Source of the DNA: Collinsella aerofaciens
Lineage (GTDB): Bacteria; Actinomycetota; Coriobacteriia; Coriobacteriales; Coriobacteriaceae
Assembly: GCF_019131995.1 (NCBI RefSeq)
Contig: NZ_JAHONA010000010.1
Location: forward strand, 1 to 64,000
Reading direction: 5' to 3'
DNA length: 64,000 nucleotides
The position numbers were made by a program, and so were the translations under genes. Shown here in pieces: positions 1-64,000 of this stretch. Below the pieces are notes generated by a model. It was given only the letters and a program-made list of their open reading frames with translations. It ran no database searches and was not told where the DNA came from. How positions within the stretch are numbered: the first letter of the stretch is position 1; each line of letters opens with the position of its first letter.

Positions 1-195
1 AGGCGGTTTTCTGCTGGCTGTCAGCCGCGGCATCCTCACGGAAACCTAGTTGTCGCCGGAATTATAGTTCCCGGCGCGGACTCACCTTATCTCCCCGGTG
101 CGGGCTCGATATCCTCTCGGATATCTAATCGTCTTGGACTTTAACCCGCCCAAGCACAGTACAGCTTTTACGTGCCGCCACACGGAGCTTAGCTC
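1..195 (-). ncRNA. Structured RNA, copy 1 (3' end cut by window edge)
   Basis: These 195 bases match 3578-3773 with only about four differences, while the flanks diverge abruptly at 195/196. The minus strand folds into several hairpins, among them GATATCC-GAGA-GGATATC with a GNRA-type loop, and CCGGGAA/TTCCGG. One copy difference (A to G inside the CCGGGAA stem) turns an A-U pair into a G-U pair, so pairing is kept. The conserved block begins right where transcription from the promoter at 203-231 should start. Its terminator would lie left of base 1. I do not recognise an Rfam family. Confidence 0.5.
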
Positions 196-202
196 GTGGA
201 CT

Positions 203-231
203 ATTTTCTAAAATAAAGACCTTCAAGGCAA
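203..231 (-). promoter_or_regulatory. Promoter of structured RNA copy 1
   Basis: On the minus strand there is a -35 TTGCCT (226-231), a 17-bp spacer and a -10 GAAAAT inside TAGAAAAT (203-208). The predicted start falls about 8 bp downstream, at the first base of the conserved RNA block (195). The second copy has the same layout with the same spacer length although the surrounding sequence differs. Confidence 0.5.
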
Positions 232-390
232 CTTGGGTTCAAGCACGGACAAACAAAACAGGCACTGAATACACGACTTGTTTATCAATAGTTATCAATC
301 AAATGCGTTACCAGCAAATATCGTCCGTCTCATACGCTGCGATACAATCAATCTCACCAAATGCTTAACCAGTAAGTCGAAGGGACCAAC

Positions 391-840
391 GTGCTAACAA
401 TTCACTATGGTGATATGGAAAACGTTATCTATAATACGTCGGTTTACTTCGATAACATCTATTCGCCCGAATGGTTTCAAGATGCTTTTGCGCAGAGAAT
501 TATTAAATCCATTGATAAGGGCGGCGTGGTTGGACCCGGCGCAATAAACACCAAGATCCTTGGCATTATCCCACCGGAAAGGCTATCGGGCGGAACTAAG
601 ACGCTGCTGCTCATGTACTTCATGCCTCAGAACATATACAACGCCACAACCTGTAGCGACAATTGCGCTTACTGGATTCTAAGAATCGCCGCACAGCATG
701 ATCTGACGATCAACCTCTACCATCTGATGGATTTTGGAAACGGCAAGTTCACGGCAACCATTGCAAACACGGGTGATGTCGTTCACACGATGTTCGACCT
801 TGTCCCTATAGCCGCAAAATGCCTAAGGGAGAACTCCTGA
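391..840 (+). CDS. DUF4869 family protein, copy 1 (orphan)
   Basis: 149-aa protein with a GTG start preceded by a CGAAGGGA ribosome site. It matches my memory of DUF4869: an N-terminal LTIHYGDM segment, a conserved CxDNCAYWILRIA centre, and an INLYHLMDFG segment. The function of DUF4869 is unknown. It is very similar over its whole length to the protein at 3947-4396, including identical start context and length. In copy 2 an ATPase gene follows with an ATGA overlap. Here that partner is missing and an IS begins 15 bp after the stop, so this copy is an orphan. No signal peptide or membrane segment is seen, so it is probably cytosolic. Confidence 0.85.
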   Translation: MLTIHYGDMENVIYNTSVYFDNIYSPEWFQDAFAQRIIKSIDKGGVVGPGAINTKILGIIPPERLSGGTKTLLLMYFMPQNIYNATTCSDNCAYWILRIAAQHDLTINLYHLMDFGNGKFTATIANTGDVVHTMFDLVPIAAKCLRENS

Positions 841-937
841 CACGCGCTTTCGCTAGGCTCTGTTAGACCAAGATTGGCATACATGTGTCCTCACGGTGCC
901 ATATCGTTGACCCCGTAGACCGCGATGATGGGGCAGC

Positions 938-1993
938 ATGAACGCCGAAGACCTGGTCCTCAACTTCAAGAAGGGCATGGCGAACCTCAGCAAGACCGAG
1001 CGCCGCCGCGCTATCGAGTCCGTCAGGGACGTGATCCGCGCGGCGGCGTTCGACGACGCGGCCGGCTCCGTCTACGAAATCGAACGCTGCCCGCGCTGCG
1101 GGTCCGTCGCGGTCGTGAAGAAGGGCAAATCGAAGAACGGCGAGCAGCGCTACCTCTGCCGGGGCTGCGGCAGGACCTTCGGCATGGGCAGCGAGCGCAT
1201 CCTGGGGACGAGCAGGCTTCCGAAGGAGACCTGGATGGCCTACGCCGAGTGCTTCGTGCTCATGCTGCCCCTGCGCGAGTGCGCGAGGCGCTGCCGCGTC
1301 TGCCTCAAGACCGCCTACACCATGCGCCACAGGCTGATCGAGTGCCTCTCGGCCTACTCCCCCTCGTCCAGGGTCGAGCGGGGCTGCGGCTGCGAGCTCG
1401 ACGAGACCTACTTCCCCGAGTCGTTCAAGGGCAACCACGCGAAGGGGTCGTTCACGATGCCGCGCCCCTCCCGGCACCGCGGCAAGCAGGTGCACAGGCG
1501 CGGGCTGTCGCGCGAGCGGATCTGCGTCATGACCGGCGTGAACGACTCGAACGAGACGTTCCTCGAGGTCACGGGGCGGGGCGCCCTTTCGAGGGAGCGC
1601 GCCATGGACGCGCTGAGGGGCCGCATCGCGGCCGGCTCGGTCGTCGCGACCGACAGGGCGGCCGTCTACGTCAATGTCCTCGCGGAACTCGAGGTCGCCG
1701 CGCACGCGGCCTACGACCCCAAGGACCGCTCCGGGGGAACCATCAACCGGATCAACACCGTCCACTCGCTCCTCGGCGCCTTCATGGAGCCGTTCAAGGG
1801 CGTGTCGACGAAGCACCTCGATGCCTACCTCGCCTGGTTCAGGTGGTGCCGAACCTTCATGGCGACCGATTCCGGCGCCGCCGGGCGCACGGTCGCGCGG
1901 CAGCTCGCGCACGGCGTCTGCAGGAGCCGCGTCCGCGACATGTTCAACGTGGAGCCGCCCTACATGGACTACTGGGCCGCGCCCGCCGCATAG
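938..1993 (+). CDS. IS1595 family transposase
   Basis: 351-aa transposase. The N-terminal part carries a zinc ribbon, CPRCGS (about residues 45-50) and CRGCGRTF (about 72-79). The C-terminal part is an ISXO2-type DDE/DDN domain beginning at the acidic ELDETYF segment. Length fits the IS1595 group. The start at 938 begins MNAEDLV and lies 58 bp inside the left inverted repeat. High-GC code produces long open frames on other frames across this gene, and those are not real. Confidence 0.88.
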   Translation: MNAEDLVLNFKKGMANLSKTERRRAIESVRDVIRAAAFDDAAGSVYEIERCPRCGSVAVVKKGKSKNGEQRYLCRGCGRTFGMGSERILGTSRLPKETWMAYAECFVLMLPLRECARRCRVCLKTAYTMRHRLIECLSAYSPSSRVERGCGCELDETYFPESFKGNHAKGSFTMPRPSRHRGKQVHRRGLSRERICVMTGVNDSNETFLEVTGRGALSRERAMDALRGRIAAGSVVATDRAAVYVNVLAELEVAAHAAYDPKDRSGGTINRINTVHSLLGAFMEPFKGVSTKHLDAYLAWFRWCRTFMATDSGAAGRTVARQLAHGVCRSRVRDMFNVEPPYMDYWAAPAA

Positions 1994-2039
1994 AGGCGGT
2001 AGAATGGTCGCACCGCGATACACGAGGAGGGGTGAGGCC

Positions 2040-2237
2040 ATGCCGTCGAACATACCGGCCACGACGATCCGTATCGACCCGGAGGTCAAGAAGGAGGCCA
2101 CGGCCATCCTGGACGAGCTCGGCCTGTCCATGTCCACCGCCGTCAATGCGTTCCTCAGGGCGCTCGTCCGGGAGGGCGGGATGCCGTTCGAGATGAGGGT
2201 CAAGACGCCGGCGCCCGACGGGGAGACGGCGAGTTAG
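2040..2237 (+). CDS. RelB/DinJ family antitoxin-like protein (IS passenger)
   Basis: 65-aa protein after a GAGGAGGGGTGAGG ribosome-binding stretch. The pattern TTIRIDPEVKKEATAILDEL followed by GLSMSTAVNAFLRALVREGG is the ribbon-helix-helix fold of RelB/DinJ antitoxins. It lies 47 bp after the transposase and ends only 14 bp before the right inverted repeat, so it moves with the IS. No RelE/YafQ-type toxin is encoded inside the element. It may regulate the transposase promoter, act as an anti-toxin against host toxins, or be the relic of a TA pair. Confidence 0.75.
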   Translation: MPSNIPATTIRIDPEVKKEATAILDELGLSMSTAVNAFLRALVREGGMPFEMRVKTPAPDGETAS

Positions 2238-2279
2238 CCGGCAGGTCGGCATGTCAATCCTGGTCTAACAGAGCCTTTT

Positions 2280-2497
2280 CTAAAGCGAGAAGTACTCGCT
2301 CTCAGCGGATAAGTTCGGCCCCAACCACGGATCGCCCGTCAAGAAGAACTCCGGCCAGCGCTGAATGAACAGTGCCTGTTCACGTTTCCAGCGGCGCAGC
2401 TTTTCCTCGTTGGCCTCTTCCCTGCCACGTGAGGTGAACTCGTAGTGGTACAGCTCGGCATAGGGCGTAAAGATGGTGCGGAAGCCCGCCTCCCCCT
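2280..2497 (-). pseudogene. 3' fragment of GT2 glycosyltransferase (duplicate of 5370-5590)
   Basis: This stretch matches the last ~72 codons of the 828-aa glycosyltransferase at 5370-7856, including the ending SEYFS and stop codon. Homology stops at about 2497. It has no start of its own. It shows that the cassette duplication at 1-5373 included the neighbouring glycosyltransferase end, and that the ATPase gene once between DUF4869 and this end was lost from copy 1. Confidence 0.75.
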
Positions 2498-2921
2498 GGC
2501 GCCAAATGCCTCGACCGCGAAGCTGTCCAATTCAAGATGGTCGGCATCGGTCCAGGCTCGGAAGCCTCTGAGACGCCCGACTCGTAGTACGTAACCTTGT
2601 CTATAAACAGGCTTTCCGCACTCACAGCATAAGAAGGCCCGTGCAACAAAACACAAAGGTAGGCCAGAGCAACAAGCAGGATGCAACGGCGATGATGGCC
2701 CAACAAGACAACAGGCATGAGTGCGCCGATCTACACGGCAAGCCAATAAACAGGGTTGGGAAATGCCTGGTGGCAGTACTCATCAGCGTATTAAGATCAA
2801 ATCCTAGCCCAGACTCATAACAGATCGAATCCCTGCAACAGCGGGAAAAGTCGACGTAAATCGTTTAAGTATGCGGCAAGCGGAGAGGGTGTATGGGCGC
2901 TCGCACGCGTCTTTGAATCTT
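2498..2921. other. Decayed junction, no intact gene
   Basis: No convincing complete gene. On the minus strand around 2580-2718 a frame encodes a short hydrophobic, signal-anchor-like N-terminus (HRRCILLVALAYLCVLL), which then runs into the glycosyltransferase remnant. I read it as the truncated start of an unknown membrane protein fused at a recombination point. Confidence 0.4.
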
Positions 2922-3530
2922 CTAATGAGCAAGAAGAGAGGGATCTAGGAGAGACCTAATAGTTCTTGGAAGCTGGGAATCATCGAACTCACCATCTTTA
3001 AACAAGAGGGAATCATATAGCTTCTTATCGTTCTGTCTCGAAAAGATATGAGTGACCAGATGCACATCGTGGGCCTTTGAAAAACAATCTTCGTCCCTTA
3101 AAGATTCAGCAATATAACAACCGCCCCTATAGTTCATGAGTAAGGAAAAGTTCAAGTCTGTTGTTCCAAACTTATAGCACTGCGATTTTGTTGATATGTC
3201 TTCGAGCATAAAGCACGCGGAGGTTGCAAAAGAGGCAAGCTGAACAATATGGTTGACTTTTCTGCGACACAGAGCGTAGGGATGGCGATTCGAAAAGTCG
3301 ATCTGCGACGCAGCAAGTTTTCCTCTGGATGCCAATTTGAAAAACTGCTTAGCCGACAAATGACTATCTACGCCAGTTAAATGCTTGAAATTTTCGGCCT
3401 TATAAATAACTTCGATATACCTGTCATCGAAAACGTACATGAATGACTTTCCGACAAGAAAACCGCGATAAAGTTTTGCTGCCTGATTAATTTCCGCAAC
3501 TATCGCCTTCCGATCTTCAGCCCTACCCAT
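2922..3530 (-). CDS. PBECR4 domain protein (barnase/EndoU/ColE5-RelE-like nuclease fold)
   Basis: 202 aa from the chosen ATG (MGRAEDR). A TTG further upstream at 3575 would extend it across the terminator hairpin, which is unlikely. The segment AAKLYRGFLVGKSFMYVFDD, then YIEVIYKAENFKHLTGVDSHLSAKQFF, matches the PBECR4 family as I know it, a nuclease-like domain of phage and toxin proteins. Catalytic residues are not established for the family. The start lies 12 nt behind the terminator of the structured RNA at 3542-3773, so expression may depend on terminator read-through. Function is inferred as RNase-like toxin or effector. Confidence 0.65.
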   Translation of the reverse strand: MGRAEDRKAIVAEINQAAKLYRGFLVGKSFMYVFDDRYIEVIYKAENFKHLTGVDSHLSAKQFFKLASRGKLAASQIDFSNRHPYALCRRKVNHIVQLASFATSACFMLEDISTKSQCYKFGTTDLNFSLLMNYRGGCYIAESLRDEDCFSKAHDVHLVTHIFSRQNDKKLYDSLLFKDGEFDDSQLPRTIRSLLDPSLLAH

Positions 3531-3541
3531 ACTGCCCCAAT

Positions 3542-3773
3542 CAAAAAAGCCGGGATAACCCCGGCTGATAATCAAAGAGGCGGTTTTCTGCTGGCTGTCA
3601 GCCGCGGCATCCTCACGGAAACCTAGTTGTCGCCGGAATTATAGTCCCCGGCGCGGACTCACCTTATCTCCCCGGTGCGGGCTCGATATCCTCTCGGATA
3701 TCTAATCGTCTTGGACTTTTTACCTGCCCAAGCACAGTACAGCTTTTACGTGCCGCCACACGGAGCTTAGCTC
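3542..3773 (-). ncRNA. Structured RNA, copy 2 (complete)
   Basis: A ~232-nt transcription unit on the minus strand: promoter at 3780-3808, conserved block 3578-3773 (about 98% identical to 1-195), and intrinsic terminator at 3543-3565. Predicted helices include a GAGC/GCTC hairpin at the 5' end, CTTGG/CCAAG, the GATATC GNRA-loop hairpin, CCGG(A/G)A/TTCCGG, and GGCTGACAGCC near the 3' end. It has no open frame worth naming. It is flanked by DUF4869 (divergent) and PBECR4 (downstream). The family is unknown to me. It could be a regulatory RNA, a 6S-like RNA, or an RNA partner of the neighbouring proteins. Confidence 0.55.
3543..3565 (-). terminator. Intrinsic terminator of structured RNA
   Basis: On the minus strand a GCCGGGG-TTAT-CCCGGC hairpin (3549-3565) is followed by six T. 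It separates the RNA from the PBECR4 start at 3530. Confidence 0.8.
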
Positions 3774-3779
3774 AAGATT

Positions 3780-3808
3780 ATTATCTATAACTCAAGCCAC
3801 TAAAGCAA
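3780..3808 (-). promoter_or_regulatory. Promoter of structured RNA copy 2
   Basis: Minus-strand -35 TTGCTT (3803-3808), 17-bp spacer, -10 GATAAT (3780-3785). The start is predicted at about 3773, exactly where identity with the other RNA copy begins. Confidence 0.55.
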
Positions 3809-3946
3809 GCTACGCACGGGCATGGTCAAATTAAATTCAAACCTTGGTCATCAATCACATCTACCGCGGGCCGATAACGCCCGCCTCATGTGCTGCGATA
3901 TAATCAATCTCACTAGATGCCAAATCAGCAAGCCGAAGGAGCTGAC

Positions 3947-4396
3947 GTGCTAACAATTCACTATGGTGATATGGAAAACGTTATCTACAACACGTCCGTT
4001 TACTTCGATAACGTATATTCGCCCCAGTGGTTTCAAGACTCCTTTGCCCAAAGGGTCATAAAATCCATCGACAAAGGCACCGTGGTAGGCCCCAATGCAA
4101 TCGATACCAAGATTCTAGGCATCATTCCTCCCGAGAAACTATCCAGCGGCACCAAAACGCTACTGCTTATGTACTTTATGCCGCAGAATATATATAACGC
4201 CTCAAATTGCGGTGATAATTGCGCCTACTGGATTCTGAGGATCGCCGCGCAAAAGGATCTAACAATCAATCTCTACCACATAATGGATTTTGGAAACGGC
4301 AAATTCACGGTAACCATTGCAAATACGGGCGATATAGTCCACACAATGTTTGACCTTGTCCCCATAGCTGGAAAATGCCTAAGGGAGAACTCCTGA
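3947..4396 (+). CDS. DUF4869 family protein, copy 2
   Basis: 149 aa. I chose the GTG at 3947 because it gives the same length and start context (GAAGGAGCTGAC) as copy 1; an ATG at 3917 would add ten unconserved residues. The conserved DUF4869 segments are present (GDMENVIYNTSVYF, CGDNCAYWILRIAA, NLYHIMDFGNGKF). The stop overlaps the ATG of the ATPase gene (TGATG at 4394-4398), so the two are translationally coupled and probably act together. Biochemical role unknown. Confidence 0.88.
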   Translation: MLTIHYGDMENVIYNTSVYFDNVYSPQWFQDSFAQRVIKSIDKGTVVGPNAIDTKILGIIPPEKLSSGTKTLLLMYFMPQNIYNASNCGDNCAYWILRIAAQKDLTINLYHIMDFGNGKFTVTIANTGDIVHTMFDLVPIAGKCLRENS

Positions 4397-5373
4397 TGCG
4401 CGGATCATACAAGGTAATTATTCAAAATAACCGGGTTCAGTTTAAACTGACCATCAATAGAAATCTGACCATCATCCAAGGTAACAGTGCTACAGGCAAG
4501 ACAACTCTGCTTGATATGGTGGCAGCTCACGAAGAGCTTGGGGCACAAAGCGGCGTAACAGTAAGTTGCAAAGTGCCCTGTAAAACAATATCTGGAAAAT
4601 ATTGGCGTAGAGATCTCCAAGAGATTTCCAGCAGTATTGTTTTTATTGATGAGGGCAATACTTTTGTTCGATCAAGAGAATTTGCCCATGAAGCAAAGCG
4701 TAGCTCAAACTACTACGTAATTGTCGCCAGAGAGTCACTGCGCCAACTGCCCTATAGCGTTGATGAAATCTACGGTCTTAAGAACACCAACCGAACCACA
4801 ACGAAGTATCCCGTTTACTCTCGTGTCTACACCTCTACATATCGTATTTACGGTGATACTGATTTTAGAGGCGAGAGGCCCGAGCTTGTCATTGTCGAGG
4901 ACACAAATTCGGGCTACGAATTCTTCAGTTTGCTATGCAAAAAGAGCAGCATTAAATGCATCAGCGCGGGAGGCAAATCAAATATTTGCAACTGCATTAT
5001 GGACGCACCGGAAAACGACATCCTCGTGATTGCCGACGGTGCCGCCTTTGGACCAGAAATTGCGGAAGCAGCTGCTCTATTGCGCCGAAAGAACATCAAG
5101 CTATTCCTACCGGAATCGTTTGAATGGCTCGTGTTGAAGTCGGGATTATTCAACAGCAAACACATTAAGGACATGCTGCTTAACCCCGCTGAACATATCG
5201 AAAGCTCAAAGTTCTTTAGCTGGGAGAGGTTCTTTACTGCAGAACTCATCGAATGCTCACGAGACACACGTTTTCGATATGACAAGAGCTGCATGAACGA
5301 GGAGTACTTGAACCCCACCGCCCTTGCAGCTCTTGAGGATACTTTGCCGAAACTTGGCATTACTTCGCACTAA
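4396..5373 (+). CDS. P-loop ATPase with TOPRIM-like C-terminus
   Basis: 325 aa. Residues about 28-36 form a Walker A loop, GNSATGKTT, after an ABC/AAA-like beta strand (NLTIIQ). SSIVFIDEGN near residue 80 looks like Walker B. The second half has a TOPRIM-like pattern: an acidic strand LVIVEDTNSG, then SAGGKSN, then DILVIADGAAFG. The domain order resembles OLD-family ATPase-nucleases, but the protein is much shorter. Database entries for similar proteins are sometimes labelled translation initiation factor 2, which the sequence does not support. Coupled to DUF4869 by start-stop overlap. The pair on a mobile-looking island suggests a defence or stress module (inference). Confidence 0.65.
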   Translation: MRGSYKVIIQNNRVQFKLTINRNLTIIQGNSATGKTTLLDMVAAHEELGAQSGVTVSCKVPCKTISGKYWRRDLQEISSSIVFIDEGNTFVRSREFAHEAKRSSNYYVIVARESLRQLPYSVDEIYGLKNTNRTTTKYPVYSRVYTSTYRIYGDTDFRGERPELVIVEDTNSGYEFFSLLCKKSSIKCISAGGKSNICNCIMDAPENDILVIADGAAFGPEIAEAAALLRRKNIKLFLPESFEWLVLKSGLFNSKHIKDMLLNPAEHIESSKFFSWERFFTAELIECSRDTRFRYDKSCMNEEYLNPTALAALEDTLPKLGITSH

Positions 5374-7856
5374 AACGAGAAGTACTCACTGTCGGAGGAT
5401 AGGTTCGGTCCGAGCCACGGGTCACCATCGAGGAAGAGCTCCGGCCAGCGTTGCATGAACAGAGCTTGCTCGCGTTTCCAGCGGCGCAGCTTTTCCTCGT
5501 TAGCCTCTTCCCTGCCGCGCGAGGTGAACTCGTAGTGGTACAGCTCGGCATAGGGCGTAAAGATGGTGCGGTAGCCCGCCTCCCACACGCGCAGGCAAAA
5601 GTCTGCGTCGTTAAAGCCGACGGCGAATTCCTCGTTGTAGCCCCCGACCTGCTCAAATACGTCACGTCGCACCATCTGGCAGGCGCCCGTTACGGCGCTA
5701 AAGTTGCCCGGACGCACAGCACGGGCAAGATAGCCCTCGCGCTTTGCCGAGAAGTCTTGGTTGGCATGGGCAAGTGCGCCGCGCACACCGACCAAAATGC
5801 CAGCGTGCTGCACCAGGTGGTCGGCAAAATAGAGCTTGGCACCCACCACGCCCGCATCGGGACGTTGCAGACAACCCATCATCTCTTCGATAAAGTCGGG
5901 GCTAATGACCTCGGTATCGTTGTTGAGCAGCAGCAGGTAGTCGCCCTTGGCGTGCTCCACACCAAAATTGATGATCTGAGAGTAATTAAACTCGCCCGGC
6001 CAGTACACAACGCGCGCGATGCCCTTGCCTTCTGATGCTGAAGCCACGCGTTCCGGCAGGGTTTCGTAATACGCAAACGTATCCGGGGCTTCGCTGTTGT
6101 TCTCCACCAAGACGATCTCATAGTTGGCATACGTGGCCTTCTGGGCAATCGACATCACACAGGCATCGAGCGTCTCAACGTGGTCCTTGGTGGGAATCAC
6201 AATGCTCACCAGCGGCGCAGGCTCCGGCAGCGCAAAGCGCATGCGGTAGACAAACGGCGTCTCGGTCTCCTCGACCGTTCCGCAAATGCCCAGCGCGTTA
6301 AAGTGGCGCTGCAGCGCAAGACGACCGGCTTCAATAGCATACGGCTTGCTATCGGCAGAGCCATCGGCGGTCGACCCCGGATGAACGCGCCAGTGATACA
6401 GCACGTGCGCAACATGTTCAAACCGCGCGCCCGCCGCAAGGCAGCGGAGCGTCAGGTCGTAGTCCTGGGCACCCGCAACGTCTTCTGGGGACGTGCCGAT
6501 ACGATCGATAAGCGCCTTCTCCACCATCAGGAAATGCGTCACGCAGTTATGGCTATAGAGCAAGTCTACATTGAGCTTGGTCTTAAAGACCGGCTGGCCC
6601 CACTCCCCCGTTTTCTGAAACATGTCCTCGTCGCAGAACAGGACCTGGGGACGCTCGCCCTCGGCAGCATTGTTCAGCGCGGCAACATAGTGGAACAACG
6701 CGTCCGGCTCCAGAATGTCATCGTGGTCCAAGAACGCGATGTAGTCGCCCATCGCTTGCTCAATACCCGCGTTGGTGTTGACCACAATGCCGCCGTTGCC
6801 GGGCAGCCCAAAGCGACGAACGCGCTCGTCGTGGGCGCCTGCCGCAAGGTCGGCAACCGCATCCCATTCAGGTGAGGCATCCATAAGGAGCAATTCCCAG
6901 TTGTCATAGCTCTGGGCTAGCACCGAGTCCAGCAGCTCGCGCAGGTAGACTCGATCGGTCTTGTAGCACGGCACCACAATGCTCACGAGCGGCCTATAGG
7001 CAAAGGCCGCCGAAGCGACACGCTGGCACGCCAAATCGCCCGGCTTTGCGCGATGCTGCTCAAACCAACGTCGATAAGCTGCGTCGTCTGCACGCGAGTC
7101 CTTCATACGGTTCCAGCTGTCGTCGACCATGCCGTTGTACAGGCGACCATCCATGGCGCAAAACCCGCTCTGGATCTGCTCTGTGGGATCGCTCACAATC
7201 GCGACAAAATCTCGTATATCCTGAGGCATCTCAACGCTCAGAAACGTTTTATTGACGCGGCATCCGTCCTGCTGCGGCACATCGACCTGCGACTCAAACA
7301 CATGCACGGTGACATCGATGGCATTCATATGCGTATCGGAGATCTGGAACTCGGGTGCGCACTGGGGGTCTCCCGCCCAGGTAACCTCATAGCGCCACAC
7401 CGCGCCGGAGTCTGCCGGCAAATAGCGAATGGCATCGATCTCGTAGCGACCGCAGCATTCGCCACGCTGCGCATCGCGGATAAGCGCGCACAGCGCAGGC
7501 TTTGCTTTGTAGTTAATCTTGGATTCCAGCTTGGCCACGCGGCTATCGAGGCGAATAGAGCCCAACCTTTGACCACCGGATGCAAAAACGACATCCATCG
7601 ACGAGCCATCCAAAAACGGAAGTACCATGACGGCGAGCTCGCGCTCGTAACCGGAAACGGAAGGGCAAAGCGCCAGCACACGGCCATGATCGACCGGGAG
7701 CACCAGCGACGGCACACGAGAACCGCTCGTCGTCGCATGGACAAACGCTTGAGAACCCTCCCGCTCAATAAGCGCGGCGACATCCTGACCGGCAAAACGA
7801 AGCAGCACAAACAGACGGCCCTGGCTGCGGCAAAGTGCCAAACGTTTGATACTCAT
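5370..7856 (-). CDS. Tandem-domain GT2 glycosyltransferase
   Basis: 828-aa protein with a ~280-residue N-terminal region of unknown role and two GT-A family 2 domains. The first starts near residue 290 (VSIVVPCYK, with LDHDD as the DXD-type metal site), the second near residue 548 (VSIVIPTKDH, with LLNNDTE). No membrane segment is evident. Such double-domain enzymes make rhamnan or other surface glycans from nucleotide sugars. It directly abuts the stop of the upstream glycosyltransferase and converges on the ATPase gene with a 4-bp overlap. A 3' fragment is duplicated at 2280-2497. Confidence 0.88.
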   Translation of the reverse strand: MSIKRLALCRSQGRLFVLLRFAGQDVAALIEREGSQAFVHATTSGSRVPSLVLPVDHGRVLALCPSVSGYERELAVMVLPFLDGSSMDVVFASGGQRLGSIRLDSRVAKLESKINYKAKPALCALIRDAQRGECCGRYEIDAIRYLPADSGAVWRYEVTWAGDPQCAPEFQISDTHMNAIDVTVHVFESQVDVPQQDGCRVNKTFLSVEMPQDIRDFVAIVSDPTEQIQSGFCAMDGRLYNGMVDDSWNRMKDSRADDAAYRRWFEQHRAKPGDLACQRVASAAFAYRPLVSIVVPCYKTDRVYLRELLDSVLAQSYDNWELLLMDASPEWDAVADLAAGAHDERVRRFGLPGNGGIVVNTNAGIEQAMGDYIAFLDHDDILEPDALFHYVAALNNAAEGERPQVLFCDEDMFQKTGEWGQPVFKTKLNVDLLYSHNCVTHFLMVEKALIDRIGTSPEDVAGAQDYDLTLRCLAAGARFEHVAHVLYHWRVHPGSTADGSADSKPYAIEAGRLALQRHFNALGICGTVEETETPFVYRMRFALPEPAPLVSIVIPTKDHVETLDACVMSIAQKATYANYEIVLVENNSEAPDTFAYYETLPERVASASEGKGIARVVYWPGEFNYSQIINFGVEHAKGDYLLLLNNDTEVISPDFIEEMMGCLQRPDAGVVGAKLYFADHLVQHAGILVGVRGALAHANQDFSAKREGYLARAVRPGNFSAVTGACQMVRRDVFEQVGGYNEEFAVGFNDADFCLRVWEAGYRTIFTPYAELYHYEFTSRGREEANEEKLRRWKREQALFMQRWPELFLDGDPWLGPNLSSDSEYFSF

Positions 7857-8924
7857 CTACACTTCTCGCTTTCCCAGGGCGTTCGCTGCCATGCGTTTGC
7901 AGGCACCCAGGCGCCCAAACCTCAAGACGTCGTAATCGAACATGAGCTTTTTGCACAAACGAGCAGCAGGGGCCTTACCGATAAGTGCCGCGCGCACCAT
8001 GGCGGCAACCGAAGGAGCACATTGTGCGAGCGCAGCATCGTTGTCCACGGCAGAACCGTTAAGCGCCGCGGCAACGGCAGCAAACACTTTGCCGCAGTCC
8101 GAACCCAGCAACCTCAGCGCATCGTACAGCACCAGATCACACAGGAAGTACGCCAGGTCATCAGCATGCTGTGCGTCGAGACCGTCGCGCTGCCAGTCAG
8201 CCAGCATAGCGGAGTAAATCTTCACGTGCTCCAGCAGACGTGTCTCGTCGTCGTAGCGCATGGTGTCCATGAGCGAACCCTTGCGAGCCACGCGATAGTC
8301 GTACAACTTGTTCGAGATAAGCGCGGTCTTGTGCGAACGACCGTACACGGCAAAGTCGAAGACCTGGTCCTCGCCATACTTAACGGTTTCGTCAAACACG
8401 ATCCCGTTGCCCAGCAAAAACTCACGTTTGCAGGCGGTGCGCCATGCAAAGGGGCGAGATGCTTCCTTAAACAGCAGGTCAGAGCTATAGCCTTCAAACG
8501 ACACATCGCGCGGGCTCAGCACATAGTTAAGCCACGGATACCCCGCCTCCAGCGGATACGGATTCGCGCCAAAGGTCAAAACGTCGCAGTCCTCGCGCCC
8601 AAAGGCATCGACGATCACACGGCACGCATCGGGCGTAAATCGGTCGTCGGAATCCAAGAACGCGACGATAGGCGCCGTGGACGCAGCGATACCCGCATTG
8701 CGCGCGCTCGACAGGCCGCCGTTCTCCTTATCGACCAGCGTAAAGCGCGCGTCCTTTTCGCAATAGGTAGCCGCAATATCGCGCGAACCGTCCGGCGAGC
8801 CATCGTTGACCAGCACGCCTTCCCAATCGGGCATGTCCTGTGCAAGCAGGGAGTCCAGGCACCAGGCCAGGCACTCCTCCACGTTATAGATGGGAACGAC
8901 AACGGAAATCTTGGGGGTAGCCAT
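7857..8924 (-). CDS. GT2 glycosyltransferase
   Basis: About 355 aa. N-terminal ISVVVPIYNVEECL and VNDGSPDGS, then the DXD-type LDSDDRF, are standard GT-A family 2 motifs. The C-terminal half holds YGEDQVFDFAVYGRSHKTA, typical of capsular or teichoic-type glycosyltransferases. ATG at 8924 is preferred over a GTG at 8930 because a GGAG lies 9 bp before it. It resembles the protein at 10130-11170 in the same motifs and is the first half of a repeated two-gene pattern. Confidence 0.86.
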   Translation of the reverse strand: MATPKISVVVPIYNVEECLAWCLDSLLAQDMPDWEGVLVNDGSPDGSRDIAATYCEKDARFTLVDKENGGLSSARNAGIAASTAPIVAFLDSDDRFTPDACRVIVDAFGREDCDVLTFGANPYPLEAGYPWLNYVLSPRDVSFEGYSSDLLFKEASRPFAWRTACKREFLLGNGIVFDETVKYGEDQVFDFAVYGRSHKTALISNKLYDYRVARKGSLMDTMRYDDETRLLEHVKIYSAMLADWQRDGLDAQHADDLAYFLCDLVLYDALRLLGSDCGKVFAAVAAALNGSAVDNDAALAQCAPSVAAMVRAALIGKAPAARLCKKLMFDYDVLRFGRLGACKRMAANALGKREV

Positions 8925-8936
8925 AGTCACTCGCTC

Positions 8937-10055
8937 CTACTGTGCTGCCGGAACGTCGTCAGGGTGCGGGTTGTCGCCGTAGGTGCGCTGATACGTCAGC
9001 ACGCGCCAGACCAGCGGTAGGCCGCCAATCTTAAAGTAATGCTTAAACGTATTGAGCTTGCCCGGCTTCTTAAAGTCAAAACGCGAATCGATATAGGCGC
9101 GGGGCGACTTGACCATCAGGCGCAAGTCGGTCTCGCCGCGCGGGTCGAACAGCGACAGGTCAAAGCGGCCGGCATCCCAATCGGCCTTGAGCTCGGGTGA
9201 AGCCTTCTCCCAAAACTGCTCGCGTAGCTCATCGACCAGACGCTCATCATTCCAACGGTACGTATCGACCTTCATGCGCATTAAAATGCCCTGAAGCTGA
9301 GCCTTAAGCTCGGGGCGCTCGTCCAAAAAACGTTGCATCTCGGCATATTCGTCGCAAACGCAAAACACCTTGTTGGGCGAATTAACGGAGCTCTTCTCGT
9401 TATCTTGGCGATAGCACAAAATGGGGTCCGCAATAAACGCGGCACGTTCGGCACAAGCCCAAACCTTAAAGTTAAAGCCTGCGTCCTGATACGAGGCACC
9501 CGGCGTGGGAAGGAACCGAATCTGATTGTCGTTAAGGAACGTGCGCCGATAGATAGCCGACCAAATGGAAGGTTTGCGGTAGAAGATGCCCGGGCGATCG
9601 ACAGAGCGATACGCGGCGCCTGTCATGTGCTCGTCAATAATCCCAAACAGCTCACGGTGCTCGCTGGGCGTGGACCAATACAGGTAAAAGTCGCCCTTTA
9701 CCACATCGGCATGCTCAGCATCGGCCTTGGCGACCAGCTTTTGGAGCGAATCCTCAAACATAAAGTCGTCGGACTCAAGGATGCCCACGTACTCACCGCG
9801 CGCCATCTCCAGGCCGCGGTTCATCGAGTCGCCGTAGCCACTGTTGGCTTTGTCGATCATCTTTACACGGGGGTCGCGCTCCATGTACTCGCGAATGATA
9901 TCCGGCGAGCTATCGGTGGAACCATCGTTGATACAGATTATCTCGATGTCCTTGAGCGTCTGCGCCACGGCGGAATCGAGGCACTCGCGCAGGTAGCGTT
10001 CGACATTGCAAATGGGAACAAGCAGCGAAACTTTAGGGGTATCAGAGTTCTGCAA
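8937..10055 (-). CDS. GT2 glycosyltransferase
   Basis: 372 aa, with a TTG start supported by AGGAGG 6 bp upstream. VSLLVPICNVERYLRECL, ICINDGSTD and ESDDFM mark the GT-A family 2 domain. The C-terminal third carries a FKHYFKIGG segment common to Coriobacteria glycosyltransferases of this kind. It is strikingly similar to the 367-aa protein at 11177-12280 (shared KANSGYGDSMNRGL and QDNENSSVNS-type stretches), so the two are recent paralogues. Acceptor and sugar are unknown. Confidence 0.86.
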   Translation of the reverse strand: MQNSDTPKVSLLVPICNVERYLRECLDSAVAQTLKDIEIICINDGSTDSSPDIIREYMERDPRVKMIDKANSGYGDSMNRGLEMARGEYVGILESDDFMFEDSLQKLVAKADAEHADVVKGDFYLYWSTPSEHRELFGIIDEHMTGAAYRSVDRPGIFYRKPSIWSAIYRRTFLNDNQIRFLPTPGASYQDAGFNFKVWACAERAAFIADPILCYRQDNEKSSVNSPNKVFCVCDEYAEMQRFLDERPELKAQLQGILMRMKVDTYRWNDERLVDELREQFWEKASPELKADWDAGRFDLSLFDPRGETDLRLMVKSPRAYIDSRFDFKKPGKLNTFKHYFKIGGLPLVWRVLTYQRTYGDNPHPDDVPAAQ

Positions 10056-10129
10056 GAGAACCTCCTGTTGAATAGCGTGTAACAGGGTTATTTTAGCAGC
10101 CGGGTTGCGGCGGGCGGCAGCGCTTGGAA

Positions 10130-11170
10130 TTATACAAAGCGCTCCAGGCAGGCTTTGAGACCGCGAGTCGAAAGATAGAACAGCGTGGCATCTGCCATCG
10201 AAACGCCCGAGGTCGCCGCAACGAGCTTGTGGGCAACACGGCGAACGGCGCCCTTAGCAGGCATATCCGCCCACTCCGTTCCCAAAAACGTCGTGAGGTC
10301 CATGTTGACGCGAGCCGTCACGCGATGGAAGTCATCGGAATCCAAGCGCGCCAAATCAAACACGATAAGGTCCAGGAACCAGGTGATTAGCTCGCCGGGA
10401 CACAGGTCCATAAGACCGTAGCCCGCCCAGTCCTCCAAGACCTCCTCGAGCATTCTCATATGGGCATCGAGCTTTTTGGCGCGAGCCTCGACACTGTTGA
10501 ACTCGTGCGTCGCCGATTCGCTCTCCATCACGTAGTGGTAGAACTTGTCCGGCATGACGACGGTCTTGTGGGCAAGCGCATAAGCCGCAAATTGGAAGAC
10601 GACGTCCTCGCCCAAAGCCAGACCGAGAGCGAAGCGAATGCCTTCGCGATTGAGCAGCTCGCGCGAAAAAGCCGCACGGCAGGCATAGGGCTGCGCATTC
10701 GAATGGAACAGCAGTTGGGGATCACGGGCGCCGAAGGTACCGGCTTTGGGGCTCATGAGTTGCTGGACGCGTTTGGGAGCAGCATCGGCAGGTTCACAGA
10801 CGCCGCCAAAAACGGCGGCCTCGGCATCTGCAGATTCCATGGCATGCAGCACGCGCTCGATCGTCTGGGCATCGATGTAATCGTCGGCGTCCACAAAAAA
10901 GACGGTCTCGCCCTCGGCGGCATCGATACCGGCATTTCGAGCGCACGAAACGCCCGCGTTTTCCTGGTCAATCACCAGTACGCGATCGTCGGCCTGCACG
11001 ATCTGGCGCAACACGTTCAACGAATCATCAGTCGAACCATCGTTGACGCAAACAACCTGAATCGAGCGCTCGGACTGGGCCAACAGCGAATCGACGCATC
11101 GCTGAATGGAGCGCGACGAATTGTAGACGGGAACGACAATGGTCGCTTTGGGGGTCAAAGTCTCTCCCAT
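10130..11170 (-). CDS. GT2 glycosyltransferase
   Basis: 346 aa. ATIVVPVYNSSRSIQRCV, VNDGSTDDS and VDADDY are GT-A family 2 motifs, and LGEDVVFQFAAYALAHKTVV corresponds to a similar stretch in the 7857-8924 product. ATG start, 6 bp after the stop of the upstream gene. Part of the leftward surface-glycan operon. Confidence 0.86.
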   Translation of the reverse strand: MGETLTPKATIVVPVYNSSRSIQRCVDSLLAQSERSIQVVCVNDGSTDDSLNVLRQIVQADDRVLVIDQENAGVSCARNAGIDAAEGETVFFVDADDYIDAQTIERVLHAMESADAEAAVFGGVCEPADAAPKRVQQLMSPKAGTFGARDPQLLFHSNAQPYACRAAFSRELLNREGIRFALGLALGEDVVFQFAAYALAHKTVVMPDKFYHYVMESESATHEFNSVEARAKKLDAHMRMLEEVLEDWAGYGLMDLCPGELITWFLDLIVFDLARLDSDDFHRVTARVNMDLTTFLGTEWADMPAKGAVRRVAHKLVAATSGVSMADATLFYLSTRGLKACLERFV

Positions 11171-11176
11171 GTCGAC

Positions 11177-12280
11177 CTACCCCCTCAGCGATTCGATGAG
11201 GAAGGCGGCGACCACGCCCGGGCCTCCAACCGAGGCGTAATACTTAGCACGCCCCAATGCACCATCCGTCGCAAAACTCGGATGTTCGTCAACCCAGCCC
11301 TCAGGATCTTTGAGGATGGCAGCGAGGTTCGCGCGCTTCCACGGCTTGAGGTCGTCAAGCGAAAACTCCCCCGCGTCCAAGGCCGCCTGAAATTCCTTGG
11401 CCATCTGAACCAAGAACTCCTTATAGAACTTAGGCGCCAAGCGCACGTAGTTCCACATATACGAATCGTACTTAATGAGTTGATTGAACTTGAGCATGCG
11501 CGCGACATCGCCGCTTACGTGGTCACGGGCATAATCCTCTCGAATCCAACGCTCAATCTCGGCATACTCGGTATTGACGCAAAAGACCTTAGCCGAAGAA
11601 TTGACCGAGGAATTCTCATTGTCCTGGCGATACGACAACACGGCATCATGCAGGTAAACAGCCTTATCGGCGCACGCGATCACCTTAAAGGCGAATGACG
11701 TGTCCTGAAAGGATGCCCCCGGAGTCGGCAGGAACGTAATACCGTTGCGGTCAAGAAAATCGCGACGGTACACGGCCGACCAAATCGACGGCTTTTGCTT
11801 AAAGAACTGCGTCGTATCGCTCGGGTGCACCGGCTTGCCACAGTCCTTGGCTTTAAACATCTCGTGCAGCGAACGGCGCTCCTCGGGCTTAGACCAGTAG
11901 AAATCAAAGTTCGCCTTCGCAAAGTCGGCATTATTGCTATCGGCGGCCGAGACAAGCTTTTCGAGTGCGTCGGGCGCCATAAAGTCATCGGACTCCAAGA
12001 TGCCAACGTACTTGCCACGCGCCATATCGAGCCCGCGGTTCATCGAGTCGCCATAGCCGCTGTTGGCCTTGTCGATCATCTTGACGCGCCTATCGCGCTC
12101 TATATACTCGCGGATAATCGCCGGCGAGTTGTCGGTCGACCCGTCGTTAATGCAGATGATCTCAATATCCTTGAGCGTCTGCGCCAGGGCGGAATCGAGG
12201 CACTCGCGCAGGTAGCGCTGAACATTGTAAATGGGAATAAGCAGCGACAGAACAGGGCTGCCAGAGGCGTTAGTAGACAA
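11177..12280 (-). CDS. GT2 glycosyltransferase, first gene of leftward operon
   Basis: 367 aa, with a TTG start supported by AAGGAG. It contains LSLLIPIYNVQRYLRECL, ICINDGSTD and ESDDFMAPD of GT2 enzymes. It is a close paralogue of the 8937-10055 product. It heads the five-gene minus-strand operon. The 110-bp gap to the divergent acyltransferase gene must contain both promoters. Confidence 0.86.
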   Translation of the reverse strand: MSTNASGSPVLSLLIPIYNVQRYLRECLDSALAQTLKDIEIICINDGSTDNSPAIIREYIERDRRVKMIDKANSGYGDSMNRGLDMARGKYVGILESDDFMAPDALEKLVSAADSNNADFAKANFDFYWSKPEERRSLHEMFKAKDCGKPVHPSDTTQFFKQKPSIWSAVYRRDFLDRNGITFLPTPGASFQDTSFAFKVIACADKAVYLHDAVLSYRQDNENSSVNSSAKVFCVNTEYAEIERWIREDYARDHVSGDVARMLKFNQLIKYDSYMWNYVRLAPKFYKEFLVQMAKEFQAALDAGEFSLDDLKPWKRANLAAILKDPEGWVDEHPSFATDGALGRAKYYASVGGPGVVAAFLIESLRG

Positions 12281-12392
12281 ATGTGCTCCTTAGGAAATAC
12301 CTGTCGTTTCATGGTATCAAAGGGTCAGCGCGCTAACGGGCGTTTATATAATCTATGGAGCTCGCAGAGGCAAACCGATAAGAAAGGACGTC

Positions 12393-13523
12393 ATGCAGCC
12401 CAAAGCCGCACGCAACATATCCATCGAAGCGCTGCGTTTGGTCGCGGTCGTCGGCATCGCGGTGTTCCACACCTTTCAGTGGACCTTTCAAGCCGTCTGC
12501 GTCGGCGCCGTGGAATATGCCCCACTTGCGATGTTCCCCTATTCCGGCGTGCTCGGTTTTATTAACTTGCTTGGCTGCTGGGCCAACGAGGTCTTCTTTA
12601 TGATCTCGGGCTATTTTCTCATCGCTTCGGCCGCGCGTGCTTGGGACGGTGGAGCAACGTGGAAGTCGCAAATGCAACGGACGGCGCAGCGCCTTGGCAA
12701 GGTCATTATGCCCACTGCGTTTTATTGCCTCGTGGCGCTCGCGTGGTCCACGGTCGTCTCCCCCATTCCCGATGTTACCCTCAACACGCACTACTGGTAC
12801 ACGCTAGGCCTTGAGTTTATCTGGGTCTATGCCGCTACGGTCTTCATGGCGCCATGGTTTGGACTGGCTAAGAGTCGACTCCCCCAGAAAACCCACACGA
12901 CGACGGTCATCGCCGTTGGCATCTTCGCATTTGTTGTTAACGGGTATTTAGCCGCCATGAGCGCGACAAGCGGCGGTGAGTTTTCTTGGCTGCAGAAGCT
13001 CATGAGCGCCGTCACGTACGCTATCGCGTTTTTGATCGGCGGACTGCTCCGCGATGTAACCGACGCCATGGATTCGGACAGGGCGGGCGCCTTGGGCACG
13101 CGCTCGCTCGTGACGGTTTTGGTGCTCACCATCATCCTGGAAGGAGCACTCTCCTTCACCGTCGACCTCACGGCAATGGCAGTCCTCTCCTACAAATCGA
13201 CCTCGCTGATCTCGTTTGCCCTCGCTGCCGCCTCCTTGCTCTTTGCGGCAACCCGACGCAGTGTCTCAGGCAATCCGCGGACTGCAGGTGTCACCGTCAT
13301 CTTATCGACCGCCACGCTCGGTTTCTATGTGATGCAGTCGCTCACCAGTAGCCTGTGGCGTCCCATCTTCAATACGTTGCTCGCAAACATACTGGTCAGC
13401 CAAAACAGCCCGGCAGCTATATGCATCGTCACGGGTACCGTCATTAGCATCGTCTTTGCCTTAGTGCTCCTCATCATCGACGCAGCTAGAAGCCTTATCG
13501 CTCGCAAGCTCAAGCGACAATAG
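12393..13523 (+). CDS. Membrane acyltransferase 3 family protein
   Basis: 376 aa with roughly ten hydrophobic segments. The N-terminus RNISIEALRLVAVVGIAVFH contains the conserved His after the first helix, and FFMISGYFLIASAAR is the typical second-helix motif of the acyltransferase-3 family. These enzymes O-acetylate exported polysaccharides across the membrane. ATG with AGAAAGGA upstream; a TATAAT box lies at about 12347. Divergent from the glycosyltransferases and presumably decorates their product. Confidence 0.85.
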   Translation: MQPKAARNISIEALRLVAVVGIAVFHTFQWTFQAVCVGAVEYAPLAMFPYSGVLGFINLLGCWANEVFFMISGYFLIASAARAWDGGATWKSQMQRTAQRLGKVIMPTAFYCLVALAWSTVVSPIPDVTLNTHYWYTLGLEFIWVYAATVFMAPWFGLAKSRLPQKTHTTTVIAVGIFAFVVNGYLAAMSATSGGEFSWLQKLMSAVTYAIAFLIGGLLRDVTDAMDSDRAGALGTRSLVTVLVLTIILEGALSFTVDLTAMAVLSYKSTSLISFALAAASLLFAATRRSVSGNPRTAGVTVILSTATLGFYVMQSLTSSLWRPIFNTLLANILVSQNSPAAICIVTGTVISIVFALVLLIIDAARSLIARKLKRQ

Positions 13524-13693
13524 ACACGCTGCCGTAAGACGCTAAAGCCGCTACAGCCGTGGCAGGTTCCTGCGTTTTATTCAAAGCTTGCCGCCAAGGT
13601 GCGCCGAGCCTTTACAATAGGACAGTCCCAAGGACGTATTCGATAGCTTCCGCGCAGCACTCGCCCGCCGCGCGTGAAAGGATATATTGCCCC

Positions 13694-14713
13694 ATGCCTT
13701 CAACCCTCCCCGCTCCCATCGATAAGCTCGCCATCGTCGTCGTTACGTACAAGCGCCAGGAACTCCTGGCCAACTTGTTCGACTCCATGACCGAGCTCAC
13801 GGCAACGCCCTGGCGCATCGTGATTGTCGATAACGAGAATTCGCGCGAGACCGAGGCCATGTGCACCGCATTCAACGAGCGCTTGGCCAACCTGTGGGGC
13901 ATCGACACCGAGCAGCCCGACGCGCAGGGCGGCACCGACCGCGTCATCTACGCACCGCAGCTCGAAAACGGCGGCGGTGCGGGCGGCTTCTCCGCCGGCA
14001 CTAAATGCGCCTACGACCTGGGCGCCCAGTGGTTCTGGGTGATGGACGACGACGTGCTCGTCATCCCCGAAGGCATCGAGCGCTTGGCCAAGTGGACCGA
14101 CCGCTACGATGTCATCCAGGGTTCGCGCCTGGACTTCGACGGCGGCGCGTTCTTTTGGCAGTACCAACTGATCCTTTCGCTCGGCATTCCAAACCCTGTC
14201 GCCAAGTGGGATCTGGGTCCCGAGGGCTACCGCACCATGAACCAGCTGTGCTTTGAGGGCGGCATGTTCTCGCGCCGCGTGGTCGACAAGATTGGCCTGC
14301 CCGACGCGCGCTTCTTTATCTACGGCGACGATGCCTGCTATGGCTACGTGGCCAGCCAGCACTTCCCCGCCGCCGTTGTTGCCGACGTGGTTCTCAAGCG
14401 CGCCCGCGCTGTCTCTAACTGGGATATCGCCGGCAAGCGCCAGCTCAACTCTACGAGCGACACCAACCGTTACTACATCATGCGCAACCGCGGTTATCTG
14501 GCCCGCTACATGCAGATCTACGGCGACTATCACCCCGTGCTGTTCCGTCTGGGCAACGCCGCGACCTTCTGCAAGGAATTTATTCGCCTGGCCGCCGTTG
14601 ACAAGTGCTTTAAGACCGGAATTCCGGCGCTGCGCCGCGGCATGAAGGACGCCCGCAAGATCATCAAGGACCCCAACTGGAAGCCCATGCCGCCCATGAA
14701 GGACACCGAGTAA
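13694..14713 (+). CDS. GT2 glycosyltransferase, GlfT-like
   Basis: 339 aa from the ATG at 13694 (AAAGGATA upstream). LAIVVVTYKRQELLANLF, then NGGGAGGFSAGTKCAYD and WVMDDDV, fit the GlfT/rhamnosyltransferase-like branch of GT2. A later YGDDACYGY and the DTNRYYIMRNRGY stretch also match actinobacterial galactofuranosyl- or rhamnosyltransferases. Donor sugar not provable from sequence. Probably the same surface glycan as the neighbours. Confidence 0.85.
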   Translation: MPSTLPAPIDKLAIVVVTYKRQELLANLFDSMTELTATPWRIVIVDNENSRETEAMCTAFNERLANLWGIDTEQPDAQGGTDRVIYAPQLENGGGAGGFSAGTKCAYDLGAQWFWVMDDDVLVIPEGIERLAKWTDRYDVIQGSRLDFDGGAFFWQYQLILSLGIPNPVAKWDLGPEGYRTMNQLCFEGGMFSRRVVDKIGLPDARFFIYGDDACYGYVASQHFPAAVVADVVLKRARAVSNWDIAGKRQLNSTSDTNRYYIMRNRGYLARYMQIYGDYHPVLFRLGNAATFCKEFIRLAAVDKCFKTGIPALRRGMKDARKIIKDPNWKPMPPMKDTE

Positions 14714-14737
14714 CGGAAGTCGGAAACACCTCGGCGC

Positions 14738-16534
14738 TTAAAGCCGCTGGCACACCGTAGCCACATGCTGCCCATCAAAACCGAACCCCCAGCGCATGCG
14801 ACCCACGCCGGGGCGTGGCACACGGATTTCGTCGATGCCGTCGCGCTCTATGTCGAGTAGCGACTGCACGGCCAGCAATTCCAGGCCCAGCGCATCCACA
14901 TCGGGGTCATACATCAAGTTAATCGTTATCAGCGGGCGCTCGTCCAGCATGCCAATCGTGTCTGCTACGTCGAACACGGCACCCGTAGGGAAAACCTGGA
15001 TGTCCCAGCGACCCGCGCCACACTTTCGCCTCGAGGCAGGATTGGCATAACCCGGCAAGCCAAAGCAGAGCCCCTGCAAGAGCAGATGATATGGCAGCGG
15101 CTTATCTGGGTCGGTCTCACCGATTCCAGCATCCCCCAGGATGCGGCTTAGCGCCCGCCTCACGGTATCCTCGTTCCCACGGCACAGCCCGTCGCGAAAC
15201 GCATCGACGTCTCGAATGTCTTCGGCAGCGCACTCAAACCACTCAATAATCACTAGACGCAAGGCCTGGCGAAGCTCGTTATTGGGCAATCGCAAAGCAC
15301 GGAGGCGATCGCCATGCTCTGGCTCCTCAGTCATATCCGTCGTGAGAAAACCGGACAGATACAGCGCTGTCCACATGCCATCGTCAGGCGAGAAATCTGG
15401 CTCTGCAGTGCCCAAACAAAGCGGGACCTCAGCGCACCCATGGGCCTCGAGCAAATCAAACAAGACCGAAAGGCGGTCGAGATTCCACCCGGCAACTACC
15501 CTACTCAGGCAATCCGCATACCCATACAGATCGGCGCGCACAGGCGCCGTGCAGCCTCGGTCCAGAAAACCGATCACGCGCGCCGGACTCGAGCAATAGG
15601 CCCTGCCAAACCGATATCCCTCGAGCCATTCACGCGCATCCTCCAGGTATTCCTCGCGCCCAGCATGATTCAACAGAGCCTGGACCTCGGCATCCGAAAA
15701 GCCGAAACAACGGTCACACCAGGTCGAAAGCGGCGTCGTCAGACAATACGAGCAGCCATGCAAAGAAAGCGCCGCTTCGGCAGGGCCGGGACATTCCCCC
15801 ATCAGACACGTCAGCCGCAACGAATCGCGCGCAGTGGCAATGACCTCGAAAAGCACGCGATCAAATATCCCTGCCGGATCGGCGCCGGAAGCGACCCTCG
15901 CGCTCGCACGGCCCAACCACGCCGCGTCGTACCCATCAACGAGCAATACAACCTGCTCATCGCAGGCCATCTCCAGCAGCTCAATGAGCACGCCAAGCAC
16001 CGAGGCGACCTCGTCCTCGCTCGCCGCGCCACGCGCAACACGTTCGATGTGACGCACCTTGTCTCGAGCTAAATCCGGAGCCTCCAAAAGCGCCAGCAGG
16101 CGGGCGCACTCGTCCGAAAGAGCATCGCGCACGACGTCGGCAATAGCGGCGCCACGCCTCGCAGCGCCAGAAAAATCCAGCGATATCACCGGATAGCAAG
16201 CGTACTCATCCCGATAGCGCCCGCCGTTCGCATCCCAAATCTGAGCATCGGCAAACAAACGCTGACCAGAGCGACCGACCGCTGGACGCTCCAGAAAAGC
16301 CCTGAGCATCGACAAGTTCATGCTCTTGCCAAAACCCTCGGGTCGACAGCACACCACAACGGACGCGTCGCAGTCCAACACATCGGCAATAAACATGGTC
16401 TTGTCAACCAGCATGCAGCAACCAAGGGCCTCCGCATAGTCGTGCATGCCAATGGGCAAAACCGCATCGTCGGCACAGCCGATCAAGCGCACGCCAAAGC
16501 CAGCAGCACAATCAACATTTGCCTGTTCAGACAC
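14738..16534 (-). CDS. AAA-ATPase-like / PD-(D/E)XK-type protein
   Basis: About 598 aa from a GTG at 16534 with GGGGG 9 bp upstream; the frame stays open further upstream, so the start is uncertain. RPEGFGKSMNLSMLRAFLE is the divergent Walker A and helix of the AAA-ATPase-like (PF09820) family, and VVLLVDGYDAAWL is its Walker B. The C-terminal region corresponds to the nuclease-like domain these proteins usually carry, but I cannot identify all catalytic residues. Common in gut bacteria with unknown function. Convergent with the upstream glycosyltransferase. Confidence 0.7.
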   Translation of the reverse strand: MSEQANVDCAAGFGVRLIGCADDAVLPIGMHDYAEALGCCMLVDKTMFIADVLDCDASVVVCCRPEGFGKSMNLSMLRAFLERPAVGRSGQRLFADAQIWDANGGRYRDEYACYPVISLDFSGAARRGAAIADVVRDALSDECARLLALLEAPDLARDKVRHIERVARGAASEDEVASVLGVLIELLEMACDEQVVLLVDGYDAAWLGRASARVASGADPAGIFDRVLFEVIATARDSLRLTCLMGECPGPAEAALSLHGCSYCLTTPLSTWCDRCFGFSDAEVQALLNHAGREEYLEDAREWLEGYRFGRAYCSSPARVIGFLDRGCTAPVRADLYGYADCLSRVVAGWNLDRLSVLFDLLEAHGCAEVPLCLGTAEPDFSPDDGMWTALYLSGFLTTDMTEEPEHGDRLRALRLPNNELRQALRLVIIEWFECAAEDIRDVDAFRDGLCRGNEDTVRRALSRILGDAGIGETDPDKPLPYHLLLQGLCFGLPGYANPASRRKCGAGRWDIQVFPTGAVFDVADTIGMLDERPLITINLMYDPDVDALGLELLAVQSLLDIERDGIDEIRVPRPGVGRMRWGFGFDGQHVATVCQRL

Positions 16535-16672
16535 CAAAACGTTCCCCCTAAATCGCTGCACGATGCCAATTGTAATGACCGCCTCGCGCGTACCGACGAC
16601 GCCGGGCGAACATATCGGGCAACGGTAGCAACAAGAGGTGTGAGGGGGCATAACTAATCGTTGCACAACAAA

Positions 16673-16704
16673 ACGGGGCCCGATGCATTCGCACCGGACC
16701 CCGT
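16673..16704 (-). terminator. Intrinsic terminator of LPXTG protein gene
   Basis: Minus-strand stem ACGGGGtCCgGTGC pairs with GCAtCGGgCCCCGT and is followed by TTTGTT, 33 bp after the stop at 16737. Confidence 0.75.
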
Positions 16705-16736
16705 CCCAACTCTTTAGTTATCTAGCAACCAAGAGG

Positions 16737-18524
16737 CTACTCCTCCGAGCCGTCCTCCCCAGAAGCCTTCTTCTGCTGATCGAGCTTATGCTTACCACTT
16801 ACGATAGACGTAGCGCCCAGCGTGGCCAAGCTTGCACTGGCAAGGCTCGCCATCACAATCAGATCGCCCGTCTTGGGCATGTTGCCACCCGAGGACTTGG
16901 TAGTTGTAGTCGTCGTGGTCGTAGTGGTCACCGTTTTGGAGTCATTTTGCTCCTGGACCTGGTTGTCAGCACCGCTCTTGTCGTCGTCTTCGGACTGTTT
17001 CTTTTCGCCCTCGGTCTTGCTCTCGTCCTTCTTCTGACCGGACTTGTCGCCCTTCTCATCAGAGCTAGAACCCTTATCGGATTCGGTCTTCTCGGAAGCC
17101 TTGTCCTTTGAGTCGCCCTTTGCGGCCTCGGTCTTTTCCATGGAAACCTGATCAGAGTTGTCCTTGTTCTGAGTCGAGCCATTATTGACGCCAGCCATCA
17201 GCGAAGAGCCCAGCGTAGAACCAAGCTGCACGGAGAAAGAAGGCTTCTTGTCCGGCGAAGCAACGGGAGCGTCCGGCGCCTTATTCGAGTCGTCCTTGGA
17301 ATCATCGGAATCAGGCGTTACATCAGAGCCGGAGCCATTGTTAGAGCCGGTGCCAACGGACGAATCGCTCGAGCCGGTAGATGAGTTAGAGGTGTCAGCG
17401 TCGGTCGAACCAGAAGCGTCGCTGTCCGTATTGCCGACAGAGCTTGAAGACGAATCGCCCGCAGCAGAGCCGTTCGAATTGGAGCCGTTCGGGGCAGAGC
17501 CGTCGTTGGTAGTGCCGCCAGCAGAGCCATTACCGTCAGCATCGGTCGAGGGCGCATCCATCCTGTCATCGTTGACATCGTCACTCGAGCCGTCATTCGA
17601 ATCAGGTGTCGGCGAGGGCGCCGGCGTAGGCTCGGGCTGCTCGGGCTTGTTGTCCTTCGCAGCGGCAGCCTCGTCCTCGGCGATATAGACCAGGCAGTCC
17701 TTTAGCTCGTTGCGGTAGCGGTTCTTCCAGCCCTCGTGGTACTGGGGCTGGCTTGCATACTTGGTCGCCACGTTATTGACCACGCTGCTGGAAAGCGCCG
17801 TCACAAACTCGCGGTCGGACATATCGTTGGAAAGATTCGCCCAGCGGAAAAAGTCCCTGCAGCCACCAGTGCCGCACATGTTGGTAATGCTCCACACCAT
17901 GCCCTTGACGCAATCGGCGCGGCCCGAAATATCAATACCCAGGCCGCTCTTGAGCCACGCCTCGGTAACCGCATAGTACGAGTTGTACGCATAGGCATCT
18001 TGAAGTGCTGAGAACTCAACAGGATCGGTGTTGTACGCACCTTGGAAGGCATCCTGCGCGATATGGCCCAGCTCGGTGAGCTGTCCGTTCTCGTACATGG
18101 CATTGCTCGCGTTGGAAACCTCGCTGCCGCGATCAATCGCATCCTTGAGCATGCCGTACTTGGCAGAATCGTAGTTGTAAACCTGCTTCATAAACGGAAT
18201 GAGCGACCAACGACGGTCGAACTGGTAATAGCCCAGCGCGTTGTAGCCGTCACCATACGAAAAGCCCTGGTTATAGTTGCCATGGCTCTCATATTTGGTG
18301 AAGTACTTCATCTCGGGAGTCACGTTGACAAACGAGACACCCTGAACCGACCTCAACACGCCCGAGAAGGACTGTTGGGTGTAAAGGCCCTTATCGATAT
18401 CGGTGGCATCCGAGGCAACGCCCGGCGTGGGCTCCTCAGCAGCGGCGGGTGCCGGCGCGGAAACGGCGCCAAACGAAAGCGCCAGCGTCAGGCCCGCGAC
18501 AATAGCAGAATGCTTGGGCTGCAT
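16737..18524 (-). CDS. Sortase-anchored secreted protein with lysozyme-like domain
   Basis: 595 aa. Signal peptide at residues 1 to ~29 (GLTLALSFGAVSAPAPAAA). Residues ~70-270 (KYFTKYESHGNYNQGFSYG, YNALGYYQFDRRWSL) resemble VgrG3-type lysozyme-like domains that cleave peptidoglycan glycan strands, with Glu of KYESHG a candidate catalytic acid. Residues ~300-540 are a low-complexity Ser/Asp/Lys-rich stalk with a Thr run. The C-terminus has the LPXTG-like motif MPKTG, a hydrophobic segment and a charged tail, so it is likely linked to the wall by sortase. Monocistronic with its own terminator. Enzyme activity is inferred. Confidence 0.8.
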   Translation of the reverse strand: MQPKHSAIVAGLTLALSFGAVSAPAPAAAEEPTPGVASDATDIDKGLYTQQSFSGVLRSVQGVSFVNVTPEMKYFTKYESHGNYNQGFSYGDGYNALGYYQFDRRWSLIPFMKQVYNYDSAKYGMLKDAIDRGSEVSNASNAMYENGQLTELGHIAQDAFQGAYNTDPVEFSALQDAYAYNSYYAVTEAWLKSGLGIDISGRADCVKGMVWSITNMCGTGGCRDFFRWANLSNDMSDREFVTALSSSVVNNVATKYASQPQYHEGWKNRYRNELKDCLVYIAEDEAAAAKDNKPEQPEPTPAPSPTPDSNDGSSDDVNDDRMDAPSTDADGNGSAGGTTNDGSAPNGSNSNGSAAGDSSSSSVGNTDSDASGSTDADTSNSSTGSSDSSVGTGSNNGSGSDVTPDSDDSKDDSNKAPDAPVASPDKKPSFSVQLGSTLGSSLMAGVNNGSTQNKDNSDQVSMEKTEAAKGDSKDKASEKTESDKGSSSDEKGDKSGQKKDESKTEGEKKQSEDDDKSGADNQVQEQNDSKTVTTTTTTTTTTKSSGGNMPKTGDLIVMASLASASLATLGATSIVSGKHKLDQQKKASGEDGSEE

Positions 18525-18652
18525 AAGATCCTCCCTGCATTGGTGTAGTTAAAGTTCAGTTTGCAAAGATAAAAGTAAGTATTGCAGCTCGCCCGTTGTT
18601 ACACAACAACCCCTCGGTAAACGGCAACAACCCTCCGCGAAATCTTAAGGAA

Positions 18653-19072
18653 TTAAACAAACTGGTCGTCGGGCGCCATCAGAAGCTCGCCGTATCGCTC
18701 CATCAGCCCGTCCCTCAACTGACAGAAAGCGGGGATATAGACGTTCAAGATGCGCTGAATCAAATCTTGAGCGAGCTTGTTGTCGTAGATATGGACGTTC
18801 GTATTGCGGTCTCTGAGCATGTCTAGCCAGGCCGCCTCATCAATAAAGTCGTAGAATCGGTACGACTCCTTCAAGATGGCACGAGGAGACCCCGACGCGG
18901 CAAGCGTGGCGCCCTCATACTCGAGCAGACGCTTAAGGAGCTTCCAGCTAAGTTCAAATTGAAGATTGAACTTATTAATCAATCCACTCTGAACAAAATC
19001 ATTGTTGAGATCCTGATTGGGCGCATCCTCAAGATTCGCCAAGGCGCTAACAAAGTTCTCATATTTTTTCAT
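18653..19072 (-). CDS. HepT-like HEPN toxin (nucleotidyltransferase substrate-binding)
   Basis: 139 aa. HEPN helical-bundle protein of the HI0074/HepT kind. RNTNVHIY (about residues 89-96) is the RX4HXY motif that forms the RNase site in HepT toxins. NLQFELSWKLLKRLLEYEG is the family's conserved helix. The gene overlaps the MNT gene by 14 bp downstream of it, the arrangement of type VII toxin-antitoxin loci, where MntA adds AMP to the HEPN tyrosine. Confidence 0.82.
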   Translation of the reverse strand: MKKYENFVSALANLEDAPNQDLNNDFVQSGLINKFNLQFELSWKLLKRLLEYEGATLAASGSPRAILKESYRFYDFIDEAAWLDMLRDRNTNVHIYDNKLAQDLIQRILNVYIPAFCQLRDGLMERYGELLMAPDDQFV

Positions 19073-19346
19073 ACAGAATCACACCATCCCTGGCAATCTC
19101 ATCGAGCAATTGCTGCGATAGGGACTCGTCGAGATTGACGACATCTACATCTAAAAGAGTATCAAGATGTTCCTCGATCAAATATGAGAAACGGCCGAAA
19201 TCCCGGCAACCTGCTACGGCGATGTCAATATCGCTCTTGGGCAAGTTGTCGCCTCGAGCACGAGAACCAAACAACACGACCTTCTCGGCGTCACATTCCC
19301 GAGCAAAAACTTCGATTTGCTTGTACACCTTGTCGAGAGATGCCAT
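19059..19346 (-). CDS. MntA-like minimal nucleotidyltransferase antitoxin
   Basis: 95 aa. GSRARGDNLPKSDID is the GSX10DXD active site of minimal nucleotidyltransferases, with a third acid in DVDVV. The ATG at 19346 is chosen because TAGGGG lies 5 bp upstream; a GTG at 19352 has no space for a ribosome site. First gene of the HEPN/MNT pair. Expected role: AMPylation and silencing of the HEPN partner. Confidence 0.82.
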   Translation of the reverse strand: MASLDKVYKQIEVFARECDAEKVVLFGSRARGDNLPKSDIDIAVAGCRDFGRFSYLIEEHLDTLLDVDVVNLDESLSQQLLDEIARDGVILYEKI

Positions 19347-19354
19347 TTGCACCC

Positions 19355-19786
19355 CTACAGCTTGATGTCAAAGTTGATCTCGGGGACGGCGGCCAGGTCG
19401 GCCAACGTCACGCCGTCGACGTACTTTTCGATCACGTCATCCAGACCGCGCCAGAACTTGACGGTCGAGCACAAATCGCTACGGGTGCAGCTGTTGTCGA
19501 TGCCATCGCACGCCACCGGAGCCGTGCTGCCCTCGACGGCACGCAGGATGTCGCCGGCACGCACCTCGGCCGGGTCCTTAGCCATCATGTAGCCGCCGCC
19601 CTTGCCGCGCACGCTCTTAAGCAGGCCCGCCTTCATAAGCGGACGAACCAGCTGCTCCAGATACTTTTGCGAAATATGCTCGCGGTCAGCGACCTCGCGA
19701 AGGGCAATCTTGCCCTCGGCGTCACCAAGCGCTGCGATATAGATCATCAGACGGAGGGCATAGCGGCCCTTGGAAGAAATGAGCAT
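19355..19786 (-). CDS. Rrf2 family regulator (IscR/SufR-like)
   Basis: 143 aa. An N-terminal winged helix (MLISSKGRYALRLMIYIA, SQKYLEQLVRPLMKAGLL, KGGGYMMAKDP) is followed by a three-cysteine loop C-x6-C-x5-C at about residues 93-106, the place where IscR-type proteins bind an iron-sulfur cluster. It is divergent from the suf operon with two palindromes between, so it very likely senses cluster status and controls suf and itself. Confidence 0.88.
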   Translation of the reverse strand: MLISSKGRYALRLMIYIAALGDAEGKIALREVADREHISQKYLEQLVRPLMKAGLLKSVRGKGGGYMMAKDPAEVRAGDILRAVEGSTAPVACDGIDNSCTRSDLCSTVKFWRGLDDVIEKYVDGVTLADLAAVPEINFDIKL

Positions 19787-19806
19787 ACCTACCCTCCCAT
19801 CGCATC

Positions 19807-19881
19807 TGGGACAACATAACCAGGTTTGTTTGTCCCAAATTTAAAGTAAGTGGGACAAACACAACAGGTTATTTTGTCCCA
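19807..19881. promoter_or_regulatory. Twin operator-like palindromes between rrf2 and suf
   Basis: Two sites, 19807-19837 and 19851-19881, each TGGGACAA, then exactly 15 bp, then TTGTCCCA. Their centres are 44 bp apart, about four helical turns. Spacers share an AACxAGGTT-like core. Best candidate binding sites for the divergent Rrf2 regulator. Confidence 0.65.
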
Positions 19882-19918
19882 GAATTTGAAAAGTCGAGTG
19901 GATTAGTCGGGTTTTCCC

Positions 19919-19946
19919 TTGACTAACGCCGAACCCATAGTAACTT
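19919..19946 (+). promoter_or_regulatory. Putative suf promoter
   Basis: -35 TTGACT (19919-19924), 16-bp spacer, weak -10 TAACTT (19941-19946). It lies downstream of both palindromes and about 65 bp before the sufC start. Confidence 0.4.
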
Positions 19947-20010
19947 TATTCCGAGAAGATTCCTAGGGTTTAGTACACCTATGAGTACACCATATACAGA
20001 GAGGGACAGC

Positions 20011-20811
20011 ATGAGCGCAAATCCGCTGCTTTCCATCGAAGGTCTGACCGCCTCCGTGGACGAGAAGACCATCCTCCACAACGTCAACCTCAACGTCGCC
20101 GCCGGCGAGACCCACGTGTTGATGGGTCCCAACGGCGCCGGCAAGTCCACCCTCGGCCACCTGGTCATGGGCGACCCCGTTTACACGGTCAACGACGGCC
20201 GCATCGTCTTTGACGGCCAGGACATCACCGAGCTCACCACCGACAAGCGCTCGCGCGCCGGCCTGTTCCTGAGCTTCCAGGCCCCGGTCGAGATTCCGGG
20301 CGTGCCGCTGTCGAGCTTTTTGCGCGCCAGCATCGCCGGCCGCCCCGGCCTGGAGATGAAGGGCAAGGAGTTCCGCCGTCGCGTCAAGGAGCTCGCGGCC
20401 GAGCTCAACATGGATACCGCCTACCTCAACCGTGAGCTGGGCGTGGGCTTCTCGGGCGGCGAGAAGAAGAAGGTCGAGATGCTCCAGCTTTTGCTGCTGC
20501 AGCCCAAGCTCGCCATCCTGGACGAAACCGACTCAGGCCTGGACGTCGACGCCCTGTCAACCGTCAGCCACGGCATGGACGCCTACCGCAAGAGTTGCGA
20601 CGGCTCCATGCTCATCATCACGCACAACACGCGCATCCTGGAGCACCTGGATGTCGACCGCGTCCACGTTATGGTCAAGGGCCACATCGTGCGCGAGGAC
20701 GACGCCTCGCTCATCCCCTGGATCGACAAGAACGGCTTTGAGACCTTCGAGCGCGAGGCCGCCGAGCAGCGCACCCAGGTCGAGGCCGCCGCTGCCGAGC
20801 AGCAGGCGTAA
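20011..20811 (+). CDS. sufC: SufC, Fe-S assembly ATPase
   Basis: 266 aa from ATG 20011, preceded by GAGAGGGA; the ATG at 19981 is less likely. Walker A GPNGAGKST, signature GFSGGEKKKVEML and Walker B LAILDETDSGLD identify the SufC ABC-type ATPase. Works in the cytosol with SufB and SufD to build and deliver iron-sulfur clusters. First gene of a compact sufCBDSU operon, 12 bp before sufB. Confidence 0.95.
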   Translation: MSANPLLSIEGLTASVDEKTILHNVNLNVAAGETHVLMGPNGAGKSTLGHLVMGDPVYTVNDGRIVFDGQDITELTTDKRSRAGLFLSFQAPVEIPGVPLSSFLRASIAGRPGLEMKGKEFRRRVKELAAELNMDTAYLNRELGVGFSGGEKKKVEMLQLLLLQPKLAILDETDSGLDVDALSTVSHGMDAYRKSCDGSMLIITHNTRILEHLDVDRVHVMVKGHIVREDDASLIPWIDKNGFETFEREAAEQRTQVEAAAAEQQA

Positions 20812-20823
20812 AGGGGCGACGCA

Positions 20824-22236
20824 ATGACCAAGAACCGCACCGAGGTCGCGGACATCGACCGCAGCCTCTACGACTTCACCTATGGCGAGGAGGGATTCGA
20901 GCGCCTCGACGCCGGCATCACGCCCGACATCGTGCGCGAGATCAGCGCCAAGAAGGACGAGCCGCAGTGGATGCTCGACCTGCGCCTCAAGTCCCTCGAG
21001 ATCTTCAACCGCTTCCCGGATCCGACGTGGGGCCCCTCCATCGAGGGCCTGGACATGGACAACATCGTCACCTACGTCAAGCCCAACACCGACCAAAAGC
21101 ACGACTGGGAGTCGGTGCCCGACGACATCAAGAACACCTTTGAGCGCCTAGGTATCCCCGAGGCCGAGCGCAGCTACCTGGCGGGCGTCGGCGCGCAGTA
21201 CGACTCCGAGCTCGTCTACCACAACATGCAGGACACCGCGTCCAAGATGGGCATCGTCTACTCCGGCATCGAGGAGGCCCTGCACGACCCGCAGTGGGAG
21301 CCGCTCATCCACGAGAAGTTCATGACGCTCATCCCGCCCACCGACCACAAGTTTGCGGCCCTGCACGGCGCCGTGTGGTCGGGCGGCTCGTTTGTCTACG
21401 TGCCCAAGGGCACCAAGTTGGACTTCCCGCTGCAGAGCTACTTCCGCCTTAACGCCAAGGGCGCCGGCCAGTTTGAGCACACGCTCATCATCGTCGAGGA
21501 CGATGCCGACCTGCACTTCATTGAGGGTTGCTCCGCGCCCAAGTACAACGTGGCCAACCTCCACGCCGGCGCCGTCGAGCTCTTTGTGGGCAAGCGTGCG
21601 CACCTGCGCTACTCGACCATCGAGAACTGGTCCAAGAACATGTACAACCTCAACACCAAGCGTGCGCGCGTGGACGAGGACGGCGACATCGAGTGGATCA
21701 GCGGCTCCTTCGGCAGCCACGTGGGCTACCTCTACCCCATGAGCGTGCTCAACGGCCGTCGCGCCCGCTCGAGCTTTACCGGCATCACCTTTGCCGGCGC
21801 CGGGCAGAACCTCGACACCGGCTGCAAGGTCGTGCTCAACGCGCCCGAGACCTCGGCAACCGTCGAGACCAAGGGCATCTCCAAGAGCGGCGGCATCCAG
21901 ACCTTCCGCAGCTCCATCGTGGCCACGCCCAAGGCCGAGGGCTCCAAGGCAACCGTGAGCTGCCAGTCGCTCATGCTCGACGACCAGAGCCGCTCCGACA
22001 CCATCCCCGCCATGGACATCCGCGCCAAGAATGTCGACATCGGCCACGAGGCCACCATCGGACGTATCGGCGACGACAAGGTGTTCTACCTGATGAGCCG
22101 CGGTATCTCGGAGGAAGAGGCCCGTACCATGATCGTCAACGGCTTTGCCAACCCGGTCTCCAAGGAGCTGCCGTTGGAGTACGCCGTCGAGATGAACAAC
22201 CTGATCAAGCTCGAGATGGAAGGAGCGATCGGATAA
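20824..22236 (+). CDS. sufB: SufB, Fe-S cluster scaffold
   Basis: 470 aa, the usual SufB length. Conserved stretches include YVPKGTKLDFPLQSYFR, EGCSAPKY and the C-terminal RIGDDKVFYLMSRGISEEEA. Scaffold subunit of the SufBC2D complex. The stop TAA shares its last base with the sufD ATG. Confidence 0.95.
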   Translation: MTKNRTEVADIDRSLYDFTYGEEGFERLDAGITPDIVREISAKKDEPQWMLDLRLKSLEIFNRFPDPTWGPSIEGLDMDNIVTYVKPNTDQKHDWESVPDDIKNTFERLGIPEAERSYLAGVGAQYDSELVYHNMQDTASKMGIVYSGIEEALHDPQWEPLIHEKFMTLIPPTDHKFAALHGAVWSGGSFVYVPKGTKLDFPLQSYFRLNAKGAGQFEHTLIIVEDDADLHFIEGCSAPKYNVANLHAGAVELFVGKRAHLRYSTIENWSKNMYNLNTKRARVDEDGDIEWISGSFGSHVGYLYPMSVLNGRRARSSFTGITFAGAGQNLDTGCKVVLNAPETSATVETKGISKSGGIQTFRSSIVATPKAEGSKATVSCQSLMLDDQSRSDTIPAMDIRAKNVDIGHEATIGRIGDDKVFYLMSRGISEEEARTMIVNGFANPVSKELPLEYAVEMNNLIKLEMEGAIG

Positions 22237-23507
22237 TGAAACAGACCACCAACACCGCTGCTACCACCCTTGAGCAGGTTAATGCGATGCCGGCTGCCAC
22301 TTGGGGTTGGCTCAAGATGAACCAGACCAAGCTTGAGCTTTCGGACGAACTTGCCGCCGCCCCCGCCGAGGCCGTTGAGGTTGAGGGCCTGGACGAGCAA
22401 TTTGCTGGCGCTGCCGACGCGTTTAACGCCGCCATGGACGCCATGGCCGAGCGCTTCCCCGAGCGCCGTGCCTCCGCCCCCGGCGACGCCGCCGACCGCG
22501 CACGCATCACGCCCGAGACCGAGCTCGACGTGCCCGCCACCTCCGTCTACCAGGCCAGCGCCATCAAACTCGAGGAGGAGCTCTCCCCTGCCGAGGCCTT
22601 CGAGAGCGGCATGGGCGAGGCTGCCTACACCTATCTGACCGACCACGCCACCAAGTGCATCGTCATCGACGTGCCCGCATACCAGCACGCCACGGTTACC
22701 GTGCGCGTGAGTGGCATCGACGCGGCTGCCGCCATCGCCGCTATCGATGTCGTCGCCCGCCCGCAGGCAACGCTCGACCTGTGCATAGCCCTGGACTCCC
22801 CCGTTGCCGGCCAAGGCGTCGTGGGCTCCGTGCTACGCGTGTGCGCCCACGAGTACGCCACCGTCAACGTAACCTGCACGCAGACGCTCGACGATAGCTG
22901 GATCGCGCTCGACGACACCGGCCTGTTCCTGGACGAGGGTGCGCGCGTCAACGTGCAGCACACCGTCCTGGGCGCCGGCGCCAGCGCCACCGGCCTTGCC
23001 GGCGACCTTCTAGGCGATACCGCCAAGGTCACCATCGATACTGACTACCTGGGCGCCCGCGAGCAGGTGCGCGACTTTAACTACGAGCTGCGCCACCGCG
23101 GTCGCAAGACCGAGTGCGAGATCGACGCCAACGGCGTGCTGACCGGCACGTCCAAGAAGGTCTACCGCGGCACCATCGACCTCGTGCACGGCTGCAAGGG
23201 TGCAACCGGCACCGAGCGCGAGACGGTGCTTTTGGCCAACAAGGGCGTCGACAACAAGACCGTCCCCGTCATCCTCTGCGACGAGGACGACGTCGCCGGC
23301 AACCACGGCGCCACCATCGGCCACGTCCGCGACGAGCAGTTGTTCTACCTCGCCTGCCGCGGCCTTGACCAAAACGCCGCCGAGGACCTGTTCATCCGCG
23401 CCAAGTTGGAGGATGCTGCGCTTTCCGCCACTGACGAGCGCACCCGCGCCGCCGTCGTCCGCTTGGGCAACAACCTGATCGACAACTTTGAAGAGGAGCT
23501 CGCATGA
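22236..23507 (+). CDS. sufD: SufD-like scaffold subunit
   Basis: 423 aa, with a divergent N-terminal half and a recognisable SufB/SufD beta-helix in the C-terminal half (TECEIDANGVLTG, HVRDEQLFYLACRGLDQNAAEDL). Position between sufB and sufS, and overlaps of 1 and 4 bp, support SufD. Forms the heterodimer with SufB. Confidence 0.9.
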   Translation: MKQTTNTAATTLEQVNAMPAATWGWLKMNQTKLELSDELAAAPAEAVEVEGLDEQFAGAADAFNAAMDAMAERFPERRASAPGDAADRARITPETELDVPATSVYQASAIKLEEELSPAEAFESGMGEAAYTYLTDHATKCIVIDVPAYQHATVTVRVSGIDAAAAIAAIDVVARPQATLDLCIALDSPVAGQGVVGSVLRVCAHEYATVNVTCTQTLDDSWIALDDTGLFLDEGARVNVQHTVLGAGASATGLAGDLLGDTAKVTIDTDYLGAREQVRDFNYELRHRGRKTECEIDANGVLTGTSKKVYRGTIDLVHGCKGATGTERETVLLANKGVDNKTVPVILCDEDDVAGNHGATIGHVRDEQLFYLACRGLDQNAAEDLFIRAKLEDAALSATDERTRAAVVRLGNNLIDNFEEELA

Positions 23508-24829
23508 TCGACACCGAGCACGTTAAATGCGACACCTGTACCGCACCGGAGCCTATGGAGCTCGACGCCAGCGACGAGGCCTCGCGCGGCTGGCCTACCG
23601 TCGACATCGAAACCAATCCCTACAAGGCGCAGTTCCCGCTGTTCCAGCAGCACCCCGAGATCGCCTTCCTCGATAGTGCCGCCACCGCCCAGCGCCCTGC
23701 CTGCGTGCTCGACGCCGAGCGCGACTTCTATCAGCGCATGAATGCCAACCCCCTGCGCGGCCTGTACTCGCTGTCCGTCGAGGCCACCGAGGCCATCGCG
23801 AAGGTCCGCCAGCAGATCGCCGACCTCATCGGCGCTCCCCAGGCCAACGAGGTCGTCTTCACCCGCAACACGAGCGAGTCGCTCAACCTGGTCGCCAAGA
23901 GCTTTGCGCCCACAGTGCTCGAACCGGGCGACGAGGTCGTTATCACCATCATGGAGCACCACTCCAACCTAATTCCGTGGCAGCAGGTCTGCCGCGAGAC
24001 CGGCGCCAAGCTCGTCTACCTCTACCCCACCAAGACCGGCCAGCTCACCACCGAGGAGGTTCTTGCCAAGGTGGGCCCCAAGACCAAGATGCTGGCCGTG
24101 GGACAAGTCTCCAACGTGCTAGGCGTCGAGAACCCGGTCAAGAACCTCGGCAAGCTCGTGCACAAGTACGGCGGCTACCTGGTCGTCGACGGTGCGCAGT
24201 CGCTGCCGCACATGCCGGTCGATGTGGCCGACCTGGGCGCCGACTTCTTTGCCTTTAGCGCACACAAGGCCATGGGCCCCATGGGCATTGGCGTGCTGTG
24301 GGGCAAGATGGACCTGCTCAACGCCATGCCGCCCATGCTTACCGGCGGTGAGATGATCGACTCGGTCACCGAGCAGGATGCCGTCTGGGCGCCCGTCCCC
24401 GAGAAGTTCGAGGCCGGCACGCAGGACGCCGCCGGCATCTTCGCCACGGGTGCGGCACTCGACTACCTGGTCAACACGGTGGGTTACGAGAACATCCAGG
24501 CACGCGAGCAGGCACTCGTCCACTACCTGATGGGCGAGCTCATGCAGCTCGACTTTGTCCAGATCATCGGCTCCATCTATTGGGACAACCACCACGGCGT
24601 TGTAAGCTTTAACGTCAAGGGCATCCACCCGCACGACGTCGCGAGCATCATGGACATGGACGGCGTCTGCATCCGCGCCGGCCACCACTGCGCGCAGCCG
24701 CTGCTCACCTGGCTGGGCGTCGAGAACCTTGCTTGCTGCCGCGCCAGCGTGGCCTTCTACAACGACAAGGCCGACATCGACAAGTTCATCGCCGGCCTGC
24801 ATCACGTTTGGAGCACGTTCAATGGGTAA
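23504..24829 (+). CDS. sufS: SufS cysteine desulfurase
   Basis: 441 aa. PLP lysine in FSAHKAMGPMG; cofactor contacts IMEHHSNLIPW and VDGAQSLPHM; GHHCAQPLL is the SufS-type motif; catalytic Cys in ACCRASVAFYN. An extra ~35-residue N-terminal extension with CDTC precedes the fold. Supplies persulfide sulfur to SufU. Confidence 0.94.
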   Translation: MIDTEHVKCDTCTAPEPMELDASDEASRGWPTVDIETNPYKAQFPLFQQHPEIAFLDSAATAQRPACVLDAERDFYQRMNANPLRGLYSLSVEATEAIAKVRQQIADLIGAPQANEVVFTRNTSESLNLVAKSFAPTVLEPGDEVVITIMEHHSNLIPWQQVCRETGAKLVYLYPTKTGQLTTEEVLAKVGPKTKMLAVGQVSNVLGVENPVKNLGKLVHKYGGYLVVDGAQSLPHMPVDVADLGADFFAFSAHKAMGPMGIGVLWGKMDLLNAMPPMLTGGEMIDSVTEQDAVWAPVPEKFEAGTQDAAGIFATGAALDYLVNTVGYENIQAREQALVHYLMGELMQLDFVQIIGSIYWDNHHGVVSFNVKGIHPHDVASIMDMDGVCIRAGHHCAQPLLTWLGVENLACCRASVAFYNDKADIDKFIAGLHHVWSTFNG

Positions 24830-25256
24830 TCTGTACACCTCCATCACATTTATGGAGCACAACTCGCACCCCGACTATAAGTACGAGATGGATGCTCCCA
24901 CGCACGAGCACGACGGCATCAACCCCAGCTGCGGCGACGAGCTCACCTTGCAGCTGCGCGTCGAGAACGGCGTGATCGAGGAGGCCTCCTTTACCGGCCA
25001 CGGCTGCGCCATCAGTCAGGCCAGCGCCGACATCATGGCCGACCTCATCACCGGCGAGACCGTCGAGGAAGCTCGCCGCCTAGCAGAGCTCTTCCTCGCC
25101 ATGATCCGCGGCGAGAAGCTCTCCGAGGAGGACCTGGAAGACCTGGACGAAGCCGCCCAGCTCCAGGACATCTCGCACATGCCCGCCCGCGTCAAATGCG
25201 CCGAGCTCGCCTGGCGCACCCTCGACGGCATGCTCGAGGGGCAAACAAACCAGTAG
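24822..25256 (+). CDS. sufU: SufU sulfur-transfer protein
   Basis: 144 aa from ATG 24822, overlapping sufS by 8 bp. NPSCGDELTLQL, FTGHGCAISQASADIM and a C-terminal RVKCAELAWRTL supply the three cysteines of SufU. Accepts sulfur from SufS through a zinc-bound cysteine. Last gene of the operon. Confidence 0.93.
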   Translation: MGNLYTSITFMEHNSHPDYKYEMDAPTHEHDGINPSCGDELTLQLRVENGVIEEASFTGHGCAISQASADIMADLITGETVEEARRLAELFLAMIRGEKLSEEDLEDLDEAAQLQDISHMPARVKCAELAWRTLDGMLEGQTNQ

Positions 25257-25288
25257 TTTATGCCCCGAATCCAAGTTTTTTGATTGCC

Positions 25289-25318
25289 GAGCCGCCCGAT
25301 ACGGGCGGCTCTGTTTTT
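25289..25318 (+). terminator. suf operon terminator
   Basis: Hairpin GAGCCGCCCG-ATA-CGGGCGGCTC followed by TGTTTTTA, 32 bp after sufU. Confidence 0.85.
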
Positions 25319-25915
25319 ACCTAATGAGCGCGAACGCACAAAGTCCGCGCGTCCGGCGCCCCGTCTGACATTTGCTACACAGCCAGACGCGAGCACGGGC
25401 GTTTTCCACAGCACCAAAGGCCTGCGGCAGGGCCCCGGGCCCGCCAAGCAATGCGCCAAGCCCCGTTCTGCGAAGCCCCGACTCACTTCGCGCCTGCCGC
25501 AGACGGGTACCATAGGGAGCGGCGTGCATTTTTGCGAGTATTCAGCATGCAAAGCTGTGTGCATACGCATCGGAAGCGTTAATCAACGTCTTTAGGCGCA
25601 TATATATTGTGTTTTAGAACAGACATCGCGGTCTGACGGGACGCAGGCACGTGCTTCAAGGGCGCAACGACAGGGATCAATAGCTTCGGGGCCCGCATGT
25701 TGCAAGATTGCGGCGGTGCCGACAGCACCACGATGCTGAAAACTCCGTTTTTTGCACGGCGCAGACAGGGGTAGGCACGGGCAAACCCGGACTGAGCTGT
25801 TTTTTATGCAAGATGGCGATTTTTCTATGCATATTAAGAAGTGCAGTTACCGTACCAAGCTTTTGAACGCTGGTTGCAGCGTATGGACGACTCCAGCTGC
25901 AGTGAACAGACGACC
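25319..25915. other. Long non-coding stretch between suf and RAYT gene
   Basis: About 600 bp with no gene I can support. It changes composition from very GC-rich (25340-25510) to mixed, and carries several runs of six T (around 25751 and 25802) and short GC hairpins. It could hold an unrecognised RNA or decayed sequence. Confidence 0.4.
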
Positions 25916-26728
25916 CTACATCACGTTTCCGCCAGCCCTCATCGCCGTTCGCGCGCGGGCGCGCACGATACGAGAGACGGTACTTTTGCCAATCCCGGTA
26001 TACCGCTCAATCTGGCGCACCGTAAAACCGGCATTGTTCAATCCAACAATAACGGTATCGCGCTGCGCCGTCGGTGCAGTTTTAATCCCGTTGAGAGGAA
26101 CCCCGAGGCTCTTCGCCAACTTGCCGGCAAAGGCGTGGCGTTCCCACTCCGTCTCTTTCATATCGCCCAGCGCTAGCTCGCCGCCGTCGGGCGTCGAAAG
26201 CGAATGGGCAATAAAGCCCTCGGCAGAACCAAAAAGCTCAAGCACGCAAGAAGGATCAGAAAATCCCCTCGCGACATCAGCCGCGTCACCGTCGTAAGCG
26301 CGCAAATGCTCGGCAAAGCTGCTCCAGGGATAACGCTCGATTAAGCTGATGCCCGCCTCCTGCGGATCAGCGTGTACGGAGCGAATAGCCTCCATCACCT
26401 GCCAGTCGGTATCGAGCGAGCGCCGGTCAAAACGGTTCTGGAACAGATGGCCTGTGCGCCTCGTGCGTTTATTGAACCGCCGCGCGTACGTCAAAAGCAG
26501 TCGGTGCATCGCCGCGCTCATCCTGTCCTCGTAATCTGCAAGCACCAAATGCACGTGATTGCCCATAAGGCACCAGGCGATAACCGTCACACCCTCCTCC
26601 CGGCAGCAGTCGCGCATCAGCTCCAAAAACTCCCACCGGTCTTCATCGCCCTCAAAGACGAGCTGCTTGCCCGCACCGCGAGCACAGACATGGTAAAAGC
26701 CGGTAACCGTTCTCCAAACGCGCTGCAT
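25916..26728 (-). CDS. RAYT-type tyrosine transposase (REP-associated)
   Basis: 270 aa from ATG 26728 with CGAAGGGAG upstream. MGNHVHLVLAD contains the HUH metal-binding pair, and the following helix (LLLTYARRFNKR) the catalytic tyrosine; GHLFQNRFDRRSLD is typical of Y1-Tnp/REP-associated transposases. A C-terminal helix-turn-helix (NAGFTVRQIERYTGIGKSTVSRIV) extends the usual domain. Such proteins are normally single-copy and host-domesticated. No clear REP array seen beside it. Confidence 0.85.
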   Translation of the reverse strand: MQRVWRTVTGFYHVCARGAGKQLVFEGDEDRWEFLELMRDCCREEGVTVIAWCLMGNHVHLVLADYEDRMSAAMHRLLLTYARRFNKRTRRTGHLFQNRFDRRSLDTDWQVMEAIRSVHADPQEAGISLIERYPWSSFAEHLRAYDGDAADVARGFSDPSCVLELFGSAEGFIAHSLSTPDGGELALGDMKETEWERHAFAGKLAKSLGVPLNGIKTAPTAQRDTVIVGLNNAGFTVRQIERYTGIGKSTVSRIVRARARTAMRAGGNVM

Positions 26729-27131
26729 GGCGCTCCCTTCGCCGGGATCTGCTTGCCATCCAATACAGCACGATTGAAGCGTGCCATCAAAACATTCACG
26801 CAAAACAATACACTCGCGCGGCCAAAGGCAGCAAACAGGCGGCGAACGGCACCGTTGCAACAGGTCAACCCCTGCAACGCTTACAAGAGCTGACCAAAAG
26901 CTTGCCAAAGACGGACCCCCTCTATGGAAGTTCGCGACCACAGAACATAGAGTTAAATCGTTTCAATTAAAACTTCCGGACTTCTCGCTACGAAAACTGA
27001 GCCGTTCGCCGAATATTCCGTGCATTTCGCGGTATTATAGGGGCTGCATGTCATGTCCCTTTCGAAGGGTCGCCCGGCAATCGCCAGCCACGACCCCCAG
27101 ACGGGACGCCAACACGATAGAGAGGAGAGGC
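26729..27131. other. Intergenic region with putative promoter of Fe-S gene pair
   Basis: No gene. A TATTAT box at 27033-27038 lies about 95 bp upstream of the NifU-like start, and GAGAGGAGAGG at 27119-27130 is its ribosome site. Confidence 0.4.
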
Positions 27132-27866
27132 ATGCAGTACTCACAGGAAGTGGAGAACATGTGCCCCGTTGCCAAGGGTGCATACCACGGCCCCGCACCC
27201 ATCCCCGAGGAGGGCAAGTGGGTCCAGGCTAAGGAGATTTCCGACATCTCCGGTCTTACGCACGGTGTGGGTTGGTGCGCACCTCAGCAGGGCGCCTGCA
27301 AGCTCACGCTGAACGTCAAGGACGGCATCATCGAGGAGGCCCTCGTTGAGACCATCGGCTGCTCGGGCATGACCCACTCTGCCGCCATGGCTTCCGAGAT
27401 CCTTCCCGGTAAGACCATCCTCGAGGCCCTCAACACCGACCTCGTCTGCGACGCCATCAACGTTGCTATGCGTGAGATCTTCCTGCAGATCGTTTACGGC
27501 CGCAGCCAGACCGCGTTCTCCGAGGGCGGCCTGCCCGTGGGCGCCTCCCTCGACGACCTCGGCAAGGGCCTTCGCTCTCAGGTCGGCACCATGTTCGGCA
27601 CCAAGGCCAAGGGCGCTCGTTACCTCGAGCTCGCTCAGGGCTACGTCACCCGCATGGCTCTCAACGACAAGAACGAGATCATCGCATTCGAGTTCCTGAA
27701 CCTCGGCAAGTTCACCGACGCCGTCAAGGCCGGCAAGACCCCCGAGGAGGCCATCGCTGGCGCTATGGGCCACTATGGTCAGTGGGAGAACGCTGCCAAG
27801 TACATCGACCCGCGCACCGACGAGGAGACTCATTCCGTCGCCAGCGTGTTCCCGGTTCACGAGTAG
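27132..27866 (+). CDS. NifU-like iron-sulfur cluster assembly scaffold
   Basis: 244 aa. NifU/IscU-like fold with GWCAPQQGACKLTL and ETIGCSGMTHSAAMASEIL holding the conserved cysteines. The family is found next to GGGtGRT genes, as here (18-bp gap). Probably a specialised anaerobe scaffold distinct from SufU. Strong ribosome site and highly biased codons suggest high expression. Confidence 0.85.
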   Translation: MQYSQEVENMCPVAKGAYHGPAPIPEEGKWVQAKEISDISGLTHGVGWCAPQQGACKLTLNVKDGIIEEALVETIGCSGMTHSAAMASEILPGKTILEALNTDLVCDAINVAMREIFLQIVYGRSQTAFSEGGLPVGASLDDLGKGLRSQVGTMFGTKAKGARYLELAQGYVTRMALNDKNEIIAFEFLNLGKFTDAVKAGKTPEEAIAGAMGHYGQWENAAKYIDPRTDEETHSVASVFPVHE

Positions 27867-27884
27867 AAAGGGAGGGAAATAACT

Positions 27885-28889
27885 ATGACTGTTACGTTCG
27901 AAGGTTACGAGCGCCGCGCTGACAAGATCAACAAGTGCCTCGCCGACAACGGCATCGCCTCCCTCGAGGAAGCTCTGCAGATCTGCACCGACAAGGGCTT
28001 CAACCCGCGTGAGATCGTCAACAACACCCAGTCCATCGCCTTCCAGAACGCTGAGTGGGCCTACACCCTCGGCTGCGCTCTCGCTGTCAAGCGTGGCGCC
28101 AAGTCCGCTTCTGAGGCTGCCGCCATCATCGGCGAGGGCATCCAGGCCTTCACCGTTCCCGGCTCCGTCGCCGAGGACCGCAAGGTCGGTCTGGGCCACG
28201 GCAACCTGGGCGCTATGCTGCTCTCCGACGACACCGAGTGCTTCGCCTTCCTGGCCGGCCACGAGTCCTTCGCTGCCGCTGAGGGCGCTATCGGCCTGGC
28301 TCTGAACGCCAACAAGGCTCGCAAGAAGCCGCTGCGCGTTATCCTCAACGGTCTGGGCAAGGACGCCGCTCAGATCATCGCCCGCATCAACGGCTTCACC
28401 TATGTGAAGACCCAGTTCGACTACTACACGGGCGAGCTCAAGGTCGTCGAGACCATCCCCTACTCCGATGGTCCCCGCGCTGCCGTTAACTGCTACGGCT
28501 CCGACGACGTCCGCGAGGGCGTTGCCATCATGTGGCACGAGAACGTCGACATCTCGATCACCGGTAACTCCACCAACCCCACGCGCTTCCAGCACCCCGT
28601 CGCTGGCACCTACAAGAAGGAGCGCATCGAGGCTGGCAAGAAGTACTTCTCCGTCGCTTCTGGTGGCGGCACTGGCCGCACCCTGCACCCGGACAACATG
28701 GGCGCCGGCCCTGCCTCTTACGGCATGACCGACACCATGGGCCGTATGCACTCCGACGCCCAGTTCGCCGGTTCTTCCTCCGTGCCTGCGCACGTCGACA
28801 TGATGGGTCTCATCGGCATGGGCAACAACCCCATGGTTGGTGCCACCGTCGCCTGCGCTGTCGCCGTCGAGGAGGCCCTCAAGGCCTAA
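27885..28889 (+). CDS. GGGtGRT protein
   Basis: 334 aa with the family's name motif SGGGTGRTLHPDNMG near residue 258. Function unknown. It is typically linked to a NifU-like scaffold gene and proposed to act in iron-sulfur metabolism. Cytosolic, no membrane segments. Ends in a strong terminator, so the pair forms a two-gene operon. Confidence 0.9.
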   Translation: MTVTFEGYERRADKINKCLADNGIASLEEALQICTDKGFNPREIVNNTQSIAFQNAEWAYTLGCALAVKRGAKSASEAAAIIGEGIQAFTVPGSVAEDRKVGLGHGNLGAMLLSDDTECFAFLAGHESFAAAEGAIGLALNANKARKKPLRVILNGLGKDAAQIIARINGFTYVKTQFDYYTGELKVVETIPYSDGPRAAVNCYGSDDVREGVAIMWHENVDISITGNSTNPTRFQHPVAGTYKKERIEAGKKYFSVASGGGTGRTLHPDNMGAGPASYGMTDTMGRMHSDAQFAGSSSVPAHVDMMGLIGMGNNPMVGATVACAVAVEEALKA

Positions 28890-28924
28890 TCGCGCCCGCG
28901 CGATGCTCATATAGTTGAGCTTTG

Positions 28925-28957
28925 GAGCCGCTACCTTTCGAGGTAGCGGCTCTTTTT
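28925..28957 (+). terminator. Terminator of NifU-like/GGGtGRT operon
   Basis: Perfect stem GAGCCGCTACC / GGTAGCGGCTC with loop TTTCGA and five T. Confidence 0.9.
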
Positions 28958-29007
28958 GTTTGCCCCGTCTCAAATTGGTTACTCTTATTAAAGGGTCCGA
29001 TGTATCA

Positions 29008-29072
29008 GTTGTGGTGAAATACGGACTGAATTGCATCCATACAGGCCAAAACAGTCCGTATTCCACCGCAAC
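29008..29072. repeat. 21-bp imperfect inverted repeat
   Basis: Arms 29008-29028 and 29052-29072 (GTTGTGGTGAAATACGGACTG, written once; its partner pairs with two mismatches) flank a 23-bp spacer. It lies between the GGGtGRT terminator and the flavoprotein gene. No T-run follows, so it is not a standard terminator; operator, attenuator or small mobile repeat are possible. Confidence 0.55.
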
Positions 29073-29210
29073 TTATCAAATGGGCCGACCGAAGTGGCCG
29101 AGTCCACCTGACGCCCACCTGCCATATTTGCCCTTTACCGATTTGCCGGGTCTTTGCGGCCCCATTGCCGATCACCCGTGCGACAATGCGCCGGACGAGA
29201 AAGGAATCCG

Positions 29211-30737
29211 ATGGAATCGACTGATGTACTGGTAATTGGATCTGGCATTGCGGGCCTTTGTGCCGCAATCGAAGCGGCACGCACGGGCGCAACCGTCGCT
29301 GTGGCAAGCGCCGGCAAGACCATGAGTGGATCGAGCTTCTTCCCTGGAACCTGGGGCCTAGGGCTTATCGGACCCGTTAACGAAGACGACGAACAAGACC
29401 TCATCGACACCATCCAGACCGTCGGCGGCGGTGTCGCCGACCCCGAGCTTGTCCAGACGTTTGTCCACGGCATTCCCCAGGCAATTGAATGGCTCGAGCA
29501 AGACCTGGGCGTTGAGCTCAAGCGTCCGCAAAACGCTGAGAGCGCTCAGCAAAAGCAGTTTATCCCCTGCTTTGACCACAAGACGCGCATGTGGCGCGGC
29601 CTCACCCGCAAGCCCCTTGAGGACGCTCTGACAGCCCGGATCGAGTCGCTCGGCATTCGCCTGCTCCCCCGCCATGAGCTTATCGACCTTATTGAGGACA
29701 CGAACGGCAGAATCACCGGAACCGTGCTCTACAACCTCACCGAAGATCGAATCGTGCCCTTTGCTACCAAAGCCACGATCATCGCAGCCGGTGGCACGGG
29801 TGGCCTGTTCGAGCGAAGCCTCACTTCCGCCGACGTGCTCAGCTCATCACAGGCCATCGCGCTGGCGCACGGCGCATCGCTTACTAATATAGAGTTCATG
29901 CAGATGATGTCCGGCTTCATCGAGCCCAAGCGCAACCTTGTCTTTAACGAGAAGACCTGGCGCTACGTACATGTAGACCAGCCGGCAGATATTGCCGACG
30001 ACAAGCTGGACGACCTGCTCGAGCAGCGCTCTGGATATGGTCCCTTCACGTCACGCTTGGCCTCCCGCGCTATCGATCTCGTCATCGATCAGGCAGGTGT
30101 CGAAGGCCTGGCACTCCACTACGACTTCCCCCGCGAGGATGTCCCAGAGTTTGTGCAGACCTTTGCCACCTGGCTGCAAGACGAGCACGGCATCGCCCCG
30201 ACTGACGAGATGCGCGTTGCGATGTATGCCCACGCCGCTAACGGCGGCATCAAGATCGATAAGACCGCGTACACGGGCGTTGAGGGTCTCTACGCTTGCG
30301 GCGAGGCGACAGGCGGCATGCACGGAGCCGACCGCATTGGTGGCTTGTCAAGCGCCAACGGCATCGTGTTCGGGCGCATCGCAGGCGCATCGGCAGCCCT
30401 TGCAGCGCAGAAAGAGCCTAAGACAGCCCTGAAGGCGGATATCGCCCTCCCCCAGCACGGCATTGCCACAACAGATGCCGAGCGCCTGACCCGCAGCCTT
30501 AAGCACACGATGAGTACCTATTGCATGATCAACCGCACCGAAACAGGCCTATCCGAAGCACTACACGAGCTTGAGGGCTTGAAGACGGAGGCAACGACCT
30601 TGAGCACACAGAAAGCCCAGGACAGCGAAATCGCTGCCCTCGCCCGCCTTCAGTCGCAGATTCAACTAGCACAGGAAATGGTCAAAGCCATGCGCAAGCG
30701 AACCGAAAGCCTCGGATCGCACTATCGAACGGACTAA
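29211..30737 (+). CDS. FAD-dependent flavoprotein (fumarate reductase/L-aspartate oxidase type)
   Basis: 508 aa from ATG 29211 with AGAAAGGA upstream. ADP-binding loop VIGSGIAGLCAAIEAA near the N-terminus, a second FAD contact AAGGTGGLFERS, and ACGEATGGMHGADRIGGLSSANGI near residue 365 are the SdhA/FrdA/NadB superfamily pattern. It lacks a twin-arginine or lipoprotein signal, so it is cytosolic. Without neighbouring nadA/nadC or frdB, the substrate cannot be assigned. Confidence 0.8.
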   Translation: MESTDVLVIGSGIAGLCAAIEAARTGATVAVASAGKTMSGSSFFPGTWGLGLIGPVNEDDEQDLIDTIQTVGGGVADPELVQTFVHGIPQAIEWLEQDLGVELKRPQNAESAQQKQFIPCFDHKTRMWRGLTRKPLEDALTARIESLGIRLLPRHELIDLIEDTNGRITGTVLYNLTEDRIVPFATKATIIAAGGTGGLFERSLTSADVLSSSQAIALAHGASLTNIEFMQMMSGFIEPKRNLVFNEKTWRYVHVDQPADIADDKLDDLLEQRSGYGPFTSRLASRAIDLVIDQAGVEGLALHYDFPREDVPEFVQTFATWLQDEHGIAPTDEMRVAMYAHAANGGIKIDKTAYTGVEGLYACGEATGGMHGADRIGGLSSANGIVFGRIAGASAALAAQKEPKTALKADIALPQHGIATTDAERLTRSLKHTMSTYCMINRTETGLSEALHELEGLKTEATTLSTQKAQDSEIAALARLQSQIQLAQEMVKAMRKRTESLGSHYRTD

Positions 30738-30782
30738 ACTGGACACCCATCTAAAGCAGAACACACCTAATCGATATCTATG

Positions 30783-30812
30783 GGCCCCGTGAGCTCGAGG
30801 TGGCACGGGGCC
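30783..30812 (+). terminator. Hairpin after flavoprotein gene
   Basis: GGCCCCGTG / CACGGGGCC stem 45 bp after the stop. No clear T-run, so function as terminator is uncertain. Confidence 0.4.
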
Positions 30813-30898
30813 TATTCGTGTCCGCACGGCAGCGTATCCTAATTCTGAATACAGAGCGGGCAAAGCCCGCACAGACAATAGACCAGCGAGGAGGAGAT

Positions 30899-31759
30899 AT
30901 GGACAGTAGTGATATCGAGAAGTGGCGTGTCAAACTTGATAGCTACGCCAATGTGGAAGACGGCGTTGAGTATTGGCTCGCACGCGATTTAATGGAACCC
31001 ATGGGGTACACTCGATGGGAGAACTTCGCCGAAGTTGTTAAGAGGGCAACAGTCTCATGCGAAACAAACAAAACTCCAGTTGATTCCCATTTTCGTGACA
31101 CCACGAAAATGGTAACTGCCGGTGTCGCCGCTCGCGCGGTTAAAGACTACAAACTTACGCGCTATGCATGCTATTTAATCGCACAGAACGGAGATTCAAA
31201 CAAGCCAGAGATCGCGCTCGCCCAGGCATACTTTGCCGTGCAGACGCGCCGCCAAGAGCTCATAGAGCAGCGCTTCGCAGAGATTCAGCGCTTGCAGGCG
31301 CGCCACTCGCTATCCGATTCAGAGAAACAGCTCTCGGGTATTGCGTTCAAACGCGGCGTGGACTCCAAAGGATTCGCGATCATCAAGTCGAAGGGCGATG
31401 AGGCGTTATTCGGCGGCAGAAGCACGGCGGAAATGAAGCAGCAGCTCGGCGTACCCAAGAGCGCGGCATTGGCGGACAGGTTAGCCGATGTCCTCATCAA
31501 AGCAAAGGACCTTACGAACTCGATGACGGCCTTCAACGCCGAGGAACACGACCTGTACGGCCTGGACCAGATCAAGCAAGAGCACGTCGAGAACAACACA
31601 AGCGTGCGTGGCAGCCTCATCGACCGCGGAATTGTCCCCGAGAACCTACCGCCTGCCGAGGATACAAAAAAGCTCGAGCGTCGCGTGAAGGCAGACGAGA
31701 AGAAACTCAAGGAGGGTACTGACGGTTTTACCGATCCCCAGGGTAGGCTCGATCTGTGA
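30899..31759 (+). CDS. dinD: DinD-like DNA-damage-inducible protein
   Basis: 286 aa from ATG 30899 behind GAGGAGGAG. WLARDLMEPMGYTRWENF and DYKLTRYACYLIAQNGD are the BRO/DinD-type N-terminal domain, and the C-terminal part (SMTAFNAEEHDLYGLDQIKQEH) matches DinD. In Escherichia coli DinD is SOS-induced and inhibits RecA filaments. No clear SOS box is visible. It sits on the host side of the prophage attachment site, so it may have come with earlier phage traffic. Confidence 0.85.
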   Translation: MDSSDIEKWRVKLDSYANVEDGVEYWLARDLMEPMGYTRWENFAEVVKRATVSCETNKTPVDSHFRDTTKMVTAGVAARAVKDYKLTRYACYLIAQNGDSNKPEIALAQAYFAVQTRRQELIEQRFAEIQRLQARHSLSDSEKQLSGIAFKRGVDSKGFAIIKSKGDEALFGGRSTAEMKQQLGVPKSAALADRLADVLIKAKDLTNSMTAFNAEEHDLYGLDQIKQEHVENNTSVRGSLIDRGIVPENLPPAEDTKKLERRVKADEKKLKEGTDGFTDPQGRLDL

Positions 31760-31770
31760 AAGCGGCTGTG

Positions 31771-32041
31771 CCCTTTCGGGTTCGACCCCATGCGAGGTCA
31801 ACAAAAAAGCGACCAGCCGAAGCCAGTCTCTTTAACATGCTTTAGTGGGCCGTCAGGGGGTCAGCCTGCTGCGCAGGCGGCCGCTGCGGCGCCAAGGCGC
31901 CTTGCGCGCTACGCTGGTAAATGCTTACGTATTTCCTCAGCTCCGCGCCCTTACGGGTTCGACCCCATACGAGGTCAACAAAAAAGCGACCAGCCTGAGC
32001 CAGTCGCTTTAACAATCTTTGGGTGGGCCGTCAGGGGGTCG
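31771..32041. repeat. Two ~92-bp direct repeats at the prophage edge
   Basis: Copies at 31771-31862 and 31948-32041 share the GGGTTCGACCCCAT stretch, the tRNA terminator hairpin and the last 17 bp of the tRNA-Lys 3' end (31846-31862). The 85 bp between are hairpin-rich and unrelated. Reads as the scar of an earlier integration, or a lost tandem tRNA gene. Confidence 0.65.
31981..32010 (-). terminator. Original tRNA-Lys terminator
   Basis: Minus strand AAAGCGACTGGC / GCTGGTCGCTTTTTT directly downstream of the tRNA 3' end. A degenerate second copy lies at 31803-31832. Confidence 0.75.
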
Positions 32042-32066
32042 AACCCTGGACCTTGGGATTAAGAGT
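32022..32066 (-). other. attR: displaced 3' half of tRNA-Lys(CUU)
   Basis: On the minus strand it runs from anticodon loop CTCTTAA (anticodon CTT) through variable loop and T arm (CAGGG-TTCGACC-CCCTG) to acceptor ACGGCCC and ACC. Bases upstream of the loop cannot form the other anticodon strand, so only the 3' half is present. This is the classic product of integration into a tRNA 3' end. The phage-restored full tRNA should lie beyond 64000. Confidence 0.82.
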
Positions 32067-32192
32067 CTTGAACGTGATGTTATGGAGTGCCTTGTAGCAG
32101 CAAAATCGCAGGTAGTTATGTTTCCACACGCTCTCACCGCACTGAAACTGCATTGCAGAACGGATATTGACGGATATCTGGCAATGCATAAA

Positions 32193-32225
32193 GCCCCTCC
32201 CCGGCAGTTCATGCCGGGGAGGGGC
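32193..32225 (-). terminator. Prophage-end terminator hairpin
   Basis: Perfect stem GCCCCTCCCCGG / CCGGGGAGGGGC with a 9-bp loop, just after the last phage gene. On the minus strand it is followed by TTTATG, so a short T-run. Confidence 0.7.
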
Positions 32226-32233
32226 TGCATCTA

Positions 32234-32344
32234 TCAATTTCTAAAGTCTTTTTGGCTGCCGACGCGCACGATTGCCCATCCGAGAAGACCGGTCAGCAGT
32301 CCTGCAGCAGCGCCGACAATAAAACAGATATCAAATGGATTCAT
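32234..32344 (-). CDS. Small membrane protein at lysis-module end
   Basis: 36 aa, MNPFDICFIVGAAAG onward, with one transmembrane segment (about residues 6-28) and a charged tail. ATG lies 8 bp after the endolysin stop. Possibly a second holin, spanin-like or superinfection protein. No family recognised. Confidence 0.5.
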   Translation of the reverse strand: MNPFDICFIVGAAAGLLTGLLGWAIVRVGSQKDFRN

Positions 32345-32352
32345 ATGCACAC

Positions 32353-33306
32353 CTATCGATAGAGTTGCTTGACGAGCGCTTGGCCGATGGCGACGTTGGT
32401 GTCGCGGCCCTGGTATCCGTCCGCACCCGATGATCCGCACGAGATACCTTGAGCGATGAGCCACTGCTGGTGTTTGAAGACCGTTCCCGAACCCATCTGT
32501 CGCGCCTGAACACCGCCGACCACGGGATAGACTTTGCATCCGACCTTGTCCTGCAGGGCGCGGACGGCATTCGAGCCAACCCCGCCCTTGACGTACTCGA
32601 TTACGCCGCGGTCGCATGCCCAAAGGTATCGCTCATTCGCCGGCCATTGACCGGAGATCACGCCATCGGCAGTCGTGCCGAGCTGGCATTGCAGCTCCTT
32701 GGCCATCTTCGGGCCGAAATATCGCGTGTCTCCGAGGCTCGGGACCGTATTGTCCGCGACTTCCGTATTTGACCCATTCAGTGTCTTGCCGTCGCCAAGC
32801 CAGTAGAGCGTGCCGTCCCATGGGTAGCTGTAGTACGCCTTGATGTTGGACTCGCGCCCGGTCTGGTCGCCCTTGGTGCCGGTGACGGTCCCCTTTTCAG
32901 AAATGGAGAATTGGGCCAAGAGGTCGCCGCGAGCGGATCCATAGGGAGAGACGCACACGGCGGTGTGGCACTTCTCGTTGAGGTAGATGTCTCCACGCTG
33001 GGCGGACTTGACGCCCATCTTACGCCAGCCGAAAAGGCCCGTCTTGAGCAGCTGCTCCCGCATGTTTCCGGTATACGAGGCTCCGAAGGTATTGACGCCG
33101 ACCGCGCGGAGGGCGGTCACTACGGCCGAGGAACAGTCGCGATCGCCACCGGCAATAGTGACGGTGGTGCCGTCGGACAGACAAATCGTCTCGGTCGTTC
33201 CGTCCCCCATGCGGTTGGCCTGCGAGTATCCGTGACCGCCGCCCCCATCATGGGAGACGAGGTGTTCCATGACCTGCGCGAAGGCCTCGCGCTGTGTGAT
33301 GGCCAT
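32353..33306 (-). CDS. Endolysin (Amidase_5-type peptidoglycan hydrolase)
   Basis: 317 aa. The N-terminal ~150 residues look like Amidase_5/NlpC-type: GDRDCSSAVVTALRAVG carries the catalytic Cys, and EKCHTAVCVSP the His. The rest holds two similar segments (LQCQLGTTADGVISGQW and WLIAQGI) resembling peptidoglycan-binding repeats. Cuts the host wall at lysis. Follows the holin by 3 bp. Confidence 0.85.
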   Translation of the reverse strand: MAITQREAFAQVMEHLVSHDGGGGHGYSQANRMGDGTTETICLSDGTTVTIAGGDRDCSSAVVTALRAVGVNTFGASYTGNMREQLLKTGLFGWRKMGVKSAQRGDIYLNEKCHTAVCVSPYGSARGDLLAQFSISEKGTVTGTKGDQTGRESNIKAYYSYPWDGTLYWLGDGKTLNGSNTEVADNTVPSLGDTRYFGPKMAKELQCQLGTTADGVISGQWPANERYLWACDRGVIEYVKGGVGSNAVRALQDKVGCKVYPVVGGVQARQMGSGTVFKHQQWLIAQGISCGSSGADGYQGRDTNVAIGQALVKQLYR

Positions 33307-33309
33307 GGC

Positions 33310-33585
33310 CTACTCAACCGCCTTGGCGTCATATGCGGCATGGGGCTCGCTGTACGACATGGCACGCTTCGAGTCCGACGCGCCCTTGGTGGTCGGATCG
33401 ACGATCACGCCGAAGCCGGCGAGAACGGTCAGGATGATTCCGACGAGCTGGATGAGCGACCCCTGGGAGATAGGCGCCACGACTCCGAGGATTCCGAGCA
33501 CCTGATAGGCTGCGCTGATTACGGCGGCGGCCAATGCCGCGAGCGTCTGCTTATTCTTGAAGCGAAGGGCCCAGTTGATTTTCAT
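33310..33585 (-). CDS. Holin (phiLC3-like)
   Basis: 91 aa. MKINWALRFKNKQTLAALAAA, a second hydrophobic segment (LIQLVGIILTVLAGFGVIVDPTTKG) and the DPTTKGASDSKRAMSY tail are typical of phi LC3-type holins. Forms membrane holes that release endolysin. Confidence 0.88.
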   Translation of the reverse strand: MKINWALRFKNKQTLAALAAAVISAAYQVLGILGVVAPISQGSLIQLVGIILTVLAGFGVIVDPTTKGASDSKRAMSYSEPHAAYDAKAVE

Positions 33586-33595
33586 TTTTCAGCTC

Positions 33596-33907
33596 CTAAT
33601 CTGACCCGCCGATACCGTGATGCAGGTCGTAATTCTTCTCGACGCGGTCGAGCCGGTTGAACAAGGTGATGATCTGTTGCTCGACCTTCGTGAGGCGCTC
33701 GCCGTGGTCGTCGAGCTTGCGGTTGATCTCCTTGACGCCATCCTTGATCTCGCTCGTGTCGCCGCAAAGGCTGTCGAGCTTGTCTTCGGTCCGCTGCTCC
33801 TTGGCAGACGATGTTTTGGATACGGAGACGCGCCCGATGAAGAACGTGACAATCACAACGGCGGCCGAGAGGACCGACGTTGCCTCCCCGATGCTCAGCG
33901 CCGGCAC
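33596..33907 (-). CDS. Holin-associated coiled-coil protein (XhlA-like)
   Basis: 103 aa from a GTG with GAGGAGG upstream. One N-terminal membrane segment (AAVVIVTFFIGRV) followed by a long coiled coil (TEDKLDSLCGDTSEIKDGVK) and a short tail. Layout and position before the holin fit XhlA-like or phage lysis accessory proteins. Confidence 0.6.
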   Translation of the reverse strand: MPALSIGEATSVLSAAVVIVTFFIGRVSVSKTSSAKEQRTEDKLDSLCGDTSEIKDGVKEINRKLDDHGERLTKVEQQIITLFNRLDRVEKNYDLHHGIGGSD

Positions 33908-33908
33908 C

Positions 33909-34091
33909 CTAAACCTCCTCCGCGTACTCTTCTCCGACGATCTCCTCATATTCGTCGCATGTGATCCACTTGCAGGCCACGGCTCGATGCACCATGGCCT
34001 TGGTCCAGAGGCCGCGCTCGTAGTAGCGCCTCACCTTGTCATAGTTCTTCGAGTGCGCCGCCGTGGTTGCAGCCTTGACGCGTCCCGCCAT
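33909..34091 (-). CDS. XkdX family phage protein
   Basis: 60 aa; YYERGLWTKAMVHRAVACKWITCDEYEEIVG is the XkdX pattern (given in pieces: RGLWTKAMV, ITCDEYEEI). XkdX proteins sit between tail-fibre and lysis genes in many Firmicutes and Actinobacteria phages; role unknown. Confidence 0.8.
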   Translation of the reverse strand: MAGRVKAATTAAHSKNYDKVRRYYERGLWTKAMVHRAVACKWITCDEYEEIVGEEYAEEV

Positions 34092-34417
34092 TACTGTTCA
34101 CCCCCGACCGTCATCATCAGGTAGTCGATGTTTGCCGTGTTGGTCTCGGTTTGGCTGGGCTCGGCGACCTTCTCGCGCATCTGCTCAAGCAGCTTGTCCA
34201 CGTCCGGGGCCTCACCCTTTCCGTAGGCGGCGACGGCCGCGGTGTAGGCGAGCTTTCGCGCCTTCCGCTCAACGTACTCGTCATCGTCGATAACGCCCGC
34301 GTCGTGCGCCGCGTCGGGGTCGCCGATCTGCGACAGCAGATCGCGCAGGGCGTTGACCTCGGCCATGGTGCCGTCTTGAAGCTCGTTGGGGCGCGGCATG
34401 TCTTCCTCAGTGTCCAT
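34091..34417 (-). CDS. Phage tail-associated hypothetical protein
   Basis: 108 aa from ATG 34417, preceded by GAGAGGAG. Acidic, with helical segments (MAEVNALRDLLSQIGDPDAA, VDKLLEQMREKVAEP). It overlaps XkdX by 1 bp (stop and start share a base). Position suggests a tail or chaperone role. No domain recognised. Confidence 0.65.
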   Translation of the reverse strand: MDTEEDMPRPNELQDGTMAEVNALRDLLSQIGDPDAAHDAGVIDDDEYVERKARKLAYTAAVAAYGKGEAPDVDKLLEQMREKVAEPSQTETNTANIDYLMMTVGGEQ

Positions 34418-34499
34418 GCGGACTCCTCTCTTGTCGGGGAATGTGTCGCCATCGTATTGGCGCCGTGAGATTGCCGGGCCGCTTCGATGGGCGCAAAGA

Positions 34500-34525
34500 A
34501 AGAAGGCGCGCCGCGGCACGCCTTC
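34500..34525 (-). terminator. Terminator after reverse transcriptase
   Basis: Minus-strand GAAGGCGTGCC-GC-GGCGCGCCTTC followed by TTTCTTT, separating the retroelement-like block from the lysis block. Confidence 0.75.
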
Positions 34526-34535
34526 GATGCTTCTG

Positions 34536-35773
34536 TTATTTCGCGGCCGCTTCGCTTAGGCCGCTGCTTTGAGTTGCCGGTTCTCCGCTATTGCGAGGGC
34601 TTGCCTCCGCTTGAATCGTCCCTCGGGTTGGCCTGCATTGAGCACCCCCCCCCTCCCGCGCGAGATTTTCGAACAGGCTGTGGTACAGCGCGTCCATGGC
34701 CAAAACGCTGCGGTGCGCGTCCAGCCGCTTCATGCCGCCGCGCCAGCTCTGGTAGCTCCGCTCAACCTGCTCGGGGGTCATGACGCCATCGGCGACCATG
34801 CGGGCCATCTTCTTCAGCTTGCGGCGCTCGCGCGTGATGGAGTCGCGGCACGGCTTCACGACTATGCGGCCCGTCTCCGTGTAGAAGATGCGCTTCTTCA
34901 GCCACGTGAAGCCGCGCGACAGCTTCACCACGCGGGTCTTGCGCGGGTTCAGCTCTATGCCCAGCTCGGCGCACTTGCGCCCTATCAGCAGCAGGCACAC
35001 CTGCAGGTACTCCTTGCTCTCGTGGATCAGGTAGAAGTCGTCCATATAGCGCCCGTAGGCCTCAGGGCGCAGCATCTCGGTCACGTAGTGGTCGATGCGG
35101 TTGGGGTGGGCCACCGCGCATATCTGGTTCGGCTCGCTGCCCAGACCCAGGCCCACCTCGCCCTGTGCGTCTATCAGGCGGTGCTCGAGGGCGACCACGC
35201 GCGGATCGAGCAGTGCGTCGGCCACCTGCCGCTTGACGGGTTCGTGGGCTATGCGGGCGAAGTAATCTGAGAAGTCGCCCAAAAGGATGTATCCCTCGCG
35301 CCTGTGCCGCCGCCAGTGGTCGGCCAGGTGGCGCTTGAGCAGCTTCAGGGCGTAGTCGGTGCGCGCCCCTTGATGTTGGCGGAGTTGGCCGTTATGAGTG
35401 TCGGGACTATCGCGGGTACGAGGGCGTTCTGAGAAAGCGACTTCTGAATCACTCGCTCTGGGAAGTGCACGGCGCTGATGTGGCGCAGCTTGCCGCGCTC
35501 CCACAGGTCGAAGCGGATGAAGCCCCGGCATATGTCGCGGCCCTCCAGAAGGTCGTTCCTCGATTTGACCGCGTTTCGCAGATAGTCCTTCATATAACGC
35601 TGCGTGGAGGACTTCCACATCACGCCGCCCGCCGCCTGCTTGGAGGCCTTGCAAAGGCTGTTGAGGTCGGCCACGGCCTCAAGGGTGCACGGCTTCACGC
35701 GCTCGGCCTTGGCCTTGGCGCACCTCTCCTCGCGGCGCTTGCGGCGCGCGGCCCTTCTTTCCTCGGAGTTCAT
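34536..35773 (-). pseudogene. Phage reverse transcriptase, frame-disrupted (DGR-like)
   Basis: About 410 codons over two frames. N-terminal part (35345-35773, ATG MNSEERRAARRKRREER) runs to FPERVIQKSLSQNALVP and ANSANIKG, then hits a stop. The remaining domain continues in another frame from about 35365: TDYALKLLKRHLADHW, GYILLGDFSDYF, GSEPNQI (position of the DGR-type GxxxSQ motif 4), and catalytic GRYMDDFYLI. Restoring one base near 35360-35369 (CGCGCACC to CGCGGCACC) rejoins them as NIKGRGTDYAL. A second frame choice occurs at a nine-C tract (34645-34653) near the C-terminus. Mutation, assembly error or controlled expression remain possible. Confidence 0.8.
34645..34653 (-). repeat. Homopolymer tract (nine G on coding strand) in RT 3' end
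   Basis: The present length gives the tail GGGAQCRPTRG ending at 34536. A one-base change would instead give VLNAGQPEGRFKRRQALAIA ending at 34556, a more protein-like basic tail. Candidate slipped-strand switch. Confidence 0.5.
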
Positions 35774-35782
35774 CGAAGGCAC

Positions 35783-35965
35783 CCCGCACGGCTCTCAGTG
35801 TGGCTCTGGCAGCCGCTTGAGGTATGGCCATGAAACGCGGCGAAGCCACGGAGCGCCGCGCCATGCAAGCAGCGTCCGGCCACCCTCGCGGGGTGCGTAT
35901 TTACGGGCGCATGCCCGACGGTCGCGCCTTCCTTCCTCTTCGCGCGCTGCTTTCGGCCCTGGGGC
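35783..35965. other. Spacer between variable gene and RT; no template repeat seen
   Basis: 183 bp where a DGR template repeat would be expected. I find no near-copy of the variable region and no adenine-rich (T-rich on the plus strand) version of it. A small GGCCC-AG-GGGCC-type hairpin follows the variable gene stop. Confidence 0.5.
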
Positions 35966-36883
35966 CTACTCGGTCTGGCAATAAGGGAATCCGGGGCGGG
36001 GGCGAACCCAGACGTTCGTCGCGGAGTTGCAGTTGGCATTGCCGTCGTTGCTGACGTAGCACACGTCGGACGACGAGCCACCCATGACGGAACGCAGCCA
36101 CCAGCCGTACCGATTTCCGTTGACTCGGTGGGCGGTGTCGCGGAACAGGTCCCACTGGCAGTCGAAGCCGACGCTGTAGCCCTTCGTCCCCCACACGGGG
36201 CAGCCGTACACCTCCATCTCCGACAGCGAGAACACCTTGCCGATATCCTGCCAGCTCCACGAGTTGGAGTCGTTGAGCGCGCCGCTTGCGCTGTAACGCT
36301 CCTCCAGCAGGACGCGCTGGGTCAGCAGGTACTTGGTCAGCCCCTCGGGCAGGCAGGCCTCGAAGGCCGTCTCCCACGCCTTGAGGTTGCTGTTGGGGTA
36401 GGGGCATTTCTGGTCGGCGGTGCCCTGGTTCGTGTTGGTGGTGTTCCACATTAGGAAGCTGTCGTTTGCCACGCCTGTCACGGATTTTGCCACGGCCACG
36501 GGGGCGGACGCCACGAACGCGATATGGTGGCCCTTGCTGTTGTCGCCGCAGTAGAGGTACGGGTCGATGTGGGCAAGCAGGAACCGCGCAGATTGCTGGG
36601 TGGTGACGGCGGACGCGCTCACGAGAGGCACGTCGATGTAGTCCCCGACGCGAAGGCCCGCGAAGTTGCCGGCCGCCGCTCGCTTGTGCAGCGCGTCGTA
36701 CACGCTGCCGCTGCCGATCTCTCCCGCCAGGATGGTGGCGATGTTCTGCCCGCCGTACTTGCCGATTTGGCCCTGGCGGTTGTACTCGGCGTTGTTGAGC
36801 GCCGTCTGCGCGTTGCTGCGCGCGGTATCGTCGATGACGTTGAGCGACTGGCCGCCGACGACCAGTGTCTTTGCATTTGCCAT
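35966..36883 (-). CDS. DGR-type variable tail protein (C-type-lectin-like C-terminus)
   Basis: 305 aa, ATG with GGAGG 4 bp upstream. The C-terminal third (NGNRYGWWLRSV, then VSNDGNANCNSATNVWVRP, then GFPYC) is the CLec/DUF6273-like fold used as receptor-binding variable domain in diversity-generating retroelements. Most likely variable codons lie between RSV and VRPRPG, roughly 35990-36080. Asn-rich residues there fit AAY-derived codons. The N-terminal part (GQIGKYGGQNIATIL) is a tail-attachment region seen in phage proteins. Probably binds a host surface glycan or protein. Confidence 0.75.
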   Translation of the reverse strand: MANAKTLVVGGQSLNVIDDTARSNAQTALNNAEYNRQGQIGKYGGQNIATILAGEIGSGSVYDALHKRAAAGNFAGLRVGDYIDVPLVSASAVTTQQSARFLLAHIDPYLYCGDNSKGHHIAFVASAPVAVAKSVTGVANDSFLMWNTTNTNQGTADQKCPYPNSNLKAWETAFEACLPEGLTKYLLTQRVLLEERYSASGALNDSNSWSWQDIGKVFSLSEMEVYGCPVWGTKGYSVGFDCQWDLFRDTAHRVNGNRYGWWLRSVMGGSSSDVCYVSNDGNANCNSATNVWVRPRPGFPYCQTE

Positions 36884-36892
36884 TTATCCTCC

Positions 36893-37531
36893 TTAGGCAA
36901 GGGTTACCGTGCTGCCCGAGACCGAGCACGTGCCGCCGAACGACACCGTGTCGCCGGACACCGACGCCTTGGATGCCGGGCAGTAGACGGTCCCGTCCAC
37001 GTAGATGAACTTCCCCGTCGCGTCGGCGAGCATCGTCGCGAGCTGGCCGTTCTGACGGCGCAGCTCCGCGATATCGGATTCGCCGCCGGCGCCCTGCGCC
37101 ACCGAGTTCGCGATCTGCAGCGCCTGGTTCGCGGCGGCCTCGGCATGAGACGCCGCGCCGTTGGCCGCGGCGGCCGCATTGCTCGCCAGCGCAGTCGAGG
37201 CGCTTGCGGTATCGTTCGCGGCATTCGCCTTCTGAACGGCGGCGTTGGCGTTCTCGGTGGCAGTCGAGCACTTCGCGGCGGCCGTTCTGGCAGCTCCGGC
37301 GGCGACGTTGGCGTCATATGCCTGGGTCTTTGCGGTGCCTGCGGCGCTGCTCGCCAGCGACGCGGCGCTCTCGGCCCTCTTTCGCGCCGCCTCGACTTCG
37401 TCGTAGTTTGCCGGGCGGAACAGGTAGGTGGTGATGCTACCGTCGCTCTCCGTCACGTCGAGGCCGTCGATATAGTCGTCCTCCCCGATCTTCACCTCGT
37501 AGACGGCGGACCCGTCGCTGTTGTTGGCCAT
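36893..37531 (-). CDS. Ala-rich coiled-coil tail fibre/spacer protein
   Basis: 212 aa. Central residues ~50-140 are Ala-rich with heptad-like spacing (AAGAARTAAAKCSTATENAN, AAAANGAASHAEAAANQAL), the usual trimeric shaft. A short globular C-terminus (VYCPASKASVSGDTVSFGG) ends it. Lies 9 bp upstream of the variable protein gene, so probably forms the shaft to which the variable tip attaches. Confidence 0.65.
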   Translation of the reverse strand: MANNSDGSAVYEVKIGEDDYIDGLDVTESDGSITTYLFRPANYDEVEAARKRAESAASLASSAAGTAKTQAYDANVAAGAARTAAAKCSTATENANAAVQKANAANDTASASTALASNAAAAANGAASHAEAAANQALQIANSVAQGAGGESDIAELRRQNGQLATMLADATGKFIYVDGTVYCPASKASVSGDTVSFGGTCSVSGSTVTLA

Positions 37532-37568
37532 GCGGATTCCCTTCCGCGGGCCTGCGCCCGCACGATAA

Positions 37569-37814
37569 TCAAGCGATGATCCCGATCGCCGTCCAGAGCG
37601 GAGGCGACCCGATGAGGATGGCGCGCTGACCGGGCGCCGCGCCCCGGCAGGACGTCGTCATGCAGATGCCGGCGACAACCGAGCCCCCGATGCGCACGTC
37701 GACGGTCCTGGAGTCCGCCGCGACGACGGTGCCGTAGGCGATCGAGACGCCGGGCGCCGATGGGCCGGCGACGATATCGGCGAGGTCCGCGGCCAGGGAC
37801 GGCATGACGCTCAC
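37569..37814 (-). CDS. Small tail-tip/baseplate protein
   Basis: 81 aa, overlapping the preceding tail gene by 4 bp (ATGA-type). Beta-rich with DSRTVDVRIGGSVVAGI, an OB-like hub pattern seen in small baseplate proteins. No firm family. Confidence 0.5.
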   Translation of the reverse strand: MSVMPSLAADLADIVAGPSAPGVSIAYGTVVAADSRTVDVRIGGSVVAGICMTTSCRGAAPGQRAILIGSPPLWTAIGIIA

Positions 37815-39385
37815 GAGGCATCACCCCTCATGTACATGCGGAGCTCGATCCTCATGGGGCATCCCATCGAGAGCTCGAGGTCCATCTTCCGGATGCAGGC
37901 GCGGGCGAGCTCGATCCCGACAGACGGCAGCCTGATGGCGCACGCCGAGTAGACGTCCGCCGACGGGTTGAAGATCGCCGTGATGGTCGGGCGGCGGATG
38001 ACCGAGCACTCGGTGGCGAGCAGGCTCGCCGCTTTCTCGTTCGCAGCCTCGACCGCGAACTGCGTTGCCACAACGCCCTCCTCGACCTTGACCTGCGCTA
38101 CGTCGATGTACGATCCGGTCGGCGCGCTAGCGGCAAGGTAGATGTAGCCCGCGCTGTATTCCTCGGACTTGGCCGGGGTGGCCGTGAGCGACAGCCTCGT
38201 CCAGCCCGGCCCGATGGCGACCGTCGCGGTCTCTCCCCCGTCGTCCTCGCGCCAGATTGGCTGGACCCTCACCTGCACCCTCTGCGACGCGTAGAGGTAG
38301 ACGGACTCGGTGTACGGCTGGCCCTTCTTGAGGGATATCTTGTCCTGGGCGATGCCGATCTCACCGGAGCCCGACCCCTTCGTGATGCGGATCGCCTGGC
38401 TGATGCCGCCGATCGGGCACCCGGAGACGCCGACGGTCTCGATGGTCCCCCCGCCGCCGCTGGACCTGAAGGTCGCGCTGTCGTGGGTGCCGTCTCCGGC
38501 GAGCGGGTAGGAGCCGCCGGCGATGACGCTCTCCCCTGACGGGAGGTCGCTGTACTGGTACCGCTTCACGATGCGCCGGCCCGTGGAGACGGTCGACCAC
38601 TCGCTCTGCGGGCTGTCGTCCGAGGCCGTTCCCCTGACGCTCTCGCCCTGGGTAGCGAAGTCGACGTGCACCACGTTCACCGCGTCGAAGTCGTCCTGCT
38701 CGTCGGTGAGGTCGGGAAGCACCCGGCAGTCCTCGCCCTCTGAGAAGGTGCGGTCGATCGGCCTCGCCGCCGGCTCCAGGTAACGCCTGAACAGCACGCG
38801 CCCGTAGGCGTCGGTCGACGCGCTCCTGAATCCTGCGGCCGAGAGCAGCCTGTTGACCGCGCCCAGCTTGTTGTCCTGCGTGTCCGCCGTGGCGGCGATC
38901 CCGAAGACCCATGCCGTCGACAGTGTGTAGTCGCTCGGCTCCGCGACCACCTCGAGCCCGCACCCCTCCGCGATCGCCTTGGCCGCGGAGACCGCGTTTG
39001 CGCCCGCCGGCACGGTGTACGGCTCGTCGAAGTCGTCCTTCGCGAGGTCGTGGAGTCTGCCGTAGAGCGTCGCGGTGCCGGTCGCCACCTCGCCGCTCAC
39101 CGTGCGGGACGGCGTCGAGCACTCGAAGGTCCCCAGGCACACGGTGCGCGACGCGCCCGAGATCGGGTCCTCCGCGTCGAGGTAGATACGCACGAAGTCG
39201 TTGCCCATGTCGAGCCTGCCGACGTAGTCCAGTGATGCGGACTCATAGGTGTCCGTGTCCTGGTTGCGGCTGATGCTCCCGCCGGTGAAGCACTCGATGG
39301 CGCCGGTCTCCAGGCCGGTCGGCCGCGAAACGCGGGCGTACCGGTAGGAGGTCCTGAACGACGCGAGCCAGATATCATCCGACAC
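37811..39385 (-). CDS. Tail-tip protein with carbohydrate-binding-like module
   Basis: 524 aa. N-terminal half (YESASLDYVGRLDMGNDFVR, CLGTFECSTPSRTV, LYGRLHDLAKDDFDEPYTVP) matches phage tail/baseplate hub proteins of the DUF5048-like kind. The middle (TIETVGVSGCPIGG, YTESVYLYASQRVQVRVQP) resembles a carbohydrate-binding jelly-roll. Precedes the small baseplate and fibre genes. Likely contributes to adsorption. Confidence 0.65.
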   Translation of the reverse strand: MSDDIWLASFRTSYRYARVSRPTGLETGAIECFTGGSISRNQDTDTYESASLDYVGRLDMGNDFVRIYLDAEDPISGASRTVCLGTFECSTPSRTVSGEVATGTATLYGRLHDLAKDDFDEPYTVPAGANAVSAAKAIAEGCGLEVVAEPSDYTLSTAWVFGIAATADTQDNKLGAVNRLLSAAGFRSASTDAYGRVLFRRYLEPAARPIDRTFSEGEDCRVLPDLTDEQDDFDAVNVVHVDFATQGESVRGTASDDSPQSEWSTVSTGRRIVKRYQYSDLPSGESVIAGGSYPLAGDGTHDSATFRSSGGGGTIETVGVSGCPIGGISQAIRITKGSGSGEIGIAQDKISLKKGQPYTESVYLYASQRVQVRVQPIWREDDGGETATVAIGPGWTRLSLTATPAKSEEYSAGYIYLAASAPTGSYIDVAQVKVEEGVVATQFAVEAANEKAASLLATECSVIRRPTITAIFNPSADVYSACAIRLPSVGIELARACIRKMDLELSMGCPMRIELRMYMRGDAS

Positions 39386-41702
39386 CGTTGGGCTCCCTCC
39401 ATCGCTCCCTCTTCGTCGATACGGACACCCTGTAGTCCTCAGGCGCGCACCTGGTGAGCGTTCCCGTGACGGCGGCGAAGCCGCGGTCGCCCAGATGGGG
39501 TCGCACCCAGGCGCTTCCGTAGCGGCCGAACAGGCCGCGGACGCGCAGGTAATCGTCCTCCTCGATCGTGAACTCCATCGACTCCTTCATCGAGAGGTTG
39601 CCGCTCTCGAACCCCATGGGCAGGCCGCCGCCGACGAAGTGGAACTGGTCGCGCTCGCGCTCGGGGCTCGCCGAGTACTGCGGCGGGCCACCCATGTTCC
39701 TGTCGCCCACGACGACCTCGGAGGCGTCCGGCCCGAAGTTGAGGGCGAACCCGTCGCACGGGCACACGGTCCCCACCTCGGTCGTCGAGGTGGTTCCGGA
39801 GGCCGCGTAGCCGCGCGCGACGTAGGAGAACCCGACGTTGAGCGGCGGCAGGCGGTCGATGACGCTCTGCCCGGACTTGAGGCCGCTGGCGAGCAGGAGC
39901 CTCGAGCCGTCCGCGAGCACGCGCTCGATATCGAACGAGGTACACGGCGGCAGGCTGTGGACGGTGGCGCGCGTCCCCTTTATCGACATGCCGCCCCTGA
40001 TGCGGATGTTGCCCTCGGGCGTCATGGCCATGGGGCCGCGCAGCTTGTGGTCCCTGACGGAGAACTCCGAGATGCCGTCTCGCACCGTGACGACGGCTGC
40101 GAGCGCGTCGCTGTAGGAGACGTTGACGATGGGCGTGGCGGGCACGAGCCAGTCGGTCGAGAACGAGCGGGTGACGGTCGTGGACAGGCTCGAGCCGCCG
40201 CGGACGGTGAGCTCGAGGACGTACGCGGACCTGTTCTCCAGGCCGGAGGCGATCTCGTGCGACCGCGCGCCCGCGGCGACCGATGTGTCGATGACCGCGG
40301 AGCCGCCGCGCAGCAGCCTCAGGCGCTGGTAGGTGATGCCGGTCTCGTCGACAGCGGCCCAGGCGGCGCGCAGCGGGAGCTCGACGACGGCCTCGCCGTC
40401 CTCCGCGGGGGTCGTGAAGAACGCCTGCGGCGGGTCGGCGACCCTGAACACCGCGTACTCCGACCACGCTCCCCATGAGGGGTCGGCGCCCTTTGTGCGG
40501 ACGCGTAGCCGGTAGGTGCCCTTCGCGGACAGGCTCAGGGATGTCGTCGACGTGGGCCCGGTGATGTGGTGCGGGACGGTCTTGCCATCGGGCCCGACCA
40601 GCTCAATCTGCGCCGCCGTCTGGGCTGTCCCGTCGGGGTGGTTCCGCGTCCAGCCGATGGTCGCCGTCGACCCAGTCGGGTAGGCGGGGTCGACCCCGGA
40701 GACGGCGGGCGCGTACGGCGGGCAGATCGTCGCCACTGCGTTGGATGCCGTCCACGCGGAGAAGACGGTGTCCCCCGCGCCCGCCACGGGCTCCTCGCGG
40801 TAGGTGCGGACCTCGTAGACGACCTTCTCTCCCGCCACGGCAGACGGGTCGGTCATGGTCCAGACGCCCGGCTCCTGCCTGTCGGCGGTAAGGGCGCGGG
40901 GCTTGTAGGTCCTGCCGCCGTCGGAGGTCGCGCGGACATCGAAGCCGCTAATCCAGGACGGGATATCGGGACCCCTGACGACCAGCGAGACCTCGCCGTC
41001 GCCGGAGCGCGATAGCGAGACCGATGCCGGTGGGGAGGGCGTCTTGTAGACGCGGACGGAGCTCGTTCTCTCCGACGTGCCGCCTCGCCAGCGCGCCCTC
41101 ACGTCGTAGTCGTAGTAGTTGTTTGCCGATGTCGACGTGTCGCGCCAGTTGGAGATCGTGACGCTGTTGTAGGGGTTCTCGGTGTCGCCGCCGTTGGTAT
41201 GGCGGTAGACGTTGATGCCGTCGTAGTACTTCCTGGCGTCGTCGTCCGGGTGGTTGACCCACTCGAGCTCGGTTGTCCCGTCGGTCGAGCGCGTGACCCT
41301 GAGGTCGGTCGTGGCCGCGGGCTCGTATGCCGGGACCTTACCGATCCTGGCGCCCTCGCCGCAAGAGGTCGTCGCACCGACACCGCCGTAGCCGCCGACC
41401 GACACGGACTCGGTGTACGCCTCGACCCAGACGTCGTAGTCGTTGTCCTTGCGCTCCGCGTCGGTGTACCCGCTGACGGTGACGGCGCGCTTCCAGGAGG
41501 AGGTCGTGTAGCCGTCGCCCGACGCGCGCCAGACGCCGCCGACCTTGACGTGCAGGCGCACGCCGTAGTAGTACCAGTCTCCGAAGTCGACGGTGGCGGT
41601 CCAGTAGATGCGGGCCGTGGTGTCGTTCACGTTCGACACGGACGTGGAGAGGTTGACGGTGTAGTACGTCACGCCTCCCCTGGTCGTCTGCGCTGATGCC
41701 AC
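39375..41702 (-). CDS. Tail protein with fibronectin type III-like repeats
   Basis: 775 aa. At least four Fn3-like beta modules (for example PAATTDLRVTRSTDGTTELE, PPASVSLSRSGDGEVSLVV, PYAPAVSGVDPAYPTGSTAT), then a C-terminal tail domain (MEFTIEEDDYLRVRGLFGRY). Corresponds to the distal tail/tail tip component. Starts 3 bp after the tape measure stop. Confidence 0.7.
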   Translation of the reverse strand: MASAQTTRGGVTYYTVNLSTSVSNVNDTTARIYWTATVDFGDWYYYGVRLHVKVGGVWRASGDGYTTSSWKRAVTVSGYTDAERKDNDYDVWVEAYTESVSVGGYGGVGATTSCGEGARIGKVPAYEPAATTDLRVTRSTDGTTELEWVNHPDDDARKYYDGINVYRHTNGGDTENPYNSVTISNWRDTSTSANNYYDYDVRARWRGGTSERTSSVRVYKTPSPPASVSLSRSGDGEVSLVVRGPDIPSWISGFDVRATSDGGRTYKPRALTADRQEPGVWTMTDPSAVAGEKVVYEVRTYREEPVAGAGDTVFSAWTASNAVATICPPYAPAVSGVDPAYPTGSTATIGWTRNHPDGTAQTAAQIELVGPDGKTVPHHITGPTSTTSLSLSAKGTYRLRVRTKGADPSWGAWSEYAVFRVADPPQAFFTTPAEDGEAVVELPLRAAWAAVDETGITYQRLRLLRGGSAVIDTSVAAGARSHEIASGLENRSAYVLELTVRGGSSLSTTVTRSFSTDWLVPATPIVNVSYSDALAAVVTVRDGISEFSVRDHKLRGPMAMTPEGNIRIRGGMSIKGTRATVHSLPPCTSFDIERVLADGSRLLLASGLKSGQSVIDRLPPLNVGFSYVARGYAASGTTSTTEVGTVCPCDGFALNFGPDASEVVVGDRNMGGPPQYSASPERERDQFHFVGGGLPMGFESGNLSMKESMEFTIEEDDYLRVRGLFGRYGSAWVRPHLGDRGFAAVTGTLTRCAPEDYRVSVSTKRERWREPNGVG

Positions 41703-41705
41703 CTG

Positions 41706-44700
41706 CTACCCCCTTCCGGTCCTGACGGTCCTCTTGAGTTCGGAGACCAGCGCCCTGAGCGCCTCCGCGACGCGCTCGTCGACCTCGAGGGCCGACCCGT
41801 CGAGGTAGATGTTGTAGACGTCGCCGCGCTGGCCCCCGAGCTTTGCCATCTGCTCGGCGATGGTCGCCGCGAACGGCTCCGAGTACTTTCGGTTGGTGAG
41901 CGGCACGATTGCCTCGGCGCCGTCCTCGCCCACCCAGTCGAGCGGGTAGCCGGTCACCGGCGCGTCGACGATGGCTCCGTGCGCGTGCATGCGGATGCCG
42001 CCATCGGCGTGCCGTATGCCGCCTGCGGCCTTCTCGTTGCGCGTCCTGTTGACGGTCACGTAGGTCGTGGTGATCGTCGCCGACCTTGAGTGGAACGGCT
42101 CGTTCATCACCGCCTGCATCGCGGACTGGCACTTCGGCAGCGTCCCGTAGCTCGCCTTGGCGGTCATCTCCTTGCTCTTGAGCTTGGTGCCGTTGAGCTT
42201 GTCCACCGAGGTCTGCGCCCTGTCGACTTCCTTCTTGTCGACCTTTGTCTTGGCGCTCTTGGACTGGAGAGCCGTGCCGTTCCAGGTCACGAGGTTGCCC
42301 TGGGCGTCGCGCAGGTCGCCGACGCTCACGTCGACGACGCCGTTCTTGTCCATCAGCTGCGAGCCGTTCCAGGTGTAAACGTTGCCCTGGGCGTCCATGA
42401 GCTGGGCCTGGTTGACGGTAACGTTGCCGTTCTTGTCGACGATGGGCTGCGCGTTGTAGTTCTGGACGGCCCACACCATCTGGTCGATGTTGCCGTTGAA
42501 GTTGCTTGCGAGCGCGGCGAGGTTGGCGGAGCCGATGCTGTTGAGCGTCTCGGTCGACACGCCGGCCGCGGCGCAGGCGTCCGAGAACGCGCCGAAGTCG
42601 ATGTTCTCCTTCGAGAACGCCTTCTTGAGCTTGCCGCCCATGTCCTCGAGCGCGGCCTGGATCTGGCTCGCCGCGCGGACCGTCGAGGCGGCGCCCTCGT
42701 CCATCGAGACGCCCCACCCGTCGAGGTCGTCGACGATGGAGCGGGCGGTGCCGTCGTAGTCCTGAGCCAGCTTGGCGAGCTGATCGTCGCTGAGGCTCGC
42801 CAGCTGCTCGGTGTCGACGCCGAGCTGCGTGAGAGAGCCGGAGACGGCGGACAGGGTCTCGCCGTTGGCCGAGAGCTGCGCCTGGAAGAGCGTCAGCTGC
42901 GCCTGGGCGAAGTGCTCGAAGGTGCTGCCGGCCTCCTGCGAGGTCAGGCTCGCGTCGCCGAGCTTGCCGTTGAGCACGTCGATGCTATCCGAGGCGGAGT
43001 CGAACTGCTTCTTCGCCTCGTTGTACTCCCTGCCGACCTTCTCGGTGCAGGCGAGCGCCTCGAGCTCGCCCTTGGTGAGCTCCGGGTAGCTCTTCGCCAG
43101 CTCCTTGAGGCGGTCCTGGTAGGGCTTCGTCTTGGAGGCGAGCGTGTCGGCCGCCTCGGACTGCGCCTGGTACGCCTCGGTGAGGTTCGCCGTGAGGGCG
43201 CTCACCTCGGCGTCCTTCTTCTTGGATGCGACGAGCTCGTCGATGGACTGCTTGAGGTTCTTGACGTTGCCGTCCGCGTCGACGTACTGCCCGTTCGCCA
43301 CGTCCTGCGCCGAGATGTTGAGCCCGAGCTGGTCGTTGAGCAGCTGCAGCGCCCACGTGAGCCGGCCCTGTGCGTCGGTGGACAGGTCGGTCTTGCCGGC
43401 GTAGTTGTCGATGATCTGCTGCGCGGTGTTGAGCTGCGCGATCTGCGACTCGGCGGCCCTCGTGTTCTCGTTCATGGCGTCGACGTGCTTGCCGATCGAC
43501 TCGGCGAGCTCGTCGACCGACATCGCCGAGAAGGAGGACTTCTTGCCTACATTCTCGACCCTGCCGGCGTAGGACTCGAGCGCCACGGTGTTCGAGGCCG
43601 CGTCGACCAGGCCGGTCGTGGCCTTGTTCAGCGCGTCCGTGCGGGCCTGCCACTCGACCTGCTTCTCGATGAGTATGCCGATGCCGGCGGCCGCGACGGT
43701 GCAGCCGATGGCAACCGGGTTGAAGCCGATGCCCACTGCCTCGAGCGACTCGGCGAAGGTTCCGGCGCCCCCGCGGGCGAGCTTGAAGGCCTCGGTGGCC
43801 TTGCCCACGCCGCTCGCGACGCCGGAGAGGACCGGTACCGCCTTCTGCCACGCCGCGATGCCCGCCGCCCCCGAGACGATCTCGGGCGCCAGGCTCTTGA
43901 ACCCGCCGTAGAGCTGCTTGACCATCGGCATCGACGCCGAGACACCTCCGTTGACGACCTTGAAGAAGCCGTTCGCGGCGCCCTTCGCGTCGTCGAGCAC
44001 CCCGGCGATGTTGTTCCTGCCGATCGCCTCGAGCGTCCCGGTGACGCCCTTGGTCACGGAGTTCGACATGTTCTGGATGCTCGTCTGGACGCCGCCGGCC
44101 GCGGTCTCGGCCTGGTCCTTGAAGGACGCGAAGCTCGCGCCGCCCTGCGTGTCGAGCTCGACCATCTTGTCCATGAGCTGGTCGAGGGTGATGGTCGGGT
44201 CCTTGCCCCCGCCGCCGAGCGCGGCGTACAGGTCGTTGGCGTTGGCCGTGGGGCCGAGCATGGCTTTGGCCAGCTGGTCCATCTGGCCCGGCATGGCCGT
44301 CGTCAGCGAGCGCCAGTCCTCCATCTCGGGCTTGCCCTTGGAGAGGATCTGGCGGAACTGCTCCATCGCCGCCGAGCACAGCTGGGTAGAGCTGCCCGAG
44401 GCGACGAGCATGTCGTTGAGCGCGAGGCCGACGTCGGTGGCCCTGTCGAGGTCACCGACCGTGGCGGTGATGCCCTGGACGACCGAGACCATGTCGTCGA
44501 GCCTGGTGGGCAGCGTCGACAGGCGGTCGGACATCTTGCCGATCGATGCGTTGGCGGAATCGGCGGAGTACCCGAGGGACTGCATGACCTTCGGGTAGTT
44601 GTTGAGCGTGTCGAAGCGGCTGATCGCCGACCCGACATGGGACGAGATGGAGTCCATGGCCTTCGACGTGAGCGTCGAGAAGGCGCCTATCATCGCGCCG

Positions 44701-44864
44701 GAGCCGGCCAGCCCCTTCCCGAACCCGGAGCCGGTGCTCTTGCCGAGGCTGGAGCCGGACTTGCTCGCCTGTCCCTCGCACTTGCCGAGCGCGGACTCGA
44801 CCGACTTGGTGTGGTTGTCGAACCTGGGGACGATCAGCAGGTCCGCGCGTCCGATCTCAGCCAT
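41706..44864 (-). CDS. Tape measure protein
   Basis: 1052 aa. N-terminal LLIVPRFDNHTKSVESALGK, a Gly/Ser-rich region, several hydrophobic helices (about residues 330-410), long coiled coils and a C-terminal NIYLDGSALEVDERVAEALR. Longest phage gene, directly after the frameshift chaperone. At about 1.5 angstrom per residue the tail would be near 160 nm. A ~1000-codon open frame on the opposite strand here is a high-GC artefact. Confidence 0.9.
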   Translation of the reverse strand: MAEIGRADLLIVPRFDNHTKSVESALGKCEGQASKSGSSLGKSTGSGFGKGLAGSGAMIGAFSTLTSKAMDSISSHVGSAISRFDTLNNYPKVMQSLGYSADSANASIGKMSDRLSTLPTRLDDMVSVVQGITATVGDLDRATDVGLALNDMLVASGSSTQLCSAAMEQFRQILSKGKPEMEDWRSLTTAMPGQMDQLAKAMLGPTANANDLYAALGGGGKDPTITLDQLMDKMVELDTQGGASFASFKDQAETAAGGVQTSIQNMSNSVTKGVTGTLEAIGRNNIAGVLDDAKGAANGFFKVVNGGVSASMPMVKQLYGGFKSLAPEIVSGAAGIAAWQKAVPVLSGVASGVGKATEAFKLARGGAGTFAESLEAVGIGFNPVAIGCTVAAAGIGILIEKQVEWQARTDALNKATTGLVDAASNTVALESYAGRVENVGKKSSFSAMSVDELAESIGKHVDAMNENTRAAESQIAQLNTAQQIIDNYAGKTDLSTDAQGRLTWALQLLNDQLGLNISAQDVANGQYVDADGNVKNLKQSIDELVASKKKDAEVSALTANLTEAYQAQSEAADTLASKTKPYQDRLKELAKSYPELTKGELEALACTEKVGREYNEAKKQFDSASDSIDVLNGKLGDASLTSQEAGSTFEHFAQAQLTLFQAQLSANGETLSAVSGSLTQLGVDTEQLASLSDDQLAKLAQDYDGTARSIVDDLDGWGVSMDEGAASTVRAASQIQAALEDMGGKLKKAFSKENIDFGAFSDACAAAGVSTETLNSIGSANLAALASNFNGNIDQMVWAVQNYNAQPIVDKNGNVTVNQAQLMDAQGNVYTWNGSQLMDKNGVVDVSVGDLRDAQGNLVTWNGTALQSKSAKTKVDKKEVDRAQTSVDKLNGTKLKSKEMTAKASYGTLPKCQSAMQAVMNEPFHSRSATITTTYVTVNRTRNEKAAGGIRHADGGIRMHAHGAIVDAPVTGYPLDWVGEDGAEAIVPLTNRKYSEPFAATIAEQMAKLGGQRGDVYNIYLDGSALEVDERVAEALRALVSELKRTVRTGRG

Positions 44865-45614
44865 CCGTCACCTCCACCCACTCGGTGTTCTCGATGCGGG
44901 CGCGGACCGACGCCGCGCGCTCTGCCGCGGCGCCGGCGGCGGCCACGTCCCGCGGGCGGGGCGCCCTCGGTGCATCCGATGCCCTGCCGCCGCACAGCGC
45001 GGTCGCCGCCGCGTAGACGCTGTCCACGATGTCCGCCGCCAGGTGCTGCTCCCGGGTCCAGCTGCGCTCCGGGTGGAGGGCCGCCACGGTGAGCGAGCCG
45101 TCAGGCAGCGTCCTCACGAGGTCGTACGCCTCGGCGGCGCCGACCTCGTCGTAGCAGCAGCCGTAGCAGACCCTGAAGTCGTGCCTGAGCAGGGGCAGGT
45201 GGCGCTCCTCGAGGTCGGCGAGCTCTAGAAGTTTTTTAGTTCGGCCGAGTAGAGCAGCTTGTTGTATGCGTAGCCCAGGGCGTCGTCGTCCTGCGTGCCG
45301 TCGTCCTCGGTCACGGCCTCCATGAGGCTCGCGTACTGCTCGTCGCCGAGGAGGAAGCGGAACGCCCCGTCGAGCTCCTCGGTCGTGCGGTCCTCCTTGT
45401 TCATGGCGTCGATGAAGCGGCGGTCGTGCGCGCGCTTGACGGGGATGCTCATGGCGATGCCCAGCACGGTCAGCTCGGCGCGGCGTCCTCGCTTCTGCTC
45501 GATGAGCTTCGCCTTGTCCGCAGCCGTCTGCGCGGCGGCGGTCGTGAAGCCGAGGACCTTGGCGTACGCCTCGAGCTCGCCCTCGTCCATCATTGCCAGG
45601 TAGTCCTTGTTCAT
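44857..45614 (-). CDS. Tail assembly chaperone GT, product of programmed -1 frameshift
   Basis: Extends the protein of 45225-45614. At 45231-45237 the coding strand reads A AAA AAC in the right phase (ctA AAA AAC ttc tag). A -1 slip there continues as LLELADLEERHLPLL, then HDFRVCYGCCYDEVG, and ends at 44857, 8 bp inside the tape measure start. Gives about 252 aa. Same logic as lambda gpG/gpGT: the short form coats the tape measure, the long form recruits tail tube. Confidence 0.85.
45225..45614 (-). CDS. Tail assembly chaperone, short form (gpG-like)
   Basis: 129 aa starting MNKDYLAMMDEGELEAYAKV and ending LLYSAELKNF. Helical and acidic, located between major tail and tape measure genes. Stop TAG lies just after the slippery heptamer. 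Confidence 0.82.
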   Translation of the reverse strand: MNKDYLAMMDEGELEAYAKVLGFTTAAAQTAADKAKLIEQKRGRRAELTVLGIAMSIPVKRAHDRRFIDAMNKEDRTTEELDGAFRFLLGDEQYASLMEAVTEDDGTQDDDALGYAYNKLLYSAELKNF

Positions 45615-45632
45615 CTTTCCTCCCAGATAAAG

Positions 45633-45656
45633 GGCCGCCCCGGCAAAACCGGGGCG
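45633..45656 (-). terminator. Hairpin between major tail and chaperone genes
   Basis: GCCGCCCCGG-TTTT-CCGGGGCGGC stem on the minus strand, followed by CCCTTTAT. Probably a partial terminator that lowers chaperone and tape measure transcription relative to tail tube. Confidence 0.55.
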
Positions 45657-45677
45657 GCGTTCTCGTTATGGCCCTGC

Positions 45678-46310
45678 CTACGCGGCGGGCTTTGCACGGT
45701 AGATGTCGAACAGCGGCTTGTCCGCGGTCTTGAGGACCGTGAAGGTGAAGCCGTACTGGACCAGTCCGCCGGGCTTGTGCTCGACGTCGTCATAGGAGTC
45801 GATGGAGACGCGCGGGATGACGGTGCGGCGGAGGTTGCCCGTGTCCTCGAGCTCATCGATGACGAGCGGGACGCGCACGTCGGAGTTGGCGACGGCCTTG
45901 ATGTGGCTGAACGTTCCGTCCTCGTTCGTCTCGACGTTGCCGGCGCCGTAGCGCAGCTTGGCGACGGAGGAGCGGACGGACTCGATGAAGACCATCTTGT
46001 ACTGGTGCTTCTCCTCGGAGACCTTGGTGAGCACGATGGACTGGTGCCAGCCCTTGAACTCGTTGACCGTCACGCCCTTGGAGGCCGTGAAGCCGTCGGG
46101 CGACAGGTCGCCCAACGACACGAGGTCGGAGAGCGTGGAGATCTTAGTCGTGGCGTCGGCCGGGAGCGTCGGGTTGGCCTTGAAGCTCGTGTACACGCAG
46201 CCGCCCTCGACGGGTGAGCCGGTGGTTACGAGCGAGGGGTCGATGTCGGCTGCCGGGGTCGCGTCCTCGGACGCGAGGGCGACCTTGGCCTCTTCGTTGT
46301 TGGATGCCAT
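45678..46310 (-). CDS. Major tail (tube) protein
   Basis: 210 aa, beta-rich: GGCVYTSFKANPTLPADATT, then GVTVNEFKGWHQSIVLTKVS. Size, position after the tail terminator gene, and the following attenuator-like hairpin all fit the tube protein. Confidence 0.78.
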   Translation of the reverse strand: MASNNEEAKVALASEDATPAADIDPSLVTTGSPVEGGCVYTSFKANPTLPADATTKISTLSDLVSLGDLSPDGFTASKGVTVNEFKGWHQSIVLTKVSEEKHQYKMVFIESVRSSVAKLRYGAGNVETNEDGTFSHIKAVANSDVRVPLVIDELEDTGNLRRTVIPRVSIDSYDDVEHKPGGLVQYGFTFTVLKTADKPLFDIYRAKPAA

Positions 46311-46679
46311 TTATCCTTCTTTCGGTTGGTATGTCTTCAGTCGGTACAGCGCGTACCAGCGCGGGGACCGGGCGAGGTAGTCGTAGTCTGTCCGCATCTC
46401 GAGCTCCTCGCAGGCGCAGAAGCCCCGCGCGAACGGCAGGCGCGACATCGCGTCGCCCACGAGCTCGGCGAGCTCCTCGGCCTTGGCCTCTGTCGGGGCC
46501 CACATGATGACCTCGACCTGCGGCGAGTCGACGAGCGCGTCCTGCCGGGCGCCCCCGCACCGGCGGACCACCACGACGGTCCCCGGCCGTTCCCCGGGCA
46601 GGTCGACCTGAACGGGCACGCCGCTCAGGGCGGACTCGAGGATCGCCCTGAGCTCGCCCATCACGTTGAGTCTCGGCAC
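46311..46679 (-). CDS. Tail terminator / minor tail completion protein
   Basis: 122 aa. LRAILESALSGVPVQVDLPG and SPQVEVIMWAPTEAKAEEL match gpU/Gp17-like tail completion proteins by position and style. Abuts the major tail gene. Confidence 0.6.
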   Translation of the reverse strand: MPRLNVMGELRAILESALSGVPVQVDLPGERPGTVVVVRRCGGARQDALVDSPQVEVIMWAPTEAKAEELAELVGDAMSRLPFARGFCACEELEMRTDYDYLARSPRWYALYRLKTYQPKEG

Positions 46680-46688
46680 GTTCCCTCC

Positions 46689-47012
46689 TTAGAGCAGGTG
46701 GTCGAGCGTGTGGTTGCGGTTCTGGTCGAATGCGCCGGCCGGGGTCGCGGCGCGGACGACGCCGAGCGTGTCGCAGGAGCCCGACTTGACGACGCCCACG
46801 TAGGGGGCGCCGTCGAATGTCCCCGGGTATTTCTTCTCGAGTGACTTGCGGTAGCCCGACGGCACGTGGTGCGACGCGGCCGCGGCGTTGGCCTTCGCCG
46901 CGAGGCGGGCGGTCTCGGTCGCCACCCAGGAGCGGACGCCCGCGCCCTTCGTGACGGCGATGACGCCCGCGTCGCTGTGGACGAAGCGCCCGAACCTGAT
47001 CTTGTCAGCCAT
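46689..47012 (-). CDS. HK97 gp10-like head-tail connector
   Basis: 107 aa, basic and helical (VRSWVATETARLAAKANAAA). SCDTLGVVRAATPAGAFDQN resembles minor capsid/gp10-type proteins. Overlaps the head-closure gene by 8 bp. Confidence 0.6.
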   Translation of the reverse strand: MADKIRFGRFVHSDAGVIAVTKGAGVRSWVATETARLAAKANAAAASHHVPSGYRKSLEKKYPGTFDGAPYVGVVKSGSCDTLGVVRAATPAGAFDQNRNHTLDHLL

Positions 47013-47355
47013 GGACCCTCCCCGCCGTCGCCGTCATGTTCCACGCCGTGGGGCAGGGGTTCGTGACGTCGGGGGAACCGACCACCAGCAGTGCGATATC
47101 GGGGTCGGCGGGCATACCGCGCCCCGTCAGGGCGATGCGGCAGCGCGCCAGCGGCGGCCCCGCGTACGTCTTGGGGAACGCGATGGAGTAGCTCGCCTCG
47201 ACGCCGTCCGGCCGTACGGCATCCCCCACATCAGAACCGGCCAGGGGCCGCACGAGGCATCCCGGGACGACGATGGCCTCCCACTCGACGACAGGCTCGC
47301 CCATGGCGTCCCTGCCCGTCTCTTTGCTCGAAAGCACCGTCACCTCCTCGCCCAT
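47005..47355 (-). CDS. Head closure / head-tail adaptor
   Basis: 116 aa from ATG 47355, which overlaps the upstream stop (ATGA). A small beta-barrel-like protein (MGEEVTVLSSKETGRDAMGE, PKTYAGPPLARCRIAL) of the SPP1 gp16/lambda FII kind by position. Confidence 0.6.
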   Translation of the reverse strand: MGEEVTVLSSKETGRDAMGEPVVEWEAIVVPGCLVRPLAGSDVGDAVRPDGVEASYSIAFPKTYAGPPLARCRIALTGRGMPADPDIALLVVGSPDVTNPCPTAWNMTATAGRVHG

Positions 47356-47774
47356 CACAGCCCGCCCCCGTAGCTCGGGCACACGGTGCCGATGCGCTGG
47401 CCGCGTCCGAGGAGCCTCTTGAGCGCGGTGAGCGTCGAGCGGTCGAAGTAGGCAGTGCCGCTCGGGTTCTGGTAGGTGAAGCTCCCCTGGAACCCGTTGG
47501 CCGTGAAGCTCGACTGAGAGACGCCGGTGAGGTCCTCCACGCCCATGGGCGCGCAGGCCGGCTGGACGAGCTTCTTGCGGGCCGCGTCGGTCACCAGGTC
47601 GCGGGCCAGCTCCCTGGCGTCGCCCGTCAGGGAGCGGTAGCGCGACATGCCGAGGGTCGCGCGGAGCTTGGCGCTCTGTCTCGACAGCTCGGCAGCGACG
47701 CGTTCCTCGTCGGTCGCCGCGTCCCCCGTGTCGATGCGGTACTCGTCGACCGTAGCGAACGCGTAGTCGTCCAC
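47355..47774 (-). CDS. Head-tail connector (gp6/gp15-like)
   Basis: 139 aa. EYRIDTGDAATDEERVAAEL followed by LATLGMSRY-like helices is the adaptor fold commonly next to the capsid gene. Confidence 0.65.
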   Translation of the reverse strand: MDDYAFATVDEYRIDTGDAATDEERVAAELSRQSAKLRATLGMSRYRSLTGDARELARDLVTDAARKKLVQPACAPMGVEDLTGVSQSSFTANGFQGSFTYQNPSGTAYFDRSTLTALKRLLGRGQRIGTVCPSYGGGL

Positions 47775-47784
47775 GTCGGCCTCC

Positions 47785-48723
47785 TTACTTGGTCGTGATG
47801 GTTCCCTTCACGATGTAGTCCTTCACCTCGGGGAAGAACGTCGCGCCGGCGAGCACGTTGGTCTCGACGGACACGTGGTCGTACGCCGGGGTGTGCGCGA
47901 CGCCGATCAGGCCGGAGTCGGAGACCGTGTACGTGAGGCCGGAGGTCGCGAGCTCGCCGAAGTCCACGCCGAAGATGCGGATGTTGTCGGCGGGGGTGGC
48001 GATCATGGTTCCCTTGGCGACCTGGTTGGTCAGGAAGACGCCCGAGAGGCCCAGGAAGCTCTCGAGGTAGGTCAGGCCGAACAGGTTCTGGTCGGTGATG
48101 GTCGCGTTGCCGAGGTAGTCGGCTGCGTCGTCTCGGTTGATGAAGTGGACGACGCGCTCGGCGGCGTCGCCGTTGGTCTCGAGGGTGTTGCCGAGCTTGG
48201 CGTCGACTGCAGCGGCGCACGCCTGCAGGCCCTTGCCGGTCGCCGTGCCCGTTCCCTTGAGCAGGAAGGAGAAGAACTGCGAGACGATGCTGCGGCGCAC
48301 GAGCGAGGCCATGTGCTTGTCTGTCTTGAGCACGGCGTTGACGTAGCCGGACTGCTGGATCGCCTTGTGCGTGGTCATGCGGCGGTACGGGAAGGCCTCG
48401 GCCTCGCCGACGGGCTCGTAGGTGGCGGTGAACTTGGACAGCGCGACCTCGTCGCCCTCGACGTAGGCGGTGCCGGAGCTGGAGCCCAGCTGGACGGCGC
48501 TATCGCCGGTGGCGGACTCCTTGGATCCGGCGGTCTTGGAGTTGTTGAGCTCGCCGGCCACCTTGAGCATCTTGAGCGTGGTGCCGGCGGCGATGGTCTC
48601 GGCGCCGAAGATGCCGAGGACCTCGAGCAGTCGGTCGAGGTCGCCCTCGAAGTTGCGGATGAACTCCTGGTCCATCGAGGCGTTGATGGCCGTGGAGTCG
48701 GAGATGTTTGCGGGTACGGGCAT
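47785..48723 (-). CDS. Major capsid protein
   Basis: 312 aa. Segments MDQEFIRNFEGDLDRLLEVL, GDEVALSKFTATYEPVGEA and the C-terminal GVAHTPAYDHVSVETNVLAG show an HK97-like capsid. Follows the scaffold gene. Confidence 0.85.
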   Translation of the reverse strand: MPVPANISDSTAINASMDQEFIRNFEGDLDRLLEVLGIFGAETIAAGTTLKMLKVAGELNNSKTAGSKESATGDSAVQLGSSSGTAYVEGDEVALSKFTATYEPVGEAEAFPYRRMTTHKAIQQSGYVNAVLKTDKHMASLVRRSIVSQFFSFLLKGTGTATGKGLQACAAAVDAKLGNTLETNGDAAERVVHFINRDDAADYLGNATITDQNLFGLTYLESFLGLSGVFLTNQVAKGTMIATPADNIRIFGVDFGELATSGLTYTVSDSGLIGVAHTPAYDHVSVETNVLAGATFFPEVKDYIVKGTITTK

Positions 48724-48736
48724 GTTTGCCCCTTTC

Positions 48737-49297
48737 TTACTTGTAGAGGTCCATGTGCGCGGCGCGGGCCATGATGCGCTTGGCGGGGTCCTTGATGGAC
48801 TCGATGGACTCCTTGTTCACTTTCTTGCCTCCGCCGGAGCCGCCCTTGTCGAGCGGGTATCCGGGCTGGCGCGACTCGGCGAAGTCGGCGACGGCCTTTG
48901 CCGAGGCCGTCATCGACTCCTCGTCGTCGCCGTGGATGAGCGCGGCCGGCACGCCGGTGGCCTGGGACACGCGCGCCAGCGTGCGCTCGCGCTCGCGCTC
49001 GGCCTCGGATGCGGCGAGGCGGCCCTTCAGGTCGTTGAGCTCGTCGTTGAGGGACTCGACGGTGGGCGTCTGCGCGCCCTGTGCGTCCCACAGGTCGGCC
49101 TTGCCTTTGTTCTCCTTGGCCCGGGCCTCCCACTTGCGGGACTCCTTCTTGAATCGCTCGGCCTCGGCCTTCCAGTCGATCGCTGCCGGCTCCTGTGGGG
49201 CCCCGGATCCCTGGTCGCCGCCGGGCTCCGCCGGCGCCGCCGGCTGCGGGGGCTCGACGGGATCGGTCACGTTGTTGGCTTGCTGTTGGGTAGGCAT
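48737..49297 (-). CDS. Capsid scaffold protein
   Basis: 186 aa from ATG 49297. Pro/Ala-rich N-terminus, central coiled coil (WKAEAERFKKESRKWEARAK, LNDELNDLKGRLAASEAERE), short basic C-terminus: the normal build of phage scaffolds (DUF4355-like). Confidence 0.8.
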   Translation of the reverse strand: MPTQQQANNVTDPVEPPQPAAPAEPGGDQGSGAPQEPAAIDWKAEAERFKKESRKWEARAKENKGKADLWDAQGAQTPTVESLNDELNDLKGRLAASEAERERERTLARVSQATGVPAALIHGDDEESMTASAKAVADFAESRQPGYPLDKGGSGGGKKVNKESIESIKDPAKRIMARAAHMDLYK

Positions 49298-49373
49298 CTT
49301 GCACTCCTTCCGGCCCCGTGCGGGGCTCGCTTCGCGCCTCCGTGCGGCGGCGCTGGCGGTGTTTTGGCATGGA

Positions 49374-49408
49374 AAAGGCCGCCTCCCGTGCGGGCTGCGG
49401 CCTCGTGT
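49374..49408 (-). terminator. Terminator between MuF-like and scaffold genes
   Basis: AGGCCGC / GCGGCCT stem with TTTT on the minus strand, inside a 185-bp gap. Confidence 0.6.
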
Positions 49409-49482
49409 TCCCGCCGGCGCGTTGCGTGTCTTCGCCGGCGACGCTTGATGGCGCGTCGCGCCCGCCCTCCCACGGGGCGTCC

Positions 49483-50364
49483 TCACTTGGCCGAGAGCCT
49501 CTTGCTCACGCCCGCCGCGGTCTGCGCGAGCGACTTGGCGTAGGGGCTCCCCGGTTGGAAGCCCATTGCCAGCCCCGCCCTGTTCGCGGTGGCCATGCGG
49601 GCCTTGAGGTCATCTGGGGACGATGCCCCCTCCATGTACCTCTGGATGTCGCCGATGCTGGCGAACCTCTTCCCGTCCACGAATGCGGCGACCACCTTGC
49701 CGCCGCTGCGGCGGGCGCGCGATCCCGTGCGGCGGGAACCCCATTCGGGGTGCTTAGCGCGGTACTCGTCGTAGAGCGCCGCAGGGTCGTAGCCGTCGAG
49801 CGCGGGGCTGTCGGAGAAGTCGGCGACCGGTATGCACCTGCAGCTCGGGTGGCGCTCGGCGCCGGCGGTCGCCGAGCTCTTGAAGACGAAGCCGCGCGAC
49901 CCGATCATCCGGCACCAGTCGCACGCGCCCGCGTGCGGCACCAGCGCCCAGCGCGGGTGTGCCGGGTCGGCCATGGCGTTGCCCTGGATCGTGGCGTCCG
50001 CGTAGCCCATGGCGCGCTGCACGGCCCTCGCCGCGAGGGCGGCGGCGGTCGCGGAAGTCCGCAGCGCCTCGTCGACGTCGCTCGCGAGGAGCCCGCCGTG
50101 GCCGGGGTCGAACTGCCGCGGCTCGTATCCCTGCGCCGGGCCGGCGCCCGAGCGCATGGCGGCGTAGAACTCGACGGCCGCCGCCGCGGCGAACGAGCCG
50201 AACTTGGCCACGAGCGCCGCGTAGGTGCGCGCCAGCGCCCGGTAGAGCTCCTCGCCGTAGAGGCCCGCGCACTCGTCTATCGCCTGCGCGACAGCCGCCT
50301 GCAGCAGGTCGGCGTTTATCCCGAGCGCGCGGGCGTAGCGGTCGAAGTCCCCGCGCGGTATCAC
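49483..50364 (-). CDS. Minor head protein (MuF/VG15-like)
   Basis: 293 aa. HAGACDWCRMIGSRGFVF followed by ERHPSCRCIPV is the cysteine/histidine signature of phage Mu F-like minor head proteins. Overlaps portal by 4 bp. Confidence 0.82.
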   Translation of the reverse strand: MIPRGDFDRYARALGINADLLQAAVAQAIDECAGLYGEELYRALARTYAALVAKFGSFAAAAAVEFYAAMRSGAGPAQGYEPRQFDPGHGGLLASDVDEALRTSATAAALAARAVQRAMGYADATIQGNAMADPAHPRWALVPHAGACDWCRMIGSRGFVFKSSATAGAERHPSCRCIPVADFSDSPALDGYDPAALYDEYRAKHPEWGSRRTGSRARRSGGKVVAAFVDGKRFASIGDIQRYMEGASSPDDLKARMATANRAGLAMGFQPGSPYAKSLAQTAAGVSKRLSAK

Positions 50365-51869
50365 TCCGCCTCACCGCCGGCTGGCGGCAGGGCCGCGGCC
50401 CTCGCGGCCTCGATGGCCATCGTGTCGGCCATGGCGTTGAGCGACGCGATGGCGCCGCCCTGCTGCTTTTCGCGCTCCAGGCGGTCGATGGTCGGCTGGG
50501 ACAGGCCCACGCCCTCGTAGTAGACGCGGGTGCCCACCATGCTCTCGTCCGCGGCGCCGAGTTTCGTCCAGGCGTCGGCGCGCGCGGCGATGGTCGGCAT
50601 CGAGGGGTCCTTGAAGCACGCCTGGACGGCGCACTGCTCGTCGGTGAGCCTGGTTATCGGGACGTCGTCCTTGACCGCCATTATCATCTGCGCGATCGTC
50701 TCGAGCGCCTCGGCGTTGTGCTCGTTGATCTGCTCCACCTCGAGGATGAGCGGGTCGTTCGCCGCGCCCAGGGCGTCCGAGGACGTGTAGGTGTTCGACA
50801 GCACGCCCAGCTGTGCCAGCGGCACGTTGGTCGCGCCGGAGAACCGCTGCGCGTCGTTCTCGAACACGCGCGTGAAGTTGTCGGCGGTCGGCGCGGCGAA
50901 CTGCCCTACGGTCGGGACGTCGCCGTCCTCGTCCTTGGTGATGGCGAGGAACGACCCGACGTATGCCTTGAACTTGGCTATTGGCGACGGCACGCTGTCG
51001 CCGCCCTCGTCCTCGCCTTCGTCCCCGTCCCCGTCCTTCACGGAGAAGAGGTCGTCCTTGGCGCCGAGGATGTATCGCTGTGGGAACGTGAAGAACTCCG
51101 CGCCGACCTCCATGCGCAGCACGTCGCGCATGGCCTTGTCGACGATGCCCCGGACCTCGGGCGTGAGCATCGAGTGGCCGAGCGGGCGGTCGGGGTCGGG
51201 GTCGTAGGTGAGCACCTCCATGAGCGGCCGTCCCATGGGATTCGGCTCCACCACGCAATCCCACTCGTAGGGTCCGCCGCCCGAGCCGATGCGCACCAGC
51301 GTGAGCACCGCGTCCCGGAAGTGGCACACGTAGCGGGAGGCGTTGCCAGACCGATCGACGTCGGCGAGGACGACGCCGCAGCGGATGCGGCCCTCGTCCT
51401 TGTCCCACAGGCAGCAGAACTGGTTCGCGCTGAACACGCGCACCATCGACGCGGGCTGGCCCGGCCTGCCCTTCATGACGGTCATGGCCGACACGCCGTA
51501 GGTGAGGGCGCTCGAGCACGCCTGCCGGTAGAGCGACCGCAGGCGGTTCTTGCGCACGAGGCGCTTGAGGTCCTGATCCTCCGCGCCGTCGAAGACGAAG
51601 CCGTCGAAGACGGAGCGCACGGAGTGCGCCTTGACGGCCTTGGCGCACCAGCCGGTGACGCAGTCGACTTTCTCGAGCATGGGCGGGATGGAGATGCCGA
51701 GGCTCCTCATCTCGTTCTTCATCTCGTAGTAGCGCTTGAGGACGGTGTTTCGCGCCGACACGTCGCCCCAGGTGTCGAACATGTCCTCCACGGCGGCTCG
51801 GTACGGCTTGGGGACGGCGTCGAGGTTCGGGGTCTCAACGGAGGTCCCACGCCCAATTCTCTGGATCAC
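50361..51869 (-). CDS. Portal protein (SPP1 gp6-like)
   Basis: 502 aa from GTG 51869, in a GTGA overlap with the terminase stop. NTVLKRYYEMKNEMRSLGIS, KVDCVTGWCAKAVKAHSVRS and LAQLGVLSNTYTSSDALGA are portal motifs. Forms the dodecameric DNA gate. Confidence 0.88.
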   Translation of the reverse strand: MIQRIGRGTSVETPNLDAVPKPYRAAVEDMFDTWGDVSARNTVLKRYYEMKNEMRSLGISIPPMLEKVDCVTGWCAKAVKAHSVRSVFDGFVFDGAEDQDLKRLVRKNRLRSLYRQACSSALTYGVSAMTVMKGRPGQPASMVRVFSANQFCCLWDKDEGRIRCGVVLADVDRSGNASRYVCHFRDAVLTLVRIGSGGGPYEWDCVVEPNPMGRPLMEVLTYDPDPDRPLGHSMLTPEVRGIVDKAMRDVLRMEVGAEFFTFPQRYILGAKDDLFSVKDGDGDEGEDEGGDSVPSPIAKFKAYVGSFLAITKDEDGDVPTVGQFAAPTADNFTRVFENDAQRFSGATNVPLAQLGVLSNTYTSSDALGAANDPLILEVEQINEHNAEALETIAQMIMAVKDDVPITRLTDEQCAVQACFKDPSMPTIAARADAWTKLGAADESMVGTRVYYEGVGLSQPTIDRLEREKQQGGAIASLNAMADTMAIEAARAAALPPAGGEAE

Positions 51870-53293
51870 AGTGTCCTCTGCTTCCTGCGCGGGTTGCGCT
51901 TGGTGGTCCTCGCGCCCCACAGCGCGAGCGAGCAAGATTCGAGCGGCTCGGGCGGCACGGTCGCGTCCTCGGGGGAGCCGAAGCCCCATCCTCCCCTGGA
52001 CCCGATCTTCCTGCGGACGCACTTCCTCGCCGACTCCTCGAGGGTCGGGTCGTAGGTGTGCGCGAGCGTGCCGTCGTTGAGCGCGTCCACGAAGCCGACC
52101 GCGGCGGCGACCACGTCGCGCGTCTGCGGCCTCACGACGTAGCCGCGCGGCGGCTTCATCTCCGCGAGGCGGTCGATGAGCGCGTCGGCGCCCGACATGC
52201 CGTCGATGACGACGACCGACGCGGTCGCGCGGCGGTCGTAGAGCCACTCGGCGAGCTCGCGGGCGCCGCCGGCGGTCGTTCCGACTCTGATGAGCTCGAC
52301 GGCGGCCTTGCCCTTGAGCGTGCGCTGGCCGAGCTTGCAGCCCGACAGCGCGTAGGTCGACCCGTCCCTGGAGAACTTCACCCCGAAGGCCTTCTTGCCG
52401 CGGTACCGGTCGCCGATGGCGTCGATGAGCGCGCCGTCCCACGATTCCCGCTGGATGGCCCTCGTGAGCATGGCGGCAGGGCTGAACCAGCCCAGGCGCT
52501 CGTGGGCGAAGCCGGTGATCGACCCGCCGGCGAACTCCGTGCGGGTGAAGTCGAGCGACAGGATGATGCCCATGCTCGGGTTCGATTCGTAGATGAGGTC
52601 CACCACGTCGTCGAACGTGGCGTCCTGGCGCGGGCACTCGTCGGTCGCCCACGAGCACCACTCGGTGTTCGGGATGTCGCCGGCCAGGATGGCCGCGCGC
52701 GTGCGCGCGAACACGGTGCCGGGGCAGTCCTCGTTGGGCGGCGTGCCCGTGTAGATGATCTGGCGCTCGCCGGTCGCGGACGCGGCGAGCGTGTACATGA
52801 TGGCGTCGTACTGGGGGTCTGTGAGCTCCTGCGCCTCGTCGAACACGACGAGCTGGATGTCATCGAAGCCTCGGGCGCTTCCGTTGGTGCGCGCCGAGAA
52901 CTCGATGGAGCCGCCGTTGGTGAGGTAGATGGCCTCCTCGCCGTTCGTGCGGCGGATCCTCTCGACGAGGCACGAGAGCTCGGGGTGCTCCTTGTCCGTG
53001 AAGTAGCGGACGAGTCGGTTGAACGCCTTCTTTGCGGTCTTCACGCGGTGCGCGGTGTGGAGGATGTGCCAGCCGCAGACCGCCAGGCGGAACACCTCGT
53101 ATATCTCGATGACGGCGTTCTTGCCGTTCTGGCGCGGCACGTCCAGGCCGCACGTGACGTAGGCTGGTCGGCCCTCGGCGTCGCACGCGCACCAGTCGGA
53201 CAGCACGAGCGACTGCCACTCGATGGGCTCCATGCCCAGGTCCCCGCCCAGCTCGGCGGCGTCCTCGCCCTCGGAGTAGGCGGCCTCGCCCAC
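51866..53293 (-). CDS. Terminase large subunit
   Basis: 475 aa from GTG 53293. LDVPRQNGKNAVIEIYEVFR is the ATPase P-loop-like motif, IQLVVFDEAQEL Walker B, IIYTGTPPNED motif III. Nuclease acids include SLDFTRTEF and VVIDGMSGADAL. Packages DNA. Confidence 0.9.
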   Translation of the reverse strand: MGEAAYSEGEDAAELGGDLGMEPIEWQSLVLSDWCACDAEGRPAYVTCGLDVPRQNGKNAVIEIYEVFRLAVCGWHILHTAHRVKTAKKAFNRLVRYFTDKEHPELSCLVERIRRTNGEEAIYLTNGGSIEFSARTNGSARGFDDIQLVVFDEAQELTDPQYDAIMYTLAASATGERQIIYTGTPPNEDCPGTVFARTRAAILAGDIPNTEWCSWATDECPRQDATFDDVVDLIYESNPSMGIILSLDFTRTEFAGGSITGFAHERLGWFSPAAMLTRAIQRESWDGALIDAIGDRYRGKKAFGVKFSRDGSTYALSGCKLGQRTLKGKAAVELIRVGTTAGGARELAEWLYDRRATASVVVIDGMSGADALIDRLAEMKPPRGYVVRPQTRDVVAAAVGFVDALNDGTLAHTYDPTLEESARKCVRRKIGSRGGWGFGSPEDATVPPEPLESCSLALWGARTTKRNPRRKQRTL

Positions 53294-53300
53294 GGCGACC

Positions 53301-53684
53301 CTATACCGCGGCTCTTGCCTTCCGCGCCTCGTGGCGCTCGGCGATCGAGAAGAGCTTGGTCTGGACGTTCCGGACATCTGGCACCCCCTCGTGGCCGTCG
53401 GTTATGCCGAGCTGCTTGTTGAGTTGCCTGATCTCCGCCGACGCGGTCTTCAGGGTCGCTATCTGCGGGAAGGACTTCAGGTCCCCCATGTCGTTCTGGT
53501 AGGCGGTCTGCTCGCCGAAGCTGTCCAGCTCGTCCTGGGCGAGCTCGACGATCTTGTACCACTGGCACAGCAGCGCGAGCGTCGGAGCGTCGGCCTGGGT
53601 GAACGAGCGGCCTGCCGTGAGCTCGTCCCACTTGGCGCTCTTCACGGGGTCGCCGGCGACCGCGGCGGGCTTCTCGAGGGACAT
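53301..53684 (-). CDS. Terminase small subunit (P27-like)
   Basis: 127 aa, helical. AGRSFTQADAPTLALLCQWY and TASAEIRQLNKQLGIT are typical of P27-type small subunits. Ends 7 bp before terminase large. Confidence 0.75.
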   Translation of the reverse strand: MSLEKPAAVAGDPVKSAKWDELTAGRSFTQADAPTLALLCQWYKIVELAQDELDSFGEQTAYQNDMGDLKSFPQIATLKTASAEIRQLNKQLGITDGHEGVPDVRNVQTKLFSIAERHEARKARAAV

Positions 53685-53704
53685 CCGCCACCTCCAATCG
53701 GCAT

Positions 53705-53735
53705 AAAAAAGCCGCCCCTGGGGGACGGCTTTAAA
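53705..53735 (-). terminator. Terminator before terminase genes
   Basis: AAAGCCG(C/T)CCCC stem with A/T runs on both sides. Bidirectional shape. Confidence 0.75.
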
Positions 53736-53755
53736 AAATCCTGAATACCGGCAAC

Positions 53756-53971
53756 CTATCTGAACTGCGAGAGCATCTCGGCGTACGGGCTCAGCTCGGG
53801 CGGCTCATAGATGATGTCGCCGCCGTCTTCGGTGCGGTAGTTTCCCGGCGGGAGGTACCTGCCGTTGGGAAGCAGGCAGAGGTTCCCGCGCCACTTGACG
53901 CCGTTGGGCATCATCGCCGTGCCGAACTCGTCCTCGTCAAACTCGAAATCGTAGTCAACGTCGTATGCCAT
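53756..53971 (-). CDS. Small acidic phage protein
   Basis: 71 aa, MAYDVDYDFEFDEDEFGTAM onward, very acidic N-terminus then WRGNLCLLPNGRYLPPGNY. Could be a DNA mimic or structural co-factor. No family recognised. Confidence 0.6.
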   Translation of the reverse strand: MAYDVDYDFEFDEDEFGTAMMPNGVKWRGNLCLLPNGRYLPPGNYRTEDGGDIIYEPPELSPYAEMLSQFR

Positions 53972-53987
53972 CTGGCATCAACCCCTA

Positions 53988-54650
53988 TCACGCATAGGTG
54001 CCGGTCTTCTGGGTCACGAGAAGCCCGCTTTTCTTCGGTTGCTTCTCATAGCTGATCTCAATGCCTATTTTAGCAAACTCCGAGGTGTAGGCCTTGTTCA
54101 TAGCTCTCCACATCGCGATTTCGCTCTGGTATTTCCTGCTCATGACCGAAGCGTCGGCTCGCTTTGCGGCAGACTTGACGGCCTTGCCGCTCACGCTTTT
54201 CGTCACGAGCGCGGAATAGGTCCCCTCGTTCGACGTCGCGACGATCCTTTTGACGCGTCCTCCGCTCCTGTTGTAGGCCGAGGCGATGTATTCCAGGTCG
54301 CCGCCGGAAAGCGGGCCTCCCCATTTGCGGCCGTCCGCGCCGCCATGAGGATGGTTATGGATAATCGTCGAGACGCCCTTTTCATGGGCGACGGCGGACA
54401 GCGGTGCGACTCTGGTCGACCCTTCATTACCAGTCGACCCCAGCGCATGGACATATCCCGCGTCATCGATATAGGCCGAGTGCTCGTACCTATTGTCCAT
54501 CAGCTGCTCGCGAAAGCGGGCTATGGCAGACTCCACCGTCGTTCCCCCAGCAGTGCCCTTGTTCAGGGATGCGACCGCGTAGGCTGACAGTGTCGATCCG
54601 TCCTTGGCTGAACGCTTGCCGGAGTAAGAGTATGAGCCCCTACCTCCCAC
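53988..54650 (-). CDS. JAMM/JAB-like metallopeptidase-type phage protein
   Basis: About 220 aa from GTG 54650 (GGAGG 8 bp upstream); an ATG at 54704 would enlarge the overlap with the ParB gene. STIIHNHPHGGAD, then GGPLSGGDLEYIA, form a HxHP...SxxD pattern like JAMM/RadC metal sites. N-terminal SVGGRGSYSYSGKRSAKDG is low complexity. Similar Rad-C/JAB proteins cut isopeptide bonds or act in anti-defence, but no activity can be claimed. Confidence 0.6.
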   Translation of the reverse strand: MGGRGSYSYSGKRSAKDGSTLSAYAVASLNKGTAGGTTVESAIARFREQLMDNRYEHSAYIDDAGYVHALGSTGNEGSTRVAPLSAVAHEKGVSTIIHNHPHGGADGRKWGGPLSGGDLEYIASAYNRSGGRVKRIVATSNEGTYSALVTKSVSGKAVKSAAKRADASVMSRKYQSEIAMWRAMNKAYTSEFAKIGIEISYEKQPKKSGLLVTQKTGTYA

Positions 54651-55656
54651 GGAAACCGCCTCCCTTGTACTCGACGACCTCGCAGCCGCCGAAATCGAAT
54701 CCAATGTCGCCGCCGTAGGGCAGCACGCGCGCGGGCTCCAGGCGACTCATTGCCTCCGCCATGCCCTCGCGCCAGACGGCCAGGGCGTTCTCGTCCCCCT
54801 TCACGCCGACGGTCGACACGGCGACGGTCGAGCGGCGCGGGACGCCGTCGAACGCGAAGCGGAAGCTCCGGCGCTGCGCCCACGACAGGGTCGGGACTAC
54901 ACGGAGGCCCTGCTCCTGCCACCAGTGGCCGAGCGCCTGGGAGCGGTAGCGGTTCCACCGCTGCATGGCATCGGGCATGTCGAGGTAGAGCGAGAAGTCG
55001 GGCGTGAGGACGCAGTCGAAGCCGCGCAGGCACTCGAGGTAGGCGGCGGGGCGTGCCCACACGCGCTCGAACTGGTAGTCGTCGATAAAGAAGTGGCAGC
55101 AGCGGCCGGCCTTGTCGGCCTCGGGGGTGCTCTTGGCGTAGTTGAACCCGATCATGTCCGCCGGCTTGGCCATGCACCGCTTCATGCGGGGCATGCCGTC
55201 GCGGCCGCAGTCGGATCGGCTGACGAGGCGCAGGTTGTACGCGTCGTCCGTCCTCAGGCGCTCGTGGCCGTAGTCGAGCCGCTTGCTCTTGAAGTCCAGC
55301 CCGAACCTCGACATATCGAAGTCCTTGAGGCTGCGGACCTCCTCGCGCAGCATCGACTTGTTCCAGGTCGCCACCTCGCCGGTCTTGTTGTCGGCGATGC
55401 GGAAGGCCTTGATCTGATCGTCGGTCAGGTCGTCGCAGTACTCGATCTTGGAGTCGGGGATCTCGTCCCACCCCAGGAATCTGCAGGCCTCGACGCGCGT
55501 GTGCCCCCATACAATAACCGGGCGCTCGCGGCTCTCCAGGCCGATGGTCCCGCGCAGCCCGAACTCCTTGATGGAGTCGGCGACCACGGGGACGGCGGAG
55601 GCGTTGTGCCGGGCGTTTCGCTCATATGGGACGATGTCGTGTATCTTCACGTACAC
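54640..55656 (-). CDS. ParB N-terminal domain fused to DUF4417
   Basis: 338 aa. Residues 1-110 have a ParB/Srx fold (KIHDIVPYERNARHNASAVP, PVIVWGHTRVEACRFLG, IKAFRIADNKTGE). Residues ~170-330 (FSLYLDMPDAMQRWNRYRSQ, VPTLSWAQRRSFRFAFDGVP, STVAVSTVGVKGD) match DUF4417. This fusion is common next to phage packaging genes. Possible CTP-dependent DNA-binding or modification role. Confidence 0.8.
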   Translation of the reverse strand: MYVKIHDIVPYERNARHNASAVPVVADSIKEFGLRGTIGLESRERPVIVWGHTRVEACRFLGWDEIPDSKIEYCDDLTDDQIKAFRIADNKTGEVATWNKSMLREEVRSLKDFDMSRFGLDFKSKRLDYGHERLRTDDAYNLRLVSRSDCGRDGMPRMKRCMAKPADMIGFNYAKSTPEADKAGRCCHFFIDDYQFERVWARPAAYLECLRGFDCVLTPDFSLYLDMPDAMQRWNRYRSQALGHWWQEQGLRVVPTLSWAQRRSFRFAFDGVPRRSTVAVSTVGVKGDENALAVWREGMAEAMSRLEPARVLPYGGDIGFDFGGCEVVEYKGGGFRGR

Positions 55657-55805
55657 ACCCGCCTAGTTTTTCTCGGTTTAGCTGCGGTTTTGGCTTGACT
55701 TCCGTAAAAAAGCGTATTCGGGGGTATTGCGGCCCTGGCGCGGGATGGTGGCCTGCCTCCATCCGTCAAAAGACCCCCGTGGGGTCGAGCGCCGGGGCGC
55801 ATCCC

Positions 55806-56213
55806 CTACCATGAGGTCGTTTGCCGCGGCTGTTTCTCGGGCGCGGACGGGGGACTAATAAAGGGAATACGTTCGGACTTGAGCGCCTTGCACAGCTCGA
55901 CGAAGGACTCAGGAGAGTTCCACGCGGCGAGATGCTCGCGGAGGGCGCGGCGTACGGCCGAGACCTCGGCGACGCTGCGGGCGCGGCGCCAGTTGTTGCA
56001 GCAGCGGTGCGCGGCGGCGACGTTGTCGCGGTCGAAGGGCGATCCGCCGCGGCTGACCGGGACGAGCTCATCGCACTCGAAGGCCCCGGGGTTGCCCGGC
56101 GGCACCCCGTAGTCTATGGGTAGCCCACATATCCAGCAGGGCCTGCCCTGCGAGCGGAGCCACCGCACGACATGGCGGCGGCGGGCGCCGTTGGCCTTGC
56201 GCGGGTTGCCCAT
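55806..56213 (-). CDS. HNH endonuclease
   Basis: 135 aa. RPCWICGLPI with CDELVPVSRGGSPFDRDNVA and HRCCNNWRRAR gives the CxxC...H...N...HxxCN layout of phage HNH nucleases that assist terminase at packaging. Confidence 0.85.
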   Translation of the reverse strand: MGNPRKANGARRRHVVRWLRSQGRPCWICGLPIDYGVPPGNPGAFECDELVPVSRGGSPFDRDNVAAAHRCCNNWRRARSVAEVSAVRRALREHLAAWNSPESFVELCKALKSERIPFISPPSAPEKQPRQTTSW

Positions 56214-56216
56214 CCC

Positions 56217-56426
56217 CTACCACTCCACCGGGGAGCGCCCTCGGTTGGACATGCACGCCTCGATGCCCCCGTAGCGCAACGCCTCCAGGCGCACGCCCCC
56301 GGCACCCCCCGGTCGGCGGCGGGGCGCCGCCGTGACCCCCAGGGCGCGGCGGAACGCCCACGCCATGACCGTGTCGTGGCGGCGGGCGGATCGCGCGATG
56401 TACTCTCGGCTGACCACGGGCATCAT
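56217..56426 (-). CDS. Small basic phage protein
   Basis: 69 aa, basic, starting MPVVSREYIARSARRHDTVM (after a first Met). Stop 3 bp before the HNH gene. First gene after the iteron-linked promoter. No family recognised. Confidence 0.5.
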   Translation of the reverse strand: MMPVVSREYIARSARRHDTVMAWAFRRALGVTAAPRRRPGGAGGVRLEALRYGGIEACMSNRGRSPVEW

Positions 56427-56559
56427 CCCCTATTGAATTAAACGCAATAGTAAGGCCGGAGTCCCTGAACTGCTGAAGGGAACCCCGGCCACTCATCTGT
56501 GCTTCCACGCACATCCGACCCGCACACCCGCGCGGGCGGCGCTGCGAATCGACACCCTA

Positions 56560-56565
56560 GTTATA
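56560..56565 (-). promoter_or_regulatory. Putative late promoter -10 box
   Basis: Minus strand TATAAC, 134 bp upstream of 56426. The region where a -35 should be is the edge of the iteron array, so activator-dependent transcription is likely. Confidence 0.4.
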
Positions 56566-56580
56566 TCCCAATCGCAACGT

Positions 56581-56670
56581 GCAACGGTGTGCAATTGTGT
56601 GCAATCGCGTGCAACTGTAGGCAATTGTGTGCAACCGCGTGCAACCGCGTGCAATCGCGCGCAGTCCGTA
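56581..56670. repeat. Nine tandem 10-bp iterons
   Basis: Units of GCAAYYGYGT follow each other with exact 10-bp register (56581, 56591 ... 56661), plus a loosely matching GCAACGT just before. One helical turn per unit puts all sites on the same DNA face. Located between a terminator and a promoter, next to the regulator gene at 56728. Confidence 0.85.
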
Positions 56671-56681
56671 GGCAAAGAGAA

Positions 56682-56705
56682 ACCCGCCGGCGCGGGGCCG
56701 ACGGG
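56682..56705 (-). terminator. Terminator of early operon
   Basis: Minus-strand CCCGTCGGCC / GCGCCGGCGGG-type stem then TTTCTCTTT, 23 bp after the regulator gene. Confidence 0.65.
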
Positions 56706-56727
56706 CAACGATAGAGATATATGCGGC

Positions 56728-57180
56728 TCAGACTGCAGCGCGGCCAAGACCCGATCGGGCGGCCGCCAGACCGACCATATCCGTCCAGTCCAGGGCGGCA
56801 CACAGGTCGGAGTTCACCGACCTCACCGATACGCCCAGCGTCCCCGCGATCTCCTGCAGCGTGCGGTCCTCGCAGTAGCGCAGCTCCAGCACGTCTCCCC
56901 AGCGCTTGCCGGGGTTGGCCGAGCGCACGCCCGCGCAGAGCTCGCGCCCGCGCTCCACCTCGCGCCGCAGCTCCGACAGCTCCGCGCCGCTGCGGCGCTC
57001 ATAGTCGATCCTGTCATCCGTCGAGCGCATGAAGTCCGTCCCGTGCGCGCCCTTGCCCACGGCGTCGTAGCGCTGGGCGCGGACCTGCTCGCGCGCCTGC
57101 ATCGACTCGATGACCGCCAGGCGGCGGTCGATGCCGCGCTGGGCGGCCCGTACAGTCTCCAGATATTCCCTTGCGTCCAT
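56728..57180 (-). CDS. ArpU/sigma-70 region 4-like late regulator
   Basis: 150 aa. N-terminal coiled coil (AAQRGIDRRLAVIESMQARE), then a C-terminal helix-turn-helix (DRTLQEIAGTLGVSVRSVNS) like sigma region 4. This build is shared with ArpU/RinA-type phage late-gene activators. The iteron array lies immediately downstream, upstream of the late operon. Confidence 0.7.
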   Translation of the reverse strand: MDAREYLETVRAAQRGIDRRLAVIESMQAREQVRAQRYDAVGKGAHGTDFMRSTDDRIDYERRSGAELSELRREVERGRELCAGVRSANPGKRWGDVLELRYCEDRTLQEIAGTLGVSVRSVNSDLCAALDWTDMVGLAAARSGLGRAAV

Positions 57181-57242
57181 GTGACCTCCCGCGTGGTACC
57201 ATGCTCTACGCCATATAGAGGATGCCGGGAGGCGTCTTTGCC

Positions 57243-57276
57243 AAAGGCCGCCGGCGCTCCAACGCCAGCGGCCTTA
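57243..57276 (-). terminator. Terminator upstream of regulator gene
   Basis: AAGGCCGCTGGCG-TTGGA-GCGCCGGCGGCCTTT stem on the minus strand (arms given separately). Confidence 0.8.
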
Positions 57277-57299
57277 ATTATATATCTACCTGCGGAAAC

Positions 57300-57548
57300 T
57301 CAATATCTCATCGCGACCTCGCGGCGCATGGCCATGATCTCATCGTGCGCCGGGCCCGTGGGCGCCAGGTAACGGTCGACCTTGTCGCTCTTCGGCCTGG
57401 CGCCCCTGCGCCTAGCCTCCTTCGCGCGGTCCTGCTCGTGCTTTCGCCGGCAGTCCTCCGAGCAGTACTTGGCCTTCGGCGCCTGCGGGATGAAGATCCT
57501 CCCGCAGACCGCGCAGTTCCTCTCCTGCACGTCCCACATCACGGTCAT
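57300..57548 (-). CDS. Small zinc-finger phage protein
   Basis: 82 aa from ATG 57548, in a 4-bp ATGA overlap with the gene before; an ATG at 57566 is also open. ERNCAVCGRIFIPQ and AKYCSEDCRRKHEQDRAKEA form a four-cysteine zinc finger; basic tail. Confidence 0.7.
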   Translation of the reverse strand: MTVMWDVQERNCAVCGRIFIPQAPKAKYCSEDCRRKHEQDRAKEARRRGARPKSDKVDRYLAPTGPAHDEIMAMRREVAMRY

Positions 57549-57649
57549 CTCATCGACCTTCTGCACCTGCAGGCGCGACGCGCCTCGATGCTCTTGCGCA
57601 CGCGGCGGTTCTCGACGAGAATCCGCCGCAGCTTCTCAAACAACCTCAT
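57545..57649 (-). CDS. 34-aa basic phage peptide
   Basis: MRLFEKLRRILVENRRVRKS onward, with ATGA overlaps at both ends (57649/57646 and 57548/57545), which supports translation. Confidence 0.5.
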   Translation of the reverse strand: MRLFEKLRRILVENRRVRKSIEARRACRCRRSMR

Positions 57650-57963
57650 TGCCTAGCCCTCCTCGACCTCTTGAGCGCGCGGGCCCGGTCGCGCTCTAGC
57701 GCCCGCGCCCTCCGCTCCGTCTCCCCGATCTGCGACGCCGTCACCCGCGGCGCGTCTGCCCGACCGTGCGCGAGCATGGCCACCGCCTGGCGGAACGGCG
57801 GCAGGTCCATGCTTCCCCACGCGATGCTGTTCGACATCCCGCAGGCGGGGCATTTCACGCTCATCACGTTGGGCTTGGTCAGGGAACGCTCGCGCACGTC
57901 CTCCATCTTGGGCTCGACCCCGCACCGGGGGCACGCCTTGAACTCGACATCGTTAAAGGTCAT
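57646..57963 (-). CDS. Zinc-ribbon phage protein
   Basis: 105 aa. FKACPRCGVEPKM and VKCPACGMSNSIAWG supply two CxxC pairs of a zinc ribbon (Lar-like restriction-alleviation style). Basic helical tail. Lar-like role only a guess. Confidence 0.65.
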   Translation of the reverse strand: MTFNDVEFKACPRCGVEPKMEDVRERSLTKPNVMSVKCPACGMSNSIAWGSMDLPPFRQAVAMLAHGRADAPRVTASQIGETERRARALERDRARALKRSRRARQ

Positions 57964-58453
57964 AACTCACTCCTGTCTCGTTGAACACATCCCACGTCGT
58001 TCGCCACCTCGAGTACGAGTCCATCAGCATCGCCCAGAGCAGGCAGAGTGTCGAATCTTCCCTCAGGCTCTTCGCGGCTTGCATCCGAAGGTCGTACGTA
58101 AGCCGCAGGGCGCCGCCGTTGTCGGGGCAGTAGACCTGCACGCCAAACGGCAGGAGACGCTCATCGTACAGCTCGTGTGCGAGGTCCCGGGGACACACGA
58201 GCTAGTTCTCGTCGCCGAGGAACGTGAGGCCGTGGCCACTCTTGAAGTCCGCCATGCACGACTTGACCTCGACGAATACGAATTTCCCGTGCTCGAGCGC
58301 CGCATTCCGCCCTCCACTGCCCGGAGAGAACGCCACGAAGTCGACCCTATGGTCGGGATCGACCCAGACCTCCTGCGCGACGATGGCGAACTGCCTGCGG
58401 AGCTTCTTGGCCACCTTCTCGGACAGATCGGCGGTCACGTCCTTGCGGTTCAT
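57953..58453 (-). pseudogene. MmcB-like PD-(D/E)XK protein split by in-frame TAG
   Basis: One frame of 166 codons interrupted at 58202-58204. First part (83 aa): RVDFVAFSPGSGG and KFVFVEVKSCMADFKSG hold the D...ExK nuclease-like core. It ends FLGDEN-TAG. The second part continues LVCPRDLAHELYDERLLPFG, VYCPDNGG, which is needed for the fold. TAG most simply replaces a Tyr codon. Either a nonsense mutation or amber read-through. Confidence 0.7.
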
Positions 58454-58468
58454 TTGTCCTCACACCCA

Positions 58469-58579
58469 TTACTTTCCAGAAACCAGGGCACGAGCCTGCC
58501 GACCATGGCGACGGTCTCCAGCGTCCTCGGCGATCTCGTTGAGCAGATATGCCTTCAAATCCTTATAGCTCTCGTTCAC
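58469..58579 (-). CDS. 36-aa phage peptide
   Basis: GTG start right after the upstream stop, GGAG 7 bp before it. MNESYKDLKAYLLNEIAEDA then a basic tail. No family. Confidence 0.4.
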   Translation of the reverse strand: MNESYKDLKAYLLNEIAEDAGDRRHGRQARALVSGK

Positions 58580-58982
58580 TTAAAGCTCCTCTCCGCAGAA
58601 CGGGCAGTACTTGATGTCCTCGATGTAGGCGTCCGCCGTCACGTCGGCGCTGACACAGTCGCCGCACGAGCCGTTGACCGAGACGTCTAGCATCACGCTG
58701 GTATCCAGCTCGACCCTGACGATCGGCTCGCCGTCGTATCGGCGCATCAGCGTCATGGAGCCCACGGACCAGTTGCAGCCACCACGGTCGGGGGCAGAGT
58801 GGATGGAGGCGATGTGGGACCCGCCGCAGAAATAGCAGCTCATTCGCCATCCTTAGGCACTCGTCACATACCGAGTATCCCGACTCGCCGAGAATGCCAG
58901 CCATCGGATGCGAGTACTCCCTATAGTTCGGAGTCGGCTTCCCGCACCAAGAGCAGGTGTACATCTTTGGCGCTTCACTCAT
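58563..58982 (-). CDS. ClpX-type zinc-finger protein, 3' end uncertain
   Basis: ATG 58982 overlaps the upstream stop (ATGA) with a GGAAGGGAG ribosome site. The first ~45 residues (MYTCSWCGKPTPNYREY, GYSVCDECLRMANE) are a C4 zinc finger like that of ClpX. Beyond about 58850 the frame runs under the next gene and looks like a shadow. A one-base indel near 58850-58870 probably removed a normal ATGA stop. Confidence 0.4.
   Translation of the reverse strand: MSEAPKMYTCSWCGKPTPNYREYSHPMAGILGESGYSVCDECLRMANELLFLRRVPHRLHPLCPRPWWLQLVRGLHDADAPIRRRADRQGRAGYQRDARRLGQRLVRRLCQRRRDGGRLHRGHQVLPVLRRGALSEREL
58580..58843 (-). CDS. Phage zinc-ribbon protein (Lar-like)
   Basis: 87 aa. MSCYFCGGSHIASIHSAPDR, SCGDCVSADV and IKYCPFCGEEL: several CxxC pairs around a beta domain. 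Common in siphophage early regions. Function unknown. Confidence 0.65.
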   Translation of the reverse strand: MSCYFCGGSHIASIHSAPDRGGCNWSVGSMTLMRRYDGEPIVRVELDTSVMLDVSVNGSCGDCVSADVTADAYIEDIKYCPFCGEEL

Positions 58983-59551
58983 TTCTCGCTCCCTTCCTCC
59001 TTGACCTCCGCCTGCAGGAGGTCCCGCAGAGTGCCGATGCGCTCGATCGCGTCGTCCGGCGTGTGCCCGTCCCACTCGGGCGCTCGGTCGAGCACCCTGC
59101 ACGGGAACATGTCCCAGTAAGGCTCGACGTCGTAGTGGTACGTGGCGGGGCCGGCGGGCGTGTCGATGCCCACGATGAACATGCCGTCGTACATCGTCCC
59201 GTCATGGTGGTGGAGCGACTTCCACGAGAGCCCGCGGAACATGGCCACGATCACCGAGAACAGCACCGCCCGGTGGTGGTAGAGCTCGTCGAACGTGTGG
59301 TATCCGTCCGACGTGGAGCCCGTGACGGGCTCGGGCTCTATGAGCCGGACGAGTTCACGCACCTCATCGATGTAGACGTTCACAATGCCGCCGACATCAC
59401 GGGACGGATGAAGCCCGAGCGCATACAGGACATCCTCCCCGTCGGTGACGCTCGTGACAGTCGGCCACGCGAAGGGGTTTTCTACGGTCTCGACTTTGAG
59501 GCCCCGCATGAGCCTCTTAACGTCCTTGAACCACTCGTTTCTGTCTCTCAC
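58979..59551 (-). CDS. Conserved phage early protein (YHTFDELYHHR)
   Basis: 190 aa from GTG 59551, GGAG 6 bp upstream, overlapping the previous gene by 4 bp. SDGYHTFDELYHHRAVLFSV and MYDGMFIVGIDTPAGPATYH, then EWDGHTPDDAIERI, are strongly conserved in many phages. Function unestablished. Confidence 0.75.
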   Translation of the reverse strand: MRDRNEWFKDVKRLMRGLKVETVENPFAWPTVTSVTDGEDVLYALGLHPSRDVGGIVNVYIDEVRELVRLIEPEPVTGSTSDGYHTFDELYHHRAVLFSVIVAMFRGLSWKSLHHHDGTMYDGMFIVGIDTPAGPATYHYDVEPYWDMFPCRVLDRAPEWDGHTPDDAIERIGTLRDLLQAEVKEEGSEK

Positions 59552-59754
59552 TTCGTGCTCCAATCCTTCTCGATCTCCTTCTCCTGCGCGACCATGATCA
59601 GCGCCTTGTTGAGGCATCGCCTCGCCTGGCGCAGCTCGCCGCAGATGTCGCACCCCTGTCGCAGTCTGTCGCACTCCCTGAGCGACCTCTTCGCGTCCTC
59701 GAGCCTGCCGATGGCGAGGTCGATCCAGTCGGCAGGTCCGCACGCGTAGCTCAT
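59548..59754 (-). CDS. Small helical phage protein
   Basis: 68 aa; DLAIGRLEDAKRSLRECDRL and CDICGELRQARRCLNKALIM suggest a helical hairpin with three to five Cys. ATGA-type overlaps with both neighbours. Confidence 0.6.
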   Translation of the reverse strand: MSYACGPADWIDLAIGRLEDAKRSLRECDRLRQGCDICGELRQARRCLNKALIMVAQEKEIEKDWSTK

Positions 59755-60122
59755 CGCGACTCACCCCTCACGCCGAATACCTCCGCAAGTATGTCGCCGG
59801 GCGCGGCCACAAACGGATCCGCGCAAATCGGGTCGTACATCACCTCAAGGTAGTCGGGATAGCCGGCGGTTATGCCGACGGTCCAGACCTTCATCTCGGT
59901 CTCCTCGCCTTCGCCGGCGGAATCGTCGGGCTCGTCCACGGGCAGGGACTGGTAGCCCCAGATCACGCTCACCTCGTGCCCGTCAAGGATGGTCTTGGTG
60001 CGCTCGATTCGCATCCGGTAGCCGCCCACCGGCCCCGTGTCCTGCGTGTCGTCGGCCCAGGGAATCCGGTGCCTGTCGAGGGCGTCTCGGTAGGCCCTCA
60101 TCACCGCTGAGATCTCGGTCAA
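59751..60122 (-). CDS. Phage hypothetical protein
   Basis: 123 aa, acidic. RHRIPWADDTQDTGPVGGYR, VIWGYQSLPVDEPDDS and YPDYLEVMYDPICADPFVAA. No family recognised. Overlaps the next gene. Confidence 0.6.
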   Translation of the reverse strand: MTEISAVMRAYRDALDRHRIPWADDTQDTGPVGGYRMRIERTKTILDGHEVSVIWGYQSLPVDEPDDSAGEGEETEMKVWTVGITAGYPDYLEVMYDPICADPFVAAPGDILAEVFGVRGESR

Positions 60123-60150
60123 AACCTCTCTCCTCTCAATCTCAAAAGAA

Positions 60151-60492
60151 TTAGGTGTTCTTTGCGCCGGGGGCTTCCCCGACGGCGTCGTTTCCGCCCT
60201 CTAGCGGCGGGAACCCCATCGCCTGCTGGCCCAGCTGCCCGGCCGCCGTTGGCACACCTTTGGCATACCTCCAGCTTGGCTCCTTGCCGCGCGCGAGTTT
60301 GGCGATGTCCTCGTACAGGTCGGCCTTCTGCTTCCGGCTGGCACGCGCCGCGGCAAGCTTCTGTTTCTTGGCCAGCAGAACGGCCTCCCTGCTCGACATG
60401 ACGTTCGCCATGTAGATGCGCGTTATGTCGAGCGGCCGGCCGTGGGCGGGGTCGGCCTTCTCGTTCCTGAGCATCTCCATGAGCGTGATCAT
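60151..60492 (-). CDS. Phage hypothetical protein
   Basis: 113 aa. MITLMEMLRNEKADPAHGRP then a basic helix (LLAKKQKLAAARASRKQKAD). Overlaps the replication gene stop by 4 bp, so co-translated with it. May be a replication accessory. Confidence 0.55.
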   Translation of the reverse strand: MITLMEMLRNEKADPAHGRPLDITRIYMANVMSSREAVLLAKKQKLAAARASRKQKADLYEDIAKLARGKEPSWRYAKGVPTAAGQLGQQAMGFPPLEGGNDAVGEAPGAKNT

Positions 60493-61160
60493 GACGCCTC
60501 CGCTATCTGGCGCTCGAGCTCGGCTATGAGCTCGTCATCGGTCTTCACGGGCTGCCACACCGCCGCGCGCTCGACCTCCTGGGAGGTCTGCCCGCCCCGC
60601 GCCTTGCGGTCCGCATCGAAGCCGACCTGCTTGCGGCTCCAGTTGCGGGCGAGCGCCCACACATCGGTCACGGGCAGGCCGCTCGGCAGCGTCCAGCCCT
60701 GCGCGGCGTAGTGGTCGAAGAACTGGCGGGCGTCGCCCCGGAGGCAGTTGGCGGCGAAGTACGCCTCCACGTCCTCCGCCGACGGGGGCTCGAAATCATC
60801 GGGCGCTTGGCGGGCCGCGCTATAGCCCGCTAGGGCTATCTCCTTCTCCTTCTCTTTCTGTCGGCTACCCCCTCGCCCGCTGGGTCGGCCACCCCCTTGG
60901 CTACCCCCTTGGCTACCCCCTTGGGTAGCGGCAATGCCGCCTGCCTTGGCGGCCCTCGCCTGCCCCCCGAGACTGCCGTTGACCATGGCGTCGATACGGC
61001 CCCTTGCGAAGGTGAACGCCGCCATGGTCGTCGGCTTCAGCTTGGGCTCGACGCCCTCGTAGCCGTAGCGCAGCATCGCCCTGGCGAGCGCCATGCCCTC
61101 CCTGTCGCCCAGGGCACGGCAGCCCTCGTAGAAGTCCCTGTTGAAGTTGAAGTTATTCAT
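60489..61160 (-). CDS. DUF6291-type replication initiation protein
   Basis: 223 aa from ATG 61160. FYEGCRALGDREGMALARAM, YGYEGVEPKLKPTTMAAFTF match DUF6291. A GSQGGSQGGG linker is encoded by imperfect tandem 12-bp repeats at 60891-60925 and may vary in length. The C-terminal AEDVEAYFAANC, QFFDHYAAQGW is a replisome-organiser-like segment. Likely loads helicase at the phage origin. Confidence 0.7.
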   Translation of the reverse strand: MNNFNFNRDFYEGCRALGDREGMALARAMLRYGYEGVEPKLKPTTMAAFTFARGRIDAMVNGSLGGQARAAKAGGIAATQGGSQGGSQGGGRPSGRGGSRQKEKEKEIALAGYSAARQAPDDFEPPSAEDVEAYFAANCLRGDARQFFDHYAAQGWTLPSGLPVTDVWALARNWSRKQVGFDADRKARGGQTSQEVERAAVWQPVKTDDELIAELERQIAEAS

Positions 61161-62349
61161 CCGTCTCACCTCCGTGTGATATCGAATCGGTAAAGGCCGC
61201 GGCGGCGGCCTGGTCGCGGCCCGGCATGACCGAGCCGTAGATGTCGAGCGTCGTCTTGACGCTCGCGTGCCCAAGGCGCTCCTGGATGGTCCTCATGTCG
61301 AACCCGTTCATGAGCAGCCACGAGGCGTGCGTGTGCCTCAGGGAGTGGAACACCGTCTCCTCCGGCAGCCCCAGGTCCCTCACGAGCGACTTGAAGCGGC
61401 TCGTCACGGTGCTCGGGCGCGCGATGGCGCCGGCGGGCCCGAAGGTCACCACCAGCGCCGCCGGGCCCTTCCTCGTGAGCCACGTGTCCTGCCACTCCAG
61501 GTGGCGCCGCATCTGGGCCTCCACCGCCGGCGCGAGCGCCACGTTGCGCACGCGCCGTCCCTTGGTGTAGGCCTGCCGGTGAAGCTCGGGGTGCTCGACC
61601 GCCTGCCCCACCACGTGCAGGTCGTGCAGGGCGCGGCGCCAGTCTCGGCGCTGCAGGCCGCAGATCTCCCCGCAGCGCAGCCCCGTGTTGAGGGCGAGGT
61701 AGACCGCCATGGCCTCGGTGCGCCGCGAGATGTTGGCTCCCGAGGCGGATCGCGATGACATGGCGGAGACCAGCGCGCGGGAGAGCTCGTCGGTGTCGAG
61801 CTCGGAAAGCGCGAACGGCTCAACGGGGTCGGGCGAGGGCGCGGGCACGTCGAGCATGATGTCGCGGCCCAGCGCCGGTCGCCACGAGCGGTAGGCGCCC
61901 TTCAGCAGCGCGTGCATCTTGAGCAGCGTCTTGGGCGACAGCCCCTTCCCCGTCCTGGGCGCGAGCAGCATGCGGTACGCCGCCGACACGTCCCATGGCT
62001 CAAGCTGGTCGTAGGGAAGCCGCCCGATGGTCGGCTCCACCATCGTCCTGACCACGCTGCGGTACGTCGCCACCGAGTTGTCGGACAGGCCGTTGACGGG
62101 GTCGGAGATGTACGTCTCGAGCATCGAGGACAGGCGCTTCGAGCTGTCCCGCGCGGAGGAAGGGTCGAACGTGGCCGCCCACCTGTCGCACTCCTCCTGG
62201 GCCTGCTCGCGTGTCAGCTCCGCGTCCCACGACCTGTACGGCCTGATCCGCCTGCCCGTGACGCGGTCGGTGCCCATGTAGGGGCGGGCGAACCAGCGGC
62301 CGTCCGTCCCGCGCTGCACGACCGCCCGGTGCTCGCTAGAAGTCGGCAT
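61153..62349 (-). CDS. int: Tyrosine-recombinase integrase
   Basis: 398 aa from ATG 62349. N-terminal arm-binding and SAM-like core domains, then catalytic NTGLRCGEICGLQ (Arg), FHSLRHTHASWLL (HxxR), ERLGHASVKTTLDIYG (H and Tyr). Recombines attP with the tRNA-Lys 3' end. It is embedded in the early operon rather than standing at the prophage edge. Confidence 0.92.
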   Translation of the reverse strand: MPTSSEHRAVVQRGTDGRWFARPYMGTDRVTGRRIRPYRSWDAELTREQAQEECDRWAATFDPSSARDSSKRLSSMLETYISDPVNGLSDNSVATYRSVVRTMVEPTIGRLPYDQLEPWDVSAAYRMLLAPRTGKGLSPKTLLKMHALLKGAYRSWRPALGRDIMLDVPAPSPDPVEPFALSELDTDELSRALVSAMSSRSASGANISRRTEAMAVYLALNTGLRCGEICGLQRRDWRRALHDLHVVGQAVEHPELHRQAYTKGRRVRNVALAPAVEAQMRRHLEWQDTWLTRKGPAALVVTFGPAGAIARPSTVTSRFKSLVRDLGLPEETVFHSLRHTHASWLLMNGFDMRTIQERLGHASVKTTLDIYGSVMPGRDQAAAAAFTDSISHGGETDE

Positions 62350-62692
62350 CGACGCCCAGCTCCGCCGCCATGTCGCGGATCTCCATGCGCGCGTCAAGGT
62401 CGGTGATCTGGACGCTGTCGGCGTGCCCGTGGGGGTCGGCACCGAGCGCAGCCATGAGCATGAGCTTGCGCGCGTGCTCGTCCGAGACGCCCGCCTGGCT
62501 GAAGGCCGCACAGAGCACATCGATGCACTCGCAGGTGAGCGCGAACAGGCCACCGAGGCTGGCCGAGCCCACGAAGCATGAGTTGCCGGAGCCGTCGACG
62601 TTGACGGTCGAGAGTGCCGCGCCGCGGCACTCGAAAGCGCGGGCCTCGCCGCACGCCTCGACCGTCACCCTGACCCTCTTCTCGCTACTCAT
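62336..62692 (-). CDS. Phage hypothetical protein (Gly/Cys-rich)
   Basis: 118 aa. VTVEACGEARAFECRGAALS and LFALTCECIDVLCAAFSQAG. Overlaps both ParB-like gene (8 bp) and integrase (14 bp). No family recognised. Confidence 0.6.
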   Translation of the reverse strand: MSSEKRVRVTVEACGEARAFECRGAALSTVNVDGSGNSCFVGSASLGGLFALTCECIDVLCAAFSQAGVSDEHARKLMLMAALGADPHGHADSVQITDLDARMEIRDMAAELGVDADF

Positions 62693-63941
62693 CCTTCTCC
62701 TCCTCCTTGGCGCTCGCCTGCACCCTCTCCATGAGCCACACGTCCTCCTCGCCGGGCTCGAAGCCCGCGGAGCAGAAGATGTCATAGTGGTCGAGCCACG
62801 CCTCCGCGTCGTCGCCGCCCCAGCGGTTGTTGAGCTGGGCCATGTCCTTTGCCGCCGCCATGAGCCAGCAGCCGGCCTCGTACTCGCTGGGCCTGCACGC
62901 CTTGAGGTTGCGGGCGAACTCGTCGCGCACGGCCCCGAAGCGCTCATCGTTCTCGACGAGGCTGTCACCGCCCATCGCCGCGAGCAGCGCGGCCGGGTCC
63001 CCACGGTCAGCGCACACGCACGCCATGAGGTCCTTGGACATGGCAAAGGCACCGGACGCCACGAAGCCGATCAGGCTCCTGTACAGGTCGTTGAGCGCGG
63101 CTTCCTCACGCGCGGCCTCCTGCTCGGCGAGGATCTCCTCCTCGGTCTTCTCGGGCTCGGCGTCCGAGCCGTCTTGCGGCCCGTAAAGGTCCCAGTAGCT
63201 GCCCTTCCACACGGCAACGGTTCCGGCGGCAAACTCCTTCTTCTCGAGTTTCTCGGCAGCGAGGCCGCAGTTGGCCCAGTCCTTGTAGGTGAACCCTTCC
63301 GGCTTCTCCTTAACCACGGGGATGCCCGCGTCACCGAAGGCGTCGTAGTCCTCCGCCTTGGCCTCCTCGCGCTCGATGCGGCGACGGATGCCGTCGGCCT
63401 TGCCCGCCCAGCCGTCACCTGCGGCGAGGACCGCCTCGATGTCCTTCTCGTCCTCGAAGGCGCTCGCGGCCTCGAGCTGCTCCAGCGTCACCTGCGCGCC
63501 CGCGTCGATGCGACCGCGCAGCCTGCGCGCAGCGCGGATCTGCCCGGCGGTGGCGCGGCTCGCGCGCTCGATGCGCTGTTCGTCGACGCCCAGCACGAGC
63601 ATCTGCTGCACGCCGCGGGCGCGCTCGGCCTCGGTCAGCTGGCGCTTGTCGTCGGTGGCGAGCATGGCCACGAGCTCGTTTGCCTCGTCCATGCTCTCCG
63701 CCACCAGCGCGGAGACCTCGCGGTCCTCACCGTAGATCGACGACAGCGCGCGGTAGCGGCGCTCGCCGTCCACGATACGGAACACGTTGCCGTCCGCCAC
63801 GACCACGGGCGGGTTCAGCGGCTCGCCGCCGGTCGCCTCGATGCTGCGGGCCAGGGCGCCGATGTCGCCGAAGTCCTCGCGCGGGTTCTGCCCGCTCGGG
63901 CGGATGTCGCCCAGGCGCACAGACTTCTTCTCGAATTGCAT
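62685..63941 (-). CDS. ParB/Noc-like nuclease-domain protein
   Basis: 418 aa. ParB N-terminal domain: VRLGDIRPSGQNPREDFGDI, GGEPLNPPVVVADG, FRIVDGERRYRAL (GERR CTP/nucleotide loop), then LTEAERARGVQQMLVLGVDE and a central helix-turn-helix-like region. C-terminal 200 residues are phage-specific. Start has TAGGAGGTTAGAT upstream. Early gene; plasmid-like partition or transcription control possible. Confidence 0.8.
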   Translation of the reverse strand: MQFEKKSVRLGDIRPSGQNPREDFGDIGALARSIEATGGEPLNPPVVVADGNVFRIVDGERRYRALSSIYGEDREVSALVAESMDEANELVAMLATDDKRQLTEAERARGVQQMLVLGVDEQRIERASRATAGQIRAARRLRGRIDAGAQVTLEQLEAASAFEDEKDIEAVLAAGDGWAGKADGIRRRIEREEAKAEDYDAFGDAGIPVVKEKPEGFTYKDWANCGLAAEKLEKKEFAAGTVAVWKGSYWDLYGPQDGSDAEPEKTEEEILAEQEAAREEAALNDLYRSLIGFVASGAFAMSKDLMACVCADRGDPAALLAAMGGDSLVENDERFGAVRDEFARNLKACRPSEYEAGCWLMAAAKDMAQLNNRWGGDDAEAWLDHYDIFCSAGFEPGEEDVWLMERVQASAKEEEKDE

Positions 63942-63951
63942 ATCTAACCTC

Positions 63952-64000
63952 CTAGTAGTACATCCCGCTCGGCGCGGTCCCCTCGATGGCGCCGGCGACG
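63952..64000 (-). CDS. 3' end of an upstream phage gene (partial)
   Basis: Frame ending AGAIEGTAPSGMYY and TAG at 63952, 11 bp before the ParB-like start. Too short to identify. Confidence 0.35.
   Translation of the reverse strand, partial: VAGAIEGTAPSGMYY

Follow-up and report, generated by a model that had tools for sequence, protein, structure and literature searches.

In type III toxin-antitoxin systems such as ToxIN, CptIN and TenpIN, an RNA gene lies upstream of a nuclease gene on the same strand, and a terminator stands between the two. PARIS (class 4 OLD) is built from two genes, which encode the ABC ATPase AriA and the Toprim nuclease AriB, and in the OLD, Gabija and retron-Eco8 nucleases a P-loop ATPase is followed by a Toprim-like half. 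The PtuA protein of Septu is a complete ATPase. Here, we describe a locus of Collinsella aerofaciens in which modules resembling both plans appear to stand side by side. The window is the stretch of 64,000 nucleotides at positions 1-64,000 (forward strand) of contig NZ_JAHONA010000010.1 (GCF_019131995.1), of which the region 1-5373 was analyzed in detail. Its features are as follows.

1-196, minus strand: RNA copy 1, from the alignment of the copies; 3' end lost at the window start
391-840, plus strand: DUF4869 copy 1, 149 aa, GTG start, an orphan without an ATPase downstream (PF16163, 167.8 bits)
855-2275, plus strand: IS1595 insertion, element ends placed by eye
938-1993: IS1595 transposase (NF033547, 135.9 bits)
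2040-2237: RelB-like gene of 65 aa inside the IS1595 element (PF04221 RelB, 45.5 bits)
2280-2502, minus strand: 3'-end remnant of a glycosyltransferase gene, resembling the gene at 5370-7856 (86.5-95.5% DNA identity with the matching stretch in loci L001-L005 and L008)
2922-3530, minus strand: PBECR4 nuclease gene, 202 aa, ATG at 3530-3528 (PF18813, 71.6 bits; phrog_18856)
3540-3566, minus strand: intrinsic terminator separating RNA copy 2 from PBECR4 (8-pair hairpin and T-run)
3577-3773, minus strand: RNA copy 2, about 235 nt counting the terminator (alignment of the copies; RNA model)
3780-3808, minus strand: promoter-like site of RNA copy 2 (TTGCTT, 17 bases, GATAAT), found by eye
3947-4396, plus strand: DUF4869 copy 2 (PF16163, 181.5 bits)
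4396-5373, plus strand: P-loop protein of 325 aa, the ATPase (40-protein alignment; structure model; fold matches)

Both DUF4869 copies lie above the curated PF16163 cut-off of 28.9 bits. An earlier note on this DNA had joined the RNA, DUF4869 and the ATPase/TOPRIM-like gene into a single cassette, and these parts are all present where it saw them. Their grouping is better described otherwise: the RNA belongs with PBECR4 and DUF4869 with the ATPase, giving two modules. We put at about 60% the reading that these are two independent toxin-antitoxin-like modules, arranged back to back and brought together by recombination.

The single defense or stress system of the earlier note takes its support from the window itself, where all three parts adjoin at copy 2, and from the relatives that carry the RNA, in all three of which it adjoins DUF4869. 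A DNA search for the RNA over 297 genomes of the order recovered these three genomes again, and its other three matches, of 24-31 bases, look like chance. Against this, the RNA model gave no match at any of the 21 Collinsella places with an intact DUF4869-ATPase pair and no convincing one over L001-L020; in L001, L002, L004 and L005 the operon DNA is 96-99.7% identical to that of the window, yet a different sequence lies upstream. In addition, the RNA precedes PBECR4 in phage contigs, and no DUF4869 was noticed in the list of open reading frames of one of them, L115, by inspection of that list. The single cassette is thus largely contradicted by distribution and is very improbable, and the RNA was dropped as a partner of DUF4869. 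Weak matches of the RNA model in L064 (18.6 bits; G+C-rich and overlapping an opposite-strand reading frame of 217 aa) and in L033 (14.3 bits; G+C-rich) were taken as chance.

RNA copy 2 points away from DUF4869 and ends in the terminator; the PBECR4 gene begins about 12 bases farther on. This order of RNA, terminator and PBECR4 is a type III toxin-antitoxin-like architecture. For the terminator, 0.7 comparable sites are expected in shuffles of the same stretch. The other four RNA copies are also preceded by promoter-like sites similar by eye to that of copy 2; a consensus promoter scan before the RNA gave no site at its threshold. The RNA model matched copy 1, one of the five copies from which it was built, at 12-192 with 227.6 bits. 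The same RNA was found at 74-76 bits ahead of a PBECR4 gene in phage contigs L115 and L116, which are near-identical to each other; the PBECR4 protein of L115 is a phage relative of the window protein (53% identical), and a terminator again separates it from the RNA. With the phage copies included, 6 of 52 pairs were changed on both sides, and the covariation score exceeded those of all 500 shuffles and six slid versions, which lends weak support to the RNA structure. In the viral_contigs set a long sequence pattern of the RNA matched 0 contigs and a short one 2, and no copy was found in the phage and plasmid records searched.

Several unlike sequences precede the PBECR4 family, including the Rfam RNA drum (RF02958), the window RNA class and tandem-repeat types. 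The drum RNA lies 52-72 bases ahead of the PBECR4 match in 10 of 13 places. The window RNA has no Rfam match, and the drum covariance model gave none on it at the gathering score or at E <= 5, so it is regarded as a class separate from drum in the same position; a search of window positions 1-4000 at E <= 5 gave chance-level matches only, and one of L115, L052 and L053 gave a single sub-threshold match. A match to Clostridiales-1 RNA in L121 lies farther upstream than the leader and was left out of the counts. Upstream regions of PBECR4 genes were compared with controls, and a hairpin of <= -15 kcal/mol within the last 110 bases occurred in 26 of 30 regions (31 of 110 controls), a promoter score >= 10 in 20 of 30 (8 of 110) and direct repeats with a score >= 18, a possible further likeness to type III systems, in 11 of 30 (3 of 110). 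A strict terminator rule is satisfied by 12 of 32 members across the family.

These data also bear on whether the RNA is a cis-acting leader, a riboswitch or attenuator that controls PBECR4 expression only and binds no protein. The close spacing of RNA, terminator and start codon resembles that of attenuated leaders, and clear tandem repeats are absent from the window RNA (repeat score 12.0, against the threshold of 18). A ligand-sensing leader, however, would not be expected to take several unlike forms before one nuclease family, and the RNA is retained in G025, G007 and G015, where PBECR4 is broken or absent; in G392, a drum RNA precedes what by eye is a truncated PBECR4-like start. We regard a pure leader as rather unlikely.

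In the toxin-antitoxin-like reading, the minus-strand promoter would drive a folded RNA of about 200 nt, followed by the terminator and the putative PBECR4 nuclease. The majority of transcripts would end at the terminator and yield the RNA, and a few would read through as nuclease mRNA. The RNA may bind and block a toxic nuclease, which would be freed when a trigger, probably phage infection, upsets the ratio of the two. On the window PBECR4 protein, the Pfam matches at E <= 1 were limited to PBECR4 itself and Colicin_immun, the latter sub-threshold; no ToxN-type family was among them, and PADLOC gave no match. Searches for PBECR4 found one plasmid record and nothing in phage records. No paper on PBECR4 was found in a literature search that covered few subscription papers, so that an earlier description of drum with PBECR4 may exist; nor did Clostridiales-1 combined with drum, toxin-antitoxin and noncoding RNA return any. 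For drum RNA the search gave one paper, on RNA structure prediction, and for type III toxin-antitoxin systems together with BECR it also gave one.

On the plus strand, DUF4869 and the ATPase form a conserved pair. Intact ATPase genes accompany 25 of 41 DUF4869 places; the remainder comprise 7 with a broken ATPase, 1 divergent split form and 8 with none detected. None of the 25 intact ATPases in the samples stands without DUF4869. Asked in the earlier note whether it occurs mostly without its partners, DUF4869 is thus not mostly without the ATPase, but it is mostly without this RNA. The pairing was not one that note knew as described, and we likewise found no paper on DUF4869, nor any on a split ABC ATPase with the terms combined. 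Orphan DUF4869 genes have dN/dS values of 0.05-0.18 (window copy 1: 0.18 versus L022 and 0.08 versus L023, with zero synonymous changes versus L021) and, judged from these ratios, are under purifying selection, as expected of an antidote.

The motifs of an ABC ATPase (Walker A, signature, Walker B) are all present in the pair but divided between the two proteins. A signature-like motif occurs in 43 of 43 aligned DUF4869 proteins and Walker A in 0 of 43; Walker A and B occur in 40 of 40 aligned ATPases and the signature in 0 of 40. The structure model of DUF4869 copy 2 (pLDDT 95.0) matched folds described almost without exception as ABC-class (PtuA, AriA, SMC, CFTR), and in a profile alignment against 228 arbitrary proteins the best match was to an ABC ATPase, with the alignment falling on its LSGGMQQ. 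The ATPase model (325 aa; pLDDT 85.8, pTM 0.82) matched 9lp9 (retron Eco8) in its first half and 6nk8 in its second, where matches to Toprim tie with receivers; Glu168, Gly193 and Asp214 are invariant in the 40 rows of the alignment. Pfam gave no Toprim match on this protein and NCBIfam nothing over cut-off, and the best PADLOC match, LmuB (E 2.6e-5), covers residues 6-119 only; no profile of AriA, GajA or OLD was convincingly matched. In the split form (L097), a 146-aa P-loop protein matches the ATPase half (E 7.8e-8), and a 225-aa protein carries by eye the motifs of the Toprim half in the same order, with no significant profile similarity to that half. The fold matches are uniform and give weak support; together with the complementary motifs they make the pair look like a single ABC ATPase whose parts lie on two proteins and that carries an OLD/Toprim-like, nuclease-like tail.

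DUF4869 would then be the half of an ABC-type ATPase that bears the signature and has lost Walker A; in its neighbor, the half with Walker A and B would be joined to an OLD/Toprim-like effector. The two may form one composite ATP site. DUF4869 would keep the effector silent until a trigger prompts DUF4869 to free or activate it, in the manner of AriA and AriB in PARIS. The pair might instead serve surface polysaccharide loci as an accessory regulator or enzyme, outside toxin-antitoxin function or defense. Glycosyltransferase 2 and GDP-mannose dehydratase models each match 5 of 106 neighboring proteins from 11 loci and are not among the families matching at least 2 of 122 control proteins, and the Collinsella pair adjoins glycosyltransferases and rfbB. 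At other loci the surroundings are of housekeeping, Fic, Cas or plasmid/phage kind, so that the link to polysaccharide loci is not constant, and mobile cargo commonly lands in polysaccharide loci. A polysaccharide role is in our view quite unlikely. On the defense-island features that the earlier note pointed to, PADLOC matched 78 families over the 106 neighbors and 28 over the 122 controls, counting families and not matching proteins; 17 of the 25 neighbor families listed are Cas3 or Cas5 models, with one protein each.

The toxin-antitoxin-like reading of both modules offers a testable function for the orphan RNA class drum and for PBECR4, a nuclease family known here by domain name only, and points to the RNA-protein toxin-antitoxin plan having arisen with a second nuclease type. 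For DUF4869 a concrete hypothesis emerges: it would be the half that supplies the signature to a divided ABC ATPase controlling a Toprim-like effector in gut bacteria. A wider proposal, to which we give somewhat less than even odds, is that PBECR4 proteins act as toxins in a type III-like family that is large and undescribed and has many unrelated RNA antitoxins, drum and the window class among them, adjoined here by a new split ABC ATPase-Toprim module whose DUF4869 half is the antidote and whose Walker half carries the toxin.

Compared with type III toxin-antitoxin systems, the nuclease here is PBECR4 (BECR-type by its Pfam name) instead of ToxN, CptN or TenpN, and the family is preceded by several RNA classes with putative neutralizing activity. 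The window RNA shares the position of drum before PBECR4 but fails the RF02958 covariance model. Although the DUF4869 model matches AriA, the cut here falls inside the ATPase, with the signature half apart and the Walker half fused to the effector, and the AriA profile gives the ATPase only 12.5 bits (E 0.02). Compared with the OLD, Gabija and retron-Eco8 nucleases, the window ATPase is much smaller and has no signature motif of its own, and no helicase or reverse transcriptase partner was seen at the DUF4869-ATPase loci viewed. PtuA of Septu gives the best Foldseek matches of DUF4869 (8sux, 8eea, 8ee4), whereas DUF4869 has no Walker A and its partner is a P-loop protein.

The left end of the window holds two copies of an RNA-DUF4869 arrangement, which the earlier note had taken for a duplicated cassette of RNA, DUF4869 and ATPase, with RNA and DUF4869 alone in copy 1. 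That reading gives way to one of two modules: module A consists of the RNA, a terminator and a PBECR4 nuclease (PF18813) on the minus strand, and module B of DUF4869 (PF16163) and a P-loop ATPase on the plus strand, and it is with PBECR4 that the RNA goes in the phage contigs L115 and L116.

Features at the left end of the window
391-840, plus strand: DUF4869 copy 1
Between the two copies: IS1595 element
Between the two copies: remnant of a glycosyltransferase gene end
Between the two copies, minus strand: PBECR4 nuclease gene
3947-4396, plus strand: DUF4869 copy 2
4396-5373, plus strand: 325-aa P-loop protein (ATPase), overlapping the stop of DUF4869 copy 2 by 1 base

The stretch is placed in Collinsella or a close relative, and its nearest named loci belong to C. 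aerofaciens and other Collinsella. An element of ~196 bases precedes each DUF4869 gene, and in both copies the minus strand gives the better fold. The ATPase start was placed at 4396 and not at 4375, the ORF-list position, since Met1 is shared by all 40 aligned proteins. A RelB-like gene (2040-2237) lies inside the IS1595 element, behind the transposase. Position 1 of the window falls at the boundary of the repeated RNA, and the contig may therefore have broken there.

On the minus strand, module A runs from a promoter-like site (read by eye; a consensus scan gave none) through the RNA and the terminator (3566-3548) to the PBECR4 start about 12 bases further on, a gap that leaves scarcely any space for a separate PBECR4 promoter. 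Relatives of PBECR4 occur in viral contigs at three loci (L115, L116 and L117). The window-RNA model matches the upstream region in L115 and L116 over its full length (73.9 and 75.7 bits, E about 1e-20), these two being almost one sequence and both absent from the sequences behind the model. They are the only matches among 23 sources, the Lachnospirales loci and the loci L052 and L053 giving none. In L117, the PBECR4 match starts only at residue 27, and no RNA is visible in the about 200 bases upstream. The RNA-PBECR4 cassette of L115 (313-4318) stands between the portal and large-terminase genes and is possibly a moron. Counting against the link, a PBECR4 match is absent from all three searched Collinsella genomes with this RNA; one of them, G025, retains the RNA with its terminator, plus 233 bases from the end of PBECR4, and by eye neither terminator nor PBECR4 end is visible in the other two, G007 and G015.

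In the five Collinsella copies of the RNA, pair covariation was no better than in shuffles (score reached by 97 of 500). Once the two phage sequences are included, 6 of 52 pairs are altered on both sides, a number attained in 2 of 500 shuffles, and double-sided changes fill 11 cells of the seven-sequence alignment, attained in 0 of 500. The covariation score then lies above every shuffle and above the six slid versions; the count of further pair types was no higher than in shuffles (425/500). Folded freely, this alignment retains most hairpins and gains a closing helix. The covariation is supportive rather than conclusive, because the seven sequences were fitted to the structure and the changes fall mostly in one phage lineage.

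Leader RNAs of another class also precede PBECR4. The orphan RNA drum (RF02958) was found by Rfam scan in the leader of 6 of 20 PBECR4 loci, and at 13 places in 11 of 295 Lachnospirales genomes. At 10 of these 13 places (9 of 11 above the gathering score) a same-strand PBECR4 match begins 52-72 bases further downstream; another is followed by a terminator-like hairpin and by what resembles, by eye, a truncated PBECR4 start, and nothing was recognised behind the remaining two. The same 295 genomes hold PBECR4 at 40 places in 31 genomes (30 above the cut-off), while 1 of 294 genomes of the window's order holds it, the same genome as the 1 of 43 in Collinsella. Two other Rfam RNAs were observed: Clostridiales-1 (RF01699, 133.1 bits) at L121 (2453-2620), upstream of a PBECR4 gene with its own tandem-repeat leader, and RT-2 (RF03077, 135.6 bits) in the window (35759-35983, minus strand). 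A reverse transcriptase gene (RVT_1, 34536-35654) lies immediately downstream of the RT-2 RNA, which is overlapped by a gene matching DUF6273 (35966-36883).

The upstream survey started from 35 PBECR4 regions (30 of the 40 Lachnospirales places, two of genome G019, the loci L115 and L148, and the window), of which three without a usable start and two with too little DNA were dropped; controls were regions upstream of crudely called ORFs, either close to DUF4869 loci or within control stretches. A hairpin of -15 kcal/mol or lower within 110 bases of the start was found in 26/30 PBECR4 regions versus 31/110 controls (30/30 versus 68/110 at -10 kcal/mol), and an ungapped direct repeat scoring at least 18 in 11/30 versus 3/110. 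Promoter scores of at least 10 of 12 occurred in 20/30 versus 8/110, with scans of up to 400 versus 270 bases favouring PBECR4. A stricter hairpin-plus-T-run rule selected 12 of 32 PBECR4 regions and no control. These counts overstate independence, as some places are near kin and the loci L119 and L120 are the same in this stretch.

Between the two window copies, the RNAs are 98.5% and the DUF4869 genes 82% identical, with spacers at only 70%; among orthologues the RNA does not exceed DUF4869 in conservation (88.7 versus 90.4% for L023). Copy 1 is orthologous to the arrangement in G025, G007 and G015 (RNA identities 96.9, 95.4 and 88.7%). The likeness of the two window RNAs exceeds that to the best orthologue, even though the DUF4869 of this orthologue is 99.8% identical, and this indicates a recent exchange of the RNA patch. 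From 3833 onward, copy 2 aligns with the operons of DUF4869 and ATPase in L001-L004, where the upstream sequence is different; copy 2 is therefore a mosaic.

The pairing of DUF4869 with the ATPase is supported: besides the 1-base overlap, DUF4869 lies immediately upstream at 20 of 20 loci found via the ATPase. The ATPase belongs to a large family, 5690 of the 7994 candidate proteins scored reaching E 0.001. The Collinsella and Lachnospirales samples were not picked for the pair, but the latter was drawn around G304, a pair carrier known beforehand and counted among its 11 positive genomes. In Collinsella, 20 of 43 genomes carried DUF4869, at 28 places in all (ATPase intact at 21, absent at 6, a fragment at 1), an independent ATPase search returning the same 21 and the same fragment; Lachnospirales gave 13 places in 11 of 196 (intact 4, broken 6, absent 2, divergent 1). 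In total, an intact ATPase accompanies DUF4869 at 25 of 41 places. None of the 25 intact ATPases lacks DUF4869; a single ATPase fragment (G429 C46) sits on a contig where DUF4869 was not matched. Assembly errors may account for some of the broken copies. DUF4869 matches show no internal stop and one fragment in 41, and G007 and G005 carry orphan DUF4869 only, with no ATPase match. Orphan DUF4869 is under purifying selection, as are paired copies, judging by dN/dS of 0.083 (window copy 1 versus L023) and 0.058 (L041 versus L051) for orphans and of 0.085 and 0.095 (window copy 2 versus L004 and L005) for paired genes. Among 50,697 phage records, 5 contain the ATPase, each of them an unannotated contig of fecal origin; it is also present in 3 of 72,556 plasmids and at one IMG/VR locus.

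The divergent form (L097, 129-1651) has three separate genes, for DUF4869, for a P-loop protein of 146 aa and for a protein of 225 aa, the last having 3583 relatives at E 0.001. At L099 (1459-3372), an orphan DUF4869 is followed by two genes resembling an AbiEi/AbiEii pair by eye, which Pfam did not confirm. Neighbours at 11 of the loci L001-L020 include many surface polysaccharide genes, with five GT2 and five GDP-mannose dehydratase proteins among 106.

Of the two results, the link of the RNA to PBECR4 is firmer and holds more generally. A split ABC ATPase, with DUF4869 as its signature-bearing half, is a hypothesis about structure with which the motif evidence is consistent. Module B matched no PARIS or OLD family profile in profile searches, and would resemble these systems in working at most by analogy. 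In PARIS these are two separate genes, AriA sequestering AriB until a phage trigger appears and AriB cutting a tRNA (PMC10568477, PMC12409363). A fifth OLD class is described that apparently plays no part in virus defence (PMC12796447), which calls for caution in assuming defence here. Module A shares the plan of the type III toxin-antitoxins, with a different nuclease.
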